A stretch of 64,000 nt of DNA from Bdellovibrionales bacterium Ga0074139 (GTDB lineage: Bacteria > Bdellovibrionota > Bdellovibrionia > Bdellovibrionales > Bdellovibrionaceae). The notes below the pieces were generated by a model. That model saw only the letters and a program-made list of their open reading frames with translations. It ran no database searches and was not told the origin of the DNA. The DNA lies in contig LNEB01000004.1 of assembly GCA_001464795.1 (NCBI GenBank), forward strand, positions 1-64,000, written 5' to 3'. This document shows, one piece after another, positions 1 through 64,000 of the stretch (position 1 is the stretch's first letter; the number at the start of each line of letters is the position of its first letter). Both the position numbers and the translations under genes were made by a program.

Positions 1-1195
1 TAGATCCACCATCAGTGTTTCCATTTGTAGATCCACCATCAGTGTTTCCATTTGTAGATCCACCATCAGTGTTTCCATTTGTAGATCCACCATTTGCATT
101 ACCATTGGCGTTGCCATTTGCATTACCGTTCGCGTTTCCGTTTACTGATCCACCGTTAGAATTACCATTAGCATTACCGTTAGAATTGCCATTCGAATTT
201 CCGTTAGCATTGCCATTCGCATTTCCATTTACAGATCCACCATTGGAATTGCCATTAGCATTACCGTTAGCATTTCCATTTGAGTTACCGTTGGCGTTGC
301 CGTTTGCATTACCATTCGCGTTTCCGTTTACAGATCCACCGTTTGAGTTACCGTTTGAGTTACCGTTGGCATTGCCATTGGCGTTTCCATTGGCATTACC
401 GTTAGAATTGCCATTCGCATTTCCGTTCGCGTTTCCATTTGAGTTACCGTTCGCGTTGCCGTTTGCATTGCCATTTGCGTTTCCGTTCGCGTTGCCGTTC
501 GCGTTGCCGTTTACAGATCCACCGTTTGAATTTCCGTTTGAGTTACCGTTGGCATTGCCATTGGCGTTTCCATTGGCATTACCGTTAGCATTGCCATTCG
601 CATTTCCGTTCGCGTTTCCATTTGAGTTACCGTTCGCGTTTCCGTTTACAGATCCACCATTGGAATTGCCATTAGCATTACCGTTAGCATTTCCATTTGA
701 GTTACCATTCGCATTGCCGTTAGCATTACCGTTCGCGTTGCCGTTTGCATTGCCATTTGCGTTTCCGTTCGCGTTTCCGTTTACAGATCCACCATTAGCA
801 TTACCGTTAGCATTTCCATTTGAGTTACCATTCGCATTGCCGTTAGCATTGCCATTCGCGTTTCCATTTACAGATCCACCATTGGAATTGCCATTTGCAT
901 TTCCATTCGAATTTCCGTTTACAGATCCACCGTTAGAATTGCCGTTGGAATTCCCATTTGAGTTACCATTGGAATTCCCATTATGACCGCCATTGGAATT
1001 ACCATTGTGGCCACCATTTGAGTTGCCATTCGAATTTCCGTTGGAGTTACCGTTCTTACCGCCGTCTTTTCCACCGCCGTGTGAACCGCCATTGGAATTA
1101 CCGTTGTGGCCACCATTTGAGTTGCCGTTAGAATTTCCGTTAGAGTTACCGTTCTTACCGCCGTCTTTTCCGCCGCCGTGTGAACCACCATTAGA
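1..1195. repeat. Tandem repeats coding for Asn-Gly motifs
   Basis: The DNA is built from degenerate 12-bp units coding Asn-Gly-Asn-Ala or Asn-Gly-Asn-Ser, interrupted at irregular intervals by units coding GGSVNGN. Positions 1-81 hold three nearly identical 27-bp units (nine residues each). Further in, around 1060-1200, two larger blocks of about 108 bp are near copies. Third codon positions vary between units while the protein pattern is kept, which suggests selection on the protein and not recent slippage, except in the 27-bp units, which look recently expanded. Confidence 0.85.
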
Positions 1196-1453
1196 GGAGC
1201 CACCATTTTTTGTGCCTCCACCCGCGTTTCCATTTGATCCGTCATTGCCTTGATTGCCTGGACCGGAATTGCCGACACCGCCACCAGAGTTGCCAGTGCA
1301 GAGTTTTGAATTTTTAGAGCAATCAAAGGTTTGACCATTGTTGGTCTTACCGTTTGTAACTTTGGGTGAACTGCTTGTCGCTAAAGCGGGTTGTAGGAAA
1401 AGAAGCGACGAGCATACGACAAATCGAGTGATTTGAATAACGGGACGATTCAT
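1..1453 (-). CDS. Secreted Asn-Gly repeat protein (3' end outside window)
   Basis: This minus-strand frame is open for 484 codons from an ATG at 1453 to the window edge, so the C-terminus is missing. Upstream of the ATG lies GTTGGAGTCCTC, a usable GGAG ribosome site. The N-terminus (MNRPVIQ...LFLQPALA) is a signal peptide of about 25 residues. A short region with two cysteines (FDCSKNSKLC) follows, then a Gly-rich stretch with two GGSHGGGKDGGKNG blocks, and then hundreds of residues of NGNS, NGNA and NGGSVNGN repeats. Towards the window edge the repeat becomes DGGSTNGNT. I recognise no family. Extreme Asn/Gly content with a signal peptide suggests an exported, flexible, surface or matrix protein; that role is inference. 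Other long frames here are mirror images of the repeat and not genes. Confidence 0.82.
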   Translation of the reverse strand, partial: MNRPVIQITRFVVCSSLLFLQPALATSSSPKVTNGKTNNGQTFDCSKNSKLCTGNSGGGVGNSGPGNQGNDGSNGNAGGGTKNGGSSNGGSHGGGKDGGKNGNSNGNSNGNSNGGHNGNSNGGSHGGGKDGGKNGNSNGNSNGNSNGGHNGNSNGGHNGNSNGNSNGNSNGNSNGGSVNGNSNGNANGNSNGGSVNGNANGNANGNANGNSNGNANGNANGGSVNGNANGNANGNANGNANGNANGNANGNSNGNANGNANGNSNGGSVNGNANGNSNGNANGNANGNANGNANGNANGNANGNSNGNSNGGSVNGNANGNANGNANGNANGNANGNSNGNANGNANGNSNGNANGNANGNANGNSNGNSNGGSVNGNANGNANGNANGNSNGNANGNANGNSNGGSVNGNANGNANGNSNGNSNGNANGNSNGGSVNGNANGNANGNANGNANGGSTNGNTDGGSTNGNTDGGSTNGNTDGGS

Positions 1454-1813
1454 GAGGACTCCAACGATTAAAGTTTCACAAGAAAATTCTTTTCTTGTGT
1501 TTGTTTAAGAAAACGCACAATGCCTACATGCAACATTAATGTCAACGCACTGCCAGTAGGAATTCGAATAAGAGGATTATTCGTTCGTGTGGCCAATTGA
1601 ACTCACAGACTTTTATTTTCAGTTGTTATTTCTAGATTTTTCGTTAGAAGTATTAGCTACTTAGCTAATAGTAAAAAGAATAAATGCCGCTCTTTTTCCA
1701 AATCCCTAGGCACCAAATCAACCTATGGAATTTTAATTATTTTGTAAAACATATGTGAATAACCATTCAACATTAGACAAATTTGGACGTCATTTTAAGT
1801 CAACGGGGAATAT
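1454..1813. promoter_or_regulatory. Gene-free stretch with two inverted repeats upstream of the Asn-Gly gene
   Basis: There is no convincing gene in these 360 bases. It must hold the promoter of the Asn-Gly gene and the 3' end of the pgi/protease unit. Two clean inverted repeats stand out: 1565-1583 (CGAATAA, 5-nt loop, TTATTCG) and 1651-1670 (TATTAGCTA, 2-nt spacer, TAGCTAATA). The second has the shape of a dimer-binding operator, and either could also fold in the mRNA leader. I see no clear intrinsic terminator for the gene ending at 1814. Confidence 0.45.
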
Positions 1814-2617
1814 TTACCGACACAGCTCAAGTGAGTGGGTTTTTGATATTTGGCAGAAGTTTTTCTCAAAACTAGCAAAAACATCCCAGTTCGAAAACAT
1901 AGTTTTGGCTTGGCCTTTCACAACACCTATTAAATACCACTTATCAGTTGTTCTAATAAATAAAGGAGCTCCACTGTCGCCCGGCTCGACCCGAGACTCA
2001 GACTGTGAACGCCAAGCACTAGAACCCGTGGCCTTGAGGTCATTGAGTTCTGCTGCCCTTTTGGTGTCCAAACTCATTTCAGCAATAAAGTTGATGGTCA
2101 CGACCGATGGTTTGTAGTTCACGATGTTTTTTTTGATGGCTGATAGATCCTGATCCCTAAGTGGTTGAATAAATTCGAGTGGTGTCAGCATTGGCTGATC
2201 AATTTTAATTAAAGCTAAATCCTCGTCCGGTGAAATTTTACTGGAAAACTTTTGCGCTTTTAATTTTTTTAGTAAGTTTTGGTTAAAGTAAAATTGAGCT
2301 CCCACTTGCAGCGAAGCTTGGGTGATGTACCCAAGCCTAAAAACAGAGCCATCGGGTCTTGTGCGGTACTCATACTGACCAATATCAATTTTAATTTTAT
2401 TAGAGTTGAGCAAGTAAGCATGACTTACACAATGGGCAGCAGTCACAAGAATATGAGGGTTAATAAAAGTGGCCACACAGTAGCTGTTCACAAGCTCATT
2501 TTCTGAATCTTTGCCGTCAGTTGTAATGGCCACAACAGAGTTCCACTGGGAGCTAACAGCTGCTTCTGAGAAAGTTAATGCCTGGGCTTGAATGAACAGA
2601 ACGAAAAAAAGTAGCAT
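1814..2617 (-). CDS. Secreted trypsin-like serine protease (S1 family)
   Basis: A 267-residue protein with a short signal peptide (MLLFFVLFIQAQA). The S1 catalytic triad is visible: His62 in VTAAHC, Asp133 in DEDLALIKI and Ser215 in GDSGAPL. It should be an exported endopeptidase acting in the periplasm or outside the cell. Its start overlaps the pgi stop as TAATG, so it is probably translated by coupling from the pgi transcript. The pairing with a glycolytic gene has no obvious functional logic. The family assignment is secure; the substrate is unknown. Confidence 0.9.
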   Translation of the reverse strand: MLLFFVLFIQAQALTFSEAAVSSQWNSVVAITTDGKDSENELVNSYCVATFINPHILVTAAHCVSHAYLLNSNKIKIDIGQYEYRTRPDGSVFRLGYITQASLQVGAQFYFNQNLLKKLKAQKFSSKISPDEDLALIKIDQPMLTPLEFIQPLRDQDLSAIKKNIVNYKPSVVTINFIAEMSLDTKRAAELNDLKATGSSAWRSQSESRVEPGDSGAPLFIRTTDKWYLIGVVKGQAKTMFSNWDVFASFEKNFCQISKTHSLELCR

Positions 2618-3819
2618 TAGCTTTTTTGCAATTCTTCAAGTGCTAAAATTTTCCCACGCTCGACACCGGGTTGATCGTAGGCATTGATATTGAGAGCTTC
2701 TGCGACAGTGGCCACAACTAACTGCATCAGCATAAAAAAATGTCCCACAGAGGCTTCATCTAATTTTTCATATTTGATTTGTAGCGAGTGGGCCTTTTGT
2801 TCATTCAACGCTTTTTCAGTGGCTAAAGCCTGAGCGGCCAGAAGATCACCCATGGTTTTATTTTTTAATAAGTTTAGCTTACTAAAGATTTGTGGCTTCA
2901 TTGAAAACTGAGACTCGCGGTCTTGAAATCTAAAAAACCAAAAGAACTTGTCTTTCTCCCCGTCCATCATCTGCTGCAAAGTCGAATGTTGATCCACACT
3001 TCCCATGGCAAACATGGGAGTACTGGCTCTGTTGGCGGCTGTATTTTGCCGCGAGAATTGTTTTCCCAAGGATTCAGCCCAAAGCTGCTGCACCCATCTT
3101 CCCATGGAGACTCCAGAACTTGCATAAAACCAAAATACAGTGATCCATTCTTTACGGTCAAAGCTATCGAGCACTTGCGAGCTGATCATTTCAATCACCG
3201 AGTTTTGCTTAAGTGCTGTTTCAGCCCCCACTCTAAATTTTTCTAAATCTAAACCAATTAAAGCGGCTGGTAACATCCCAACAGGGGTCAGAACTGAAAA
3301 TCGTCCCCCAATATCTTTTGAAATTTCTAAAATGGGATGATCATTTTTTTTAGCCCAATCAGTTAATAAATTGGATTCCTGCTCACTGACCACAGCCACC
3401 ATTTGACCTAAGTCATGAAACTCTTGATAAAGAGCTTCCAGTAAGCAGAGAGTTTCAATTGTAGATCCACTTTTAGATGAACAGACCCAAGCCGTTCTAT
3501 TGGGATTTTTAATTTTTTTTGCTAGGTTTTTAAATTGCACAGGATCTACATTTTCAAAAAACAGAATCTCACTTTTAAAAAAACAATCTTGAATCACTTG
3601 AGGACCCAGTGAACTTCCACCGATTCCAATGACAGCCACTTGGTCATACAGACCCTGCCATTGCTGGGCCAGCTTCGTACATGATTCCCAAATTTGTTTT
3701 CTTTGAGTGATCTGATGAAAGCCCAAGCTATTGTTCTTGATGACTTGATCAAATGAAGAAGCCGCTAGAGATTGATTTTTGCTACTTGAATGAGAGTGGG
3801 AAAAATTGAGTTTTATCAC
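2617..3819 (-). CDS. pgi: Glucose-6-phosphate isomerase
   Basis: Converts glucose 6-phosphate to fructose 6-phosphate in glycolysis and gluconeogenesis. This is a compact 400-residue version; the E. coli enzyme is near 550. Diagnostic segments are GIGGSSLGP (65-73), SSKSGSTIE (114-122), IGGRFSVLTPVG near residue 170, the WAESLGKQ glutamate segment, QHSTLQ, and the C-terminal GVERGK with the catalytic lysine. It would receive the glucose 6-phosphate made by the PTS operon at 28443-33575. The trypsin-like gene follows with a one-base overlap. Confidence 0.95.
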   Translation of the reverse strand: MIKLNFSHSHSSSKNQSLAASSFDQVIKNNSLGFHQITQRKQIWESCTKLAQQWQGLYDQVAVIGIGGSSLGPQVIQDCFFKSEILFFENVDPVQFKNLAKKIKNPNRTAWVCSSKSGSTIETLCLLEALYQEFHDLGQMVAVVSEQESNLLTDWAKKNDHPILEISKDIGGRFSVLTPVGMLPAALIGLDLEKFRVGAETALKQNSVIEMISSQVLDSFDRKEWITVFWFYASSGVSMGRWVQQLWAESLGKQFSRQNTAANRASTPMFAMGSVDQHSTLQQMMDGEKDKFFWFFRFQDRESQFSMKPQIFSKLNLLKNKTMGDLLAAQALATEKALNEQKAHSLQIKYEKLDEASVGHFFMLMQLVVATVAEALNINAYDQPGVERGKILALEELQKS

Positions 3820-3866
3820 ACTTCAAAGCCTAGCCTTAGGATTTACAAGAAAAAAGACCTCTAGCG

Positions 3867-4649
3867 TTAGTTATTCAGGGATTTCAAAACCAATTCGAGT
3901 TGAAGCTTTAAATTAATTTTAGGATCAAATAGCAATTGCCTAAAAAGTTGACTGTAAAGGGCCTCGTACTGCTTAGGATTGTACCATGTGGGTTGAGATT
4001 GGATGGCTGGAACTGCTGCATCACCAGAACTTAAACTTGCCATTTGATTGAGTAGTCTTTGCTTTTGAATCAATAAAATCCCAGGAGTCACCCATAGGGT
4101 TGAGGATTTTAAAGTCGAAATGGAACCTAATACGCATTGAGCATGAAACCGAGCCGCGTTCATAAATAGTTTTTTAACATCAATTTCTTTAATTTTTTGC
4201 AGAAGCTCGGGGGTCAAAGGATGGGCTCGATTTTTAAGTTCAAGTAAACAAAACTCGAGAATATTCAAATTATAGGACAGCAATGTCAGAGGATTAATAG
4301 ATAATAGACTTTTTAATGAGCTATCAATTTGGGTCATAATAAGCGTGATAGAATCAGTTTTGTTAAGCTTTGTAAGTTTGACTTTAAAATTTTCAAATCG
4401 ATCTTTTACAAGCTTAATATGCAATTGATGATCAAACAGGGAATCCCTTGGCAAAACAACGATGGCCTTTGGATTTTCTAAATTCTTTCTTAATTCTTGA
4501 TTACTTTGACCCTCATGGATCAAAAGTTCCACAGCTTGAGGAGTCAAGTTTTCGTCACTGAGGCGATAAAAAAGGATCGAAAAAAAAGGCAAAATTATGA
4601 ATATAAATATGAGAGTGGGAATGATTTGTTTTACTTTTTGCAAGCTCAA
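3867..4649 (-). CDS. Membrane-anchored protein of unknown function downstream of feoB
   Basis: 260 residues with one N-terminal hydrophobic segment (about residues 9-27, ending FFSILFY) followed by a mostly alpha-helical soluble part, probably facing the periplasm. I recognise no family. The start is TTG at 4649, one base after the feoB stop, with CCGGAG about nine bases upstream, so it is the third gene of a feoA-feoB unit. The context makes a role linked to iron uptake possible but nothing in the protein shows it: there is no Cys/His cluster. The alternative is simple co-transcription. Confidence 0.75.
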   Translation of the reverse strand: MSLQKVKQIIPTLIFIFIILPFFSILFYRLSDENLTPQAVELLIHEGQSNQELRKNLENPKAIVVLPRDSLFDHQLHIKLVKDRFENFKVKLTKLNKTDSITLIMTQIDSSLKSLLSINPLTLLSYNLNILEFCLLELKNRAHPLTPELLQKIKEIDVKKLFMNAARFHAQCVLGSISTLKSSTLWVTPGILLIQKQRLLNQMASLSSGDAAVPAIQSQPTWYNPKQYEALYSQLFRQLLFDPKINLKLQLELVLKSLNN

Positions 4650-4650
4650 A

Positions 4651-6501
4651 TTAAGAAACTCCGGTGGCCCTTAGTATTTGCACAATGATAACTGCTAAAG
4701 CATAGGCAGCCGCATTGTAAACCACAAGCTGTAGTGTGGCGAGCTTCCAACTTTGAGACTCTTTGACCATCACACCAACAGTGCTTAAACACTGTAGGGC
4801 GATCATAAAGAAAAATATCAATCCCCACATAACAGCCGGTGTGTAAATTAATTTTCCTTCAGAATTTTTAGCATTTTGTAGCTTTTCAATAAGCCCCGTA
4901 TCCCCTGCTTCCTCGTCTGATTTATAAAGCACAGCCAAAGTGGATACAAAAACTTCCCGGGCTGCAAAGGCTGCAATCAGCCCCACGCCACCCCGCCAAT
5001 CAAGCCCCATGGGTTCAAACACAGGCTCTAATTTTTTTCCTGCGATACCTAAATAGCTGACCTCGAGTTGAGTTTGCTGATCATGAATTTCTTCGTTGTA
5101 CCTAGGAAAGTTCATTCCTAACCACAAAAATACTGACAAAACAAAGATCACGGGGCCTGCACGAGTGATGAAAGATTTTGTTTTATTCCAGGCCTGTAAA
5201 AATAAAGTTTTGAGCCTTGGCATTCTGTAGATGGGAAGCTCCATAAGTAAAAAGGAAGGAGCCTCCAGCTTCACGAACCGATTTAAAAGTCCAGCGGCCA
5301 TCGTCGCCACAAACATTGAGATGAGATAAAGACTTGCTAGCACTAAACCTGGCTTCCAAGCGGCTTCGTTCCAAAAAATAAACCCCAAAAGTAATCCATA
5401 CACAGGAAGCCTAGCGGAACAACTTAAGAGTGGGATGATCATTCTGGCCACCCACTTTTCCCGGGGAGAGCTGATATTACGGGTCGCCATCAAAGCCGGT
5501 ACTGCGCAGGCGTAACCTGATAAAAAGGGTACAAAACTTCGACCGGATAAACCGATCAAAGAAAAAGGCCGATCGATAATGGTAGCTGCACGGGCCAAGT
5601 AGCCTGAGCCTTCAAGAGCTGATAAGAGAAAGAAAAGAATAAATATTTGTGGGACAAAAACAAATACAGCAGCAAAACTTGTGATAATTCCATCTGATAA
5701 AAACTGAGACCACAAACTTTCAGGAAGCTGGGCTATTAAAATTTCTGAAACTGATAAAAATAGAGATTCAACAAGATCCATCACTGGAGCCGCCAGCCAG
5801 TAAACGCTTGTGAATAATAAAAACATGATCGCAAAAAAACTAATGTAGCCTAAAAAAGGATGCAAAAAAACCTGATCGATTTTTAAAGTAGGACCCCATA
5901 CTTTTTCCATGGAAGATCCAGCTTGAGGCACAACCAAAGCTGAAAGTTTGAGGCTTTCTTGAATATCATGATCCAGATCAGGCTCAGGATTTTTATTGAA
6001 ACTAAAATCTTGATGAACAAACTTTTTAAGCCCACCAATGAGGGCATCAAGGCCTCCGCCTAAATGCCCATCCACTAGAAACAAAGGAGCTTGAAATTGA
6101 GTTTCCAAAGCTGAGAGTTGAAGCTTGATATTTTGTTTATTTAACAGATCTTTCATCGTCAGCACAATCATCATGGGATAGCCCATGCGCTGAACCTGAA
6201 GGGCTAAAACCAAATGCCGGGACAACTGGGTGGGATCTAAAACTAAAATAACGGCGTCTGCTTTTTTTTCTTTTAAAAGCTTAAGTGTCACTTCTTCGTC
6301 TTCTGATTTGGGATGAAGCGAGTAAGTCCCCGGAGAGTCGATCACTTCTATTCCAGGCCCATTCCAATGAGCAGCCAAAGACCCAGACATATAATCCACA
6401 GTGGAGCCTGGGTAGTTAACAACCTTAGTCTGACTACCCGTTAACCAATTATAAAGTGTCGATTTCCCGCTGTTGGGGGGTCCCACAAGAATAAACTTCA
6501 T
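4651..6501 (-). CDS. feoB: Ferrous iron transporter FeoB
   Basis: Inner-membrane Fe(II) permease with an N-terminal G-protein domain, 616 residues (shorter than the 770 of E. coli). G1 is GPPNSGKST (7-15), G2 lies in NYPGSTVDY, and G3 is DSPGTYSL. The usual NMxD G4 motif reads TMKD, with Thr for Asn. Gate-type segments with the conserved SCSARLPVYG motif and several membrane helices follow. Its ATG overlaps the feoA stop (ATGA), so the two are translationally coupled. No Fur-type box was obvious upstream. Confidence 0.95.
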   Translation of the reverse strand: MKFILVGPPNSGKSTLYNWLTGSQTKVVNYPGSTVDYMSGSLAAHWNGPGIEVIDSPGTYSLHPKSEDEEVTLKLLKEKKADAVILVLDPTQLSRHLVLALQVQRMGYPMMIVLTMKDLLNKQNIKLQLSALETQFQAPLFLVDGHLGGGLDALIGGLKKFVHQDFSFNKNPEPDLDHDIQESLKLSALVVPQAGSSMEKVWGPTLKIDQVFLHPFLGYISFFAIMFLLFTSVYWLAAPVMDLVESLFLSVSEILIAQLPESLWSQFLSDGIITSFAAVFVFVPQIFILFFLLSALEGSGYLARAATIIDRPFSLIGLSGRSFVPFLSGYACAVPALMATRNISSPREKWVARMIIPLLSCSARLPVYGLLLGFIFWNEAAWKPGLVLASLYLISMFVATMAAGLLNRFVKLEAPSFLLMELPIYRMPRLKTLFLQAWNKTKSFITRAGPVIFVLSVFLWLGMNFPRYNEEIHDQQTQLEVSYLGIAGKKLEPVFEPMGLDWRGGVGLIAAFAAREVFVSTLAVLYKSDEEAGDTGLIEKLQNAKNSEGKLIYTPAVMWGLIFFFMIALQCLSTVGVMVKESQSWKLATLQLVVYNAAAYALAVIIVQILRATGVS

Positions 6502-6698
6502 TTTACAGGCTCCAATTGCAGACAGGCAAATTCGTCTTGTCTAAGGGATAACAAACCCTGAGAGGTTTGTATCACTTGCGGCCCCTTAAAAGGCATGAGG
6601 TGATGGATTTTTAAAAATTGTCCTTGGCTGAGACCTAATTCCTTAAGTCTTTCTGTAAGCTCTTTGTGACCTTGAATTTGTACAATCCTGTAATCCAT
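6498..6698 (-). CDS. feoA: Ferrous iron transport protein A
   Basis: Small SH3-like cytosolic partner of FeoB, 66 residues from the ATG at 6698. The pattern ELTERLKELGLSQGQ and the following short beta strands fit FeoA. A longer in-frame start (TTG at 6770) would add 24 residues outside the usual FeoA length, so I prefer the ATG, although its ribosome site is weak. The stop TGA overlaps the feoB ATG. Function is inferred from family and operon. Confidence 0.85.
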   Translation of the reverse strand: MDYRIVQIQGHKELTERLKELGLSQGQFLKIHHLMPFKGPQVIQTSQGLLSLRQDEFACLQLEPVK

Positions 6699-6781
6699 AA
6701 TTAGTAAATACCAGGGCTTAGGGCCTGTTTCAAAATTGAACCTATTAATGAAAACCACTTGATAATCCAAGCCTGGGACTC

Positions 6782-6845
6782 GACCTAGGACCTATTTTCT
6801 GGCCTTTGGGTTAAGTCCTAAGACCTTCATCCCGATCCCTAGGTC
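6782..6845. promoter_or_regulatory. Nested inverted repeats between feoA and a divergent gene
   Basis: Between the divergent feoA and the gene at 6849 lie arms GACCTAGG (6782-6789) and CCTAGGTC (6838-6845), with inner arms AGGAC (6787-6791) and GTCCT (6825-6829). This could fold in RNA or bind a regulator of both genes. It is not a recognisable Fur box. Confidence is in the repeats, not the role. Confidence 0.35.
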
Positions 6846-6848
6846 TAG

Positions 6849-7811
6849 ATGAAAACACAAAAAACCACTTTGATTGTTCTATTCTCACTGTTCTCACAAC
6901 TTCTTCAGGCAGAAGATGTGATTTATTTTCACCCTCAAAGCGATCAGCTTTCCGAGTTCGTGGTCGAAAATCCCACAACAGAAGCCGAAGAATTCTGGGT
7001 TTTGATTTATCAAAATGAATTTGTTGAGGAAACTCACTTTGAAATCCCAGCTCTATCTAAGAAAAAAGTTCTGGTGAAAGATCTCAAAACACCGGATCAG
7101 GATTTCACAGTCCTCATCAAAAACCCTTTAGTCCAATTACCCAAAGAGTTTCAAAAAGACACTTCGACTTTGTTTGAAAAATCAGTTCTGCCCGATCAGA
7201 AAATTCAGATCTCACCCATTAACCTATGGGTTCACACTCAAACGATCCAAATTGAATTTTTAGATCATCAAAGAAATATTTTAAAAACTGAAAACTTTGA
7301 ATCAGCCAGTTACATGAAGTCCCTGAACCTTGAGATCACAACACCAAAGAATTGTTATAAAATTCGCGCTAAAAGCCCGCAAAAAATCACATTCCCACCT
7401 CTCAATCAAATGAAAGCACAAGTGGATCATTCCAGAAAACCTGATTCTACAGAAGCTGTTGTTGCCTACTTTTTAGTCGAAAACGGGGATCGCTCAAGTT
7501 TTATTGCACCCATCAAAAAACCAGAGCTGATTGAAAAGGCCAGACAGGAAATCACAAACTTTCAAGGCTTTATGGTCTTTGCAGAAATTGATTTTAACGA
7601 AAATGATGTGAATCGAAATTTGTTAAATCCTAATAAGCCCTATTGGAATTGGAAAATCACCGAAGTCACAGGACTTGCACAAATTGGCGCAACCTGGTGC
7701 CAAGCTTACCCTGAGATGATTGAAAGAATGCTGTTTCAGCTGATTAATCAAAAACAAGTTTGTTTCAAGGGTCAACGGATTATTCGAGAGTTGAAGCCTG
7801 AAGAGCTTTAG
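6849..7811 (+). CDS. Secreted protein of unknown function
   Basis: 320 residues with a signal peptide (MKTQKTT...LLQAED). The mature part is rich in beta-strand-like stretches, for example FVVENPTTEAEEFWVLIYQNEF, here noted only by its pattern of alternating hydrophobics, which looks like an immunoglobulin-like or adhesin-like fold. There are three cysteines and no catalytic motif that I recognise. Likely periplasmic. It is monocistronic or first in a unit with the next two genes. Confidence 0.7.
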   Translation: MKTQKTTLIVLFSLFSQLLQAEDVIYFHPQSDQLSEFVVENPTTEAEEFWVLIYQNEFVEETHFEIPALSKKKVLVKDLKTPDQDFTVLIKNPLVQLPKEFQKDTSTLFEKSVLPDQKIQISPINLWVHTQTIQIEFLDHQRNILKTENFESASYMKSLNLEITTPKNCYKIRAKSPQKITFPPLNQMKAQVDHSRKPDSTEAVVAYFLVENGDRSSFIAPIKKPELIEKARQEITNFQGFMVFAEIDFNENDVNRNLLNPNKPYWNWKITEVTGLAQIGATWCQAYPEMIERMLFQLINQKQVCFKGQRIIRELKPEEL

Positions 7812-7861
7812 GGCTTGAAAAGGCTCTAGACACACCTTAAAAGAGATGGTGAAGTTTACTT

Positions 7862-8338
7862 GTGAAAATACTAATCTTGATTATATTAATCATAACAAAA
7901 AGCTCATTAGTCTTCAGTGCCAATGAACAATGCAACGGAAATAAAACTTCAAAGCTAATGGTTACAGGTTCTGGACCCTATTCCTATGAAATTTTGAACT
8001 CAAGTTATCAATTTAAAATTGATGGTTCTAAAGACAGCTTTGATGGCTTTATCGACAAAGAAGCAATTAAAAGGCTCTTCATGTCCTGCTCGCCTATCAC
8101 TGCAATTTGTTTGAATCAAAAATCTATCAAATTAGATACAGGATCTATCGAGGTCTCATTTAAGATAAGTCCAGACCCAAGTCCTAAGCCTCAAAATATT
8201 ATTCTTTCAACAAATCCGCCTTTACCTGAGAAAGTTAAAAACTGTCTTAAGAAAAAGTGGTCATCACTCGAGATGCCAACTCCAAGCACCGAAACAAATG
8301 CGAAATTGACGATTGATTTTAAATCTGTCAGAAAATAA
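7862..8338 (+). CDS. Small secreted protein of unknown function
   Basis: 158 residues starting at GTG 7862, with a strongly hydrophobic leader (KILILIILIITKSSLVFSA) consistent with a signal peptide. Five cysteines in the mature part (CNG, MSCS, ICLN and NCLK segments) suggest disulfides in the periplasm. No family recognised. The preceding gene ends 50 bases upstream. Confidence 0.65.
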   Translation: MKILILIILIITKSSLVFSANEQCNGNKTSKLMVTGSGPYSYEILNSSYQFKIDGSKDSFDGFIDKEAIKRLFMSCSPITAICLNQKSIKLDTGSIEVSFKISPDPSPKPQNIILSTNPPLPEKVKNCLKKKWSSLEMPTPSTETNAKLTIDFKSVRK

Positions 8339-8414
8339 AAGTCAGATAGAAATAATCGATTAGGTTTAAAAGCACCAATTGCGGCCACTACTTTTTTCTG
8401 ATTAACTTAAAAAT

Positions 8415-9053
8415 ATGAGTATCTTCAGCGATCCAGTTTTAAATTCTATTATACATAATTTGAGAATTAAGCAGGGTTGTCATACAGCTTTGCTCTATGG
8501 CTCGCGTGCTCGCGGGAATGCAACAACTTCGAGTGACTATGACATAGTTGGAATAAAAAAAAGTGGCACATTCATTCGAATAGCAAAAAAACAAGATGGA
8601 ATTTTTTGGGACTTGGTCATTATACCCGAAAAAAAATTATCTTTAATGGATTCTGAGCTATTGGACTGGAAAGACGCTGTCATTCTTTTTGAAAGAAAGA
8701 ATTATGGTCAAAAGCTTGTTAAGCGCATTCATAAATTAGTTACTAAGCCCTATAAACCTATTTCGAAAAATGAAATGACTGTATTAAGAGTTTGGGCCCA
8801 AAAACAACTTGAACGCTGCAAAGCAAAAGATATTCATGGTTATTTACGTCGCAGTGAATTTTTGAACGCCTTGCTTGAGCACTATTTTCTTTTGCGTAAA
8901 AAAAGATACTGGGGACCAAAAGCTGCTATTTTATGGCTTAAAGAAAGAGACTATCAGGGATATGCGCTCCTTGAGAGGTCTTTGAAAAAACCAACGAATC
9001 TTAGCCTTCTAACTTCATTAGCTGAACATGTTTATGGAAAAATTCCCCGATAG
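8415..9053 (+). CDS. MNT-type nucleotidyltransferase
   Basis: 212 residues with the Pol-beta-superfamily signature LLYGSRARG (G29, S30), the metal-binding pair Asp41/Asp43 in SSDYDIVG and a third acidic residue, Asp66, in WDLVII. The C-terminal half is helical, as in aminoglycoside-type and orphan MNT enzymes. The family transfers a nucleotide to a protein, RNA or small molecule; the substrate cannot be told here. I see no HEPN toxin gene beside it, so a toxin-antitoxin role is not supported. It sits in a patch of orphan genes that may be recently acquired. Confidence 0.8.
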   Translation: MSIFSDPVLNSIIHNLRIKQGCHTALLYGSRARGNATTSSDYDIVGIKKSGTFIRIAKKQDGIFWDLVIIPEKKLSLMDSELLDWKDAVILFERKNYGQKLVKRIHKLVTKPYKPISKNEMTVLRVWAQKQLERCKAKDIHGYLRRSEFLNALLEHYFLLRKKRYWGPKAAILWLKERDYQGYALLERSLKKPTNLSLLTSLAEHVYGKIPR

Positions 9054-9170
9054 ACGAATAAACCCCATCGCCGCTGCAAAATAAGCTTACTGAAGCCAGA
9101 AAAGCTTTAGGGTTGTTATCTAAGTTTATGAACATTTGACTGAACTAACTAATGAGACGAACATAATTCT

Positions 9171-9536
9171 GTGGATTCAGAATTTTATCAGCATGATTCA
9201 TTTTTGTGTATTGATGGTCCTGCTAAAAAAGCAGGTAAAAATTTTTCCAATATGAAAGTTTGCATTACTTGCAGAGACAGTGATTTTTTAAAGACTCTGT
9301 TGTCTAAAGTTGCAAAAGATGAAGATTGTTACTGGGTCAAGATGTCTACAAATTCTCGAGATGGAATGTATTTGGGTCGATGTTTCTTTACGACAAAAGA
9401 GCGTGCTGCCCAGTTATGGGCTAAATATAAAACGCATCCACGTTTTATGGTTACTCTACAAGATGATGATTTTGCTTCGACTTATCGAGAGTTTGTAGCT
9501 TCCTGGAAGGACAAGTCAGAAAGTGCAATCGACTGA
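9171..9536 (+). CDS. Small cytosolic protein of unknown function
   Basis: 121 residues from a GTG at 9171; an in-frame stop at 9153-9155 fixes this as the most upstream reasonable start. An internal Met at residue 28 is an alternative. It has no signal peptide. It carries CITCRDSDF and ends in acidic and aromatic segments (LQDDDF, FVASWK). The composition and low-complexity-free sequence look like real coding, but I recognise no family and the ribosome site is weak. Confidence 0.5.
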   Translation: MDSEFYQHDSFLCIDGPAKKAGKNFSNMKVCITCRDSDFLKTLLSKVAKDEDCYWVKMSTNSRDGMYLGRCFFTTKERAAQLWAKYKTHPRFMVTLQDDDFASTYREFVASWKDKSESAID

Positions 9537-9740
9537 AACTGGTTTTCATTTTTGAAGGATAAGCTTGAAGCCTTCGACAACACGTCTTTAACACTGGGAT
9601 CCCTGGATAAATCAAGAGCCGACTGCCCATTGGCCCACCCGATGCGGAGGCTACGTCAGAAACCATGTCAGTACTTACTATACCAAGACAAAGGGCTTAC
9701 TGAGTTGACCATTTATCTACATAAGAATCAAAATAGTAAT

Positions 9741-10061
9741 GTGAAAACTACTTACCAAATTTCAATCCTATTCTTGTTTATGTTCAACACTGTACTGTTT
9801 AATGAAGCCGTAGCTGAAGGCTGGGGATCTTCCATCACTCCCGAACTAATTGCTTACTGCAAAAAAGCTGGAGGCACCCCTTCACAGTTTCGCTGCACTA
9901 ACACAGACACATGTGATGACTATTTGACAAAAAAAAATTCAGCCAGACCCTCAAAATGTGGGCAAGCTGTGACCGCTGGTTGTGATTGCGGTACTTCCAA
10001 GTGCTTGAAAAACGATAAATGCATTCCTAATCCAAAGAGAGCTTTTTTTGACCTAAGATAA
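9741..10061 (+). CDS. Small secreted cysteine-rich protein
   Basis: 106 residues if translation starts at GTG 9741, which is followed at once by a signal peptide (KTTYQISILFLF...EAVAEG). The mature part has nine cysteines in about 60 residues (RCTNTDTC, GCDCGTSKC, KCIPN), a disulfide-stabilised pattern seen in small secreted binding proteins. The frame continues upstream to 9552, but that part reads as non-coding and would bury the signal peptide. No family assigned. The last 35 bases overlap the convergent gene at 10027. Confidence 0.6.
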   Translation: MKTTYQISILFLFMFNTVLFNEAVAEGWGSSITPELIAYCKKAGGTPSQFRCTNTDTCDDYLTKKNSARPSKCGQAVTAGCDCGTSKCLKNDKCIPNPKRAFFDLR

Positions 10062-10473
10062 GATTATAGAATACAGACAAAGTTAGGGTTATAATAGGAA
10101 GTATGAACACAAAGCCATTCATAGCTATTGTATATTCACCAGCCTTACTGATTATATGATAGGAAAACCACCCAGATATACAAAGGCCTAAGAGAAAGTA
10201 TTTTTTTGCATGAGGTTTCTTATATAAAAATTTAACAAGCCAGACCCGGTCAATAAGAACTAATAAAGGAAGAATAACCATGCATAAAATTGCCAGCACT
10301 GGTGGTGACAGTCTAAAGCTTAAAAGATCTCCCGGGGTTAAATTGTCATGGTAATAAACTTCGTAAGTCGATTTAAACCTGACTGCTTCTACAAAAAATG
10401 AGAAAAGTAGCCACAGCAAATAATTATATGGGAAATTTTTTAAATTAAGGATGGATCGGAAAGCTTGATTCAT
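10027..10473 (-). CDS. Small integral membrane protein
   Basis: 148 residues with about four membrane helices (NYLLWLLFSFFVEAV, VLAILCMVILPLLVLI, YFLLGLCISGWFSY and VFILPIITLTLSVFY). Unknown function. It lies 32 bases downstream of the fghA stop on the opposite side of the formaldehyde unit and overlaps the convergent Cys-rich gene. A place in the fghA transcript would need it to be upstream, which it is not, so it is likely independent or a tail gene. Confidence 0.65.
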   Translation of the reverse strand: MNQAFRSILNLKNFPYNYLLWLLFSFFVEAVRFKSTYEVYYHDNLTPGDLLSFRLSPPVLAILCMVILPLLVLIDRVWLVKFLYKKPHAKKYFLLGLCISGWFSYHIISKAGEYTIAMNGFVFILPIITLTLSVFYNLILGQKKLSLD

Positions 10474-10505
10474 CTTAAAACTCTACCAGAGATTTAACGG
10501 AACCC

Positions 10506-11329
10506 CTAAAAAATAAATTTTGCATGAAATTCCAGGTGGTGATGAATCCGTGAAGCTATAAAATAGTAGCTATGATCAAAGCCATCCAAAAGATTCAATA
10601 CAACTTTTTGATCTTTTTGCTCGCAAAGGGATTTAAATTTTTCAGGTTGTAATTGAACATTCAAAAAATCATCTTTTAATCCTTGATCGATCAAAATCGG
10701 ATTTTGATGCCTATGTCCCATTTTTATCAATTCACAAGCATCATAATTTTTCCAGGCCTCTTTATCTTCACCGAGGTACCCAGTAAAAGCCTTGATCCCC
10801 CAAGGAACTTCGCTGGGATTTACAATTGGTGAAAAGGCTGAAATGCTTTTATATTTTTTAGAATTCTTAAGGCCTAAAACCAAAGCTCCGTGACCACCCA
10901 TGGAGTGACCGAAGATGGAAATGTTGTTTGATATATGAAACTGATTGGTTAGAATATTATAAATTTCAAGATTGATGTAATCATCCATCTTATAATGATC
11001 GGCATACCCAGGCGTTGTCGCGTTTAAATAAAATCCTGCACCAGATCCAAAATCATAAGTTTCATGTTCACCCGGTAAGTTTAAACCCCTTGGCGAAGTG
11101 TCAGGACAGATCACCATCAGACCTAAATCATTTAAATATTTTTGAGCCCCTGCTTTTGTAATGAAATTTTCATCCGTGCAAGTCAATCCAGACAACCAGA
11201 TTAAAGCCCCTTTGGCTTTTCCGGGTGGCAAAAAGACAGAAAAGTTCATTTTAGTTTTTGTAACTTCCGAGTCATGCTGCCAAAATTGAACTGTTCCATC
11301 AAAAGATTTATGCGACTTTAAAACTTTCA

Positions 11330-11330
<1 letters not shown>
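10506..11330 (-). CDS. fghA: S-formylglutathione hydrolase
   Basis: Alpha/beta hydrolase of the esterase D family that splits S-formylglutathione into formate and glutathione. 274 residues, the usual length. The nucleophile is in GHSMGGHGAL, the oxyanion region in WLSGLTCTDENF, the acid in DQGLKDDFL and the histidine in GFDHSYYF. Its ATG overlaps the adhC stop as TAATG, so it is coupled to the dehydrogenase that makes its substrate. Cytosolic. Confidence 0.95.
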
Positions 11331-12457
<1,127 letters not shown>

Positions 12458-12517
12458 TTAAGATTAATGAGTACCGAGTGACCCAAGGTGAAGTCAAAGA
12501 TCAGTGCATAAACTGGC

Positions 12518-14116
12518 TTAAAAAAGCCCTTGGGTTTTTCCGTTTTGATCTACAAAAATGGCTTCAGCTGCAGGCACCTTTGGTAATCCTGGCATTGTCA
12601 TGATATCACCACAAATAGCGACAACAAATCCTGCACCAGCAGCGAGTCTGACTTCTTTAATATCCAGCGTATGATCAGAGGCAGCCCCTAATTTTTTTGG
12701 ATCTGAAGAAAAGCTGTATTGTGTTTTAGCAATACAAACTGGTAAATGCCCAAAACCTAAGTTTTCAAATTCTTCAAGTTTTTTAAGTGCACTTACTGAA
12801 AACTGAACATTTTTTGCACTATAAATATCTTCAGCAATGATGCGGACTTTATCAAAAAGCGAGTGAGTGTCCTGGTAGGAAAATGATGGCTTAGAAATAT
12901 TTTGCTCACAAAGGCATACAACTTCTTTGGCTAAATTTTCTGATCCTAAAGATCCTTCGGCCCAAGAGTTATTCACGATGCATTTTATTCCTAACTCTGT
13001 TTCACAGTAATCGCTGACCCATTTGAGTTCATCAGCTGTGTCTTCAGTGAAGCGGTTAATGGCAACTACGATCGGAAGCTTAAACTTTTTTAAATTGGCT
13101 ACGTGACGTTTGATATTCACAATACCCGACTGCAAATCGGATCCGTGATGCTTAATGCCTCTGATAGTGGCAACTAAAACAGCACAGCTGGGCCAGATCC
13201 CCGCTTTACGGCATTTGATATTTAAAAACTTTTCTGCACCAAGATCAGCACCGAAGCCTGCTTCGGTCACGACATAATCTGCTAATTTTAACGCCGACTT
13301 GGTTGCGATAATCGAATTACAACCGTGGGCAATATTGGCAAAAGGTCCACCGTGAACAAGAGCTGCATTTCCTTCTAAAGTTTGCACCAGGTTCGGTAAA
13401 ATTGCATTTTTAAGAATGGCTGCCATGGCGCCGTTGGCTTTTAAATCCCTGGCTGTAACAGGTTTTTTATCTAAAGTCCTGCCTATGATAATTTCACCCA
13501 ATTTTTTTTGCAGATCCTGCAGATCTGTGGCTAAACAAAGGACCGCCATGACTTCTGAGGCCACAGTGATATCAAATCCATCTTCCCTGGGAAAGCCATT
13601 GGCGGGCCCACCCAAGCCTTGAGTGATTGATCTTAGGCTTCGATCGTTCATATCAATCACTCTTCGCCAAGTGACTTGCCTTGCATCAATACCCAGTTCA
13701 TTTCCAAAATGGATATGATTATCAATCATCGCTGATAAAAGATTATGAGCGGCACCGATGGCGTGAAAGTCACCAGTAAAATTGAGATTGATGGACTCCA
13801 TCGGAGTGAGCATGGCTTTGCCTCCACCGGTGGCTCCGCCTTTGACCCCGAAACAAGGCCCCATGGATGGCTGCCTTAAACAAATTAAAGATTTTTTTCC
13901 AATTCTACGAAGCGCATCCCCAAGCCCTATGGTGGTTGTGGTTTTACCTTCACCTTTTGGTGTGGGACTCATGGCCGTGACGAGCACCAGATGGCCATTA
14001 TTTTTTTCATTCAACTGCATCGCCTCAGTATCAAGCTTTGCGATATTACGGCCGTAGGGAATAATATTTTGGGGGGCGATATCAAAGGCTTTAAAAACTT
14101 CGCTGATTTCTTTCAT
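12518..14116 (-). CDS. fhs: Formate-tetrahydrofolate ligase
   Basis: ATP-dependent joining of formate to tetrahydrofolate to give 10-formyl-tetrahydrofolate. 532 residues, slightly short of the usual 555. The nucleotide loop TPKGEGKTT (52-60), [23 protein letters not shown] and [13 protein letters not shown] are family hallmarks. It starts 11 bases after the PTPS-like gene and is followed after 78 bases by adhC, so formate produced by AdhC/FghA can be captured directly. TTAGGACTT before the ATG serves as ribosome site. Confidence 0.96.
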
Positions 14117-14127
14117 TTCTATAAGTC

Positions 14128-14619
14128 CTAAGCTTCGATCTCAAAGGATGCACCCTGCCCGGGAGTTTCTTCCACTTTTAACCACAAATGGTTGATTCCC
14201 AGAGGTTTTAATTTTTTAAAAATTTCTTGAGCTAAGTACTTAGATAGTTCTTCAACACTGGTGTTTACCACTGGCAAAAACACCACTTCATTAAGTGGTA
14301 AAGAGTAAAACCGGTCACGAAACTGAATGTCCCAATTGTTTTTATTTTTTACTTTTTTAATATCGGGGTGAAGCTCTGGTAGCAGCACATGTTCATCAAG
14401 CAAATCGACCTCAGCTTTAATGATCTTTTTTAAATCACTGAAATCCACCCAGTAGCCCTTGGCCCCGAAATCAGTGCCTGCAGCAGCTTTAAATTTCACC
14501 GACACCAAGTAATTGTGCCCATGAAGCCTTTCAGCTGTTTTTTCGTCAAAGATCAAAAAATGCCCAGAGGAAAACTTAAAATTTTGCTTCGCTAAATGGA
14601 GTGTGCTAGTGGTTTTCAT
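14128..14619 (-). CDS. 6-pyruvoyl-tetrahydropterin synthase family, PTPS-III-like
   Basis: COG0720-family pterin enzyme of 163 residues from the ATG at 14619; a start six codons earlier (14637) is possible. Zinc ligands are the His of SSGHF and the two of HGHNY; the acid-His pair is in LDEH. The catalytic Cys of QueD is absent: the motif reads ERLHGH, the ExxHGH pattern reported for PTPS-III enzymes, which can replace FolB by making 6-hydroxymethyl-dihydropterin. The gene is directly upstream of fhs, which fits a folate role. QueD activity is the alternative, but the missing Cys argues against it. Confidence 0.8.
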
Positions 14620-14635
14620 ACTCAAGAGGTTTAGC

Positions 14636-14995
14636 ATGAACTTTGAATTGAAGCAGCAATTTCAAATCGAATCCGCAAGATTTTTAACAAGCTTAGACGC
14701 CTCTCACCCTTGCTCTAAGATGCATGGTCACAGTTTCGTGATTCTATTAACCCTCAAAGGACCCTTAGATCCTGTTAAAGGCTGGGTCAGGGATTATCAT
14801 GAAATATCAACAGTGATGAAACCATTATTAAACCAGTTGGATCATAAGGTCTTGAACGAAGTGGAAGGACTTAAAAATCCCACAAGCGAGCTTTTAGCTG
14901 TTTGGATTTTTGATCGTGCAAAAAAAAGTTTACCTGAACTGACTCGGGTCACCATCAAAGAAACACCACTGACCGAATGCAGTTATCCCGCTTAG
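14636..14995 (+). CDS. queD: QueD-like 6-carboxy-tetrahydropterin synthase homologue
   Basis: 119 residues starting at ATG 14636 behind AAGAGG (14625-14630). It aligns along its length with E. coli QueD: catalytic Cys26 in HPCSKMHGHSF, LDHKVLN, KNPTSE and KETPLTE. The first zinc ligand (His16 of E. coli QueD) falls on Arg15, so only HGH is left of the metal site. It should act in queuosine precursor synthesis, but the missing ligand may reduce or change activity. It is head-to-head with the PTPS-III-like gene with 16 bases between starts, and its last four bases overlap the next gene on the other strand. Confidence 0.75.
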   Translation: MNFELKQQFQIESARFLTSLDASHPCSKMHGHSFVILLTLKGPLDPVKGWVRDYHEISTVMKPLLNQLDHKVLNEVEGLKNPTSELLAVWIFDRAKKSLPELTRVTIKETPLTECSYPA

Positions 14996-15873
14996 GGTCT
15001 TTTAAGCTCTAGGGTGCCGATTCGGGTGAATCTGCCACCACGCCCACTTTCATAAACGTTACCAATTAAAGAATCCAAAGCTTTGATAGAGTAAATTTGA
15101 AAACTTAACGTGGGGGATGCTCGGATCAAAGTGGCCTGGCTGTCACTCGCAAATTCCTTTACACTTCTAATATTTCCTCGGTCCCTAGAATTACTAAAGA
15201 CTTTTCCATTTTCTGATATTTTAATAATCGAAGTTCCTTTTAAGTTAGGGCCTTCCATTTCACCCAGAATTTCAATCTCCAAATCCCAAGTTTTATTTTT
15301 ATTATTGTGCACGACTTGAGCCACACCAATGAACTTACCAGAAAGTTCGGGTAGCATATTATTTTTATTCGAAAAATCAGATGCACTAGTGAATTCATTC
15401 GCAAAATTATCAATTTTGACATCATTAAGAAATTCACCCGCTTGCAAGGGGCTTCGTATATCCGTGAGCTTAGTTTCGAATTCTGTCCAATTTCTTAAGG
15501 GATAACGTTTGGGTTGCACCTGGGGTTCAGGTGATGGGCTAATAATTGGGTTAGATTTAAAATTATGTCGAGTGGCACGCTCTGGATTGTTGATTTCATT
15601 TTTTGCATTTTCAGAAATGCGAAGACCAATATCTTTTAAGAGCAGTAAAACAATTTTCCCTAAAATTTCATCAGCTTTTTGGTAGCGCTCTTCCATTGTT
15701 TTAAGTTGGTAGTAGTGCTCAATCTCAGAATCAGTTAATGTTTGAAGCTTTTTTTTGAGTTCGCTATCACCCTGAACTTGAACAGCGACTGGTTGTTGAG
15801 GCTTCGGAGCTTTTAGCTGATTGAAACCAAGCCCCACCAAAAGCCCCAATAAAAAAGTAATTGCAAACTTCAA
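14992..15873 (-). CDS. Membrane-anchored periplasmic protein of unknown function
   Basis: 293 residues with an N-terminal anchor (KFAITFLLGLLVGLGFNQ), a coiled-coil-like stretch at about 38-70 (ELKKKLQTLTDSE), a Pro-rich linker (SPSPEPQVQP) and a C-terminal beta-rich domain. The start is TTG at 15873, two bases after the pmbA stop, with GGAG upstream, so it is probably the last gene of a tldD-pmbA unit. No family recognised. Confidence 0.7.
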   Translation of the reverse strand: MKFAITFLLGLLVGLGFNQLKAPKPQQPVAVQVQGDSELKKKLQTLTDSEIEHYYQLKTMEERYQKADEILGKIVLLLLKDIGLRISENAKNEINNPERATRHNFKSNPIISPSPEPQVQPKRYPLRNWTEFETKLTDIRSPLQAGEFLNDVKIDNFANEFTSASDFSNKNNMLPELSGKFIGVAQVVHNNKNKTWDLEIEILGEMEGPNLKGTSIIKISENGKVFSNSRDRGNIRSVKEFASDSQATLIRASPTLSFQIYSIKALDSLIGNVYESGRGGRFTRIGTLELKRP

Positions 15874-15875
15874 AT

Positions 15876-17225
15876 TTAGGATTCTCCAGCAAAGGATAAA
15901 GATTTAACCAGAACATCTGGTGACAAATAGGAGCTACCGTCAGCATCGTATTCATTCCCAATGGCTTCAATATCTTGAAGAAGCTGAAAAATATTTCCAG
16001 ACATCACAAATTGATCCACAGGCCCTAATAATTTTCCATTTTCATACATAAAGCCCTCAGCTGGAAGCGAAAAGTCTCCAGTGGATTCTTTGTAGCCGGC
16101 ATGAAGCCCACCCGTAATATGAGTAATGTGTACAACCTTAGTGTGTTCTTTTATCATTTGATCAAAGGCTGTTTGACCGAGCTTGAGAACTAAGTTGGAT
16201 GGCTCCACATCCAAACTTGTCGATGGCGACCGAGTCGCATTAGCCGTATTTTTAATACCTAACTTTTCTGCACTTTCGATGTCCGTTAAATAAGTCATCA
16301 GTTGCCCTGATTCAAAAAGAAAAGTTTTCCGGGAAGGACTTCCTTCCGAATCAAAAGGTCTGGTGGAAGTTCCAAACTCATTCAGTGGATCATCCAACAA
16401 GTGAAATAAAGGACTCGCAAGCTTTTGACCGAGCTTGCCCTTTAGTAAAGACTTTCCCTCTAAAACTTTCTTTGCAGTCAAATGAGGAGCTAGCATGGCA
16501 AGAAAACTGGACATTTCTTCTCTATCAATAAGAGCTGCATAATTTCCTGTTTTCATTTTTTTTGAAGGTAAGGCTTTCATTGCAGCCTTTGCACTTTTCT
16601 CTGCAATGGCTTTTGGATCTAATTCTTTAAAGTTTCTTACAAAACGGCTTGAGCGATTTGTTTTAGTAAATGCACCATCTTTTGCTAACGAGTACGTATA
16701 GCCAGAAAAAGAGTTTGACTGGTAGCTGACATCTAAACCTTCAGAATTTAAAATTCTTTTAAAACCTTTCGATTCGATGAGTCCACAGTAAGGTGTAGAC
16801 TTAATTTTAGGATCCACATCAAGGGCAGCAGATTCTAGTATTTCAGCTGCCTTTAGCTTCTCTTGCATTGAAACTTCTTGTGCTGAATTTAAAAAAGTGA
16901 GCTCTTGAATTTTTTCAGGGGTTGCAAATTTTATTTTATATTTGTTGTTTTCATTTTTTAAAGTCTTGGCATTTTTTAAAGCCTCCTGAAAAGTGAGCTT
17001 CAAAGAATCCAAAGATAGATTTTCAGTGTAAGCGTAGCCTTGAGTCATTTCATCCACGACTCGAAAGCCTGCCATTTGATTTTGGCTGGCTTCAAACTTT
17101 TCTAGTTTTCTTTTCTGATAACCTAATTTGAGGCTCTCCCCGCCTGTAATCATGAGCTCCACTTGTACGTTTTCTTTTTTAGCCATTTCACAAATTTGTA
17201 AGAAGTCATTTTTAATTGTGTCCAT
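15876..17225 (-). CDS. pmbA: Metalloprotease partner TldE/PmbA
   Basis: 449 residues of the TldD/PmbA family. TldD-TldE form a heterodimeric zinc protease that trims peptides and unfolded proteins, for example in microcin and modified-peptide maturation. TldE lacks the HExxxH site, and I see none here. It carries PmbA segments such as FDSEGSPSRKT and ITGGLHAGYKESTGDFSLP. It follows tldD after three bases. The typical length is about 450. Confidence 0.92.
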   Translation of the reverse strand: MDTIKNDFLQICEMAKKENVQVELMITGGESLKLGYQKRKLEKFEASQNQMAGFRVVDEMTQGYAYTENLSLDSLKLTFQEALKNAKTLKNENNKYKIKFATPEKIQELTFLNSAQEVSMQEKLKAAEILESAALDVDPKIKSTPYCGLIESKGFKRILNSEGLDVSYQSNSFSGYTYSLAKDGAFTKTNRSSRFVRNFKELDPKAIAEKSAKAAMKALPSKKMKTGNYAALIDREEMSSFLAMLAPHLTAKKVLEGKSLLKGKLGQKLASPLFHLLDDPLNEFGTSTRPFDSEGSPSRKTFLFESGQLMTYLTDIESAEKLGIKNTANATRSPSTSLDVEPSNLVLKLGQTAFDQMIKEHTKVVHITHITGGLHAGYKESTGDFSLPAEGFMYENGKLLGPVDQFVMSGNIFQLLQDIEAIGNEYDADGSSYLSPDVLVKSLSFAGES

Positions 17226-17228
17226 GAT

Positions 17229-18617
17229 TTAAGCCCTTCCGCCAACAGTCATTTTAGATACTAAGATTTCAGGCTGCCCCACTGCCGCTGGAATACTTCC
17301 ACTGACGGATCCACACATTCCTGTTGCAAGTTTCAAGTTGTCTGAAACCTTTGTGATATTTCCCAAGGTTTCAATGCCACGGCCAATTAAACAAGCTCCT
17401 TTGACAGCTTCTTGAATCTCTCCGTTTCTGATGATGTAACCTTCAACGACAGAAAAGTTATAGTCCCCTGTTCCAGTGTTCACACTTCCCCCACCCATTT
17501 TTTTTGCATAGAGGCCGTAATCAACATCTTTCACCATATCTTCAAATTTATCCGTTCCACGGTCGATAAAGGTGTTTCGCATTCTGGAAGCTGGTGCAAA
17601 TTTATAAGACTGCTTTCGACCAGATCCTGTGGCTTGGTAGCCTGTTTGCTTGGCACCCATTTGATCGACTATGTAGGATTTTAAAATTCCTTTTTCAATC
17701 AGTGTGGTTCGTTGAGTGGGCATGCCTTCATCATCAATGTTCAGGGATCCCCACTCGTTTTGGATGGTTCCATCATCAATGGCAGTGACTGATTCGTGGG
17801 CGACTTTTTGCCCCAGCTTCCCGCAGAAGACAGAGGAGTTTTTTGCCACACTTGTGGTTTCTAATCCATGACCACAAGCCTCATGAAATATCACTCCGCC
17901 GAAAGAATTGGATATCAAAACGGGCATCTCGCCTGCCGGTGCATATTTGGCTTTCGTTAACAAAAGTGCCCGGTCCACATTTTCAACGGCTAATTTTTTT
18001 AGATCAATTTTATCATAAAGCTCTGAGGTTCCCATATGTCCTGCATTATCATGAGAGCTTTCCTTCATTCCTTCAGATTCAACAAAGGTTTGCACACCCA
18101 ATCTTGAATAGGCCCTTTGGTCAAATTTATGTAAGCCATTGGAATTTGCAATTTGAACCTTTTGAAATTTTTCAAGAAGATTGGCTTCCACTTGAGTTAC
18201 AAGACTTGAGCGACTACGAGCATGTTGGTCGACTGCGTTCATCCATTGAAACTTTTTATCTCGGTTCATCTCCCAGGGCTTTTCACCGTATGTATGAATG
18301 GAATCAAACTGAGAAGCTTTCAATTGAAAAGCGCTTGCCAATCTTTTTTGATTGCCACGGGCCTGGGCCGCCATCAAAGCCGTTTTAATTAAGGCCTCTT
18401 CAGATAAATCATTGGTCGTGACATAAACAATTTCTTCGCCAAAAAAAAGCCTGATGCCAGCACCGTAAAGAGTGCCCACGATGGCTTTATCTGCTTTTTG
18501 ATTGAGTAGTGAAAGTTGGGAGGAATAAGTTTCTTCGACAAAGACATCAGCAAAATCAGCACCGGTTGAAAGTGCTGCATCTAAAGTTTTTTGTAGGCGA
18601 ATTTCGGGAAGAATCAT
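17229..18617 (-). CDS. tldD: Metalloprotease TldD
   Basis: Catalytic subunit of the TldD-TldE protease. The HExxxH zinc motif is HEACGH within FHEACGHGLE. About 462 residues. The start is set by a textbook AAGGAGG with a five-base spacer before the ATG at 18617; a longer frame begins at an ATG at 18632 whose first codons are that ribosome site itself, so it is not used. First gene of the tldD-pmbA unit. Confidence 0.95.
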   Translation of the reverse strand: MILPEIRLQKTLDAALSTGADFADVFVEETYSSQLSLLNQKADKAIVGTLYGAGIRLFFGEEIVYVTTNDLSEEALIKTALMAAQARGNQKRLASAFQLKASQFDSIHTYGEKPWEMNRDKKFQWMNAVDQHARSRSSLVTQVEANLLEKFQKVQIANSNGLHKFDQRAYSRLGVQTFVESEGMKESSHDNAGHMGTSELYDKIDLKKLAVENVDRALLLTKAKYAPAGEMPVLISNSFGGVIFHEACGHGLETTSVAKNSSVFCGKLGQKVAHESVTAIDDGTIQNEWGSLNIDDEGMPTQRTTLIEKGILKSYIVDQMGAKQTGYQATGSGRKQSYKFAPASRMRNTFIDRGTDKFEDMVKDVDYGLYAKKMGGGSVNTGTGDYNFSVVEGYIIRNGEIQEAVKGACLIGRGIETLGNITKVSDNLKLATGMCGSVSGSIPAAVGQPEILVSKMTVGGRA

Positions 18618-18622
18618 CAAGG

Positions 18623-18629
18623 CCTCCTT
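18623..18629 (-). promoter_or_regulatory. Strong Shine-Dalgarno deciding the tldD start
   Basis: AAGGAGG on the minus strand, a full match to the anti-Shine-Dalgarno sequence, five bases from the ATG at 18617. It rules out the upstream in-frame ATG at 18632. Confidence 0.85.
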
Positions 18630-18685
18630 CATATAAATGGGGAAGCCTTTGACATTAACAAATAGGGCTTTAGGGTCAATGAAAG

Positions 18686-19492
18686 TTAGCGAATATCCGG
18701 ATCTATTCCTGCCACTGAACAGCGTAATAAGATGTGAGCTAACAAATGTTGCCCCAAGTCAGTTTGACGCTGCAACAAGCTATCAGGAACGGAGTGGTCT
18801 CGACAATCCTGCCAAGCTGGGAACGCTAAAGTCCCGGTCATAAGCTCAGGCTGTTGATTCATTGCGAACGGAACAAAATGAGCTTCTAGCAAGTTTATCT
18901 GTTCATCTGTAACAAAGGAGTTCTCACTTAAACTCAATGCGATCTCAATTGGTGTCACGAATCCGATTTGTCCTTGTTGAAGTACAGTTCCTTGATCTTC
19001 CTCTGACAATTGAGAATAGGCCATTCTGATATAAGTGTGAATTTTTAAACTAGGAAATTCCTTTTTCGCTTGTGCATAGACCTCGGGGTCATGCTCTCCA
19101 TTATCACCGATTAAAATAAGCGTTGTTGGATTTTCGTTTTTTACTATTTCACGAATCGATTTGATTTTATGAGTCTTACTTAAAACATTGCCTCTCAAAA
19201 GCAGAGTGCCTTCAGGAAAATTATTTTGGGTTAAGAGTTGTCGATGATAATAGGACATGAGTCCTTTTGGGGCATTACTTAGATAAAAGAGCTTAGCACC
19301 TGTCGTCTGTTGAATGGCGTGATACAGCTCAGGCATTCCATAAAAAATATTGTCTGTTCGATTTGAGTTTTCAATGGCACTTGATTTATCTAAAACGTTG
19401 GAAACCTTGATCGTGTCATCAATGTCTGAAACAACAACAACTTTGGCTTGCACTAAACAAGATAGAAATAGGAAAGAAATTAGAAATTTCAT
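18686..19492 (-). CDS. Exported APP1-type phosphatidate phosphatase domain protein
   Basis: 268 residues with a signal peptide (MKFLISFLFLSCLVQA). The HAD-like motif DIDDTIK comes right after it, followed by FYLSNAPKG and LILIGDNGEHDPEVY, which match the catalytic domain of yeast App1 and bacterial DUF2183 proteins (Mg-dependent phosphatidate phosphatases). It would act on lipids or other phospho-esters in the periplasm. Its ATG overlaps the stop of the upstream gene (ATGA). The phosphatase fold is clear; the substrate is inferred. Confidence 0.82.
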   Translation of the reverse strand: MKFLISFLFLSCLVQAKVVVVSDIDDTIKVSNVLDKSSAIENSNRTDNIFYGMPELYHAIQQTTGAKLFYLSNAPKGLMSYYHRQLLTQNNFPEGTLLLRGNVLSKTHKIKSIREIVKNENPTTLILIGDNGEHDPEVYAQAKKEFPSLKIHTYIRMAYSQLSEEDQGTVLQQGQIGFVTPIEIALSLSENSFVTDEQINLLEAHFVPFAMNQQPELMTGTLAFPAWQDCRDHSVPDSLLQRQTDLGQHLLAHILLRCSVAGIDPDIR

Positions 19493-19878
19493 GGCACAAC
19501 CTCACAACGACCCAACTCGATTTGGCCTTGGCCAAACTTGTTAAGATCAAAGCGAACAAATTTTTGATTCACATCTAACAACTGAGAAACACTAAATCCA
19601 AGATTTAGATACTCTTCCGTAGAAAAGCCCTGGTAAATGCGAACTTCTTTATCTTGGTAGTAATCACCGGGTTTTAATATTTGTGTCTGTACAGTCATTT
19701 CGATTGATCTGGTCTCATCTAAGGATTCATCTATTAATGTGGCTCTGACAACCTCTGTACTGTTCATCTTATTTTGTACGCTAAGCTTCAATTGAAGACC
19801 TTGCCCTGAGCATGTGATCAAGGAGGTTTCGGCCTTAGCTAAAGTTGCTAACAATGATAATAAAATAACAAATTTCAT
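19489..19878 (-). CDS. Small secreted protein of unknown function
   Basis: 129 residues starting at ATG 19878, preceded by AGAGGAGTACCCC, with a signal peptide (MKFVILLSLLATLAKA). Two cysteines, one near each end (ITCSG and GRCEV), may form one disulfide. The longer frame up to 19968 is rejected because the ribosome site and leader both point to 19878. It is coupled to the APP1-type gene by a four-base overlap, suggesting a joint periplasmic job. Confidence 0.75.
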   Translation of the reverse strand: MKFVILLSLLATLAKAETSLITCSGQGLQLKLSVQNKMNSTEVVRATLIDESLDETRSIEMTVQTQILKPGDYYQDKEVRIYQGFSTEEYLNLGFSVSQLLDVNQKFVRFDLNKFGQGQIELGRCEVVP

Positions 19879-19978
19879 GGGGTACTCCTCTATTTTCTGA
19901 GCCACAAGGGTTGCAGCAAAACTGATTCCTAGCCTAAACAGAATATAGCGCTGAATTAGACTTTTCACTGATCAAATC

Positions 19979-20323
19979 TTAGACAGTGGGCCTTAAATAG
20001 CTCATAATTAATTGATTGATTACATCGACATCGTAGGGTTTGGTAAAAATTCTGTCAAAATTAAATTTAGCTTTAACTGAGAGATCACCTGTAATTAAAA
20101 ATTTCGGAATTTTTGGATCAAATTTTTTTGCAACTTCATCACCTGTTGTGGTTTGAAGCCGATAATCAACGAACAATAAATCCGGGGTGGTTGTTTTTGA
20201 TAGCACAATGGCCTTCTCTGGATCTGTGAAAATATGAATTTTAACTTCCTTTGAAGCGAAGCAATCAAAAAAGACCTCACAAAGATCTTCTTCATCATCG
20301 ATGTAAAAAACAGTTAATGCCAT
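19979..20323 (-). CDS. Single-domain response regulator
   Basis: 114-residue receiver domain with no output domain. Acidic pocket Asp9/Asp10, phosphoacceptor Asp53 in LLFVDYRL, Thr78 in LITGD and Lys95 in FTKPYD are all present. It starts one base after the stop of the sensor kinase gene, so the kinase is the obvious phosphodonor. It may act by protein contact or as a phosphate sink. Confidence 0.92.
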   Translation of the reverse strand: MALTVFYIDDEEDLCEVFFDCFASKEVKIHIFTDPEKAIVLSKTTTPDLLFVDYRLQTTTGDEVAKKFDPKIPKFLITGDLSVKAKFNFDRIFTKPYDVDVINQLIMSYLRPTV

Positions 20324-20324
20324 A

Positions 20325-22280
20325 CTAGCTCTCCGAGCTTACTGGAAATCGAATTTCAAAACATGTATTTTTCATTTCAGAACGAAGCGTAATGCTTGCA
20401 TTATGTTCGTCAAGAATTCCCTTAACGATGGAAAGCCCCAGTCCGGTGCCTAGACCAATTTTTTTAGTGGTAAAAAAAGGATTAAAAATTTTGTCACGAA
20501 TATCAATTGGGATTCCAGGACCTGAATCTAAAACTTGTAAAACAACTTGGTTAGCTTGTTGAAATAAAGAAATTTTGACCCACTTTTCTGCACTATTCAT
20601 TGTTGCATCAATGGCATTACTTATTAGATTAACAAGAACTTGTTCAATTTCAACTTCGTCACAGACGATTGAAGGCACCGCTTGTATATCAATTAAAATA
20701 GAAGTCGCATTTTGTTTAGATTTAGGGTCGACTAAAATCAAAGACTCTTTAATAATATCTACCAAATTATGATTTTTCAGATTCTTTTTCTCATCTGTCC
20801 TAGAAAATTTCTTCAGCCCTGAGACAATTCTTGCAATTCTGTCAGAAGATTTTTTTATTTTTTCAACTGCTGACATCCACTTTTCAGGATTGTCTGAAAA
20901 TTTCACCAATAAACTAGCAGACCCTGAAATAACCATCAAGGGGTTATTAATTTCATGAGCAATCCATGCTGACATTTCCCCCAGAGATGAGAGTTTGGAC
21001 GAGCGAATAAGTTGCAATCTTTGACTTTCAAGCAGTTGGTCAGCTTCCACTTTTTTTGTGATGTCTAACATAACACCAACTAAATTTCCTGTTTTATCAG
21101 AAATCTGACCCCTTTCAGAAATAAAACGCACACTACCACTGGCATGAAATATTCGATATTCGAGGTCAAAAACTTCTCCATTTTTTACTGCCTGAGCAAT
21201 GGATTCATAAACATAAGCTTGATCATCTTTGTGAATGATATTCCCAAAAGTGACTTTATTTGTTAGAAAATCTTCAGCTGGATATCCCGTAATATTTTTC
21301 ACATAAGGGCTTAAATAAAGCATTGTCCAGTTTTGGTCGTGAAGACACTCATAGCTTATGATGGGTGCATGCTCAAGCACAGCTGACATTCGCTCACTTA
21401 TTTGTCTGTTCTCATCGAGTAACTTTTGTAAACGCAAAGTGACTTTTTTTTCTTCTGTCACATCTCGAAAAGTTCCTACAACTTTATAAACCTTTTCCTC
21501 AGAGTTAAAAACAGGTAAACCTACTGACTCGACCCACTTTGCTTTTCCATTTGCATCAATAAACTCAAAAGTATCTCGAAAGGATTTTCCACTAAAACTA
21601 TCCATTACATATTTAGAAATTCTATCTTGCTCATTTGATGCAAAATAATTGATACCTTGAATTTTATCCGTTGGCATTCCTTCATCCAAAGCATGAATGA
21701 GGTAAGTCTGTTTCGACCACCGAGTTTTACCCGTTTGAACATCAAGCTCCCAAGCTCCAATTTCACCGATATCTTGAACTAAGTTCGATAAAGACTCTTT
21801 TTCTTTATACTCAGAAATATCCAAATGCGTACCGGTGAACCTCAATGGTTTTCCATTGGAATCATGCTCACTGATTCGACCCCGATCAAGAATCCATACC
21901 CAACGTCCATCGGCATGCTTCATTCGGTGAATATTTTCATAAACATTCGTTTTACCGTCAAGGTAAGCCTTTATGTCCTCATAGGCTTTTGCTTTATCAT
22001 CTGGGTGAACAAGATTGTCCCAAGTGCTAAGCACTTGCGGTGTTTGTGCGGGATCAAGACCCAGCATCTCACTCCATCTTTTATCAAAATGAACTCGATT
22101 TGAATCTAACCACCAGTCCCAAGAACCAAGACCCGATCCATCTAAAATATATTGGGCCCGGCTCAGTTCAATACTTTGTTGTTCAGAATTTTTAGTTAAA
22201 TCGCTTAATGCTTTCAAAGAGTCAGATAAATCTTTTTCTAATAAGGATAGTTTTTGCTGGAAATTCTTTATGTCATCCAT
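20325..22280 (-). CDS. Multi-PAS sensor histidine kinase
   Basis: 651 residues. A short coiled coil (1-45) is followed by three PAS domains (about 45-155, 160-285 and 290-415; YSPY-like and RDVTEEKK linkers are visible), then a dimerisation/phosphoacceptor helix with the histidine in IAHEINNPL and an ATPase domain with [20 protein letters not shown] and GTGLGLSI. No membrane helix, so it senses in the cytosol; the ligand is unknown. It is co-transcribed with the response regulator at 19979. Confidence 0.92.
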
Positions 22281-22301
22281 AGAATAATAAGCGTGATGCC
22301 T

Positions 22302-23123
22302 TCAATATCTGTTGTCAAATGAAGGACTTTTAATCTCAGCTAAAATTTTATCTTGATCTTCAAAAGCGATGGCGTAATGACCTTGACCTGGAAGCCTCAC
22401 AAGTTTGGATTTTGCCCTTTGAGAGCTCATCCACACTGACATTTCAGGGTTCAATAAAAAATCCTGATCACCATGGAAGTAAACGATGGGCAGTTCAAGA
22501 TTTTCACAATACTGGGTTAACCAGTCTCCAGAAAATATTTTTGCATCCCACACCACACCCTTGGATTTCTGAGTTCTTGCCCATTTCATGGCTTTCAATA
22601 AAGTTTCTTGATGCTTGGCTAATGAAAGCACTCTTTTATCAGATTCATGCAAATTTTTTATTAAATGGCTGAGTCTTTTTTCTGGAAGTAAACTTGTCAT
22701 CACGAAATCTAAAGCGTTTTGCGTCAGTTTCACCGGTAAAAAATGTGCTAATTTTAAAAGCCTTTTTTGATTTCGACTAAAAGTAAAACTTGATGTTTTT
22801 GAAAGGCTTGCAAGTCCGCAAACAATCACAAGTTTTGTGACCAGGTCCCCGTAATAACTTGTCACCATGTGAGCCATGGGGGCACCGCCCGAGACACCCA
22901 TCACGAAAAGTTTTTCGAACCCTTCCGCTTTTAGTAATTTTAAATACTGATCAGCTGCCACCCGCCAATTTTCAGGCTGAATCCAGTCGGATTCTCCGTA
23001 ACCAGGCCGATCCACTGCAATCATTTTTATATTGAGAGATTTTAATTTTTCATCAAGAAACGTGGCCTGCAAGTGAGAACCTGGAAAGCCATGGAAAAAT
23101 AAAATAACATTTTTTGATTTCAA
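22302..23123 (-). CDS. Alpha/beta hydrolase
   Basis: About 273 residues with HGFPGS (oxyanion loop), nucleophile elbow GVSGGAP, acid in HGDQDFLLN and His in GQGHYA. Substrate unknown; it follows psd, so a lipid ester is possible. The start is doubtful. TTG at 23123 has no ribosome site, whereas the same frame extends upstream through SYGIFGDL, which looks like normal hydrolase sequence, to an ATT at 23162 that overlaps the psd stop and has AAAGGA upstream. An ATT start would give 286 residues. Confidence 0.82.
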   Translation of the reverse strand: MKSKNVILFFHGFPGSHLQATFLDEKLKSLNIKMIAVDRPGYGESDWIQPENWRVAADQYLKLLKAEGFEKLFVMGVSGGAPMAHMVTSYYGDLVTKLVIVCGLASLSKTSSFTFSRNQKRLLKLAHFLPVKLTQNALDFVMTSLLPEKRLSHLIKNLHESDKRVLSLAKHQETLLKAMKWARTQKSKGVVWDAKIFSGDWLTQYCENLELPIVYFHGDQDFLLNPEMSVWMSSQRAKSKLVRLPGQGHYAIAFEDQDKILAEIKSPSFDNRY

Positions 23124-23157
23124 ATCACCAAATATCCCGTAGGAAAAATGGTAAGAC

Positions 23158-23937
23158 TTAATAGGGATTTTCCTTTTGTTTTAATAAGCCGCAGCAAGAA
23201 ACAGGACCTGGCACCACACTAGCAATCTTCATGGATTTTGGATAAATCATCACCACTGTGCTTCCGAACTGAAACACACCTAGCTCTTCACCTTTTTGAA
23301 CAGTGTCACCAACAGATTTAAATAGATCAATGGATCCTACGTTTGTGGCCCCTACAAAAACGGTCTCCACAGGTCCTAATTGGGTATTTAAAGACACCAC
23401 CACACGCTCGTTACTTATAAATAGATTTTCAATTTCTGAAACACTTTCGTCATGCACCGGCCACAGATCGAGCCCCAATTTTTTTATGTCTTTAATCAAA
23501 CCTTCCACCGGAGCGTGCACGCGGTGGTAGTCTGTGGGACATAGATAATAGACAATAAAATAGCCACCTTCGTAGCGGCTGGCTTTTTCTGCATTTCCTA
23601 AAAAATCGGCCAAAGAATAAGTAATTCCTTTAGCTTGAATCAACTGACCTTGGTTAATTTCACCAAACTGAGTGATTCTGGAATCTGCTGGGTGCACACA
23701 AAAACTTTCAGCTATGGGTCTTACACCAGCCTTAAGCCTTCGCGTGAAAAGATCGTTTAAGGATTTGTATTGTGAGATATCCTTTTCAGCTTCATCCATA
23801 TTGATTTTATAGGTTTTGACAAAGTTTTTAAGAATCAACTGATTCAAAAACCAAGGCCACTGAATACGAGCAATGATTCCGATCAGCCGGGATAAGGGAA
23901 TTCGCGGTAAGAATTTCAAAATTCGCCATGTCAGCAT
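23158..23937 (-). CDS. psd: Phosphatidylserine decarboxylase proenzyme
   Basis: Makes phosphatidylethanolamine from phosphatidylserine in the inner membrane. The self-cleavage site is FQFGSTVV near the C-terminus (cleavage before Ser yields the pyruvoyl group). Further family segments are HRVHAPVEG and FVGATNVGSI. I choose ATG 23937 (259 residues), where similarity to other Psd begins (LTWRILKFLP); a TTG at 24018 would overlap the divergent gene. The ribosome site at 23937 is weak. The hydrolase at 22302 follows. Confidence 0.9.
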   Translation of the reverse strand: MLTWRILKFLPRIPLSRLIGIIARIQWPWFLNQLILKNFVKTYKINMDEAEKDISQYKSLNDLFTRRLKAGVRPIAESFCVHPADSRITQFGEINQGQLIQAKGITYSLADFLGNAEKASRYEGGYFIVYYLCPTDYHRVHAPVEGLIKDIKKLGLDLWPVHDESVSEIENLFISNERVVVSLNTQLGPVETVFVGATNVGSIDLFKSVGDTVQKGEELGVFQFGSTVVMIYPKSMKIASVVPGPVSCCGLLKQKENPY

Positions 23938-23991
23938 GATAAGATTACACCACTCGTATTCATTTGAAGTCAATTCAGGTATAACCTCTAC

Positions 23992-25566
23992 GTGTCTAAA
24001 ATCATTGAAAACCTTCAATTACCACTTGATCAGTCCATCGAGGATTACCTCGCTTGGGCTCAGCCTGATTACAGCGAATTTCGCGTGCTCAAAAAAAGTG
24101 TGGACGCAAGAGCTCGCCACAATCCTCATTTTGTAATGACAGTGGAAGTGGCAGCTCAAAAAGAAAAGTTAGAAAAAAAGACCTATACACTTGATCGATT
24201 GCCCACTTCACCAAAAGTAAAACCACTGATCGTGGGCTCAGGCCCTGCAGGGCTTTTTGCTGCTCTTAGGTTTGTTGAGCGAGGCATTGCTTGCGAAATT
24301 TTTGAGCGTGGCTCGCCTAGCGAAATTCGCATGAAGGGTATTAACAAATACTGGCGCTACGGTGAATTGGACCCCCACAACAATGTTTGCTTCGGTGAAG
24401 GGGGTGCAGGGCTTTATTCGGACGGAAAATTGATCACCCGAATTAAATCCGAACACATCCCTTACGTGATGAACCGGCTAGTGCAATTTGGAGCCCCTCA
24501 GGAAATTGAATATCTATCGAATCCCCATGTGGGATCGGACCGGCTACGCCGAGTGATTCCTAAGATGCGAGAGTATTTAAAACAAAATGGCTGTACCTTT
24601 CACTTTGATACTCAAGTGTTGGACCTGATTATTAAAAACAAAAAAGTGGTGGGGCTTACTACCAATAAAAATGAAAGTTTTTATTCTGATCATGTCTTAT
24701 TTGCCACCGGCCACTCGGCAGAAGACATTTTTACTATGTTTGAAAAAAACGAAGTCTTCATGGAAGCCAAAAGCTTTGCAGTCGGCCTCCGGGTCGAGCA
24801 CCCTCAGGCTTGGGTGAATCAACAACAGTACAAATCAGCCGCGGGACATCCTTCATTAGGTAGTGCTAATTATAAGCTGACCCATCACGATGAAAAAACT
24901 GGCATTGGTACTTATAGCTTCTGCATGTGTCCAGGAGGCTTTGTTTTATCCAGTTCAACTGAGGCTGAAGGCTTGGTTTGTAACGGCATGAGCAACTTCA
25001 ATCGAAATTCCCCCTGGGCCAACTCTGCAGTGGTCGTGACCGTGGATGCCGAGAAAAACTTTGGTAGCAATTTAATGGGCGGCATGCAGTTCAGAAAAGA
25101 TTTAGAAATCAAAGCGCTTCAGCAAGTTTTAAATAACAAGGGTGATAAACAATTGCCTGCCCAATCCATGGGTGATTTTTTAAAACAAAAACAAGGACCT
25201 GTCAGAAAAGGTTCAAGTCCTTCTGGTGAAGTTCCATCTCGTGTGGATCAAATTTTCAGTGAACAATTATTTAAAAAGTTATCCGAAGGCCTCGAGCAAT
25301 TTGATAAAAAAATGCGTGGTTACATTCATCCCGAGGCTCAGGTCTACGGAGTAGAATCAAGAACCAGCTGTCCTGTCAGGGTGACTCGCGATCCTTTAAC
25401 TTATCAAAGCTTATCACACCCAGGGCTTTATCCAGTTGGTGAAGGTGCAGGTTATGCAGGTGGTATTACATCTGCGGCCTGTGATGGTATCCGGGTGGCT
25501 GATCAGATTTTTTCAGAACTCAGCTCTCAGGTTCGAGTGGCTTTGCCGTTAGCCTCAGAGATTTGA
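23992..25566 (+). CDS. FAD-dependent dehydrogenase (COG2509-type)
   Basis: 524 residues from GTG 23992. An N-terminal alpha/beta part precedes the FAD loop GSGPAGLFAAL (82-92), then a region with GGAGLYSDGKL, FATGHSAEDI, FCMCPGG and the closing GEGAGYAGGITSAA. This is the large family of uncharacterised flavoproteins annotated as FAD-dependent dehydrogenases. Substrate unknown; cytosolic. It is divergent from psd, with about 54 bases between the starts I chose, and its last 40 bases overlap the TM2 gene on the other strand. Confidence 0.88.
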   Translation: MSKIIENLQLPLDQSIEDYLAWAQPDYSEFRVLKKSVDARARHNPHFVMTVEVAAQKEKLEKKTYTLDRLPTSPKVKPLIVGSGPAGLFAALRFVERGIACEIFERGSPSEIRMKGINKYWRYGELDPHNNVCFGEGGAGLYSDGKLITRIKSEHIPYVMNRLVQFGAPQEIEYLSNPHVGSDRLRRVIPKMREYLKQNGCTFHFDTQVLDLIIKNKKVVGLTTNKNESFYSDHVLFATGHSAEDIFTMFEKNEVFMEAKSFAVGLRVEHPQAWVNQQQYKSAAGHPSLGSANYKLTHHDEKTGIGTYSFCMCPGGFVLSSSTEAEGLVCNGMSNFNRNSPWANSAVVVTVDAEKNFGSNLMGGMQFRKDLEIKALQQVLNNKGDKQLPAQSMGDFLKQKQGPVRKGSSPSGEVPSRVDQIFSEQLFKKLSEGLEQFDKKMRGYIHPEAQVYGVESRTSCPVRVTRDPLTYQSLSHPGLYPVGEGAGYAGGITSAACDGIRVADQIFSELSSQVRVALPLASEI

Positions 25567-25925
25567 TCATTCAAGGTCCACATATCATAAATATAACCTA
25601 GAAAAAAAAGTCCAGCTGTGCAGAGCCAAATAATTCCAGTGACCCATTTTCCTAAATAAAATCTGTGCACTCCCAGGTAGCCTAAAAATGCTAAAAGAAG
25701 CCAAGTGAGAGTATAATTATTAGGTCCACTTTTATAACGAAGATCACAAGCTCGGTCCATGGCGGGAATAAGAAATAAATCAATCAGCCATCCAACACCA
25801 AGCAATCCCAAAGTAAAAAACCAAATGGTGCCCGTGACAGGTTTCCCGTAATAAAACCTGTGAGATCCGGTGAATCCAATGATCCAAAGTATGTAGCCAA
25901 TTAATTTTGAGTGATTATTATTCAT
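25527..25925 (-). CDS. Double TM2-domain membrane protein
   Basis: 132 residues made of two similar TM2 units: SHRFYYGKPVTGTIWFFTLG (about 20-39) and VHRFYLGKWVTGIIWLCTAG (about 81-100), each with the GxHRFYxGK turn between two helices. The internal duplication is plain. TM2 proteins are small inner-membrane proteins of unclear role. Its ATG overlaps the stop of the DUF2914 gene (TAATG), so the two are coupled. Confidence 0.9.
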   Translation of the reverse strand: MNNNHSKLIGYILWIIGFTGSHRFYYGKPVTGTIWFFTLGLLGVGWLIDLFLIPAMDRACDLRYKSGPNNYTLTWLLLAFLGYLGVHRFYLGKWVTGIIWLCTAGLFFLGYIYDMWTLNDQISEANGKATRT

Positions 25926-27022
25926 TAAAACACATCCTGTTTAAATTGTCTGAGTTCATTGATCTGATCTGTTTTTTCCACATCAAAATAGATGCGGCCA
26001 ATTTCCCTGCCATGGGTGGTTTCAACAAGCACCCGCCATTCCCCGGAGGTGTAATTTTGTTTCACACCGTAGCCACGAAAACCTTTTTGCCTGCCCCCTT
26101 TAATGGAAATGGGAATTCGGTCTTGGGTCATCCAGCCTAACTTTTTGGAATACAGCTGCCAGTGGTAAACCACTTCATCATCAAAGCGACTAGGTGAAGA
26201 AATTTGCGTAAAAATAACGATCTTATCCTGGGGACGGCTCAAAAAACTTTGCGCTCCATTTTGCCAAAATTTGTAGAAATCACGCTCATATTTCAGAACG
26301 TACTGACCATCATTAAAAGTGACATCGTGATAAATTCCAATGGATTTAACTGACAATGGAACTGGGGGCACCCAACCCATTAGGTAAAAAAATGTAAACA
26401 AAGACAGCACACCTAGGCCAGGCCCTGCCAAGGTTTTAAACAAGATTTTTTTGTTCTGAACCTGACCCTGCAGTTTTTTAAGAATTAAAGATAAAACTCC
26501 AATGGTAAGCGCTAAAGAAATAATAAATGGAGTCCAACCCACAAAACCCAAAACAGTTGGAACTAAGAGAGAGAAAAAGGAAAATAAACAAAGTACAAAA
26601 AGTGAGGCCTTAACTGATAGGCTCCCTTTTTGTACGAAGCTCATTTCATTGATCACAAGAATCCCTAGGATAAATAAAATAAAAATCATGGAAGAAAAAA
26701 GCGAAGCACTTTTAATAAAAAATAAAGAGTAAATACTGAGCAAGCTTCCCAATGAAAAATGTAGAATCAAGCTTCGGTACTGCCAAATTTTTTCAGTTTT
26801 GACTTTAGGATTCCATTTTTCAGATTTTTGTAAGGTATCAAAATAAAGTATAAGTCCAATAACGGTTAAATAAATCACCTGTTGAACAAGACTGAAAGTA
26901 TCATCCACCTGGCTCAGGGTAAAAATATCAAACACAAAGCCTGATAGAAAAAATCCAATATTGAGTTTTGTTTCATTGGTATGAAAAAACTGAACGGCCC
27001 GGTCTTTGTAGGTCTGAATCAT
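25925..27022 (-). CDS. Membrane protein with C-terminal DUF2914 domain
   Basis: 365 residues with about seven to eight membrane helices in the first 220 residues, then a periplasmic domain with the DUF2914 pattern (VVYHWQLYS, GWMTQDRIPISIKGGR, GEWRVLVET and GREIGRIYFDV). Function unknown. The start at 27022 has AGAGGC upstream. It is divergent from the Y-family polymerase with only 23 bases between. Confidence 0.85.
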   Translation of the reverse strand: MIQTYKDRAVQFFHTNETKLNIGFFLSGFVFDIFTLSQVDDTFSLVQQVIYLTVIGLILYFDTLQKSEKWNPKVKTEKIWQYRSLILHFSLGSLLSIYSLFFIKSASLFSSMIFILFILGILVINEMSFVQKGSLSVKASLFVLCLFSFFSLLVPTVLGFVGWTPFIISLALTIGVLSLILKKLQGQVQNKKILFKTLAGPGLGVLSLFTFFYLMGWVPPVPLSVKSIGIYHDVTFNDGQYVLKYERDFYKFWQNGAQSFLSRPQDKIVIFTQISSPSRFDDEVVYHWQLYSKKLGWMTQDRIPISIKGGRQKGFRGYGVKQNYTSGEWRVLVETTHGREIGRIYFDVEKTDQINELRQFKQDVF

Positions 27023-27045
27023 GACTTGCCTCTAGTGTGTAAATA

Positions 27046-28095
27046 ATGTGTAATTATGTCAACATGCTTTTTGTCGATTATTTGCTGTTTGATCTTAACT
27101 CCTATTTTGCGTCCTGCGAACAGCAGGATAATCCTGCATTACGAAATCGTCCTGTGGCTGTTGTTCCAATGCTATCAGACTCCACATCAGTCTTGGCGGC
27201 AAGCATTGAAGCGAAACGAAAAGGAATTAAAACAGGGACAAAAGTCATTGATGCAAAAAAAATGTGCCCAGGAATTCAGTTCGTTACCACAAGCCACAGA
27301 AAGTATTTGGAATATCATGAAAAAATCTTAAAAGCTGTGGATGAAATTATTCCCATCGACCAGGTGCTATCCGTGGATGAGGTCTCTTGTCAGCTGATGG
27401 GAACTCAGCGGGAACTTTCAAAAGCCATTGAACTGGCTAAAAAATTAAAAAGCCACGTCCAAAACACCGTTGGAATTTGCCTCACTTCATCAGTGGGACT
27501 GGGACCCAATTCACTAATTGCAAAAATAGCCTCAGACATGCAAAAACCGGATGGCTTGGTGTGGATCCCCAAAGAACAAATTCATGAAAAACTAGGTCCT
27601 TTATCCGTGCGTGTGGTTCCAGGAATTGGTGAAAAAACGGAAATCATGCTGAACAATTTAGGCATTTTCAAAATTCAGGATATTTTAAAACTCAGTCCCG
27701 CCGAAGCCCGCAATAAATGGGGCAGCATTTTAGGCACCAAAGTTTTACAAGGTCTTTTGGGTGAAGCTTATCTTTATGAACACGGAGCCACTCAATCCAT
27801 GGGTCATGAACATGTGCTTGAACCTGAGCTCAGAAATTCGGCAGGCTCTTTTTCAGTGGCGATGAAACTTCTTAACAAAGCTTGTATTAGGGTTAGAAAA
27901 AATCATTACCGCTGTGGATCCATGCATCTCTCTATTCGCTTAGTGAACAAAGAAAAAATAGAAAAAACTTTAAGCTTTAGTCCGACCCACGACACCGGAC
28001 TTTTGATGAAGCACTTAAAAACCATGTGGCCCGAGAGGTTCCAAGCAAAACCTTTCAAGGTCAGCGTTGTTTTATCAAGTTTAAGTGAAAAATAA
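27046..28095 (+). CDS. Y-family DNA polymerase (DinB-like)
   Basis: Error-prone translesion polymerase, up to 349 residues. Active-site acids are in FDLNSYFASCEQ and SVDEVS; the steric region ASIEAKRKGI, the helix-hairpin-helix VPGIGEKTEIMLNNLGI and the little-finger domain follow. The first ATG is 27046; an ATG at 27064 (MLFVDYLLFDLN) is also possible. Just upstream is an imperfect direct repeat TGTGTAAATAA/TGTGTAATTAT but no TTACN3GTAA LexA-type box that I could find. Its stop codon lies inside the left arm of the large inverted repeat. Confidence 0.92.
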   Translation: MCNYVNMLFVDYLLFDLNSYFASCEQQDNPALRNRPVAVVPMLSDSTSVLAASIEAKRKGIKTGTKVIDAKKMCPGIQFVTTSHRKYLEYHEKILKAVDEIIPIDQVLSVDEVSCQLMGTQRELSKAIELAKKLKSHVQNTVGICLTSSVGLGPNSLIAKIASDMQKPDGLVWIPKEQIHEKLGPLSVRVVPGIGEKTEIMLNNLGIFKIQDILKLSPAEARNKWGSILGTKVLQGLLGEAYLYEHGATQSMGHEHVLEPELRNSAGSFSVAMKLLNKACIRVRKNHYRCGSMHLSIRLVNKEKIEKTLSFSPTHDTGLLMKHLKTMWPERFQAKPFKVSVVLSSLSEK

Positions 28096-28186
28096 GAGTC
28101 TTTTCATATCAGAAAATGGGATTAAAACAAGCCTAAGGGGACGCCTTCGCCATTACTGTAAGGCGTTAGTCATTTTGCCTGTAAAA
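28088..28186 (+). repeat. Left arm of a 99-bp perfect inverted repeat
   Basis: I compared this arm base by base with the reverse complement of 28364-28462 and found no mismatch in 99 bp. The arm starts in the last codons of the polymerase gene and supplies its TAA stop (28093-28095). It carries an internal hairpin (ACGCCTT, 12-nt loop, AAGGCGT). Confidence 0.95.
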
Positions 28187-28250
28187 CCTTGATCAACAAG
28201 CCCGTGGGGGAATTTCCTTCTCGCGGGTCCCCGACAAAGACGAATTCTAA

Positions 28251-28274
28251 GGGTACCAGGCACGTTACTGCCCC
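28251..28274 (+). repeat. Dispersed gene-end repeat, copy A conserved block
   Basis: Begins GGGTACCAGGCACG and ends TTACTGCCCC. The same block recurs, reverse-complemented, at 33633-33657 (copy B) and 46159-46182 (copy C). In all three the block is nearest the stop codon of the gene it follows and a GTCCG/CGGAC hairpin comes after it. Confidence 0.88.
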
Positions 28275-28309
28275 GCGTCTGTCCGGAATTCGGACCGACG
28301 CTTTTTTTT
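28275..28309 (+). terminator. Intrinsic terminator after the polymerase gene
   Basis: Stem GCGTC-T-GTCCG, loop GAATT, CGGAC-C-GACGC (one mismatch), followed by eight T (28302-28309). It is oriented to stop transcription coming from the polymerase before the glucoamylase gene. It is part of repeat copy A and lies in the invertible spacer. Confidence 0.88.
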
Positions 28310-28363
28310 AAATCAAAATTTATTTGTTTTTTAAGCTTAGAAAAAATGACATTTTCCTGCCAT

Positions 28364-28462
28364 TTTTACAGGCAAAATGACTAACGCCTTACAGTAATGG
28401 CGAAGGCGTCCCCTTAGGCTTGTTTTAATCCCATTTTCTGATATGAAAAGACTCTTATTTTT
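28364..28462 (-). repeat. Right arm of the 99-bp perfect inverted repeat
   Basis: Reverse complement of 28088-28186. It contains the leader of the glucoamylase gene and its first 20 coding bases (ATG at 28443), so both arms touch coding sequence. No Shine-Dalgarno is evident before that ATG; TTTCTGAT precedes it. Confidence 0.95.
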
Positions 28463-29720
28463 TTGTTTTGTTTTTTTTGCATCCGTAACCCCATTTGCAC
28501 AATCTCAAACCTTAGAATCCAAGCTGGATCAACAGTATCAAATTTCCATACAATCCATGCTTAAAAACTTTCCACAAAGCCAAAACACCGTGGGATCTGT
28601 GGCGGCCTCTCCGACAAAAGAGTACCAATACCATTGGTCCCGGGATGCGGCCTTGACTCATCAGGCTTTATTTGAAGTTTACAAGAGATCCACAAACACA
28701 AAAGCGAAAAATCAAATTATCAGTGCCTTCCAAAAATGGGTGGGATTTGAAAAACGAGCCATTCAAAATGCGATCCGTAGCGGACTGGGATCGGGCGAGC
28801 CAAAATTTCAATTGAACGGCGACACTTTTAAAGGCGAATGGGGAAGGCCCCAAAATGATGGACCAGCTGTAAGAGCCCTTGTCATGAGCGCTTGGGCCCT
28901 TGAGCTTATTCAGCTGGGGCGAAAAGATTGGGTTTTAAAAAATCTCTATCGCCCTGAAATCCCTGCTCAATTAATTGTAAAATCTGATCTGGAATTCACA
29001 GCCCAAAATTGGAATGTGGCCTCTTTTGATCTTTGGGAAGAAATTAAAGGGCTTAATTTCTATACGCTTGCGATGCAAAGAAAATCATTACTGATCGGAG
29101 CTGAACTTGCAAAACAGCTGGGTGATCCCGGTGCTGCCAGATACTATTTAGAACAAGCAGGTCTTATTTTAAATTTAATGAACCGGTTTTATAACTCCGA
29201 GCTTGGCTACATTGTGGCTATCCAAAATCAAGTGGATGGCTGGGGACACAAAAATTCGAATTTGGATGTGGCTGTTGTCTTAGCCACTGTTCAGGGTTTT
29301 TTAGACCAGGACTACATTCGTACTCACTCAAAGCCAATTTTACAGACAGCACAAAAATTAGAAAATGTTTTTTCTGCGCTCTATCCAGTCAATAAAAATA
29401 AAAATGTCCCAGTGATTGGCAGATATGCCGAAGATGTTTACGATGGCTTCGGATTTTCTGGTGGAAACCCCTGGTTTATCACCACCCATGCCCACGCTGA
29501 ACTTTACTGTAAGTTGGGAAGGCTCAGTCAAAGATCCTCTAATCAATTACAACAAAAGGGCCTTCAGTTTCTTGCTCGGACCCTTGAGCACCGTGATCAA
29601 AACACAGGCGAAATGGCCGAGCAAATCAGTCGCTTCAATGGCTACTTGGTGGGCGTCAGTCATTTGACCTGGAGCTATGCAAGTTTCATCACAGCCTATC
29701 ATTCTTGCTTGGGTCGCTAG
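28443..29720 (+). CDS. Secreted GH15 glucoamylase-like glucosidase
   Basis: 425 residues with a signal peptide (MKRLLFF...FAQSQ). GH15 markers are YHWSRDAAL, WGRPQNDGPAVRA, the catalytic acid in FDLWEEIKG, NPWFITT and the catalytic base region MAEQISRFNGY. The family releases glucose from starch, glycogen or maltodextrin ends. Exported, so it would work on glucans in the periplasm or prey. It directly precedes a glucose-type PTS, with the EIICBA start right after its stop, so the released sugar is probably the PTS substrate. Its leader and first codons are part of the inverted repeat. Confidence 0.92.
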   Translation: MKRLLFFCFVFFASVTPFAQSQTLESKLDQQYQISIQSMLKNFPQSQNTVGSVAASPTKEYQYHWSRDAALTHQALFEVYKRSTNTKAKNQIISAFQKWVGFEKRAIQNAIRSGLGSGEPKFQLNGDTFKGEWGRPQNDGPAVRALVMSAWALELIQLGRKDWVLKNLYRPEIPAQLIVKSDLEFTAQNWNVASFDLWEEIKGLNFYTLAMQRKSLLIGAELAKQLGDPGAARYYLEQAGLILNLMNRFYNSELGYIVAIQNQVDGWGHKNSNLDVAVVLATVQGFLDQDYIRTHSKPILQTAQKLENVFSALYPVNKNKNVPVIGRYAEDVYDGFGFSGGNPWFITTHAHAELYCKLGRLSQRSSNQLQQKGLQFLARTLEHRDQNTGEMAEQISRFNGYLVGVSHLTWSYASFITAYHSCLGR

Positions 29721-31598
29721 TTGAAAATCACATCACAAATTTTTTCAGTTTTACAGCGTGTGGGTCAATCTTTGATGGTCCCTGTTTCTGTCCTTCCTGC
29801 TGCAGGCCTTTTGATCGCTTTTGGAAGATTGTTTCCTGACTCAAGTCTTATGAATGCTTTATTTGTAAAAGGCGGGCTTTCGGTTTTTGAAAACCTCTCG
29901 GTGCTTTTTGCCATCGGGGTGGCCATTGGTTTCACAGGTGGAGCTGGGATCGCAGGACTCGCTTCAGCTGTGGGTTATTTTTTGCTAAAAACTTTATTAG
30001 GTGTCATCGGAGATTTTTTTAAACTGCCTGCCATCGACACCGGAGTGTTCGGTGGAATTCTTGTGGGCCTCACCGCTTCTTGGGTTTATTTTAAATTTTC
30101 TGATGTCAAGCTTCCGCAATTCTTAGGATTTTTTTCAGGCAAAAGACTTGTGCCGATTATGACCGCTGTCATGACTCTGTTTTTAGCAGGCTTACTTTCT
30201 CTGATCTGGCCTCCTGTTCAAGAAGGCATCAGACTTTTTGGAGCTTGGGTCAGCGAATCTCAGTTTGGCCCTGCCTTTTATGCAGCAGGAAAAAGACTTT
30301 TAATCCCCGTAGGACTACATCATGTTTACTACCCTTCATTTCTTTATGAGTTTGGCGAGTTCATCACAGCCTCCGGTGACATTGTTCGTGGAGACTCGGC
30401 CAGATACTATGCGGGTGACCCCACGGCCGGAAGATTTATGGCCTCTGAATTCCCCATCATGCTGTTTGGCTTACCAGCGGCAGCTCTAGCCATTACACTT
30501 CGAGCTTGGCAACAGAATCGAAAAATCATCTCAGGGGTGATGTTTTCAGCAGCATTGACATCAATACTGACAGGAATCACTGAGCCCATTGAATTTTCAT
30601 TTATTTTTGTAGCTCCCCTTTTGTTTGCTATTCACGTTCTATTTGCTTTCTTATCAGGCTTTTTAACGGAATTTTTTGACATTCAACTGGGCTATACTTT
30701 TTCAGCTTCTATGATTGATTTTGCTACAGGCTACTTCAATCAAAAAAACTCCATGTACCTGTGGCTAATTGTGGGACCTATCATTGGAACTCTTTATTTT
30801 TTTAGTTTTTATTATTTAATTCAAAAATTCAATTTCCTTACTCCTGGCCGAGAGAATCTAAGCGATGAGCCAGTGGCAAAAAATAAAAAATCAAGCCTTG
30901 CACCTACAGATTTAGCAGCAAAAATATTAAGCGCTTTAGGTGGTGGATCTAACATCCTACATATCGATGCTTGCATCACAAGATTACGACTACAGGTGAA
31001 ACAAGCTGAGCTCGTTCAAGAATCAGTCTTAAAATCTCTTGGTGCCAGCGGAACTCTAAAATCAGGCTCTAATATCCAGGTCGTTTTTGGAACACAATCT
31101 GATCAAATCAAAGAGCAAATTAAAGAATTAATGAAGATTAATTTCTTAAATCCTTTGTCTGGAAAAATTATAAGTTTAAATCAAGTCCCCGATGCCACTT
31201 TTGCAAATAAAATTTTAGGTGATGGTTTTGCAGTCATTCCGGATGATGGCCTAGTCGTCAGTCCTTTTCATGCGACCGTTGTAACATTGATTGGAACTCA
31301 GCATGCTATTGGCCTTCTAAGCGATCAGGGCGTGGAAGTTTTGATTCACATCGGGATCGATACCGTTAAAATGAAAGGTCAGGGATTTAAAGCTCTAGTA
31401 TCAGAGGGACAGAGTGTAAAGCCCGGAGAGCCTTTAATTCAATTTGATTTAGATTTAGTAAGAACGATGAGCCCTTCTATTATCACACCAGTTATTTTCA
31501 CTAATACCGATGAGCTTCAATGGGACACATCTCACATTATGGATCGAGATTTTAAAAATTCACAACCACTTATGACCGTCGTTAAAAAAGGAAATTAG
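29721..31598 (+). CDS. PTS glucose-family permease EIICBA
   Basis: 625 residues in the order EIIC (about 1-370, ten or so helices), EIIB (about 395-475) and EIIA (about 490-620). EIIC carries GLHHVYYPSF and YYAGDPTAGRFMASEFP, closer to glucose PtsG than to NagE. The EIIB phospho-Cys is in HIDACITRLR and the EIIA phospho-His in IHIGIDTVKMKG. It imports a sugar, most likely glucose, and phosphorylates it. The start is TTG at 29721 immediately after the GH15 stop; the N-terminal VGQSLMVPVSVLPAAG is typical, so the start is right within a few codons. Confidence 0.93.
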   Translation: MKITSQIFSVLQRVGQSLMVPVSVLPAAGLLIAFGRLFPDSSLMNALFVKGGLSVFENLSVLFAIGVAIGFTGGAGIAGLASAVGYFLLKTLLGVIGDFFKLPAIDTGVFGGILVGLTASWVYFKFSDVKLPQFLGFFSGKRLVPIMTAVMTLFLAGLLSLIWPPVQEGIRLFGAWVSESQFGPAFYAAGKRLLIPVGLHHVYYPSFLYEFGEFITASGDIVRGDSARYYAGDPTAGRFMASEFPIMLFGLPAAALAITLRAWQQNRKIISGVMFSAALTSILTGITEPIEFSFIFVAPLLFAIHVLFAFLSGFLTEFFDIQLGYTFSASMIDFATGYFNQKNSMYLWLIVGPIIGTLYFFSFYYLIQKFNFLTPGRENLSDEPVAKNKKSSLAPTDLAAKILSALGGGSNILHIDACITRLRLQVKQAELVQESVLKSLGASGTLKSGSNIQVVFGTQSDQIKEQIKELMKINFLNPLSGKIISLNQVPDATFANKILGDGFAVIPDDGLVVSPFHATVVTLIGTQHAIGLLSDQGVEVLIHIGIDTVKMKGQGFKALVSEGQSVKPGEPLIQFDLDLVRTMSPSIITPVIFTNTDELQWDTSHIMDRDFKNSQPLMTVVKKGN

Positions 31599-31602
31599 TT
31601 TT

Positions 31603-31866
31603 ATGAAAATTGAAACAGTTGTACACGTTAAAAGTGAGTCAGGATTACACGCAAGACCTGCAGGAGTTCTTGTGAAATCCGCTTCTCAGTTTAAGGCCAA
31701 AATTGAACTCGAAAAAAATGGTGTCAGAAAAAATGCAAAATCGATCATGAGCCTCATGTCACTAGGAGCCGTTTTTGGGGACCAACTGACTTTGATCACT
31801 GAGGGTGAAGATGCCGATCATGCTGCTACAATTTTAAAAACATTATTCGAAACAAAGTTTGAATGA
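31603..31866 (+). CDS. ptsH: Phosphocarrier protein HPr
   Basis: 87 residues. The phosphorylated His is His16 in GLHARPA, and Ser46 in KSIMSL is at the HPr-kinase position. It passes phosphate from Enzyme I to EIIA. It starts four bases after the EIICBA stop and overlaps ptsI by four bases (ATGA). Confidence 0.96.
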   Translation: MKIETVVHVKSESGLHARPAGVLVKSASQFKAKIELEKNGVRKNAKSIMSLMSLGAVFGDQLTLITEGEDADHAATILKTLFETKFE

Positions 31867-33575
31867 AGCAAGTCCTTTTTGGCAAAACATGTTTTCCTGG
31901 AATTGCCATAGGGCCTGCTGTTTGGTTCAGATCAACACAGATCAATCTGGAAAATATCAAGACCGAAACCCCTGCCATTGAAATTCAAAAGTTAGAAATC
32001 GCATTTCAAAAAACTGAATCCAGTCTTAAAATTCTGATTGAATCTCAGCAATCAGACTCAAAAGATATTTCAATCTCAAAAGATATTTTAGAAGCCCATT
32101 TGATGATGCTAGGTGATCCAGAATGGAAAGGGCAAACTTTAGAATTTATCCAGCAAGGAAAAAGTGCTGCTGTCAGCCTTAAAGAATCCAGCCAGATTTT
32201 TAAATCCATGCTTGAAAGTTTAGATGATGAGTACCTTAAAGCCAGAGCCCATGACATTGAAGATTTGTCTTATCAGGTGCTGACCCATTTAACCGGTCAA
32301 GGTTTGGATAAGTTGAAATTAACTGAACCCTGTATTTTGGTGGCAAAAGGTTTACTTCCCAGTGAGTTTTTAAGTTTAGACAAAAAAAAACTTTTGGGAC
32401 TAATTTTTGAAAACTCCAGCAATACTTCACACACTGCCATTTTAGCTAAAACATTTGAAATCCCCTGTATCGTGGGTGTGCACAATTTGAGTGATTTTAT
32501 ATTTGAAAAGAATTTAATCATCATGGATGCACTCAAAGCTCAGATACAAACAGAACCAAGCCTTGAAGCTCAGAATTTAGCTTTGAAAGAGCTTGAGTCG
32601 CAAAAAGAAGAAAGCAAAAATCTAGAAATTTTTATTAGCAAAAAATCCATAAGTCAGGATCACATTTCATTTGAGGTCGCCAGTAACTTAAGCTGCATCG
32701 ATGATATGAAACTTGCTATCCAAAAAGGGACAGAAGGCTGTGGCCTATTTAGATCAGAGTTCTTACTGCTTGATCAAAAATCGATGCCTAGCGAAGAAGA
32801 ACAATTTCAAACTTATAAAACTCTTGTTCAAAGTTTAGCTCCATCAAAAGCTGTCATTCGCTTGTTCGATATCGGCGGTGATAAACAACTGCCCTTTCTT
32901 CAGTTACCAAAAGAAGAAAATCCTTTCCTTGGACTTCGTGGATTACGACTTTCATTAAGCCAACCCGATATCTTATTAAAGCCTCAACTGCGGGCTTTAT
33001 TAAGATCAGCACCTTACGGGAAGCTGGCGATCATGGCACCCATGGTGACCACTTTGGGTGAAGTCCAAGACTTCAAAATGGCATTAAAAACTTGCGAGAA
33101 TGAACTTTTATCTGAAGGGCTTTTATCAACACCACCATCCTATGAAGTCGGAATCATGGTGGAGGTTCCTGCAATTGCACTGATATTAAATGATTTAATT
33201 CCGCATCTGAACTTCGTAAGCGTTGGAACCAATGATCTGATTCAGTATTTGTGTGCCACAGACCGAATGAACTCTACCGTTTCTCATCTGCATGATGCCT
33301 ATCACCCTGCAGTTTTAAGATTTCTTTATTTAATATCAAACGAACTTAAAAACTCTACAGTTTGGATGGGCCTTTGCGGAGAATTGGCTGCGCAAAATGA
33401 TTATGTTCCACTGCTGATGGCCATGGGCTTTAAAGAGCTTAGTGTCAGTCCTGGGTCCTTACTTAAAACTCGCGCAAAAGTTTGTGGCACTTCCGTTGAA
33501 GCGAGCCAAAAGATTCTTCAGTTGGCTTTGAAGGCTAAAAGCTCTGCAGAGTTAAAAAACCTTTTACAAAATTAA
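31863..33575 (+). CDS. ptsI: PTS Enzyme I
   Basis: 570 residues, the usual length. The phospho-His is His190 in SNTSHTAI; the PEP-binding barrel shows FRSEFLLLD, RLFDIGGDK, MVEVPA, GTNDLIQY and GLCGELA. It uses PEP to phosphorylate HPr. Last gene of a four-gene operon that holds a complete PTS with a glucan-degrading enzyme. Confidence 0.96.
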   Translation: MKQVLFGKTCFPGIAIGPAVWFRSTQINLENIKTETPAIEIQKLEIAFQKTESSLKILIESQQSDSKDISISKDILEAHLMMLGDPEWKGQTLEFIQQGKSAAVSLKESSQIFKSMLESLDDEYLKARAHDIEDLSYQVLTHLTGQGLDKLKLTEPCILVAKGLLPSEFLSLDKKKLLGLIFENSSNTSHTAILAKTFEIPCIVGVHNLSDFIFEKNLIIMDALKAQIQTEPSLEAQNLALKELESQKEESKNLEIFISKKSISQDHISFEVASNLSCIDDMKLAIQKGTEGCGLFRSEFLLLDQKSMPSEEEQFQTYKTLVQSLAPSKAVIRLFDIGGDKQLPFLQLPKEENPFLGLRGLRLSLSQPDILLKPQLRALLRSAPYGKLAIMAPMVTTLGEVQDFKMALKTCENELLSEGLLSTPPSYEVGIMVEVPAIALILNDLIPHLNFVSVGTNDLIQYLCATDRMNSTVSHLHDAYHPAVLRFLYLISNELKNSTVWMGLCGELAAQNDYVPLLMAMGFKELSVSPGSLLKTRAKVCGTSVEASQKILQLALKAKSSAELKNLLQN

Positions 33576-33606
33576 ACTCAACAAAACATTAAACTCACTC
33601 GTCCGA

Positions 33607-33657
33607 GTCTGTCCGGTGGGCCGGACTGACTTGGGGCAGTAACGTGCCTGGTACCCC
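33607..33657 (-). repeat. Dispersed gene-end repeat, copy B
   Basis: Between the convergent ptsI and icmF. Hairpin GTC-T-GTCCGG, loop TGGG, CCGGAC-T-GAC at 33607-33630 and the conserved block at 33633-33657. Read from icmF, the order is stop codon (TAG overlapping the block), block, hairpin, as in copies A and C. No T-tract follows, so intrinsic termination is less certain here. Confidence 0.82.
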
Positions 33658-36600
33658 TAGAGGTTACGGCGATACTGGCCGCCCACTTCGAACAGGGCCT
33701 GAGTCATTTGGTGAAGACTGCAGTGCCTTGAGGCTTCCATCAAAGATTCAAAAACATTTCCGCCTTCAAGTACAGTTTTTTGCAATTCTTTTAGCTTTTC
33801 AGCTGAAAGATCTGCATGAGCTTTTTGAAAACTTTGAACGGACACAAGCTGATGATTTTTTTCTTCAAAGCTAGCCCGGGCGAGTTCAATTTTTGGTGGA
33901 ATAAAATCTTGTTTTAAAGTTTTTGGATCAATAAATGTATTCACACCGATGATGGGAAGACGTCCATCGTGCTTCAAAGTTTCGTAGTACAAAGATTCCT
34001 CTTGGATGCGGGACCTTTGATACTGAGTTTCCATGGCACCGAGCACTCCACCGCGCTCGTTGATACGCATAAATTCTGTAAGTACGGCTTCTTCCACAAG
34101 CTCTGTGAGCTCTTCTAAAAAGTAGCTGCCTTGGAGTGGATTTTCATTTTTAGTCATACCAAATTCTTTATTAATAATCATCTGAATTGCCATGGCCCTA
34201 CGAACAGATTCTTCTGTAGGTGTGGTGATCGCTTCATCATAAGCATTGGTGTGCAAAGAATTACAATTGTCATAAAGTGCAATCAAAGCCTGAAGTGTGG
34301 TTCTGATGTCATTAAAATCAATTTCTTGAGCATGCAGCGATCTACCGCTGGTTTGAATATGATATTTTAATTTCTGTGATCTGTCGCTGGCCTGATAAAG
34401 ATCACGCATGGCAATCGCCCAAATTCTTCTAGCCACTCTTCCAAGCACTGTGTACTCTGGATCCAAGCCGTTAGAAAAAAAGAAGGATAAATTAGGAGCA
34501 AAGTCATCCACCTTCATGCCGCGAGATTTGTAGTACTCGACGAACGTAAAACCATTGGACAAAGTAAAAGCCAATTGGCTAATGGGGTTGGCGCCGGCCT
34601 CTGCGATGTGATAGCCCGAAATACTGACTGAATAAAAATTTCTTATTTTATGATCAATAAAAAAGGACTGAATATCACCCATCATTTTGAGAGCAAACTG
34701 AATGGAAAATATGCAGGTGTTTTGCCCTTGATCTTCTTTTAAAATATCCGCTTGCACCGTGCCTCGGACTTGAGTGAGCGTCCAATTTTTTACTTCTTGA
34801 AATTCTTTTTCATTTATTTTCCGACCTAGCTCTTTTTCTTTTTTCTCGACCTGCTGATCAATCGCAGTATTAAAATAAAAAGCAAGGATCATGGGTGCAG
34901 GACCATTAATGGTCATGCTAACTGATGTATTGGGCGAGCATAAATCAAAACCTGCGTACAACTTTTTCATGTCGTCTAGGGTGCAAACACTAACTCCTGA
35001 TTCCCCGACTTTTCCGAAAATATCGGGGCGAGTCGTGGGATCAAAGCCATACAAAGTCACACTGTCAAAGGCTGTGGATAGCCTCAATGCACTTTCACCT
35101 TTTGTTAGATAATGAAATCTTTTATTTGTCCGGTCTGGTGTGCCCTCGCCTGCAAACATACGCTTAGGGTCTTCGTCGGTTCTTTTTAAATTAAACACAC
35201 CGCACGTATAAGGAAACTCTCCGGGAACATTTTCTAAATTAAGATATTTAAGCCTGTCACCCCAATCATTGATTTGTGGGACACTGACTCGGGGGATTTC
35301 TAAACCACTTAAGGAAGTGGATTTCATAGGCTGCTTGATTTCTTTATCACGAACGAAATAAGTGAGCTCTTTCGCTTTATACTTTTGAATCAATTGATCC
35401 CAAGAATTCAAAGACCCAAGCTCGGCCGCTGTGAAGTCTTTTTCTAATTCTTTTTCTAATGTTTCAAGCTCGGCTTGATTTTTTAATTTAGGTTTTAATA
35501 ATTTTAAAGCCCCCAGTTCGGAAGCTTTCTTAGCCAGTTTCAAAGTTCTATCTTTATAACCCCGAACGGTTTTTACGATTTCAGCTAAATAGTTTTGCCT
35601 TTCAGCAGGAATGATCACGTGCTCATCGGCCGCTAAAATGGATTTTTTAGTGATATCACTGATTTTAAAAGTGTCTTCCGACTTTGCTAAAACATCAGAA
35701 AGGTGAAAGAAAAGTTGATTGACCCCACCATCATTGAACTGACTGGCTTGAGTGAGAAACACAGGCACTGCGGTTTCTTGATCAAATAGCTTTCTAGATC
35801 TTTTAAATTGCTTGGTCACATCTCTTAAAGCGTCTAAAGCTCCACGACGATCCGCTTTATTCACAGCAATCATATCAGCGAAATCGATCATATCAATTTT
35901 TTCTAATTGTGACTGAGCACCAAAATCAGAGGTCATCACATACAACGAATGATCTGATACTTCCGTGATCGCCATATTGCCTTGGCCAATTCCTGAGGTT
36001 TCTGCGATGATCAAATCAAAATCAAATTTTTGTAAAGCACTTAAAACATCCGGCAAACTTTGCGCTATTTCTTTTCCCGAGCCCCTAGATGCTAGCGAGC
36101 GCATAAAAATGCGGTCTCTGGAAAGAGAGTTCATTCGGATACGGTCCCCTAAAAGACCGCCTCCGGTTTTTCGTTTTGTGGGATCCACACAAACGATGGC
36201 AATTTTTTTATCCACGTAGGTGTTTAAAAATCTTTGCGCGAGCTCGTCGATCAAAGAGGACTTCCCTGCGCCGCCCGTTCCAGTAATACCTAAAACAGGA
36301 GTTTTTGATTTTTTATTTTTAAAGTTTTCTAAAGTTTTTGTTAGATTTAAATCTTTTTTATTTTCAATGGCTGATAAGTAAACCCCTAAATCCTGAGAAG
36401 GTACAGGATCCTTTTGGTAGGGATTTTCTTTGAGTTTATTTTTTACAGGATAATTTTTTTGAACGGCCTGGTTCACATCAAAGTCACAGGCGTCCACAAT
36501 CATTTTGATCATGCCTTCTAGGCCTAAGCGTCTTCCATCATCAGGGTGAAAAATTTGATCTATCCCGTAGGCTTCTAATTCTTTCTTTTCGTCGTAAATG

Positions 36601-36899
36601 ATAACTCCGCCGCCACCACCAAATATTTTCACGTATCCTGCACCGGATTCCACAAGCAGGTCTTTCAAGTACTTGAAGTACTCCATATGACCGCCTTGAT
36701 AAGATGACACACAAACACCTTGAGCACCCTCTTGAAGCACAGCTTTTGCCACATCTGCAACAGATTGGTTGTGACCCAAGTGAATCACCTCAGCGCCCAT
36801 ATCTTGAAGAATTCTTCGCATGATATTAATGCTGGCATCATGACCATCAAAAAGACTGGCCGCTGTGACAATTCGAACAGGATTTTTTAACTGATTCAC
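33657..36899 (-). CDS. icmF: Fused isobutyryl-CoA mutase IcmF
   Basis: Adenosylcobalamin-dependent interconversion of isobutyryl-CoA and n-butyryl-CoA, 1080 residues. Order: B12-binding domain (1-140, with DGHDAS at 18-23 supplying the His ligand), a MeaI-like G-protein chaperone (about 200-430, Walker A GTGGAGKS near 207-214, [17 protein letters not shown] and NKAD) and the TIM-barrel mutase (about 530-1080, with FPYTCGVF and [13 protein letters not shown]). Start is GTG at 36899 after AGGAG. It is downstream of hbd and a crotonase, so butyryl-CoA would flow into beta-oxidation. The stop codon abuts repeat copy B. Confidence 0.94.
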
Positions 36900-36918
36900 G
36901 TTTCTTGCTCCTGGTGGT

Positions 36919-37713
36919 TTAGTGTCCTTGAAATTGGGCTTTTCGTTTTTCAGTGAAAGCTTTCATGCCTTCTTTGGAATCCAGGCTTGCAAACAACTCT
37001 GAAAATTGTTCGGCCTCAAATTCAAAACCTTTTTCGATATCCAAATCCCAAGTGGTCAAAATAGCTTTTTTACTGGCCTCAACAGCCAAGGGACCTTTTG
37101 TTAATATGGATTCAAAGCGCTTCATGACCTGCGGTAAAAGTTCGGCCTGAGTAGTGACCAAATTCACCAGGCCCATTTCATAAGCTCTGCTTGCCGTGAT
37201 CATATCACCTGAGTAAATCAGTTCTCGGGCTTTTCTAAGACCAATAGCTCTGGACAATCTAACGGTTCCACCAAAACCTGGAATAAGACCTAAAGACACT
37301 TCTGGTAAACCAAGCTTGGCATTATCGCTTGCAAAAATAAAATCACAAGCCAAAGCCAGTTCAAGTCCACCACCTAAGGCAAAGCCATTGACAGCTGCAA
37401 TCACTGGAATTTTTAAAAGTGCCAGTTCATGAAAAACACTTTGACCTTTTTTTCCAAACTGCAAAGCTTCTTCCGGTGAAAGGTTCAGCATTTCTTTTAT
37501 GTCGGCTCCGGCTACAAAGGCTTTTTCTCCGTGCCCTGTGATAATTAAACCTCTGGCATCTTCAAAGCTCATCTCGCTGATGAAGCGTAAGCTTTCAGCC
37601 ATTTCTGATAACACAAGATTGTTTAAAGCATTCAAAGCCTCTGGACGGTGAATCTCAAGGGTCCAAATGGAGTTTTGCGAAGAGAGTTTTAAAGTTTTAA
37701 AATCATACGCCAT
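36919..37713 (-). CDS. Enoyl-CoA hydratase
   Basis: 264 residues from the ATG at 37713, with ACGCGGAG upstream. Crotonase fold: oxyanion segments [11 protein letters not shown] and [17 protein letters not shown], catalytic Glu in [15 protein letters not shown]. It hydrates crotonyl-type enoyl-CoA. A longer frame to 37824 lies inside hbd in another frame and is rejected. The start overlaps the end of hbd by 11 bases. Part of hbd-crotonase-icmF. Confidence 0.92.
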
Positions 37714-38554
37714 ACTTGTAAACTCCGCGTCCTGATTTTCGCCCGAGCCATCCGGCTTCAACATATTTAACGAGTAAAGGACAAGGGCGATACTTGGAAT
37801 CACCAAGACCCTCATGAAGAACATTCATAATCGCAAGGCAAGTATCTAACCCAATAAAATCGGCCAAAGTGAGAGGTCCCATGGGCTGATTGGTTCCAAG
37901 CTTCATGGCTTCATCAATACTTGCGGCTTGTGCAACACCTTCATGCAAAGTGTAGAAAGCTTCATTAATCATGGGCATTAAAACTCGGTTCACAATAAAG
38001 CCTGGCATGTCCTTTGTGCTTTCCACAAAAGTTTTCCCTAAAGATTCAGCAAGCTGTTTTGTTTTTTGAAAAGTTTCATCAGAGGTTTGTAAACCCCTGA
38101 TTCCTTCCACAAGCTTCATCAGTGGCACCGGATTCATGAAGTGCATTCCTGCTACTTGCTCGGGACGTTTGGTGACGGACGCAATTTTTGTGATCGAAAT
38201 CGATGAGGTGTTTGATAACAGTAGAGCTTCTTTTTTTACTATCTCATCGAGCTTTTTAAAAATCTGCAATTTTAGATCAATGTTTTCAGTGGCCGCTTCA
38301 ATAACTGCATCACAGTTTTTTAAACTTTCTAGGTTGGTTGAGGTCTCGATTTTTCCAAGCAAAGTTTTTTTCTGATCCTCTGTCATGGTTTGTTTTTTAA
38401 TCAAGCGATCACAGGATCCCGCAATGGTTTGCATACCTTTTTCTAGAGCTTGAGATGCTACATCTGTCATGATCACATTCAAACCCTGGGCTGCAATGAC
38501 CTGAGCAATTCCGTTACCCATTTGACCGGCACCGATGACACCAATTAACTTCAT
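37703..38554 (-). CDS. hbd: 3-hydroxybutyryl-CoA dehydrogenase
   Basis: 283 residues. NAD loop GVIGAGQMGNGIAQ (5-18), NTSSISITKIA, catalytic His in GMHFMNPVPLMKLVE, and the C-terminal helical domain ending [10 protein letters not shown]. It oxidises 3-hydroxyacyl-CoA to the 3-keto form. First gene of the unit; AAAAAGGGGAAAGATT precedes the ATG. Confidence 0.95.
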   Translation of the reverse strand: MKLIGVIGAGQMGNGIAQVIAAQGLNVIMTDVASQALEKGMQTIAGSCDRLIKKQTMTEDQKKTLLGKIETSTNLESLKNCDAVIEAATENIDLKLQIFKKLDEIVKKEALLLSNTSSISITKIASVTKRPEQVAGMHFMNPVPLMKLVEGIRGLQTSDETFQKTKQLAESLGKTFVESTKDMPGFIVNRVLMPMINEAFYTLHEGVAQAASIDEAMKLGTNQPMGPLTLADFIGLDTCLAIMNVLHEGLGDSKYRPCPLLVKYVEAGWLGRKSGRGVYKYGV

Positions 38555-38636
38555 AATCTTTCCCCTTTTTGAGAGTTCATAGTGTTATCAAAGGTCCCCC
38601 TTCGGCACACGACACCACACAGCGTAAAACCTGGCC

Positions 38637-40013
38637 TTGAGACCTATTTTGACCCATGGCAAAATTAAATTTGTGATGCTTCTATTATTCTCTTTTTACC
38701 TTGGATTTTTCACCTTTGGAGCTCTTGAACCAAGCCTTAATTCGGCCACTCCTTTTTTCAAAGCCGTAGGCAGTCCTTTTCCATCGGGTCAGGCCAAAAA
38801 ATCAGATCTGCTTTCCACCTTACAGTCCTCGGTCACCGACTTCCAATTTCGGGTCCTTTACAACGACAAAAACTATTCCATCAAGCATGACTCCATTTTA
38901 AGAGAAATGGAGTTGGCCACCCAAGCCCTGACCAAAAATCAAGTCAGCCTTTCTCTTTTTCCAGAAATGGGATCGTCTCGAATCACATGGCTTAAAAAAA
39001 ATGAGCCCGTTGAAATCATCAGCCGGCGTGGGGCCTGGGTGCGAGTGAAAACTGAGAAAAAACAAATTGGCTATCTTTTGACCTCTGACTTAGAGGCAAA
39101 CCCTAAGGATGTCGGGCACTTTACTAATTTAATTACAACCCCTGTGTTTCAGCATCCACGTGATAAAAGCTCTGTGCTTTTTCAATTGGCCCCGCTGACT
39201 CAATTAAAGCTTATTAAAATTGTCGGTCATTTTGGGTACTTTAAAACCCAGTCCCATAGCGGCTACATTCCCTTAAGCCAAGTGATCGGACGATCCGACT
39301 TTGCTGAATGGGGTTGGAATCAAACTATAAAAAAGTGGCAGAATATTTCCTATAGAAATGGCTCACAGCTTGTCGTCAAAGGGGAAGTGAACCGAATTCC
39401 ACTTGGTGAATTCACAGCCTTTCGAGGACAAAAAAATTCGGCCATCGTCACCAAGGCTCAAAATTCGGTGGGTCTAGGAGCCCGAGTTCAAATCGAAGAG
39501 GCCATGGCTTATAAATGGAATGAATCCTATTTAAAAGGTCATGGTCTTGTGTGGTGGAAAACAGATCTGACTGATAAAAAAATAGATAAGAATAAAATCT
39601 CCACAAAAGAGCTTTTGCAAAAAAAATTAACAGCTATGAGCTTTGACTCAAAAAGAAAAAAAGGTTTGGCCTCGGCCGGAGGTATTTATCAAACTTTGGA
39701 TGGCAAAAACTGGTCGAAACTTGATTTTTTTGGTCAGCAAGATTGGCCCGTTCTGATTCACCCGACCGGTGTGTGGTTTGTGGGATCCTATAAAAGTTCC
39801 GATGAAGGCGAAAGCTTTCAGCCCTATTTAAAATGGAGCGAGATCGTTAAAAAAATGCAAGGGCAACACCCCCATCGACGAATGCCATTTTTAAAAGTTG
39901 TTGATTTAATTTCCATGAATTCTTTATCAGTCAAAATTAAAATAGACACAGGTTCACAACTGGCGATGCTTCAAGGCGATGCCATTACGAATGATTGGAA
40001 GATTGTTCCTTAA
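38637..40013 (+). CDS. Secreted SH3-like domain protein
   Basis: Up to 458 residues. The frame begins with TTG at 38637; the hydrophobic leader KFVMLLLFSFYLGFFTFGA suggests a signal peptide, so a GTG at 38673 or ATG at 38676 could also be the start. Two bacterial SH3-like units are seen at about 105-155 (EPVEIISRRGAWVRVK) and 170-215. The C-terminal half has sialidase-like (BNR) turns, GIYQTLDGKNWSKL and SSDEGESFQPY, typical of small beta-propellers. Probably envelope-associated. Its last 29 bases overlap plsC. Confidence 0.75.
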   Translation: MRPILTHGKIKFVMLLLFSFYLGFFTFGALEPSLNSATPFFKAVGSPFPSGQAKKSDLLSTLQSSVTDFQFRVLYNDKNYSIKHDSILREMELATQALTKNQVSLSLFPEMGSSRITWLKKNEPVEIISRRGAWVRVKTEKKQIGYLLTSDLEANPKDVGHFTNLITTPVFQHPRDKSSVLFQLAPLTQLKLIKIVGHFGYFKTQSHSGYIPLSQVIGRSDFAEWGWNQTIKKWQNISYRNGSQLVVKGEVNRIPLGEFTAFRGQKNSAIVTKAQNSVGLGARVQIEEAMAYKWNESYLKGHGLVWWKTDLTDKKIDKNKISTKELLQKKLTAMSFDSKRKKGLASAGGIYQTLDGKNWSKLDFFGQQDWPVLIHPTGVWFVGSYKSSDEGESFQPYLKWSEIVKKMQGQHPHRRMPFLKVVDLISMNSLSVKIKIDTGSQLAMLQGDAITNDWKIVP

Positions 40014-40743
40014 TTAATTGATCCAATGTCTTTTGCATTTCTATCCGCACACTTTCTTGAAGCTCAGACCTGGTTTCAAAAGTATAACCTTGTGTGGAAA
40101 TCTTTGGCATCACTCGCATATGAATTTTTGAAGACCACTGTTTTTTTTGCGGCAAATACTGCTTGCTGTTTAAAACATCAAAGGGTCCCAGCATCACCAC
40201 CGGGATTAAATCCACTTGGGCCTTGATAGCAAAAAGAAAAGGCCCCGTTTTAAACTTTTGAATCTCAAACGGAAAAAAAGTTCGTCCACCCTCGGGAGCT
40301 AAAGCAATTTTCTCTCCGGCTTTTAACCGGTCCGTGGATCTTTCATACACTTGATAAACTTTATTTCGTTGGGCTCGGTCGATGGGAAGGATTCCTGCCC
40401 TTCGCATGGCGGGACCAAAAAAAGGAATTTTAAAAAGTTCCTGCTTAGCTCCGAAGCGCATATCAGGCAAATATCCAGACATCACAAAAATATCAAAAAA
40501 ACTGGTGTGATTAAACAAAACCACGGCACCACTATTCCTGGGCCAATTTTCAAGCCCTGAAACCTCTACGGAAACGCCGAATAGGAAACAGGTGAACTTT
40601 CCCCAAAATTTAATAATTCTTCGCTCGGTCCAATCAGAATTGGGAAAAAATGTAACTAAAACAACTAGTAAAGATAACAAAACTGTTAAAATTAAAAAAA
40701 GCGCAACAGCTAAGCTTGATCTTAAATAGATGAAAAAAATCAT
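39985..40743 (-). CDS. plsC: 1-acyl-glycerol-3-phosphate acyltransferase
   Basis: 252 residues with an N-terminal membrane helix (AVALFLILTVLLSLLVVL). Catalytic HxxxxD is NHTSFFD, and the substrate motif is APEGGRTFFPF (EGT/EGGR type); IPVVMLGP is block IV. It makes phosphatidic acid in the inner membrane. It overlaps the upstream gene (40740) by four bases, so the two are coupled. Confidence 0.92.
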   Translation of the reverse strand: MIFFIYLRSSLAVALFLILTVLLSLLVVLVTFFPNSDWTERRIIKFWGKFTCFLFGVSVEVSGLENWPRNSGAVVLFNHTSFFDIFVMSGYLPDMRFGAKQELFKIPFFGPAMRRAGILPIDRAQRNKVYQVYERSTDRLKAGEKIALAPEGGRTFFPFEIQKFKTGPFLFAIKAQVDLIPVVMLGPFDVLNSKQYLPQKKQWSSKIHMRVMPKISTQGYTFETRSELQESVRIEMQKTLDQLIKEQSSNHS

Positions 40744-41816
40744 GGGTTCTCATCGGGCATCAGGCGAGCCCGGGCTGAGTCTCTTTGCCGGTTTTTGTAA
40801 GCATTGTGTTCAAGGGGCCCACGACTAGTTGCAAGAAAAGACTCCTGATCCATAATTTGCACTTCATAGGGATAAAAGAAATGAAATTTTTCTGAAGCGG
40901 GATCAGGTTTGATCCTGATTAATTGCCTTGAGATAAATTTAATAAATTTAAAGTTTAAGTCTGAGTGTTCATTCAGTTTTCTGAATAATGCCGTGTCCCC
41001 TGTTTTTGCGAGTTCTTCTTTAAATAAATTTTGAATGGAAGCATCATCTTTGATGTTTAAATTTTTTATTTTTTCACAGACCTGTAGGAACAATTCCACG
41101 GGATAAACATTATTAGAGGACTGATCAGGCATAATGTGCGGAAAGCTCACCATATTTTCTTGCACTAAAAATCGGATCACTCGAAAGCTATCAAGAACAG
41201 ATTTTGTCACAAAACGAATTCCGATTTTATCAAAAACTCGCATAGCTAAGGCATCAGGCCTAGCTAGCAATTTTAAGACAGCACTTGAAGTGGTTTTAAA
41301 AGCTTTTGGTTGAAAATTTTCTAGCTCAATTCTGTTAGCGGAATAAACTTTCCCAGTTAAAAAAACACTTTGTCCTTCGGTGCTAATATAGGGTTCATAG
41401 GAGGAAAGTATTTGTTCTTGGATTTCATTAGAGAAAAAACTAAATAGATCATTTTCCGCATGAATGAAAACATGCATGCATCTTAGTACGGCACAGGCCC
41501 ACTTTTGTAAGGGATCAGATCCCGTTCGTGAAGCATAAAGTAATAAAAGTCTTAGATCTTGTAGGGTTTTACGGTCTCTGATTTCAAGTGGAATTTCGCT
41601 TTCTGTAAAACCTAATTTTTCTGTCATAAGCACCAAAGCTCTTCGGTGCTGTTGCCACAAAGTTTCTAAGTGATTGGGATCATCAAGATCAAAGCCGTAA
41701 GTTTTAATGAAGGATTGGGCCGATTCAAGATTGAAGATCTGAAGTCTTCGCATGTCTAAGGCCGAGCGACCGCCAGCAATTGTGTTTAAAATATCTGGAT
41801 CAAAAGAAAAATTCAT
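40740..41816 (-). CDS. Uncharacterised protein with a RelA/SpoT-like stretch
   Basis: 358 residues, cytosolic. It resembles an uncharacterised deltaproteobacterial family (from memory TIGR04552; not verified). The segment FDKIGIRFVTKSVLDSFRVI followed by a DQSSNN stretch is similar in layout to the DxxGIR...cYxvl core of RelA/SpoT nucleotide synthetases, but I cannot find the other catalytic signatures with confidence. The ATG at 41816 is inside a strong hairpin, which would limit translation. It is followed by plsC with a four-base overlap. Confidence 0.65.
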   Translation of the reverse strand: MNFSFDPDILNTIAGGRSALDMRRLQIFNLESAQSFIKTYGFDLDDPNHLETLWQQHRRALVLMTEKLGFTESEIPLEIRDRKTLQDLRLLLLYASRTGSDPLQKWACAVLRCMHVFIHAENDLFSFFSNEIQEQILSSYEPYISTEGQSVFLTGKVYSANRIELENFQPKAFKTTSSAVLKLLARPDALAMRVFDKIGIRFVTKSVLDSFRVIRFLVQENMVSFPHIMPDQSSNNVYPVELFLQVCEKIKNLNIKDDASIQNLFKEELAKTGDTALFRKLNEHSDLNFKFIKFISRQLIRIKPDPASEKFHFFYPYEVQIMDQESFLATSRGPLEHNAYKNRQRDSARARLMPDENP

Positions 41817-41860
41817 GACTTGCTTAGATTGGGGATTTTCATCCCTCAGAGCAAGTCATG
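41801..41860 (-). terminator. Terminator-like hairpin holding the next gene's start codon
   Basis: Perfect 11-bp arms CATGACTTGCT and AGCAAGTCATG at 41814-41824 and 41850-41860, with an inner GGGAT/ATCCC stem. On the minus strand the stem is followed by AATTTTTCTTTTG, giving an intrinsic-terminator shape right after the lipoprotein gene (stop at 41871). The ATG of the next gene (41816) is in the descending arm. Confidence 0.78.
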
Positions 41861-41870
41861 ATGCGTTTTA

Positions 41871-42464
41871 TTAAATACCTACTAAAGAGCAACCCGCTAC
41901 GTAAAACTCACCCAGTTGTCCAGAGGAACCATCTGTGTTCTGATAAGTGATCTGCCCGTAGATCATATTAGCTCCATCACGTTGACCGCGCAAAGTCACT
42001 GTTCCAAACTGGTCACTGTAATTGGCTTGAAAAGTTCCACTACCTTGAACTTGACCGGTCTGCCCTGCTAGAGAAATATCATTTAATGGGCTCACTGAGT
42101 TGGAATCGTAAATTCGAATTAAAAGTCTTGAAGCTGAAGGATTAAACTGATTACCAGAAAAAACAGCTGATAACTGTAAATCCACGCCTGATGTTTGACT
42201 GTTGTAATTCGAATCCACAAGTCCCATATCTTGAAATCCAGTGAAGTTAATTAAAGACTGAGTGAATTGCTGACTGTTCATGGATTGGCTAAATATTCGG
42301 CCCCATGAGTTTTGTGTACATGTGGCAGAACCTGTACCAGGAGCTGGTAATGCACCCGCCACATTATTGCCTCGACCTGTGCGAACACCGTTACCGGAGC
42401 TCTTCTTACCACAAGCACTTAACATCAGAACACTTACTAATAATAAAACAATTTTTGATTTCAT
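41871..42464 (-). CDS. Lipoprotein of unknown function
   Basis: 197 residues with a lipoprotein signal (lipobox LSAC, Cys18). Serine/Asn/Gly/Gln-rich mature part with a C-terminal beta-rich domain (GTVTLRGQRDG, GQITYQNTDGSSGQ). Two further Cys. Probably outer-membrane anchored. No family recognised. The hairpin at 41814-41860 lies directly after it. Confidence 0.82.
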   Translation of the reverse strand: MKSKIVLLLVSVLMLSACGKKSSGNGVRTGRGNNVAGALPAPGTGSATCTQNSWGRIFSQSMNSQQFTQSLINFTGFQDMGLVDSNYNSQTSGVDLQLSAVFSGNQFNPSASRLLIRIYDSNSVSPLNDISLAGQTGQVQGSGTFQANYSDQFGTVTLRGQRDGANMIYGQITYQNTDGSSGQLGEFYVAGCSLVGI

Positions 42465-42543
42465 AAATCACCTCGCAATAACTACTAAGGCAACAGATAT
42501 GCCAAGAGTATTGCCAACAAATGATACGAAATAAGAATCAGTC

Positions 42544-42608
42544 TGAGACACTTCATTCAGTTTTGACAGCTTTGGGAATCAGCTGATCAGGACTTCGTCA
42601 GTGTCTCA
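42544..42608. promoter_or_regulatory. Inverted repeat between lipoprotein and transpeptidase-like genes
   Basis: Arms TGAGACACT (42544-42552) and AGTGTCTCA (42600-42608), with a 10-bp perfect palindrome ATCAGCTGAT near 42579-42588 inside. It is downstream of the gene ending at 42618 and upstream of the lipoprotein gene. It may be a folded transcript end or an operator; no strong T-tract follows. Confidence 0.4.
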
Positions 42609-42617
42609 TTTTAAGAA

Positions 42618-43607
42618 TCACTGTGGTGTAGTAAAAAAATCTGTGGACGATCTCCAGAAACGTGACCTAGTTTCATTATTGATTCTTTGAAACTCTTGAA
42701 GCGTTTGAAACTTAATAGAATCTAACGGCGGAGCTTGCTTGATGGGTCTTGAGTTAAAAACAATGCGTCCCTCTTTGAGTCTCCAACGTGTCACACCTTC
42801 ATAAAAGTGAGTGATGGTAGGAAGTGGATGAGCTTGATAAAGACCTGGGTGATCTTCGACCATCTCAAACGGAACTGCTGGGTTAGCGCCAAATTTAACG
42901 ACCGTTAGTAACTCGTTTAAATCAGGATCTTGAAGTCTGAAGCAACCTGCTGAAACAAAGCCCCGTTGAAACTGATCTTGAAAAGGTTCTGTGTGATAGC
43001 CATACAGGCTGTGGTCATCATTTTCTGGGATCAAACGAATAAAAGGCTTACATTTATAATGAGCAGGATCACATCTTTTTGAAATGGCTTTGCTTCGTGG
43101 TAAGCTGCCTTTAAAAAACGGAGTCATAAAAACAGAACCTGCATAGGCTCTTGGAGTCACTCCATGATCAATACCTGGTCCACCAAAAGGAAGATAAATT
43201 TTAAGACCATGAGTCGTGTCTTCGATCTCAGTGATCAGTGGCTTAATATAAGCTTTAACTGTGAAATGAAGCTGACTGATTGGCAAAGCCTGATCAATAG
43301 AGACGATATACACTTCGCCTGTAGGCTGAACATTGAGTTGAAATTTTTGAAAATAGCTGGATTTTTCTAAGTTCCAAGCATGAACATGGCCATTTAAAAT
43401 CTGGCTACCGTCTGGATTGTTAATGATTTCTGTTAGCCTAGGTCTGGCCTTTTGATTCAGGACATCCCACTTTTCATTGAGTTTATAAAGGATGGCATCT
43501 AAGTTTTGGATGGCCTCGGGTCTGTGTTTTTTTACATCCATCAGATCCACATGCAAAAAACCGTGGGCTTGAGTGGCTAACAGTAAAGCAAGAATTAAAA
43601 ATTTCAT
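42618..43607 (-). CDS. YkuD-type L,D-transpeptidase-like protein
   Basis: 329 residues with a signal peptide (MKFLILALLLATQAHG). The C-terminal half carries YGYHTEP and then RGFVSAGCFRL, which match the HxxP...SHGCxR motif of YkuD domains, with the catalytic Cys and Arg kept and the His of SHGC replaced by Ala. YkuD enzymes form 3-3 cross-links or attach proteins to peptidoglycan in the periplasm. I choose ATG 43607; a GTG at 43613 overlaps the preceding stop. It follows the propeller gene directly. Confidence 0.78.
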   Translation of the reverse strand: MKFLILALLLATQAHGFLHVDLMDVKKHRPEAIQNLDAILYKLNEKWDVLNQKARPRLTEIINNPDGSQILNGHVHAWNLEKSSYFQKFQLNVQPTGEVYIVSIDQALPISQLHFTVKAYIKPLITEIEDTTHGLKIYLPFGGPGIDHGVTPRAYAGSVFMTPFFKGSLPRSKAISKRCDPAHYKCKPFIRLIPENDDHSLYGYHTEPFQDQFQRGFVSAGCFRLQDPDLNELLTVVKFGANPAVPFEMVEDHPGLYQAHPLPTITHFYEGVTRWRLKEGRIVFNSRPIKQAPPLDSIKFQTLQEFQRINNETRSRFWRSSTDFFTTPQ

Positions 43608-43609
43608 AA

Positions 43610-44884
43610 TCACATCTCTTTACAAGCATGAAGAAGTTCTTGCACAGAAAACTCTGGAAACAATTGCGGATCGTAATCAATCAACTTGTTGGCAGACTTC
43701 AATGGATTGATGGCTTTTATTCTTAACTTCATTTCTTCATCATAACTTTTTTGTACCATTGCTGCACACTGCTTTGAATTGATCGCAAATGCAGCTCCCA
43801 GGATGGATTCCACGGAAGATTTTGCAACTCCAGTTTGTGAAGAACATGAAAGCTGCCAGATATGACCTAAAGTCATTTGAGCTTTGATCTTATCCGATTT
43901 AGCAAGACTTGCAAAATTGAGAGCTTTGGATTTCACATCTTTGGGATGAACCTTTGCAAACTGAGCAATCCCCGCCCGGTCAACAGCCGCGTAAACTATG
44001 GATCCATCTTCACGGTACACAGGAAAATAGGAATTATCTCCAGGCCGGCTTTGAGTCACAGGATAAATGGACTGAGTATCACGGTTGTAAACGTAAACGT
44101 TCATATTCATATCATCTGAAACTCTTGAGAAATAAGATGAACTTGATAAACCGTCTCCGCGCATGTGAAAAATAAGTTCCCGACCATCGTGACTGAAATC
44201 AGCTTTACCAGCTGAGGTTTGTAGATTCTCAACTTCCTCACAAGTGGAATTCTCTAGGTTAATTTTCCAAATTTTTGAAACTCCCGACTCGCCATCGACT
44301 CCTGAAATTTCTTTGGCATCCTTTGAGAGCATGGGAAGTTTAATATCCACATCAGGACAAAGCCTGTGCACAGGTCCCTCGTCTTCAGCCATCAGGCCTT
44401 CAACGCGAATCTTTTGATAAAGGGTTCCTTCACTGCCTGCAACGATGGCCGCATAGATTTCATAATCTTTGTTTTTTTCAACTCGGCCCACGGATTGATA
44501 AACACCTTTTAAGTTTTTAGCTGTATGAATGGGCTTAGGATTGGCATTTCCACCCATGATTTCTTCAACTGAATAGAGCTTAAGACCAGCTTCGTAATCA
44601 GGCACAGTGATCACTTTCTCTCCCATGGGAACGGGATCAAATGTTCCAGGCAACTGAAATCTTTGTTTAGTGTTCATATCCAAAATGTAGTTTCCACCGT
44701 CAGAGGCATAGCTGATCAGCCTGGATTGAGGAAAAGCACGAAAGAAAAAATTGGGCTGCCCTGGAATCGAAATGTACTCGGTGGTCTCTACGCTGGGGTC
44801 CAAGTTACAATGAGCAGGCAGAGTATCTGACTGAGCACTGGCTTGAAAAGCTACAACTGACAGGATGAGTGAATAGTATTTCAT
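43610..44884 (-). CDS. Secreted TolB-like beta-propeller protein
   Basis: 424 residues with a signal peptide (MKYYSLILSVVAFQASA). Repeats such as KADFSHDGRELIFHM and YFPVYREDGSIVYAA are the WD40-like/TolB propeller pattern. The C-terminal 100 residues are helical with three Cys. Likely periplasmic scaffold or peptidoglycan- or protein-binding factor. It overlaps its upstream neighbour by four bases (ATGA) and is followed by the transpeptidase-like gene. Confidence 0.78.
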   Translation of the reverse strand: MKYYSLILSVVAFQASAQSDTLPAHCNLDPSVETTEYISIPGQPNFFFRAFPQSRLISYASDGGNYILDMNTKQRFQLPGTFDPVPMGEKVITVPDYEAGLKLYSVEEIMGGNANPKPIHTAKNLKGVYQSVGRVEKNKDYEIYAAIVAGSEGTLYQKIRVEGLMAEDEGPVHRLCPDVDIKLPMLSKDAKEISGVDGESGVSKIWKINLENSTCEEVENLQTSAGKADFSHDGRELIFHMRGDGLSSSSYFSRVSDDMNMNVYVYNRDTQSIYPVTQSRPGDNSYFPVYREDGSIVYAAVDRAGIAQFAKVHPKDVKSKALNFASLAKSDKIKAQMTLGHIWQLSCSSQTGVAKSSVESILGAAFAINSKQCAAMVQKSYDEEMKLRIKAINPLKSANKLIDYDPQLFPEFSVQELLHACKEM

Positions 44885-45357
44885 TTAAGTCTCCTCGCCA
44901 AATAACGGTAGAGCCTTTCAGGCTCATCGTATCCAGGGCGATTGGGTGAAAGGATTTTTCCATTTTTATAAATAATAAGGACTGGGAAATGCATGAGTGC
45001 ACCTTGGGACTCGAGGATTTTTGAACTCATGATTTGCGATTGGCTAAGTAAGGAGCTGTAGTTGGAATCATAGAGGCTCAAATCTGGATGATAGGGATCA
45101 ACAAGAACTGTGAGCTCAAGATCTAAAAGGGCTGCTATCGGTTTCAATTCTGATAATCCGTAAATGGATAAATTCATTCTTGGTGACCAGATCCATATAA
45201 CACCAGAGGTTTGATTCATTTCACTGTTTGATAAAAGTGTCTGAAGGCTCTGGTCATCAAAGTGTGGAAATGAAGGCGCTTCTGCAGCCTGACTTGTAGC
45301 CGAGCCAAAACATAAACCGATGAAAGTGATAAACCCAAGAAGTAATTTTTGAAGCAT
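44881..45357 (-). CDS. Secreted thioredoxin-fold-like protein without CxxC
   Basis: 158 residues with a signal peptide (MLQKLLLGFITF...SQAAEA). The spacing of strands and helices (GVIWIWSPRMN, LELTVLVDPYHPD, MHFPVLIIYKNGKI) fits a thioredoxin fold: cis-Pro is in FPVLIIY. There is no CxxC, so redox activity is unlikely. First gene of a unit with the propeller and the transpeptidase-like gene. Confidence 0.65.
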   Translation of the reverse strand: MLQKLLLGFITFIGLCFGSATSQAAEAPSFPHFDDQSLQTLLSNSEMNQTSGVIWIWSPRMNLSIYGLSELKPIAALLDLELTVLVDPYHPDLSLYDSNYSSLLSQSQIMSSKILESQGALMHFPVLIIYKNGKILSPNRPGYDEPERLYRYLARRLK

Positions 45358-45558
45358 GGGCTAAATATACTTAAGTTTCCATAGGATTTCCTTATCTGTT
45401 TTATAAGGCTGTCGAGCTTACAAAGCTGACAAGAAGATCGACTGTCAATGTTTTGATCAATGCTGTAGATTTGGGGATGGATTCAATATTCTAATTCATG
45501 AAATTCAAAACTCCTATATAAGTGGGTCTGATTAAAACCCAACAATTAGGAGTTCACA

Positions 45559-46056
45559 ATGTTTTTAAAAATGCTTTCAACGATTCTGTTTGTCTCTGCT
45601 TCTGCTTTTTCACAAAGTGGAATAACTGACTTTACTATTTACAATCCAGAAGGAGGCTCAAACCCCACGACAATTATAGCAGTTGGGGATTATGCCCAGT
45701 ACGAAAATTCGGCTTATTTTTATAATTTAAATCAAGGCATTTACTCTGAAAATTTGCTTGTAAAAGGATTATCAATTAAGTTTTATCAAATGAACTCTGG
45801 AGATTACGCTTACAACGTTTACTCAAAGACTGGCACCATTTTATCAACTCATAAAATTTCAACAAACACATTTTTAAGTATCATCTCAATGGCACAAGTT
45901 TCGTTAGATGATTACTTAAGTATTAATCCTAAAAAGTCGTCTCCAAAAGAAGGTGATAATTTTAAAGGAAAACTCACCTGCTATGTTGATTTCACGATTG
46001 ATCGTACTGATTACAAAATTAAATCTGTAAGCCCCATTTGTGATTCATTGAAATAA
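45559..46056 (+). CDS. Small secreted protein of unknown function
   Basis: 165 residues with a signal peptide (MFLKMLSTILFVSASAFS) and a good ribosome site, TTAGGAG, eight bases before the ATG. The mature protein is beta-rich with two Cys near the end (TCYVDF and PICDSL), probably a disulfide. CTATATAAG at about 45512-45520 may be the -10 region. An intrinsic terminator follows at 46084. Confidence 0.75.
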   Translation: MFLKMLSTILFVSASAFSQSGITDFTIYNPEGGSNPTTIIAVGDYAQYENSAYFYNLNQGIYSENLLVKGLSIKFYQMNSGDYAYNVYSKTGTILSTHKISTNTFLSIISMAQVSLDDYLSINPKKSSPKEGDNFKGKLTCYVDFTIDRTDYKIKSVSPICDSLK

Positions 46057-46081
46057 TTCGCACAAACAGAATCTCAAAACT

Positions 46082-46114
46082 AAAAAGCCCATGAATTCAT
46101 CATGGGCTTTTTTT
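46082..46114. terminator. Bidirectional intrinsic terminator
   Basis: Perfect 11-bp stem AAAGCCCATGA / TCATGGGCTTT (46084-46094 and 46100-46110) with loop ATTCA, flanked by A-tract on the left and T-tract on the right. It ends the + gene at 46056 and could also end the fadI-fadJ unit from the other side. Confidence 0.9.
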
Positions 46115-46136
46115 ATTTCCGAAATCCGTCCAAAAT

Positions 46137-46182
46137 GTCCGGCCAACCGGACTGATTCGGGGCAGTAACGTGCCGGGCACCC
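46137..46182 (-). repeat. Dispersed gene-end repeat, copy C
   Basis: Hairpin GTCCGG, loop CCAA, CCGGAC (46137-46152), then the conserved block (46159-46182), which differs from copies A and B in two positions near the stop end. The fadJ stop codon overlaps the last base. Same order as the other copies when read from the gene. Confidence 0.8.
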
Positions 46183-48341
46183 TAGGAGTAAAAGGTTTTT
46201 ACTTTTTTGAGGGCTTCTGAGGGCTCGAGGCGCTTGCCTGCGTTTCGCTTTGATGAGTAATCCGCTAATTGAGTGGCCACGTACTGAGCTGTGATTTTAT
46301 CAGCGTACTTCAGTAAGCCTCCGCGAAATGGCGGGAAACCTGTTCCCATAATCATGGCCAGATCCACTTCGTGTGGGAGCTCGACGATTTTATCATCGTA
46401 AAAAGCTCTTGCACATTCGTTGATCATGGCAAACACACCGCGCTCGATACATTCTTTGGAATCATAGGGATTTGTCGGCGTTTTTAAACCCAAGGCTTCA
46501 TAAATCGACACGTCCACTTCGCCGCGGTAGTCTTTATCATCGTAATGGTAAAAACCTTTGCGGTTCTTTTTACCCAGCCGTCCTGTGGATTCTAAAGCCA
46601 CCATACAAGGGGCTAAATCCACACGCTCACCGAAAGCTTTTTTAAATATTTTTAAAACCTTAATACAAACATCCAAACCCACTTCATCCATCAAAGCAAA
46701 GGGGCCCATGGGCATTCCAAATTCTTTTACATAATAATGATCCACCGTTTTGATATCCATGCCTTCCTGAAGTAAGAAAGCGGCTTCGGCCATATAAGGT
46801 AGAAGTAAACGGTTCACTAAAAATCCCGGGCCATCTTTTACGACTACAGGCATTTTTCCCATTTTTTTTGTGAGCTCAAAGATGGTCGCAATGGTTTTAT
46901 CTGAGGTTTTTTCACCGCGAATGATTTCAACCAGTGGCATTTTATGAACGGGATTAAAAAAGTGCATGCCTGCAAAGTTCTCGGGCCTTGGGTGCCCCTT
47001 GGCCATCTCAGTCACAGACAAGGACGAAGTGTTCGTCACAATCAGCGCATCAGACTTCATTTGAGTCGCCGTTTCACCAATCACCTTTTGTTTTATTCCC
47101 ATATCTTCAACGATGGCTTCCACCACAACATCTAAGGTTTTAAAATCGGCGTAATCAGTACCGCCTGAAATCAGACTTACTTTTTGAGTCAACTGGTACT
47201 GATCAATCACTTTTTTCTTAGCTAACTTTTGCCATAAATCTCTGGCGTGCTTGTAAGCTTTCGCTAGTGCTTCGGTGTTCAAATCTTTAACCCTGACTTT
47301 GATACCTTTATCGGCTGCCACATAGGCGATTCCGCCCCCCATGGTGCCAGCTCCTAGTATCCCAAGACCTTTTACTTCCATGGGAGTCACTTCCACTCCT
47401 GGAACTCCCGTTTGCTTTTTTACCATCTCAGTTAAATCAAAGACGTGAATCAAACTTTTTGAAATATCTGTTACAGCTACTTCACAAAAACCATTTTTTT
47501 CGATTTCCAGAGCTTGCGTGCGATCACTCATCTTGTAGGTTTTTTTAATCACTTCTAAAGCTTTTAATGGCGCTGGGTAGTGACCGTTGGTGGCTTTCAG
47601 CACACCTTTTTTAGCCGCATTAAAAACCACAAAGCGAAGGGGCCCTTCAAGAAGACCCGCAACCAAGCCTTGAGGCTTAAAGGTTTTTTTGCGCTTCTTG
47701 CCACCGTCTTTAAAGATCTCTTGGATAAATCTGACCGTGTGAGCTTCTAATAAATTCTGATGCACCATTCGGTCTGTTAAACCAATTTTATTGGCTTTTT
47801 TAGCGTTTAATAATTTACCTGCCAGAATCACATCTAAGGCGGCCTGCAAACCCACCACCCGAGGCAAACGAACACAACCGCCAAAACCTGGTAAAATTCC
47901 TAGCATGGTTTCAGGTAAACCAATTCTTGTTGATGAATCATCACTGGAAATTCTATAATCACAAGCCAAAATCAGTTCACAGCCACCGCCCGCGCAGGCC
48001 CCGTGAATAGAGGCAAAGGTCGGAATCGGTAAATCTTCAATGATATTAAAAATACTTTGCCCCTGCCCCACGGCCTCTGCAAACTTGGCTGGAGTATCAA
48101 GCTTTTTAATTTCATCAATATCAGCTCCAGCGATAAAGATTTTTGGCTTTTTTGAAACAAACACCAAAGCTTTATACTGTGAATTTCTTGCCACTTCTTG
48201 CAAAAGCTCACGCATTTTCATCATCACAGGAGTGCTGAGCTTATTGACTTTTTCACCTGTTAAGTCCATTTCGAAAAAACAAACGGATCCCACACCAGCC
48301 ACTTCACGAGGTACAAGTTTTAAACCTAAATCTTGGCTCAT
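46182..48341 (-). CDS. fadJ: Fatty acid oxidation multifunctional protein FadJ
   Basis: 719 residues from ATG 48341; a GTG at 48353 is rejected because GAGG before the ATG and the stop of fadI fit the later start. N-terminal crotonase half (AGADIDEIKK, GACAGGGCELILACDY, GLPETMLGILPGFGG) and C-terminal 3-hydroxyacyl-CoA dehydrogenase half (GAGTMGGGIAYVAADKG, GMHFFNPVHKMPLVEI). Catalyses hydration and oxidation steps of beta-oxidation with FadI. fadB is the alternative name; the pairing with an FadI-type thiolase favours fadJ. Confidence 0.92.
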   Translation of the reverse strand: MSQDLGLKLVPREVAGVGSVCFFEMDLTGEKVNKLSTPVMMKMRELLQEVARNSQYKALVFVSKKPKIFIAGADIDEIKKLDTPAKFAEAVGQGQSIFNIIEDLPIPTFASIHGACAGGGCELILACDYRISSDDSSTRIGLPETMLGILPGFGGCVRLPRVVGLQAALDVILAGKLLNAKKANKIGLTDRMVHQNLLEAHTVRFIQEIFKDGGKKRKKTFKPQGLVAGLLEGPLRFVVFNAAKKGVLKATNGHYPAPLKALEVIKKTYKMSDRTQALEIEKNGFCEVAVTDISKSLIHVFDLTEMVKKQTGVPGVEVTPMEVKGLGILGAGTMGGGIAYVAADKGIKVRVKDLNTEALAKAYKHARDLWQKLAKKKVIDQYQLTQKVSLISGGTDYADFKTLDVVVEAIVEDMGIKQKVIGETATQMKSDALIVTNTSSLSVTEMAKGHPRPENFAGMHFFNPVHKMPLVEIIRGEKTSDKTIATIFELTKKMGKMPVVVKDGPGFLVNRLLLPYMAEAAFLLQEGMDIKTVDHYYVKEFGMPMGPFALMDEVGLDVCIKVLKIFKKAFGERVDLAPCMVALESTGRLGKKNRKGFYHYDDKDYRGEVDVSIYEALGLKTPTNPYDSKECIERGVFAMINECARAFYDDKIVELPHEVDLAMIMGTGFPPFRGGLLKYADKITAQYVATQLADYSSKRNAGKRLEPSEALKKVKTFYS

Positions 48342-48342
48342 C

Positions 48343-49683
48343 TTACGCCTCACTTTCTAAAATCATCGAACCACCTTGACCGCCACCAATACAAAGTGTG
48401 GCTAAACCAAACTGTACATTTCTTTTTTTCATCTCTTTTGCCAATGTCGTGACGATCCGTGTGCCCGTGGCTCCCACAGGGTGCCCGATGGCAATGGCTC
48501 CACCGTTCACATTCACAATTTTTGGATCCACAGATCCCACTTTTCCAGATAAGCCTAATTTGTTTTTTCCGAATTCATCAGAATCCATAGCTTTCAAGCA
48601 CGACAGCACTTGAGCTGCGAAAGCTTCGTTCAACTCCACAAGACCGATGTCTTTCATTGATAAGCCTGCACGCTTCAATGCCACTGGTGTTGAGTACACG
48701 GGGCCTAACCCCATACGCTCGGGCTCAAGCCCTGCAAATCCATAGCTTCTGATTTTAGCAAGCGGCTTGTATCCCAGGCTATCCGCTTTTTCTCTGGACA
48801 TCATCAGCAGCATGGCAGCTCCGTCCGTGATGGGGCAGGAATTTCCTGCGGTAATGGTTCCTGTGAGTTTATCAAAAAAGGGTTTTAGTTTTGCTAAAGC
48901 TTCCATGGTTTGACCATCACGGGGGCCCGTGTCTTCACCCATGGTCAGTTTGTAATCCGTAGGCAATGTGTAGTTTGCGATTTCATCTTTTAACCGGCCC
49001 GACTTGTTAGCTGCAACTGCTTTTTGATGACTTTCGAGTGCAAACTGATCTTGAGTTTCCCTTGATAGACCAAATTCTTTTGCCAAAATTTCTGCCGTTT
49101 GCCCCATGTTAATTCCAGCAAAAGGATCCGTTAAACCTTTCATCACTGAAATCACCGGAAAATACTCGCTTCTCATATTTCCAGTCAAAAGCGCTTTAAT
49201 TTGACTGATATCACCTTTAAAAAGTTGCCACAGAAGGGCTATTTTTTGTGCTGGAGCTTTTGCAGCAAAAAGCTGATCAAAAGTATTTTGAATTTTCGTA
49301 GGCAACAAAGTCGGCATTTGTGACATGCTTTCAGTTCCACCCGCCAAAATCACGTCCATGGTGCCTGATTTAATTTTCTCAAAACCTTGAGAAATACTTT
49401 CAAGTGCTGAAGCACAATTTCTGTGCACAGTGTAAGCCGATGTTTTTTGTGGAATTCCAGCATTCAAAGCCACAACCCGAGAGATATTGACAGCATCAAC
49501 GGGATTACCCGTGTTACCGATTATGACTTCGTCGACTAAATTCACATCTAAATTGGTTTTTGCAATCAGCTCACGAAGAGCATGCCTGCCAAGTTCTGCT
49601 GGATGAATTTTTTTAAGTTGAGTGCCCGCTTTTGCAAACGGAGTTCGAAGACCTTCGACGATGACGACGTCTCGTGCTGACAT
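48343..49683 (-). CDS. fadI: Acetyl-CoA acyltransferase (FadI-type thiolase)
   Basis: 446 residues. Nucleophilic Cys in VHRNCASALES, GGTESMSQMP, catalytic His in GGAIAIGHPVGATG and Cys in ATLCIGGGQG. Thiolytic cleavage of 3-ketoacyl-CoA. AGAGGAG lies eight bases before its ATG. fadJ starts one base after its stop. It is divergent from maeB. Confidence 0.93.
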   Translation of the reverse strand: MSARDVVIVEGLRTPFAKAGTQLKKIHPAELGRHALRELIAKTNLDVNLVDEVIIGNTGNPVDAVNISRVVALNAGIPQKTSAYTVHRNCASALESISQGFEKIKSGTMDVILAGGTESMSQMPTLLPTKIQNTFDQLFAAKAPAQKIALLWQLFKGDISQIKALLTGNMRSEYFPVISVMKGLTDPFAGINMGQTAEILAKEFGLSRETQDQFALESHQKAVAANKSGRLKDEIANYTLPTDYKLTMGEDTGPRDGQTMEALAKLKPFFDKLTGTITAGNSCPITDGAAMLLMMSREKADSLGYKPLAKIRSYGFAGLEPERMGLGPVYSTPVALKRAGLSMKDIGLVELNEAFAAQVLSCLKAMDSDEFGKNKLGLSGKVGSVDPKIVNVNGGAIAIGHPVGATGTRIVTTLAKEMKKRNVQFGLATLCIGGGQGGSMILESEA

Positions 49684-49857
49684 GATGATGCTCCTCTAAA
49701 ATGGATGAACTTTATCAAAATCTTATGCCTGAAAAGTTCAATCTCCAAAGCCAAAGCAATTAAGATACTGAAGGGTCCAGTAACTCTTCGCGTCGTGACG
49801 GTCCAAGGGGGCAATTTTAGAGTCCTGACTTCAGTTCCTCACCCAGGAGTTTTATCT

Positions 49858-52167
49858 ATGATTTCAGCTCACGATCAAGAAGCCCTCGACTACCACTCAA
49901 AAGGAAAGCCCGGAAAATTAGAAGTGAATTCTTCTAAGCCCTGTGCCACTGAAAAAGATCTTTCACTTGCCTATAGTCCTGGAGTCGCAGCCCCGTGCAA
50001 AGAAATCGCGAAAAACCCAGATAAAGTTTACGACTATACCAACAAAGGCAATCTGGTTGGTGTGATTTCCAACGGTACAGCTGTTCTTGGGTTGGGTAAC
50101 ATTGGCCCCTTGGCCTCGAAGCCTGTGATGGAAGGAAAAAGTATTCTGTTCAAACAGTTTGCTGGTCTTGATTCCATTGATATCGAAATTAAAACTCAAG
50201 ACGTTCAAGAGTTCTGCATGGCTGTGAAAAACTTAGAGCCCACATTCGGTGGTATTAACCTCGAAGACATTAAAGCTCCCGAGTGTTTTGAAATCGAAGA
50301 GTACCTCAAAAAAGAAATGAACATTCCTGTATTTCATGACGATCAACATGGAACAGCCATCGTCTCTGGGGCCGCCCTGCTGAACGCCTGTCAGATCACC
50401 AACCGAAAAATGTCTGAGATCAAAATCGTTGTGAACGGTGCAGGAGCCAGTGCGAACTCTTGCTCTAAAATTTTTAAATCCTTAGGCGTTAGACCTGATA
50501 ATTTAATCATGTGTGACTCACAAGGTGTGATTTATAAAGGCCGCACCAAGGGAATGAACAAATACAAAGAAGAATTCGCAGTGGAAACATCCATCAGAAC
50601 TTTGGAAGAAGCTTTGGACGGCGCTGATGTGATCGTGGGCCTTTCAGTGGCAGGAGCCATCACCGGACAGATGCTAATGAAGATGAAAAAAGATCCCATT
50701 ATTTTCGCAATGGCCAATCCAGATCCTGAAATCACTCCACCTGAAGCTAAAAAAGCCAGACCCGATGCGATCATAGCCACTGGACGATCAGATTATCCCA
50801 ATCAAGTGAATAACGTCTTAGGATTCCCTTCCATTTTCCGAGGAGCATTGGACACAAGATCCACGCAGATCAATGAAGAAATGAAGCTGGCAGCCGTACA
50901 TGCGCTTGCCACTTTAGCACGCCAAGAAGTACCGGAAAAAGTTTCTGACACCTACGGCGGACAAACTTTTAAATTCGGCCGAGAGTATTTAATTCCTAAA
51001 CCCTTTGATCCACGAGTTCTTATGTGGGTGGCTCCTGCGGTAGCGAAAGCCGCCATGGATTCTGGAGTGGCACGAAAACCCATCACCGATTGGAATTTGT
51101 ATCACGATAAATTAGAGGCCAATCAAGGTCCCTCAAAGGCTTTCATTAGATCAGCCATTCACCGCGTGCATCAAAACACAGCGGAAATGGGAAGCCTTCC
51201 TAAAATTGTTTTCCCGGAAGGAAGCTCCACAAAAGTTTTAAAAGCCTTGCAAATTTTAGTGGAAGAAAAAATCTGTGAACCTATTTTATTAGGCTATCCA
51301 CAAGTGATAAAAGATAAAATTAAAGCCCTAGAACTTTTATCACTTGATAACGTTAAAATCATTCACCCTTCAGCAAGCCCCCAGTACAAAGCTTATTCCG
51401 AAAGACTGTATCAGCTCAGACAGCGAAAAGGTGTCACCGCCCGAGAAGCCGAGCGCTTGATGGCCGATCCTAATTACTATGCCTCTATGATGCTGACCAT
51501 GGGGGATGCTGATGGACTTGTGGCAGGTGCCTCACAAAATTATTCAGATGCAGTGAAGCCAATTTTGCAAACGGTTGGCTTTCATAAAGACGGGGTTCCC
51601 GCAGGTATCAGTATCGTTTTGACTGATAAAGAATTTATTCTAATGGGTGATAGCACTGTTAATCATAATCCCACACCCGAGCAACTGGCACAAATGGGTC
51701 GCCAGGCCTCAAGAATCTCTGAGTACTTCGGACAAACACCACGAGTGGCTATGTTGTCTTACTCCAATTTCACAGGAGCTCCTGGAACTCCTGCTAAAAT
51801 GAAAAAAGCAGCTGAGCTTTTCAAACAGCTCGAACCTGAAGTGGTTTGTGATGGTGACATTCAAGCCGATGCAGCTGTGAATCCAAGTATTACGAAAAGA
51901 ATTTTTCCATTTAGCAGCTTAAGTCAAACGGAAGGGGCCAATATATTGCTCTACCCCAATTTAGAAAGCGCCAATATCAGCTACAAACTTCTTCAACAGA
52001 TTGGAAAAGTAGAAGTGATTGGGCCTTTTTTAATGGGAGTGAAACAAGCGGCCAACGTTTTACAAAGAACAACAACTGTGGACGGAATCGTTCACTCGGT
52101 TGTGATCACAGCCCTTGAAGCTCAGTATTTAAAAAAACTCAGATCAGAAAGAACTTTGAAAAAATAA
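49858..52167 (+). CDS. maeB: NADP-dependent malic enzyme MaeB
   Basis: 769 residues from ATG 49858, which follows CCCAGGAG. Malic enzyme core ([32 protein letters not shown] and [12 protein letters not shown]) is followed by a C-terminal phosphotransacetylase-like domain (about 450-770) that is regulatory in other MaeB. Converts malate to pyruvate, CO2 and NADPH. A longer frame begins at 49705, but its first 50 residues do not look like MaeB. Next to the beta-oxidation genes it fits growth on fatty acids or amino acids. Confidence 0.94.
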
Positions 52168-52195
52168 AATTGGTGTCAAAATAATTTCTGATACC

Positions 52196-52255
52196 ATGGC
52201 CCCCCTCTTGCTTATGACAGTCATCGACCATTTCTATTTATCGACCGGGGGGTTA
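52196..52255 (+). promoter_or_regulatory. Possible hairpin masking the ribosome site of the next gene
   Basis: CCCCCC (52200-52205) can pair with GGGGGG (52247-52252), extended by two G-U pairs and an A-U pair. The GGGGGG is the only ribosome-site-like sequence before the ATG at 52261, with an eight-base spacer. A small inverted repeat ATGACAGTCAT (52213-52223) sits in the loop. Confidence 0.45.
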
Positions 52256-52260
52256 AATTC

Positions 52261-54177
52261 ATGTTCTCTTTTTTCAAAAAACCGATTTACTTTTTAACCA
52301 TGCTGACTTGCTTAGCAAGTCTGTCATGCAATTCCAGTGGGACGTCCAATACAGGTGACGCCAACTTTATTGCAACTGGTCAAGTTTCAAGAATAACAAC
52401 TGATATTGAAAACTTAACCATCCAGTACGGAGTTTATACCGAAATTCCGCTGATCATTGAAGGAGCACAAAATCAAAGGCTCAGTTGGCAAATACCAGTT
52501 GAGCAAATGCCTCCTGGAATGAGTCTCGAGAGTGCCAACTCAGGTGAAGCTCTTCTTTATGGCACACCTCTGATTACAGGTCGGTGGTGCATGAATGTCA
52601 CCGCCACCACAAATACCAATGTCATCATTCGCTCACCACTATGCCTGACATCCAAAATCAACAGCAGTTTGCAATTTCCCTATCTCGTTGATTCACAGTA
52701 TCTGGCAGATGGAAAAATCAACTCCTCTTACCGAACTGATTTACAAATCGAGACCCATACAAGAAGAGTTCAAATCTTGGAGCATAGGGCCACATTTCCC
52801 ACTGGCCTTGGTTTGCGTCACGATCAAAAGACGCTTACTCTTACAGGTCTGATCAGCACCGAGGGACTTTATCAATTTGCTATCGAAATCCGTGATGATC
52901 TCAACCGTGCCAGCTACACTCAACTGCAGCTTTTTATTTCGAAAACATCAACAAACCCTTATTGTCCACCTGGATATTATTACGATGACTACTTGGGAAA
53001 CTGTGTCCCCAGTCAAGCCATCACCTGTGGTCAAGGCACTTATTATGATGAGTCAACACAGTCCTGTTTACCCTATCCCAATAATCCTATCTGCCGAGAT
53101 GATTACATCTATGATTCCTTTTATGATCAATGCAGACCTCCCGAGCACCCGAGATGCCCTTGGAACTATGAGTACGATTCTTACGCCGGAAGATGCGTTA
53201 GACTTCCCTACACTTGCCCCGTGGGATCACGCTACTCTCATGTCACCAGAGATTGTGAAGTCATTTATCGAAATTGCTCTTTTGGATATTATTTTGATTA
53301 CTCAAGAAATACCTGTAGGCCTTTTCCTAAATCCTGTGGCTTCAATGAATATTACAACGAGTCCTTAAACAGATGTATCGCAAGAACTCCCCATTGTAGA
53401 AACAACGAATACTTCGATCACTCCAGCGGATACTGTCGACCACGAAACATTTCATGCCGCTATGGTGAACAATGGAACCCGCGCTTAGGTCGCTGCGAAG
53501 ATACAAATCCCATTGCATGCCGCATTGGCGAGCGCTGGGATCCACGCACAAAATCTTGTATCCGTGTCGAAGAGCGACCACCTAATCGACCACCACGTCC
53601 CGAGCCTCGTCCGCCAGCTCCACGTCCTGAACCACGCCCCGAGCCAAGGCCACCAGCTCCAAGACCCGAACCACGTCCCGAGCCAAGGCCACCAGCTCCA
53701 AGACCTGAACCACGCCCCGAGCCAAGGCCACCAGCTCCAAGACCCGAACCACGTCCCGAGCCAAGGCCACCAGCTCCAAGACCCGAACCACGTCCCGAAC
53801 CAAGGCCACCAGCTCCAAGACCTGAACCACGTCCCGAGCCAAGGCCACCAGCTCCAAGACCCGAACCACGTCCCGAGCCACGGCCCCCAGCTCCAAGACC
53901 CGAACCGCGTCCCGAGCCACGGCCGCCAGCTCCAAGACCCGAACCGCGTCCCGAGCCACGGCCACCAGCTCCAAGACCTGAACCTCGTCCCGAGCCAAGG
54001 CCACCAACTCCAAGACCTGAACCTCGTCCCGAGCCAAGGCCACCAGCTCCGCGTCCCGAGCCACGGCCTGAGCCACGTCCCGAACCTCGGCCGCCAGCTC
54101 CGAGACCGCCGCGATTTCCAGGCGATGTGGATGTTCAAGTCAGTGATTATAAAGTTATAATTGTTTATAAATCTTAG
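52261..54177 (+). CDS. Lipoprotein with Cys-rich repeats and a Pro/Arg/Glu repeat tail
   Basis: 638 residues. Lipobox ASLSC (Cys23). Residues about 50-130 and 145-220 look like two putative Ig-like domains (YGTPLITGRWCMNV; LTGLISTEGLYQFAIEIRDD). Then about nine tandem units of the form C-x3-5-Y-Y/F-D/N-x5-10-C-R/x-P (about 235-430). After these comes a proline-rich tail of 13-residue units (PRPEPRPEPRPPA, about eleven, about 440-610), and a short end (DVDVQVSDYKVIIVY). Probably an extended outer-membrane surface lipoprotein, perhaps spanning to the outside. No family recognised. Confidence 0.85.
   Translation: MFSFFKKPIYFLTMLTCLASLSCNSSGTSNTGDANFIATGQVSRITTDIENLTIQYGVYTEIPLIIEGAQNQRLSWQIPVEQMPPGMSLESANSGEALLYGTPLITGRWCMNVTATTNTNVIIRSPLCLTSKINSSLQFPYLVDSQYLADGKINSSYRTDLQIETHTRRVQILEHRATFPTGLGLRHDQKTLTLTGLISTEGLYQFAIEIRDDLNRASYTQLQLFISKTSTNPYCPPGYYYDDYLGNCVPSQAITCGQGTYYDESTQSCLPYPNNPICRDDYIYDSFYDQCRPPEHPRCPWNYEYDSYAGRCVRLPYTCPVGSRYSHVTRDCEVIYRNCSFGYYFDYSRNTCRPFPKSCGFNEYYNESLNRCIARTPHCRNNEYFDHSSGYCRPRNISCRYGEQWNPRLGRCEDTNPIACRIGERWDPRTKSCIRVEERPPNRPPRPEPRPPAPRPEPRPEPRPPAPRPEPRPEPRPPAPRPEPRPEPRPPAPRPEPRPEPRPPAPRPEPRPEPRPPAPRPEPRPEPRPPAPRPEPRPEPRPPAPRPEPRPEPRPPAPRPEPRPEPRPPAPRPEPRPEPRPPTPRPEPRPEPRPPAPRPEPRPEPRPEPRPPAPRPPRFPGDVDVQVSDYKVIIVYKS
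53608..54104 (+). repeat. 39-bp tandem repeats coding PRPEPRPEPRPPA
   Basis: About eleven 39-bp units, spaced at 39 bp from 53614 to 54043, with a partial or longer unit at the end. Codon variants (CGT/AGA/CGC for Arg) cluster in neighbouring copies, as expected for repeat exchange. Long overlapping frames on both strands here come from the repeat and are not genes. Confidence 0.88.
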
Positions 54178-54186
54178 TGAATATGG

Positions 54187-54214
54187 CTTAAGGGGTTTAC
54201 AAAAACCCCTTAAG
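54187..54214. terminator. Bidirectional terminator-like palindrome
   Basis: Perfect 12-bp arms CTTAAGGGGTTT (54187-54198) and AAACCCCTTAAG (54203-54214) between two convergent genes. The right arm contains the stop codon of the minus-strand gene (54210-54212). Confidence 0.8.
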
Positions 54215-55085
54215 TAAAATGAAGAATGAAAAAAACTAAAATAGAAGTAATAAAGAAAAACCAATAGGATTTTTCTTCTCGCAAACGCATTTTATTTTCA
54301 AAATCCATGTCACGAATGGCTGATTGTGGGTTTGAATCAAGGCGCTTAGAACCGGCTTCAGTTGTGACTAAGTCAAAAATTATAGAAATGATTAAAATAA
54401 AAAGACTGTTAAATACAAGTACGTATTCAATACTAGTAAATAAAGTTGAGCCATTGGTTGTGTTCATAATCAAGGTAAACAAAATTGGTGCAAGAAAAAA
54501 TTTAATCAGTTTGGGTTGCCACTTCTTAAAATCATCTTGAATTCTTGCCCAACTGTGATCACTTAAAATGGCTGCTTTACGGTATTGCATAAAAGATTCA
54601 TGGGGAAATAAATCGGGCTTAAAGCTAGCGACAGATTCAAGGATGTATTCGCTTCTTTCCAAGGCCACTGTGAATCTAAATTTAGCTTTATTATTTAATA
54701 AAATTTCAAACCATCCCCCCACATAGGGTACGTGGGCAAATTTAACAGACTGAATGTCAGTGAAGTTAATTTCACTTTTTTTACCTAAAATTTCCAGACT
54801 CACTTTGTCTGGCTGTACATGAACCACAGAAAAAGCCATAGGGCGGATATAAAATAGAGCTTGAACAAAAAATAAAGCTGGAAAAATCAAACCCGCTGCA
54901 AGGATAAGCAAAGCCTCTTGCTGAGACCCGTAGCTATAAAAACCGTAGGTGAGGTAAGAAAAATACAGCAGAAAAAAAGCAGCAGCAAACTGAAGGCCGT
55001 AATAAATCCACTTAATGTGAGGTCTATAAGTCAGTGTTCTTCTTAGATTTTCACGCGGAGTATACGTATTGATGGAATCAGCCAT
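54210..55085 (-). CDS. Membrane protein of unknown function
   Basis: 291 residues with two helices at about 28-48 and 55-80, a soluble PH-like stretch (VQPDKVSLEILGKKSEINFTDI), and two more helices near 195-235 and one at the C-terminus (FFFITSILVFFILHF). Topology suggests an inner-membrane protein. No family recognised. It is convergent with the repeat lipoprotein. Confidence 0.75.
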   Translation of the reverse strand: MADSINTYTPRENLRRTLTYRPHIKWIYYGLQFAAAFFLLYFSYLTYGFYSYGSQQEALLILAAGLIFPALFFVQALFYIRPMAFSVVHVQPDKVSLEILGKKSEINFTDIQSVKFAHVPYVGGWFEILLNNKAKFRFTVALERSEYILESVASFKPDLFPHESFMQYRKAAILSDHSWARIQDDFKKWQPKLIKFFLAPILFTLIMNTTNGSTLFTSIEYVLVFNSLFILIISIIFDLVTTEAGSKRLDSNPQSAIRDMDFENKMRLREEKSYWFFFITSILVFFILHFT

Positions 55086-55205
55086 ATTGGAACAATTATT
55101 AACTTTTTAATTCATAAAATAAAGAAGCTTTTATAAACAAGCCCAGACTTATGTCGATAGGACTTAAAATTGAATCCTTGTAGAGTTTATGGCACAATTT
55201 AATAT

Positions 55206-56192
55206 ATGTCTTATTTATATATTTTTATTTTAATTCTTGGTCTTACTGCCTGCCAGCATAAAAATCGTGCCCCCAATAATCAGGGTTCTATCGTATTACA
55301 GAATTTCATACAGTCTGACTTGCAAGCTGTTAGTGATTCTAAGCATGCCACTCAGCTGCACAATTTTGAACATGATCCCCAACGTCCCGTCATTCTTATT
55401 ATCCATGGCTTACATGAATCTCCCCATTATATGAGTCATTGGAAAGATTTTTTTGTCACACAAAACTATCAAGTTGTTATGCTAAGACTTGCGGGACACT
55501 TTGAAAAGTCTCCTGATTCGCTAGAGAAAGTAACGGCAGAGCAATGGACTGATCAGGCAGAAACTGTTGTTCGATCTTTGAGCGAGAAGCATGGTCAAAT
55601 TTCAGTTTTAGGTTATTCAACCGGCGGAACCTTAGCCGCCCATTTGGCCATTCAATTTCCACAAGTCATAGATAAGTTATTCTTGATTAGCCCTGCTTTA
55701 ACCTTATCCAACACTGTGTTTTTATCTGGACTTACTTTGGGAAAGACTCAGATTTCGGGACAAAAAATTTGTATAAATCCAGATGCTTTGATGTGCCGAG
55801 TTTTAAAAAATGTCGATGCCCAGGCCAATCAAATGATCAGTGAAGGTCTCGAGATTTCCCCTCAGGCTGGTAGGCAAGTTCAAAGATTGATTGGTCTTAT
55901 TTTTCCAACAGATAGCAATTATTATGAAGGTGTTTTAGAGCATCTATCAAAGATCAAAACCCCCACCTACATAGCCGACACAGAGCTTGATAATGTTGTA
56001 AATATCCGCACAAACAGAGAGTGGCTAAAAAGGCAAAATCAACTGGATCGTTATTTACTGATCACAAAACAGGATAATGTCTTGCATTCTCAAATCGCTA
56101 GAGGCCCTTCAAACCCTTTCCAATCGGGCCCCGTTCGCTTTAATCCTCAAATTTCAAAAATTGAAAACTTATTTTTGAAAGCGATGAAATAA
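55206..56192 (+). CDS. Lipoprotein alpha/beta hydrolase
   Basis: 328 residues. Lipobox LTAC (Cys16), then a hydrolase core: HGLHESPHYM (oxyanion), nucleophile elbow GYSTGGT, acid in DTELDNVVN and a C-terminal His in VLHSQIA. Esterase or lipase anchored to the outer membrane. The nearby gene at 59725 is a second exported hydrolase. The substrate is unknown. Confidence 0.85.
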   Translation: MSYLYIFILILGLTACQHKNRAPNNQGSIVLQNFIQSDLQAVSDSKHATQLHNFEHDPQRPVILIIHGLHESPHYMSHWKDFFVTQNYQVVMLRLAGHFEKSPDSLEKVTAEQWTDQAETVVRSLSEKHGQISVLGYSTGGTLAAHLAIQFPQVIDKLFLISPALTLSNTVFLSGLTLGKTQISGQKICINPDALMCRVLKNVDAQANQMISEGLEISPQAGRQVQRLIGLIFPTDSNYYEGVLEHLSKIKTPTYIADTELDNVVNIRTNREWLKRQNQLDRYLLITKQDNVLHSQIARGPSNPFQSGPVRFNPQISKIENLFLKAMK

Positions 56193-56259
56193 TAGATCCT
56201 TGCTATTGCTATTTAAAAAAGTCTTGATAGACTATTTGTAGTGGAGGGCTCAAACAACT

Positions 56260-57525
56260 TTGACTAAATCTGCTCAAATTCACGAATCAGAAAGAGCCCT
56301 TGTCATCGGAGTCGGCCTCAAAAGCGATCCCATCATTGAAATCAAAGAAAATTTACTGGAACTTGAAGATCTGGTTCGAGCGGCCGGCGGTGAAATTGTT
56401 GGCTCATTGATCCAAACCCTGCCCGCTTGGAATCCTGCCACACTGATTGGCACAGGTAAAGTTCAAGAAATCGCTGAAATGGTGCAGGAATCCCAAGCTA
56501 AAGTGGTGGTTGTGGACCATCAGCTGACTGGTGTGCAAACAAGAAACCTAGAGCAGACCACGAAGGCCCGTGTGATTGATCGCAATCAATTAATCTTGGA
56601 TATTTTTGCACGTCGAGCACAAACTTTTGAAGGAAAACTTCAAGTAGAACTTGCACAGTTACTGGATCAAATGCCCCGAATGGTTGATGCCTGGCATGGC
56701 TCGCTTTCAAGACAAGGCGGCGGTATCGGCACTCGCGGTCCTGGTGAAACTGCCATTGAAAATGATAGACGCCGTATCCGCGAAAGAGTTTCCATCATTA
56801 AAAAGAAGCTGGAACAGGTTCGAAAAAACCGAGCCCAGTACCGACAATCTAGAAAGCGTCATGAAGTTCCAAGCTTTGCTTTAATTGGATACACCAACTC
56901 AGGAAAAAGCTCTTTACTGAATCGCCTGACGGGTGCCCAAGTCATGGTGAAAAACCAAGTGTTTGCAACCTTGGATCCCACAACTCGAAAAGTTTTTTTA
57001 CCTGATGGCCCGCCTGCTGTTGTGACTGACACCGTGGGATTTATTCGAAAACTTCCCACTCAACTAATTGAGGCTTTTAAAGCCACTTTGGAAGAATCCG
57101 CAGAAGCTGATGTTTTAATTCATGTGGTAGATCTTTCATCGCCCAATATGCTAAGGCAAATTGAAGTTGTGGAAAGCTTGATGAAAGAATTTAACTGGCA
57201 AGATAAAAAAGTTTTACATGTTTTTAATAAAGTCGATATCGCAGCCATTGAAAAACAGTTTCAAGTCAGAGAATTTCCCCGAGTCTTTGTTAGTGCCGCT
57301 AACGGCCAAGGGGTCGAGAGTTTAAAGAAGATGATGGTGGATATGATTCAAGATCTCCACACCTCAGTTGAACTTTATTTTAGACGCGATCAAGAACACA
57401 AAATTTATGATCTGAACCGCGAAGTGAAAATCATTAAAAAGGAAACAGCTTCTGAAGGCAGCGTTTGTCATGCTCAGATGACACCGGCTCAATTGGCTAA
57501 GTGGCGAGAGTATTTAGTTAAGTAA
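56260..57525 (+). CDS. hflX: Ribosome-associated GTPase HflX
   Basis: 421 residues. N-terminal HflX domain (LIGTGKVQEI, QLTGVQTRNLEQ), a Gly-rich linker (SRQGGGIGTRGPGET), coiled coil, then a G domain (GYTNSGKSS, FATLDPTTR, DTVGFIRKLP and NKVD). It splits stalled 70S ribosomes. Start is TTG 56260 with GGAGGG about a dozen bases upstream. Single gene. Confidence 0.94.
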   Translation: MTKSAQIHESERALVIGVGLKSDPIIEIKENLLELEDLVRAAGGEIVGSLIQTLPAWNPATLIGTGKVQEIAEMVQESQAKVVVVDHQLTGVQTRNLEQTTKARVIDRNQLILDIFARRAQTFEGKLQVELAQLLDQMPRMVDAWHGSLSRQGGGIGTRGPGETAIENDRRRIRERVSIIKKKLEQVRKNRAQYRQSRKRHEVPSFALIGYTNSGKSSLLNRLTGAQVMVKNQVFATLDPTTRKVFLPDGPPAVVTDTVGFIRKLPTQLIEAFKATLEESAEADVLIHVVDLSSPNMLRQIEVVESLMKEFNWQDKKVLHVFNKVDIAAIEKQFQVREFPRVFVSAANGQGVESLKKMMVDMIQDLHTSVELYFRRDQEHKIYDLNREVKIIKKETASEGSVCHAQMTPAQLAKWREYLVK

Positions 57526-57623
57526 CAAATATTTTGAACTGACCAAATGCTAGACACAGCGACCACCATTATCTCAAACTCAAACGATCTGTAATGGTCT
57601 TGAAATCGCACTGTTTAAGACTT

Positions 57624-58577
57624 ATGAAAAACTTAAAAAATGGCCTCCTAGCACTACTTATACTTCAAATAACTTCAGCTTATTCATTGGCCGATCAACC
57701 TCAATTGATCATCAAGCATTATCCCTTTAATAAATCACTTAACATGAGCACTGTTTATGAGGTCACACATTTACCTATAGAAAAGCTTGTTCCCTATATT
57801 CAAAATAAAAACGTTGATATTAAAATAGTTGTCTCTGCTACAGATCGCGATCAAAAAAATCCATTTTTAAGAAATTTAGAAAAAGTAAACACAGATATTT
57901 TACCGCAAATCGAGTTTGATGAGGAAACCGATGGTATGATGATCTCAAAAGATAACTCTTGCTGTGATTTCAACAAAGACACCATTATCGTTCGTGATAA
58001 TGCAAGCCTCTACACCCTCATTCACGAGTTCCTACACTCTCAGATTCGAACTCAAAATAGAAATGGAGATAGAATCGGGCAAACATTTGCTACAAATCAC
58101 AGAACACTCAATTTTCGACAGCAAAAGATCTTCCAAGACTCCATCAGACTTGTCGACAGCCGATGGAGAAGAGATTTGCTTTCAGCCTCTCAAGATTATG
58201 CTGATTTGTTATATGCTAAAATTCAAGAAAGCCATGCTGAAGAAGCTATTATTGAAAAAGAATTATCTCGTTACATAGATTCAAAAAGCCCCTATTTTGA
58301 ACCCAAAAGAACAAAAGATGGACTTCAGTACGGAGAGAATACTGTTAATAATGCTATCGACCTCTATAACTACATTCGTCAAGTTTTGATCGTTTCCAAG
58401 GGCAATGTTTTAAGATTCCGGGACGAAATTAAAAACAATATTTTGCTCCCCGAGTACTCTAATGATTTAAGCGAAGAACAAGCTCAAGACTTTGCTAAGC
58501 AAACCGATCAAATACTTGAATCACTTAAGAAAGCTGAAGTTGAAATAATTAAATTAAAAGAATTCTATTCTAAATAA
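57624..58577 (+). CDS. Secreted HExxH metalloprotease-like protein
   Basis: 317 residues from ATG 57624, with a signal peptide (MKNLKNGLLALLILQ...SAYS). HExxH is HEFLH (in LIHEFLHSQI), and a possible third ligand is the Glu in ESHAEEAI. A CC pair (NSCCDF) may form a disulfide. The rest is helical. Family not recognised. Zinc binding is inferred from the motif. A longer frame begins at 57594. Confidence 0.72.
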   Translation: MKNLKNGLLALLILQITSAYSLADQPQLIIKHYPFNKSLNMSTVYEVTHLPIEKLVPYIQNKNVDIKIVVSATDRDQKNPFLRNLEKVNTDILPQIEFDEETDGMMISKDNSCCDFNKDTIIVRDNASLYTLIHEFLHSQIRTQNRNGDRIGQTFATNHRTLNFRQQKIFQDSIRLVDSRWRRDLLSASQDYADLLYAKIQESHAEEAIIEKELSRYIDSKSPYFEPKRTKDGLQYGENTVNNAIDLYNYIRQVLIVSKGNVLRFRDEIKNNILLPEYSNDLSEEQAQDFAKQTDQILESLKKAEVEIIKLKEFYSK

Positions 58578-58584
58578 ACGTTTT

Positions 58585-59637
58585 TTACTCACCCCAAACA
58601 GCTTTTAGCCGAGCATCCCTACCACAGGATTTACGGTAGTACTGATAGCGAATGGGATTTTTTTTGTAGTAGTCTTGATGGTAATCTTCAGCTGAATAAA
58701 AAACACTTGTAGGCTCGAGGGCTACGAAAATTTCACCTTTTAATTGACCTGATTTTATCAGCTCAGATTTTGATTTTTCAAAAAGAGCTTTTTCCTCTTC
58801 ATTGGAATAATAAACAGCTGCTGTGTAATGAACACCCTTATCACAGAACTGTCCTTTTGCATCATAGGGATCTATGTTCTTCCAAAAAATCTCTAGTAAT
58901 TTTTCATACTTCAACTTTGTAGCATCATAGGTCACTTCCACCACTTCCCTATGCCCTGTACCACCCTTTGAAACAGCTTCATAACTAGGATTTTTTAGTG
59001 CCCCACCCGAGTATCCCGAAACAACACTGATAATTCCTAAGTTTTCATATTTCTCAAAATCTTTTTCAATGCACCAAAAGCAACCGGCAGCAAAAATAGC
59101 TTTTTTAGTTTTTTTTTCAGATTGAGGTTTGCGTTCTTTAAACAAGGGTAGGAATTGTCCATAGCCTAATTTTTCTAAATCTTGAACTGGAATAAACCGC
59201 ATGGCGGCTGAGTTCATACAGTATCTGAGCCCTGTGGGTTTAGGCCCATCATTAAACACATGTCCCAAATGAGAATCAGCATATTTACTTCTGACTTCTG
59301 TGCGTACAGAAAAAAGACTTCGATCTTCTTTTTCTACTAAATTTTCTTTTACCAGAGGTTGATAAAAACTAGGCCATCCGGATTTAGAATCATACTTATG
59401 AAGTGAGCTAAATAAAGGTTCACCCGAGACAATATCAACATAAATCCCCTCATCTTTATTTTGATCATACTCATTTTTAAATGGAGGTTCTGTGCCTTCA
59501 TGCTGGGTCACTTGATACTGCATGGAGGTCAGAGTTTTTTTAAGCTCAGCATCACTCGGCTTTTTAAATTTTTTTGCGTCCCATGAGTGAGCTTGCAAGG
59601 TTAAAAAAAGGCCTAAGGTCAGAATTAATTGAGTCAT
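58585..59637 (-). CDS. msrAB: Exported methionine sulfoxide reductase MsrB-MsrA fusion
   Basis: 350 residues with a signal peptide ([18 protein letters not shown]). MsrB comes first (about 25-160; [17 protein letters not shown], catalytic Cys140 in [11 protein letters not shown]) and MsrA second (about 178-345; GCFWC with Cys186, [13 protein letters not shown]). It repairs both sulfoxide epimers of methionine in exported proteins. The zinc CxxC pairs of many MsrB are not evident. The order B-then-A is the reverse of PilB-type fusions, which have A before B. Confidence 0.92.
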
Positions 59638-59724
59638 ATTGGCTCCTAGTAGAAACAGTCTGTGTTTAAAGGCTCCTGATTATTACACTTGCTTAAAAAT
59701 CAAAAACCTGTTTCCAATCCATAG

Positions 59725-60453
59725 ATGCTAAGTTCACTCTTAAGTTTATTCCTCAGTCCTGTTTTCGCAAACGAAATTCATTTAAAAACAGCAGGATCTG
59801 CCAAATCCCAATCTGTTGTTTTTGTCCATGGCTCACCAGGAACCTGGCAGGCTTGGGAAGAGTATCTAAATGACTCAGATCTTAAAAAAAACTTTTTTCT
59901 TATAGCTGTGGACCGGCCTGGGTTTGGCAAATCAGGTTCAGGACAATTTGAACCCTCATTGGATATCCAAGCTGAAAAAATTTTGTCAGCCGTTCAATCT
60001 CTGGCAAATGATCAAAAAATGATTCTGGTGGGTCACTCGTTTGGCGGCCCCGTCATACTCAAAATGGCAATGAAATACCCCCAGCAAATTAAAAAAATAA
60101 TTTTGGTTTCATCACCGGCTGATCCAGAATTGGAAAAACTCACTTGGTATCAAAAATTAGGACTAAGCCCAATGATCAGTTGGGCGCTACCTAAAGCTCT
60201 TTATTCTTGTGTTCATGAAATTGAAGCTTTAAAGCTTGAGCTTGAAAAGATGCAAGACCATTGGAGTGAAATCCAAGCTCAAGTTATCATTCTTCACGGA
60301 AAAAAAGACTCTCTAGTGCCTGTGGAAAATGTGAGTTTTATGCTACAAAAAATTCCCAAGGAATTATTGAAATCAGTGGTCATTTTTGAAAAAGGAAATC
60401 ATTTTCTTCCCTGGAATCAGAAGGAAGAAATTATTAAGGCCATTACTTTTTAA
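59725..60453 (+). CDS. Exported alpha/beta hydrolase
   Basis: 242 residues with a short signal peptide (MLSSLLSLFLSPVFA). Core motifs: HGSPGTWQAW, DRPGFGKSG, nucleophile elbow GHSFGGP, acid in HGKKDSLVP and His in GNHFLPW. Typical small esterase or haloalkane-type hydrolase, substrate unknown. Its end overlaps the small convergent ORF at 60443. Confidence 0.87.
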   Translation: MLSSLLSLFLSPVFANEIHLKTAGSAKSQSVVFVHGSPGTWQAWEEYLNDSDLKKNFFLIAVDRPGFGKSGSGQFEPSLDIQAEKILSAVQSLANDQKMILVGHSFGGPVILKMAMKYPQQIKKIILVSSPADPELEKLTWYQKLGLSPMISWALPKALYSCVHEIEALKLELEKMQDHWSEIQAQVIILHGKKDSLVPVENVSFMLQKIPKELLKSVVIFEKGNHFLPWNQKEEIIKAITF

Positions 60454-60622
60454 GTTGTGATTTTATAATTTTTAATTCCTCAAGGGTGGCTAATTCTCCT
60501 GCTTTTTTTAAATCCAAAAATAATTCGAGAGCTTTTTGATGAGCTTCGATACGTTGCTCATAAGTAAGGCTTAGTTTTTCGATTATAGCTGAAATATGAA
60601 GCTGACTTTGATCATCTGTCAT
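60443..60622 (-). CDS. Small cytosolic helical protein (59 residues)
   Basis: An ORF from ATG 60622 to TAA 60443 that encodes a predominantly charged helical protein (MTDDQSQLHISAIIEK...) with Leu/Glu/Lys heptad-like spacing, suggesting a coiled coil. It fills an otherwise empty 215-bp gap between a hydrolase and a thioesterase. The ribosome site is weak. Its coding appearance is good, but the family is unknown. Confidence 0.5.
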   Translation of the reverse strand: MTDDQSQLHISAIIEKLSLTYEQRIEAHQKALELFLDLKKAGELATLEELKIIKSQLKK

Positions 60623-60668
60623 GTTTAAGAAAATTACACAAAAAAGAGGCGTAATTCCATAAAAATTA

Positions 60669-61157
60669 TCAACCCAGCTGCTTGTACTTTTCTTTTCGTT
60701 TTAATCGATCGGCCCTACGAAGTTCAGCTTCTTGGAAGCGCCGCTTTTGATCAACAGTCTCTGCAAGTAGTGGTGGAACAGCTGTGGGCTTGCCATCAGA
60801 GCCTAAAGCCACAAAGGTCAAATAAGCAGAAGCGGTATGAAAACTTTCTCCTGTTTTAGGGTTTTCACTTTGCACACGAACGCCCACTTCCATGGAAGAT
60901 CTTGAGACATAATTAATGCTGGCTTTTAGATTCACAACCCAGCCTTTATAAATCGGTGCTAAAAAATGCAGCTCATCGATGCTGGCGGTGACGACTTCTT
61001 TTTGTGAATGTCTTTGAGCACAAATGGCACCTGCGATATCAATCCAGGACATGACAGTCCCACCGAAAACGGTGTCGAGAGCATTTGTGTGAGAGGGTAA
61101 AACAAGTTGGGTCATGACCACTTCAGAAGCTTTTACAGTTCTTGCTTCCATGATCAT
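60669..61157 (-). CDS. Acyl-CoA thioesterase (hotdog, YciA-like)
   Basis: About 162 residues. Hotdog-fold signature TNALDTVFGGTVMSWIDIAG, catalytic Asp in DIAGA, and HFLAPIYKG. Hydrolyses acyl-CoA thioesters in the cytosol. Start at ATG 61157 (MIMEARTV) or 61151; GGGGGTC precedes the former. A TTG at 61166 is also in frame. The C-terminal tail is basic (RADRLKRKEKYK). Confidence 0.87.
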   Translation of the reverse strand: MIMEARTVKASEVVMTQLVLPSHTNALDTVFGGTVMSWIDIAGAICAQRHSQKEVVTASIDELHFLAPIYKGWVVNLKASINYVSRSSMEVGVRVQSENPKTGESFHTASAYLTFVALGSDGKPTAVPPLLAETVDQKRRFQEAELRRADRLKRKEKYKQLG

Positions 61158-61198
61158 GACCCCCAAATAGTATCAGAACTTAATACGAGACTAGAGTC

Positions 61199-61597
61199 TT
61201 ACAGTCCGCCCATTCCAATATCTGAATTTCCATTTCCGTTCGTACCATTACCCGTTACATTTCTGTTAATTCCAGATCCGGGAAGAGTCGTTACTGTCGA
61301 ACTTCCTGCAGGAATCGTTTGAGTATAAGTATTTTGTTGAGCTGCTTGCGCGGCACTTGCTTCCACTCGTGCTTCGCTTTCCACGAAACCGAGGTGAGGT
61401 AAACACCATACGATTAATTGCGCTCGCGATTTTACATTCATCTTCTTATAGATGTTTGTAAGATGAAATTTAACCGTCTTTTCTGTAACGAAAAGTTGGT
61501 TGGCCACTTCCTTGTTGGAGAGTCCTTTCGAAACGAGTTCAGCCACTTCGGCCTCACGATTCGATAAACCCTTCTGTATCAGGACATCTCTGAGCAT
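61199..61597 (-). CDS. LuxR-type HTH regulator with Asn-Gly-rich tail
   Basis: 132 residues. HTH domain at about 10-65 (GLSNREAEVAELV, NKEVANQLFVTEKTVKFHL and SRAQLI) with no receiver. The tail (about 75-132) has an Ala/Gln-rich part and ends in an NGTNGNGNSD-type Asn-Gly segment like the protein at 1-1453. Strong ribosome site AGGAGGAG. Probably a DNA-binding regulator that may form part of a larger complex through its tail. Confidence 0.85.
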   Translation of the reverse strand: MLRDVLIQKGLSNREAEVAELVSKGLSNKEVANQLFVTEKTVKFHLTNIYKKMNVKSRAQLIVWCLPHLGFVESEARVEASAAQAAQQNTYTQTIPAGSSTVTTLPGSGINRNVTGNGTNGNGNSDIGMGGL

Positions 61598-61877
61598 CCT
61601 TGCTCCTCCTGTAAGTTGTTATTGTTGAACCTTATAATTTATATTTGAGCCACGTCCTTAGTTAAGAACCATCACTGGTCCTTCCGGGTTAAAAGACCTG
61701 AAAATCTTTTAATTCGTCTAATCGCGAGACACCACACCTGTATTTAAGTCTGACAGAAAAAAACCCAGGCTGGCAAGAGGTCTATGCTTCAAGTTTTTTA
61801 AAACTAGACCGAAAAGAGAGTGTACTAAGACAATTTCGCTAACAAAGACTCTTTAACAGAGGCAAAGGATAAATATT

Positions 61878-62300
61878 ATGTTTCCCAAAGAGACCAAATT
61901 CCTAGTGATCGACGATTTTGCGACAATGCGAAAAATAATTAAAAAGGTCCTGTCTGAGCTTGGCTACACCAATGTGACAGAAGCTGATGATGGAGCTACA
62001 GGCTGGCCCTTGATTCAACAGGCCCATGCCAGCAATGAACCTTTTCAGTTTGTGATCTCGGACTGGAATATGCCTCAAATGCAAGGCATCGACTTACTTA
62101 AGCACTGCCGTGCTGATGCCAGGTTCAAAGCCCTACCCTTCATGCTTGTCACTGCAGAAAGTGAACAAAAACAAATACTAGAAGCTGCTAAGGCTGGAGT
62201 TTCTAACTACGTGGTGAAACCCTTTAATTCTGTGACTCTGAAACAGAAATTAGAGCAAGTTTACGCCAAGGTTTCAACATCAACAGCTAAAGCCGCTTAA
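61878..62300 (+). CDS. cheY: CheY-like response regulator
   Basis: 140 residues. Acidic pocket Asp12/Asp13, phosphoacceptor Asp62 in VISDWNMP, Thr92 in LVTAES and Lys114 in VVKPF. The segment DWNMPQMQGIDLL is close to CheY that binds FliM. It is followed by a CheX-type phosphatase after 27 bases, so it is part of the chemotaxis system. Divergent from the LuxR-type gene with 280 bases between. Confidence 0.92.
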   Translation: MFPKETKFLVIDDFATMRKIIKKVLSELGYTNVTEADDGATGWPLIQQAHASNEPFQFVISDWNMPQMQGIDLLKHCRADARFKALPFMLVTAESEQKQILEAAKAGVSNYVVKPFNSVTLKQKLEQVYAKVSTSTAKAA

Positions 62301-62327
62301 ACCACGTTAAGCAGAATCGAGTTTTTC

Positions 62328-62825
62328 ATGGGCGCACCAAAACTAGAGGGTCATCCATTATTTGAAAAGAAAACCATAGAGGCTTTTATCAAAGGTATCC
62401 AAGACACTCTTGGAACCATGGCTTCCACCACAGTTAAAAATGGTAGACCCCACATCGAAAATCATTTTGAAATGAAAGGTGATGTGGCAGCGATCGTGGG
62501 CCTTGTGGCTCCTCCGCTAAAAGGAAATTTTATTATTTCTTTCACCAAACAGGCCATGCTGCAGATCTATAAAAATATGCTGGGCGAAGAGCCAGGTGAA
62601 ATTAATTCGGAAGTGAAAGATGCCATTGGCGAGATCGCCAATATGGTTTATGGATCATCAAAAACACTACTTAATCAAGATGGCTACAACTTTCAAATGG
62701 CCTTACCCACTGTGGTACTTGGTGAATATTTCCCAGCTAAGGACCATCAAGGTGTGACGCTGGTCATTCCCTTTAGCTTCGAAAACGATCAGCAACTTTT
62801 CGTGCAAATCACAGTTAATACATAA
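62328..62825 (+). CDS. cheX: CheX-type chemotaxis phosphatase
   Basis: 165 residues. The catalytic pair is Glu102 and Asn105 in GEIANMVYGSSK, in line with the ExxN motif of CheX/CheC/FliY. It removes phosphate from CheY and resets motility signalling. Located right after the cheY-like gene. Confidence 0.9.
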   Translation: MGAPKLEGHPLFEKKTIEAFIKGIQDTLGTMASTTVKNGRPHIENHFEMKGDVAAIVGLVAPPLKGNFIISFTKQAMLQIYKNMLGEEPGEINSEVKDAIGEIANMVYGSSKTLLNQDGYNFQMALPTVVLGEYFPAKDHQGVTLVIPFSFENDQQLFVQITVNT

Positions 62826-62834
62826 ATACAAAAT

Positions 62835-62870
62835 ATCAGCGCTTCCTTTTCTTAGGCGCTGATTTTTTTT
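62835..62870 (+). terminator. Intrinsic terminator of cheY-cheX
   Basis: Stem ATCAGCGC (62835-62842) / GCGCTGAT (62856-62863), loop of 13 bases, then a run of T to 62870. It overlaps the last codons of the convergent gene at 62836. Confidence 0.9.
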
Positions 62871-63063
62871 GCTTTTTTGATTTCTTAATTGATGCGGGTT
62901 CCCGCTTCTTTTTATTCTGCTTTTTAAATTTTTGATCGGTCTTTAAGTACTCCATGGCTACTTTTTTGCCCGTTCGAGGCTTGAGCTTTCCTTCAGAAGT
63001 GGCACAAGATAAAATAATCCCTGAGGCAATCAGGCCTGCGGTTAGAGCTTGAATGAAAGTCAT
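62836..63063 (-). CDS. Small Lys-rich putative lipoprotein
   Basis: 75 residues. Leader MTFIQALTAGLIASGIIL followed by SCATSEGK, a plausible lipobox with Cys20. The rest is extremely Lys/Arg-rich (KKREPASIKKSKKQKK) and should be cationic in the periplasm or on the membrane surface. No family. The 3' end shares the terminator of cheX. Confidence 0.6.
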   Translation of the reverse strand: MTFIQALTAGLIASGIILSCATSEGKLKPRTGKKVAMEYLKTDQKFKKQNKKKREPASIKKSKKQKKSAPKKRKR

Positions 63064-63081
63064 GAAAATTCATCGGAAAAT

Positions 63082-64000
63082 TTAGGTATTAACTTTAAAT
63101 CTCAAGTTGAGATATTCGAAAGCCTGCTGCCTATCACTCCAACCCTGCTCTAACTGCAGTAAGTAAAGCTTTTCTAAAGCACGGCCCAAATCAGCGCCTT
63201 GAAAGTGATCCTTTAAATCATGACCGTTTAATAATGGTTGAGGCAAAGGCCCCATTTCATTTAATTTCTCTTTTAATGAAATCCACTTTGGATTTTGATT
63301 AAGCACTGTGTTGACTACCCAAGCTTTTGTGGGATCATTCCAATCCAGCCTTTGCTGCGAGAATTTTAAATCTAAAAACTGATCCACTTTTTGATAATAA
63401 GCTTGAGCTTTTAAAATATTTTTTTGAATTTCTGAGGAGAGCTTGAACTGAGTCAGTCGCTTTTGAGAATCTTGAAAGCCATACATAACAAAAAAGTAAT
63501 GCAGCCAAATATTTCCTTTACTTACATGCTCAAAATCATTCAGATAGGGCTTTACTAAACCTGGATTTAAAACTTCAGCCATTCCACTTTGCCAAAATAA
63601 CTGAAAAGCTTTTTTTAAATCTTGGCCCTTCCAAAGTTTGTAAATTTCATCAGTGATTCTCTCAGGGCTGACTTTTTTTATACCACCGATGTCTTGCTTC
63701 ATGGCCTTCCATGTTTCGGCCTCAATTTCAAAACCCAGCTGGGAAACAAAGCGAATTAATCTTAAGCGCCTTAGCTCGTCTTCTTGAAATCTTAAAAAAG
63801 GATCCCCCACTGCACGAAGTGTTTTATTTTTTAAATCTGCCAAACCGTCCACAAAATCATACAGAACATCTTGAATGGGATCATAAAAAAGAGCGTTCAC
63901 GGTGAAGTCTCGCCTTTGAGCATCTTCTTTGATGCCCACAAAATTCACTGTTTCAGGCCTTCGACCATCCTTGTAGGGTCCATCTTTACGGAATGTGGCC
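63082..64000 (-). CDS. cca: CCA-adding enzyme/poly(A) polymerase family (5' end outside window)
   Basis: The visible C-terminal part is at least 306 residues. At the window edge the frame reads ATFRKDGPYKDGRRPETV and then RRDFTVNALFYD, a strong class II tRNA nucleotidyltransferase signature; further on are DLKNKTLRAVGDPFLRFQEDELRRLRLIRF and ERITDEI. The start codon lies outside, and the apparent start at 63948 is internal. It adds or repairs the CCA end of tRNA, or acts as poly(A) polymerase. The catalytic Asp pair is beyond the edge. Confidence 0.92.
   Translation of the reverse strand, partial: ATFRKDGPYKDGRRPETVNFVGIKEDAQRRDFTVNALFYDPIQDVLYDFVDGLADLKNKTLRAVGDPFLRFQEDELRRLRLIRFVSQLGFEIEAETWKAMKQDIGGIKKVSPERITDEIYKLWKGQDLKKAFQLFWQSGMAEVLNPGLVKPYLNDFEHVSKGNIWLHYFFVMYGFQDSQKRLTQFKLSSEIQKNILKAQAYYQKVDQFLDLKFSQQRLDWNDPTKAWVVNTVLNQNPKWISLKEKLNEMGPLPQPLLNGHDLKDHFQGADLGRALEKLYLLQLEQGWSDRQQAFEYLNLRFKVNT

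Follow-up and report, generated by a model that had tools for sequence, protein, structure and literature searches.

Three dispersed gene-end repeats in a 64,000-nucleotide stretch of DNA from a Bdellovibrio-like bacterium, analyzed here as a single 64-kb window, are very probably solo copies of the repeat that forms the ends of a REP-associated tyrosine transposase (RAYT) unit (REPtron/TIRtron). This assignment was drawn from sequence comparisons in which an association with a RAYT gene, the copy number, a lineage-specific spread, an empty site in relatives and a placement at stop codons were each observed.

Alignment of the copies within the genome defined one element of ∼46 nt, consisting of a 24-nt block, GGGTACCAGGCACGTTACTGCCCC, usually followed by GCGTC or a variant of this motif and then by a hairpin with the core TCCG-N4/5-CGG. 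The relevant features of the window were as follows.

28248..28250, + strand: native stop codon (TAA) of dinB, which encodes a DNA polymerase IV-like protein of the IMS family; immediately 5' of copy A
28251..28296, + strand: copy A, comprising the 24-nt block GGGTACCAGGCACGTTACTGCCCC, GCGTC and a GTCCG hairpin; directly 3' of the native dinB TAA
33611..33656, − strand: copy B, beginning right after the TAG (33657-33659) of a methylmalonyl-CoA-mutase-like gene (33657-36899, − strand)
46137..46182, − strand: copy C, the first G of which completes the TAG stop codon of a FadB-like gene (46182-48353, − strand)
46082..46112, + strand: independent intrinsic-terminator-like hairpin, adjoining copy C but a separate structure

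An initial annotation had described three copies with a common order of block and hairpin relative to the stop codon of the preceding gene, and all three were present at these places, each abutting the stop codon of a gene. Searches for the block with ≤3 mismatches detected three matches in the window and none in any shuffled window; the three copies are real and far beyond chance. For copy A, the end of dinB was placed at 28095 by the ORF caller. The translated tail, LDQQARGGISFSRVPDKDEF*, matched the C termini of the DinB proteins of relatives, which indicated a native stop codon at 28248-28250, such that the native C terminus and TAA sit directly before the block. Copy A was also found to be enclosed by a perfect 99-nt inverted repeat (28088-28186 and 28364-28462). 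The left arm (28088-28186) reproduces the start region of a glucoamylase-like gene in inverted orientation and occupies the place of ∼45 further dinB codons in relatives, and the dinB frame is broken. As 99 is a common assembler k-mer length, this inverted repeat may be an assembly artefact. Other repeats detected in the window were tandem 39-nt units (13 codons, up to 94% identical) at 53475-54176, inside an ORF at 52261-54177, and a long 12-nt-periodic repeat region at the start of the window (1-1200).

The window belongs to a genome represented by one draft assembly (2.9 Mb in 15 contigs), whose nearest public records were Pseudobdellovibrionaceae and other Bdellovibrionota. Nine Y1_Tnp genes were present in this genome, and just one of these was located between copies of the block.

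C3:258262-259077: full RAYT unit of 816 bp, with the transposase between two inverted full copies of the element
C3:258323-258973, − strand: RAYT gene, encoding a Y1/HUH transposase of 217 aa

The blocks pointed outward and the hairpins inward at the ends of this unit, and the two ends were identical over 36 nt. The 217-aa protein scored above the cut-off of PF01797 and reached 82.1 bits with the NCBIfam model NF047646 (REP_Tyr_transpos), for which the cut-off is 80. Its sole relative in the PDB was the E. coli TnpAREP protein (4ER8; E = 2e-6), and both the HUH motif (NHFH) and the tyrosine, in YVYQNP, were retained. These inverted full copies around the RAYT gene, which lie outside the window, were decisive: by its sequence the 816-bp unit has the anatomy of a REPtron or TIRtron, and the block is therefore very probably its terminal repeat, with the window copies being putative solo ends. 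The suggestion of a mobile repeat in the initial annotation was thereby borne out, the copies matching the two inverted ends of the C3 unit. The neighbors of the unit were two convergent genes, for an outer-membrane-like protein and a transporter, and the ends of the unit touched both stop codons.

A second RAYT gene of this genome (L022, ∼1144-1993, on C15 near 147 kb) had different ends, CCATTTGGTGCCAGGTCCTGTTTC, one of which began right where the 3' CCA of a tRNA-Ser(tga) gene ends. Other Y1_Tnp genes (L021, L023, L025, L026 and L027) were of a different type (QGNHLHLLVKA), and some genes of this type had GGCACCGCCC and GTCCGA motifs upstream, possibly another repeat family.

The initial annotation had proposed that the complete genome and related genomes be searched for the block. 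At ≤3 mismatches, 13 copies of the element were detected in the genome of the window, six on one strand and seven on the other, as against none in the reversed control. A sequence model recovered all 13 copies and three diverged ones (C12:58197, C11:87217 and C5:28407), giving 11 solo copies plus the three diverged copies. This copy number of ∼13 to 16 is low for a REP family. The 24-nt block was nearly invariant among the copies. An unpaired CGTC was located directly before the stem in 5 of the 13 copies, both RAYT ends included, and TGTC was found in one copy.

The corresponding search of relatives came back empty, the exact block being found in 0 of 99 relatives, of which two belong to the same genus (with 98% completeness for one of these two), and a sequence-model search of four relatives produced nothing convincing beyond the block search. 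Four relatives (G001, G002, G007 and G021) had the same convergent gene pair without the transposase, and the stop codons of this pair in G001 were only 1 nt apart. Orthologs of the copy B gene in relatives ended at the same residue without an element, while same-genus orthologs of the copy C gene stopped near the corresponding position, with TAA and likewise no element. This combination of an empty site, absence of the block and orthologs ending without the element indicated that the RAYT unit and its solo copies are lineage-specific additions. No empty site was obtained from a record of a related organism (L014) that shares the sugar-PTS operon, because its outer neighbors differ.

Homologous RAYT proteins were encoded in 67 of the 100 genomes searched, the genome of the window included. 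Inverted repeats were detected around or overlapping the ends of the RAYT gene in 27 of 28 readable loci, and an outer GGTACC or GGTGCC edge was present in 19 of these 27 repeat-bounded loci, with the remainder of the repeat varying between families. The ends thus appeared to co-vary with the transposase, as expected for RAYTs, which implies co-evolution. CGTC was found in 11 of 37 RAYT ends of relatives versus a background of 15% (P = 0.02) and was at the same distance in 8 of these 11. A sister end family, AAGGTRCCTGCTTCYTTTT (also written AAAAGGTACCTGCTTACTTTT), had matches in 20 of the 100 genomes, with a maximum of 85 per genome; the richest was a 2.9-Mb genome of the same order (G079; 85 matches). 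Copies of this sister family often occurred in head-to-head pairs ∼50 nt apart, as do REPINs.

The position of the copies relative to stop codons was distinctive. For nine of the 13 copies, the start was 2 to 5 nt beyond the initial base of a stop codon whose gene had the same reading direction (for copy A, the native dinB stop codon). The same offset was observed for 0.18% of all positions, 1.9% of noncoding positions and 7.8% of noncoding positions preceded by TA, TAA or TAG, and the excess was significant even against these TA-type positions (P = 6e-8), for a background measured on the 64-kb window with an ORF set and a target definition that were picked after the pattern was seen. Three further copies were inside the 3' ends of genes, to which they added short tails such as GTGHVTAPR*. 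Two ORFs, L009 (C14:333151) and L013 (C14:334439), ran into the element and ended there with the tails GTGHVTAPR* and GTRHVIALR*, respectively, which the element encodes. The exception to this gene-end rule was a degenerate copy (C14:333754) at the 5' end of a HAD-like gene. In later checks, two of the three diverged copies abutted a stop codon at −4, and sister-family copies in Bdellovibrio-like genomes abutted stop codons in 16 of 45 cases versus ∼2% expected, these copies being not fully independent as G007 and G036 have some orthologous sites in common.

A cytosine preceded the T of the stop codon in 9 of the 11 abutting copies, in comparison to 12 of the 47 stop codons of the window (P = 1.5e-4), and a C was present at −2 in 30 of 43 sister-family copies. 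Cleavage by TnpAREP enzymes takes place at C|T adjacent to the REP (PMC8266576), and the preceding C thus fits, by analogy, with what a RAYT insertion would leave. REP ends are known to often supply a TAG stop codon and to lie within 20 bp of gene ends (PMC3733652).

If the copies are products of this transposase, the enzyme would recognize the hairpin and block as folded single-stranded DNA, cut at a C|T-type dinucleotide next to the block and join the copies to fresh target sites of the form C|TAA or C|TAG. The literature consulted on TnpA-REP enzymes describes in vitro cleavage and strand transfer only. Stop codons would be over-represented because they contain the target and because insertions there, which keep the protein intact, are tolerated, while insertions inside genes would be lost by selection. 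Several points counted against the assignment to a RAYT: the assembly is a single draft, the copy number is low for a REP family, the canonical GTAG tag is missing, one degenerate copy departs from the gene-end rule, and under the published guide rule C|T cleavage would not be expected from a CGTC in front of the hairpin. A narrower version is doubtful. In it, the unit would be a REP of the CGTC-tagged type that has a transposase dedicated to it, and this enzyme would aim at C|TAA or C|TAG, the stop codon itself, such that the stop is regularly preserved or recreated upon insertion. If true, this version would provide the link that was sought and missing in the 2013 survey of CGTC repeats (PMC3733652) and, for a single-strand transposase, a targeting rule of the "safe harbour" kind.

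The hairpins of the three window copies differed in their potential for termination. Copy A had a 10-pair stem followed by T8, with a fold of −17.2 kcal/mol (z = −5.6), whereas no such stem and U tract was found in copies B and C, confirming the earlier description of A as a full terminator and of B and C as having poor T tracts. The copy A hairpin with its T8 is predicted to be able to act as an intrinsic terminator, the only plausible one of the three. A terminator family was rejected as the general function, given that a T tract was present in copy A only and that copy C has a separate terminator. A phage origin was also rejected, there being no exact match in a viral contig collection.

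A more general role for the host was considered, in which a hairpin after the stop codon stabilizes the mRNA, ends transcription or slows terminating ribosomes, and selection has both placed and kept the copies, whatever their origin. Such a host-kept 3'-end element would account for the location of 12 of the 13 copies at a gene 3' end in the same orientation and for the strong stem and T8 of copy A, and REPs within 15 nt of a stop codon have been reported to stall E. coli ribosomes (PMC12306157). The absence of a T tract from all window copies but A, and the terminator standing beside copy C, do not favor it, however, and the 24-nt block, near-invariant and carried by both RAYT ends, is stricter than the function of a hairpin needs (the initial annotation had said as much with regard to a terminator). 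Furthermore, none of the relatives searched has the family, even within the genus, and the orthologous genes there manage without it. We therefore consider this explanation improbable, while a side effect of the element on the host transcript is possible.

The near-invariance of the block over 24 nt could also be expected of a small RNA or of a site for a host DNA-binding factor unrelated to transposition, and both a small RNA and factor binding had been raised in the initial annotation. No Rfam match above the gathering cut-off was obtained for six loci (five family copies, all three window copies included), and no promoter-like site was found near the three window copies, on which grounds the small RNA was rejected; factor binding survives only insofar as the transposase itself probably binds the element, and not for a host factor. 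As the exact element bounds a transposase gene and is confined to a single genome among those searched, there is hardly any likelihood that either of these host functions is the origin of the repeat. It is also very unlikely that the association is secondary, with the RAYT unit having simply landed in an unrelated repeat whose copies were already there. Some insertion sequences do target REPs, but in this case both ends of the transposase unit are full inverted copies, only one of the Y1_Tnp genes of the genome lies between block copies, and the repeats that bound related RAYTs in many genera are different ones but keep to this design, indicating co-evolution. Terminator, small-RNA and host-factor readings are not needed to explain the element.

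Solo copies of a RAYT terminal repeat are a described type. The initial annotation knew of no name for the repeat, whereas a type name exists, either the TIR of a TIRtron or the REP of a REPtron (PMC3733652), and the element can be placed by its sequence in the TIRtron class that Di Nocera et al. described in 2013 (PMC3733652), a class that includes moderately abundant TIR families. As in TIRtrons/TIRYT (PMC3733652), a RAYT-type gene is enclosed by non-GTAG inverted terminal repeats with extra solo copies in the genome. The element differs from described TIRtrons in its Bdellovibrionota lineage, in its own end sequence, in an inner half that is a hairpin often placed after CGTC and in the location of copies at the stop codon. 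GGGGWSAS, found in many but not all described TIRs and not a strict requirement (PMC3733652), was not in the block consensus as read. The GTAG REPs and REPtrons of the TnpA-REP systems of E. coli and other gammaproteobacteria (PMC2817692, PMC8266576) similarly consist of short palindromes in one genome, with two inverted around the RAYT gene and a location near gene 3' ends; the element differs from them in its extra conserved 24-nt block and in having only about 13 to 16 copies. No unpaired GTAG (or GTGG/GGAG) head stood at the hairpin foot, either in the consensus or in the RAYT ends; the flank of the element was often CTAG or CTAA, outside the invariant part.

With an unpaired CGTC immediately ahead of a short stem-loop (5 of 13 copies), the element partly resembles the CGTC-tagged REPs (PMC3733652), from which it differs in that its stem does not start with AT pairs, in having no CCA tail and in its attached transposase, none having been found for CGTC repeats in that survey. 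A Y1/HUH transposase and end hairpins are features in common with IS200/IS605; in contrast to those elements, the ends are mutually inverted copies that also occur solo, and the protein matches the REP-associated model and not the IS200 model. REPs that supply stop codons are already known, and the element is a RAYT repeat of a described kind and not a new kind. The residual novelty is the CGTC tag beside a transposase (missing according to PMC3733652) and the sharp stop-codon rule.

These results extend RAYT-driven repeats to the Bdellovibrionota, for which no such description was found in the literature searched. They point to a common end design, with an outer GGTACC or GGTGCC, across many genera and to a fast turnover of the remainder of the repeat. 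Taken together, the near-exact stop-codon placement, the vacant site in close relatives and the C that precedes the stop codon would provide a concrete and testable target rule for TnpA-REP enzymes.
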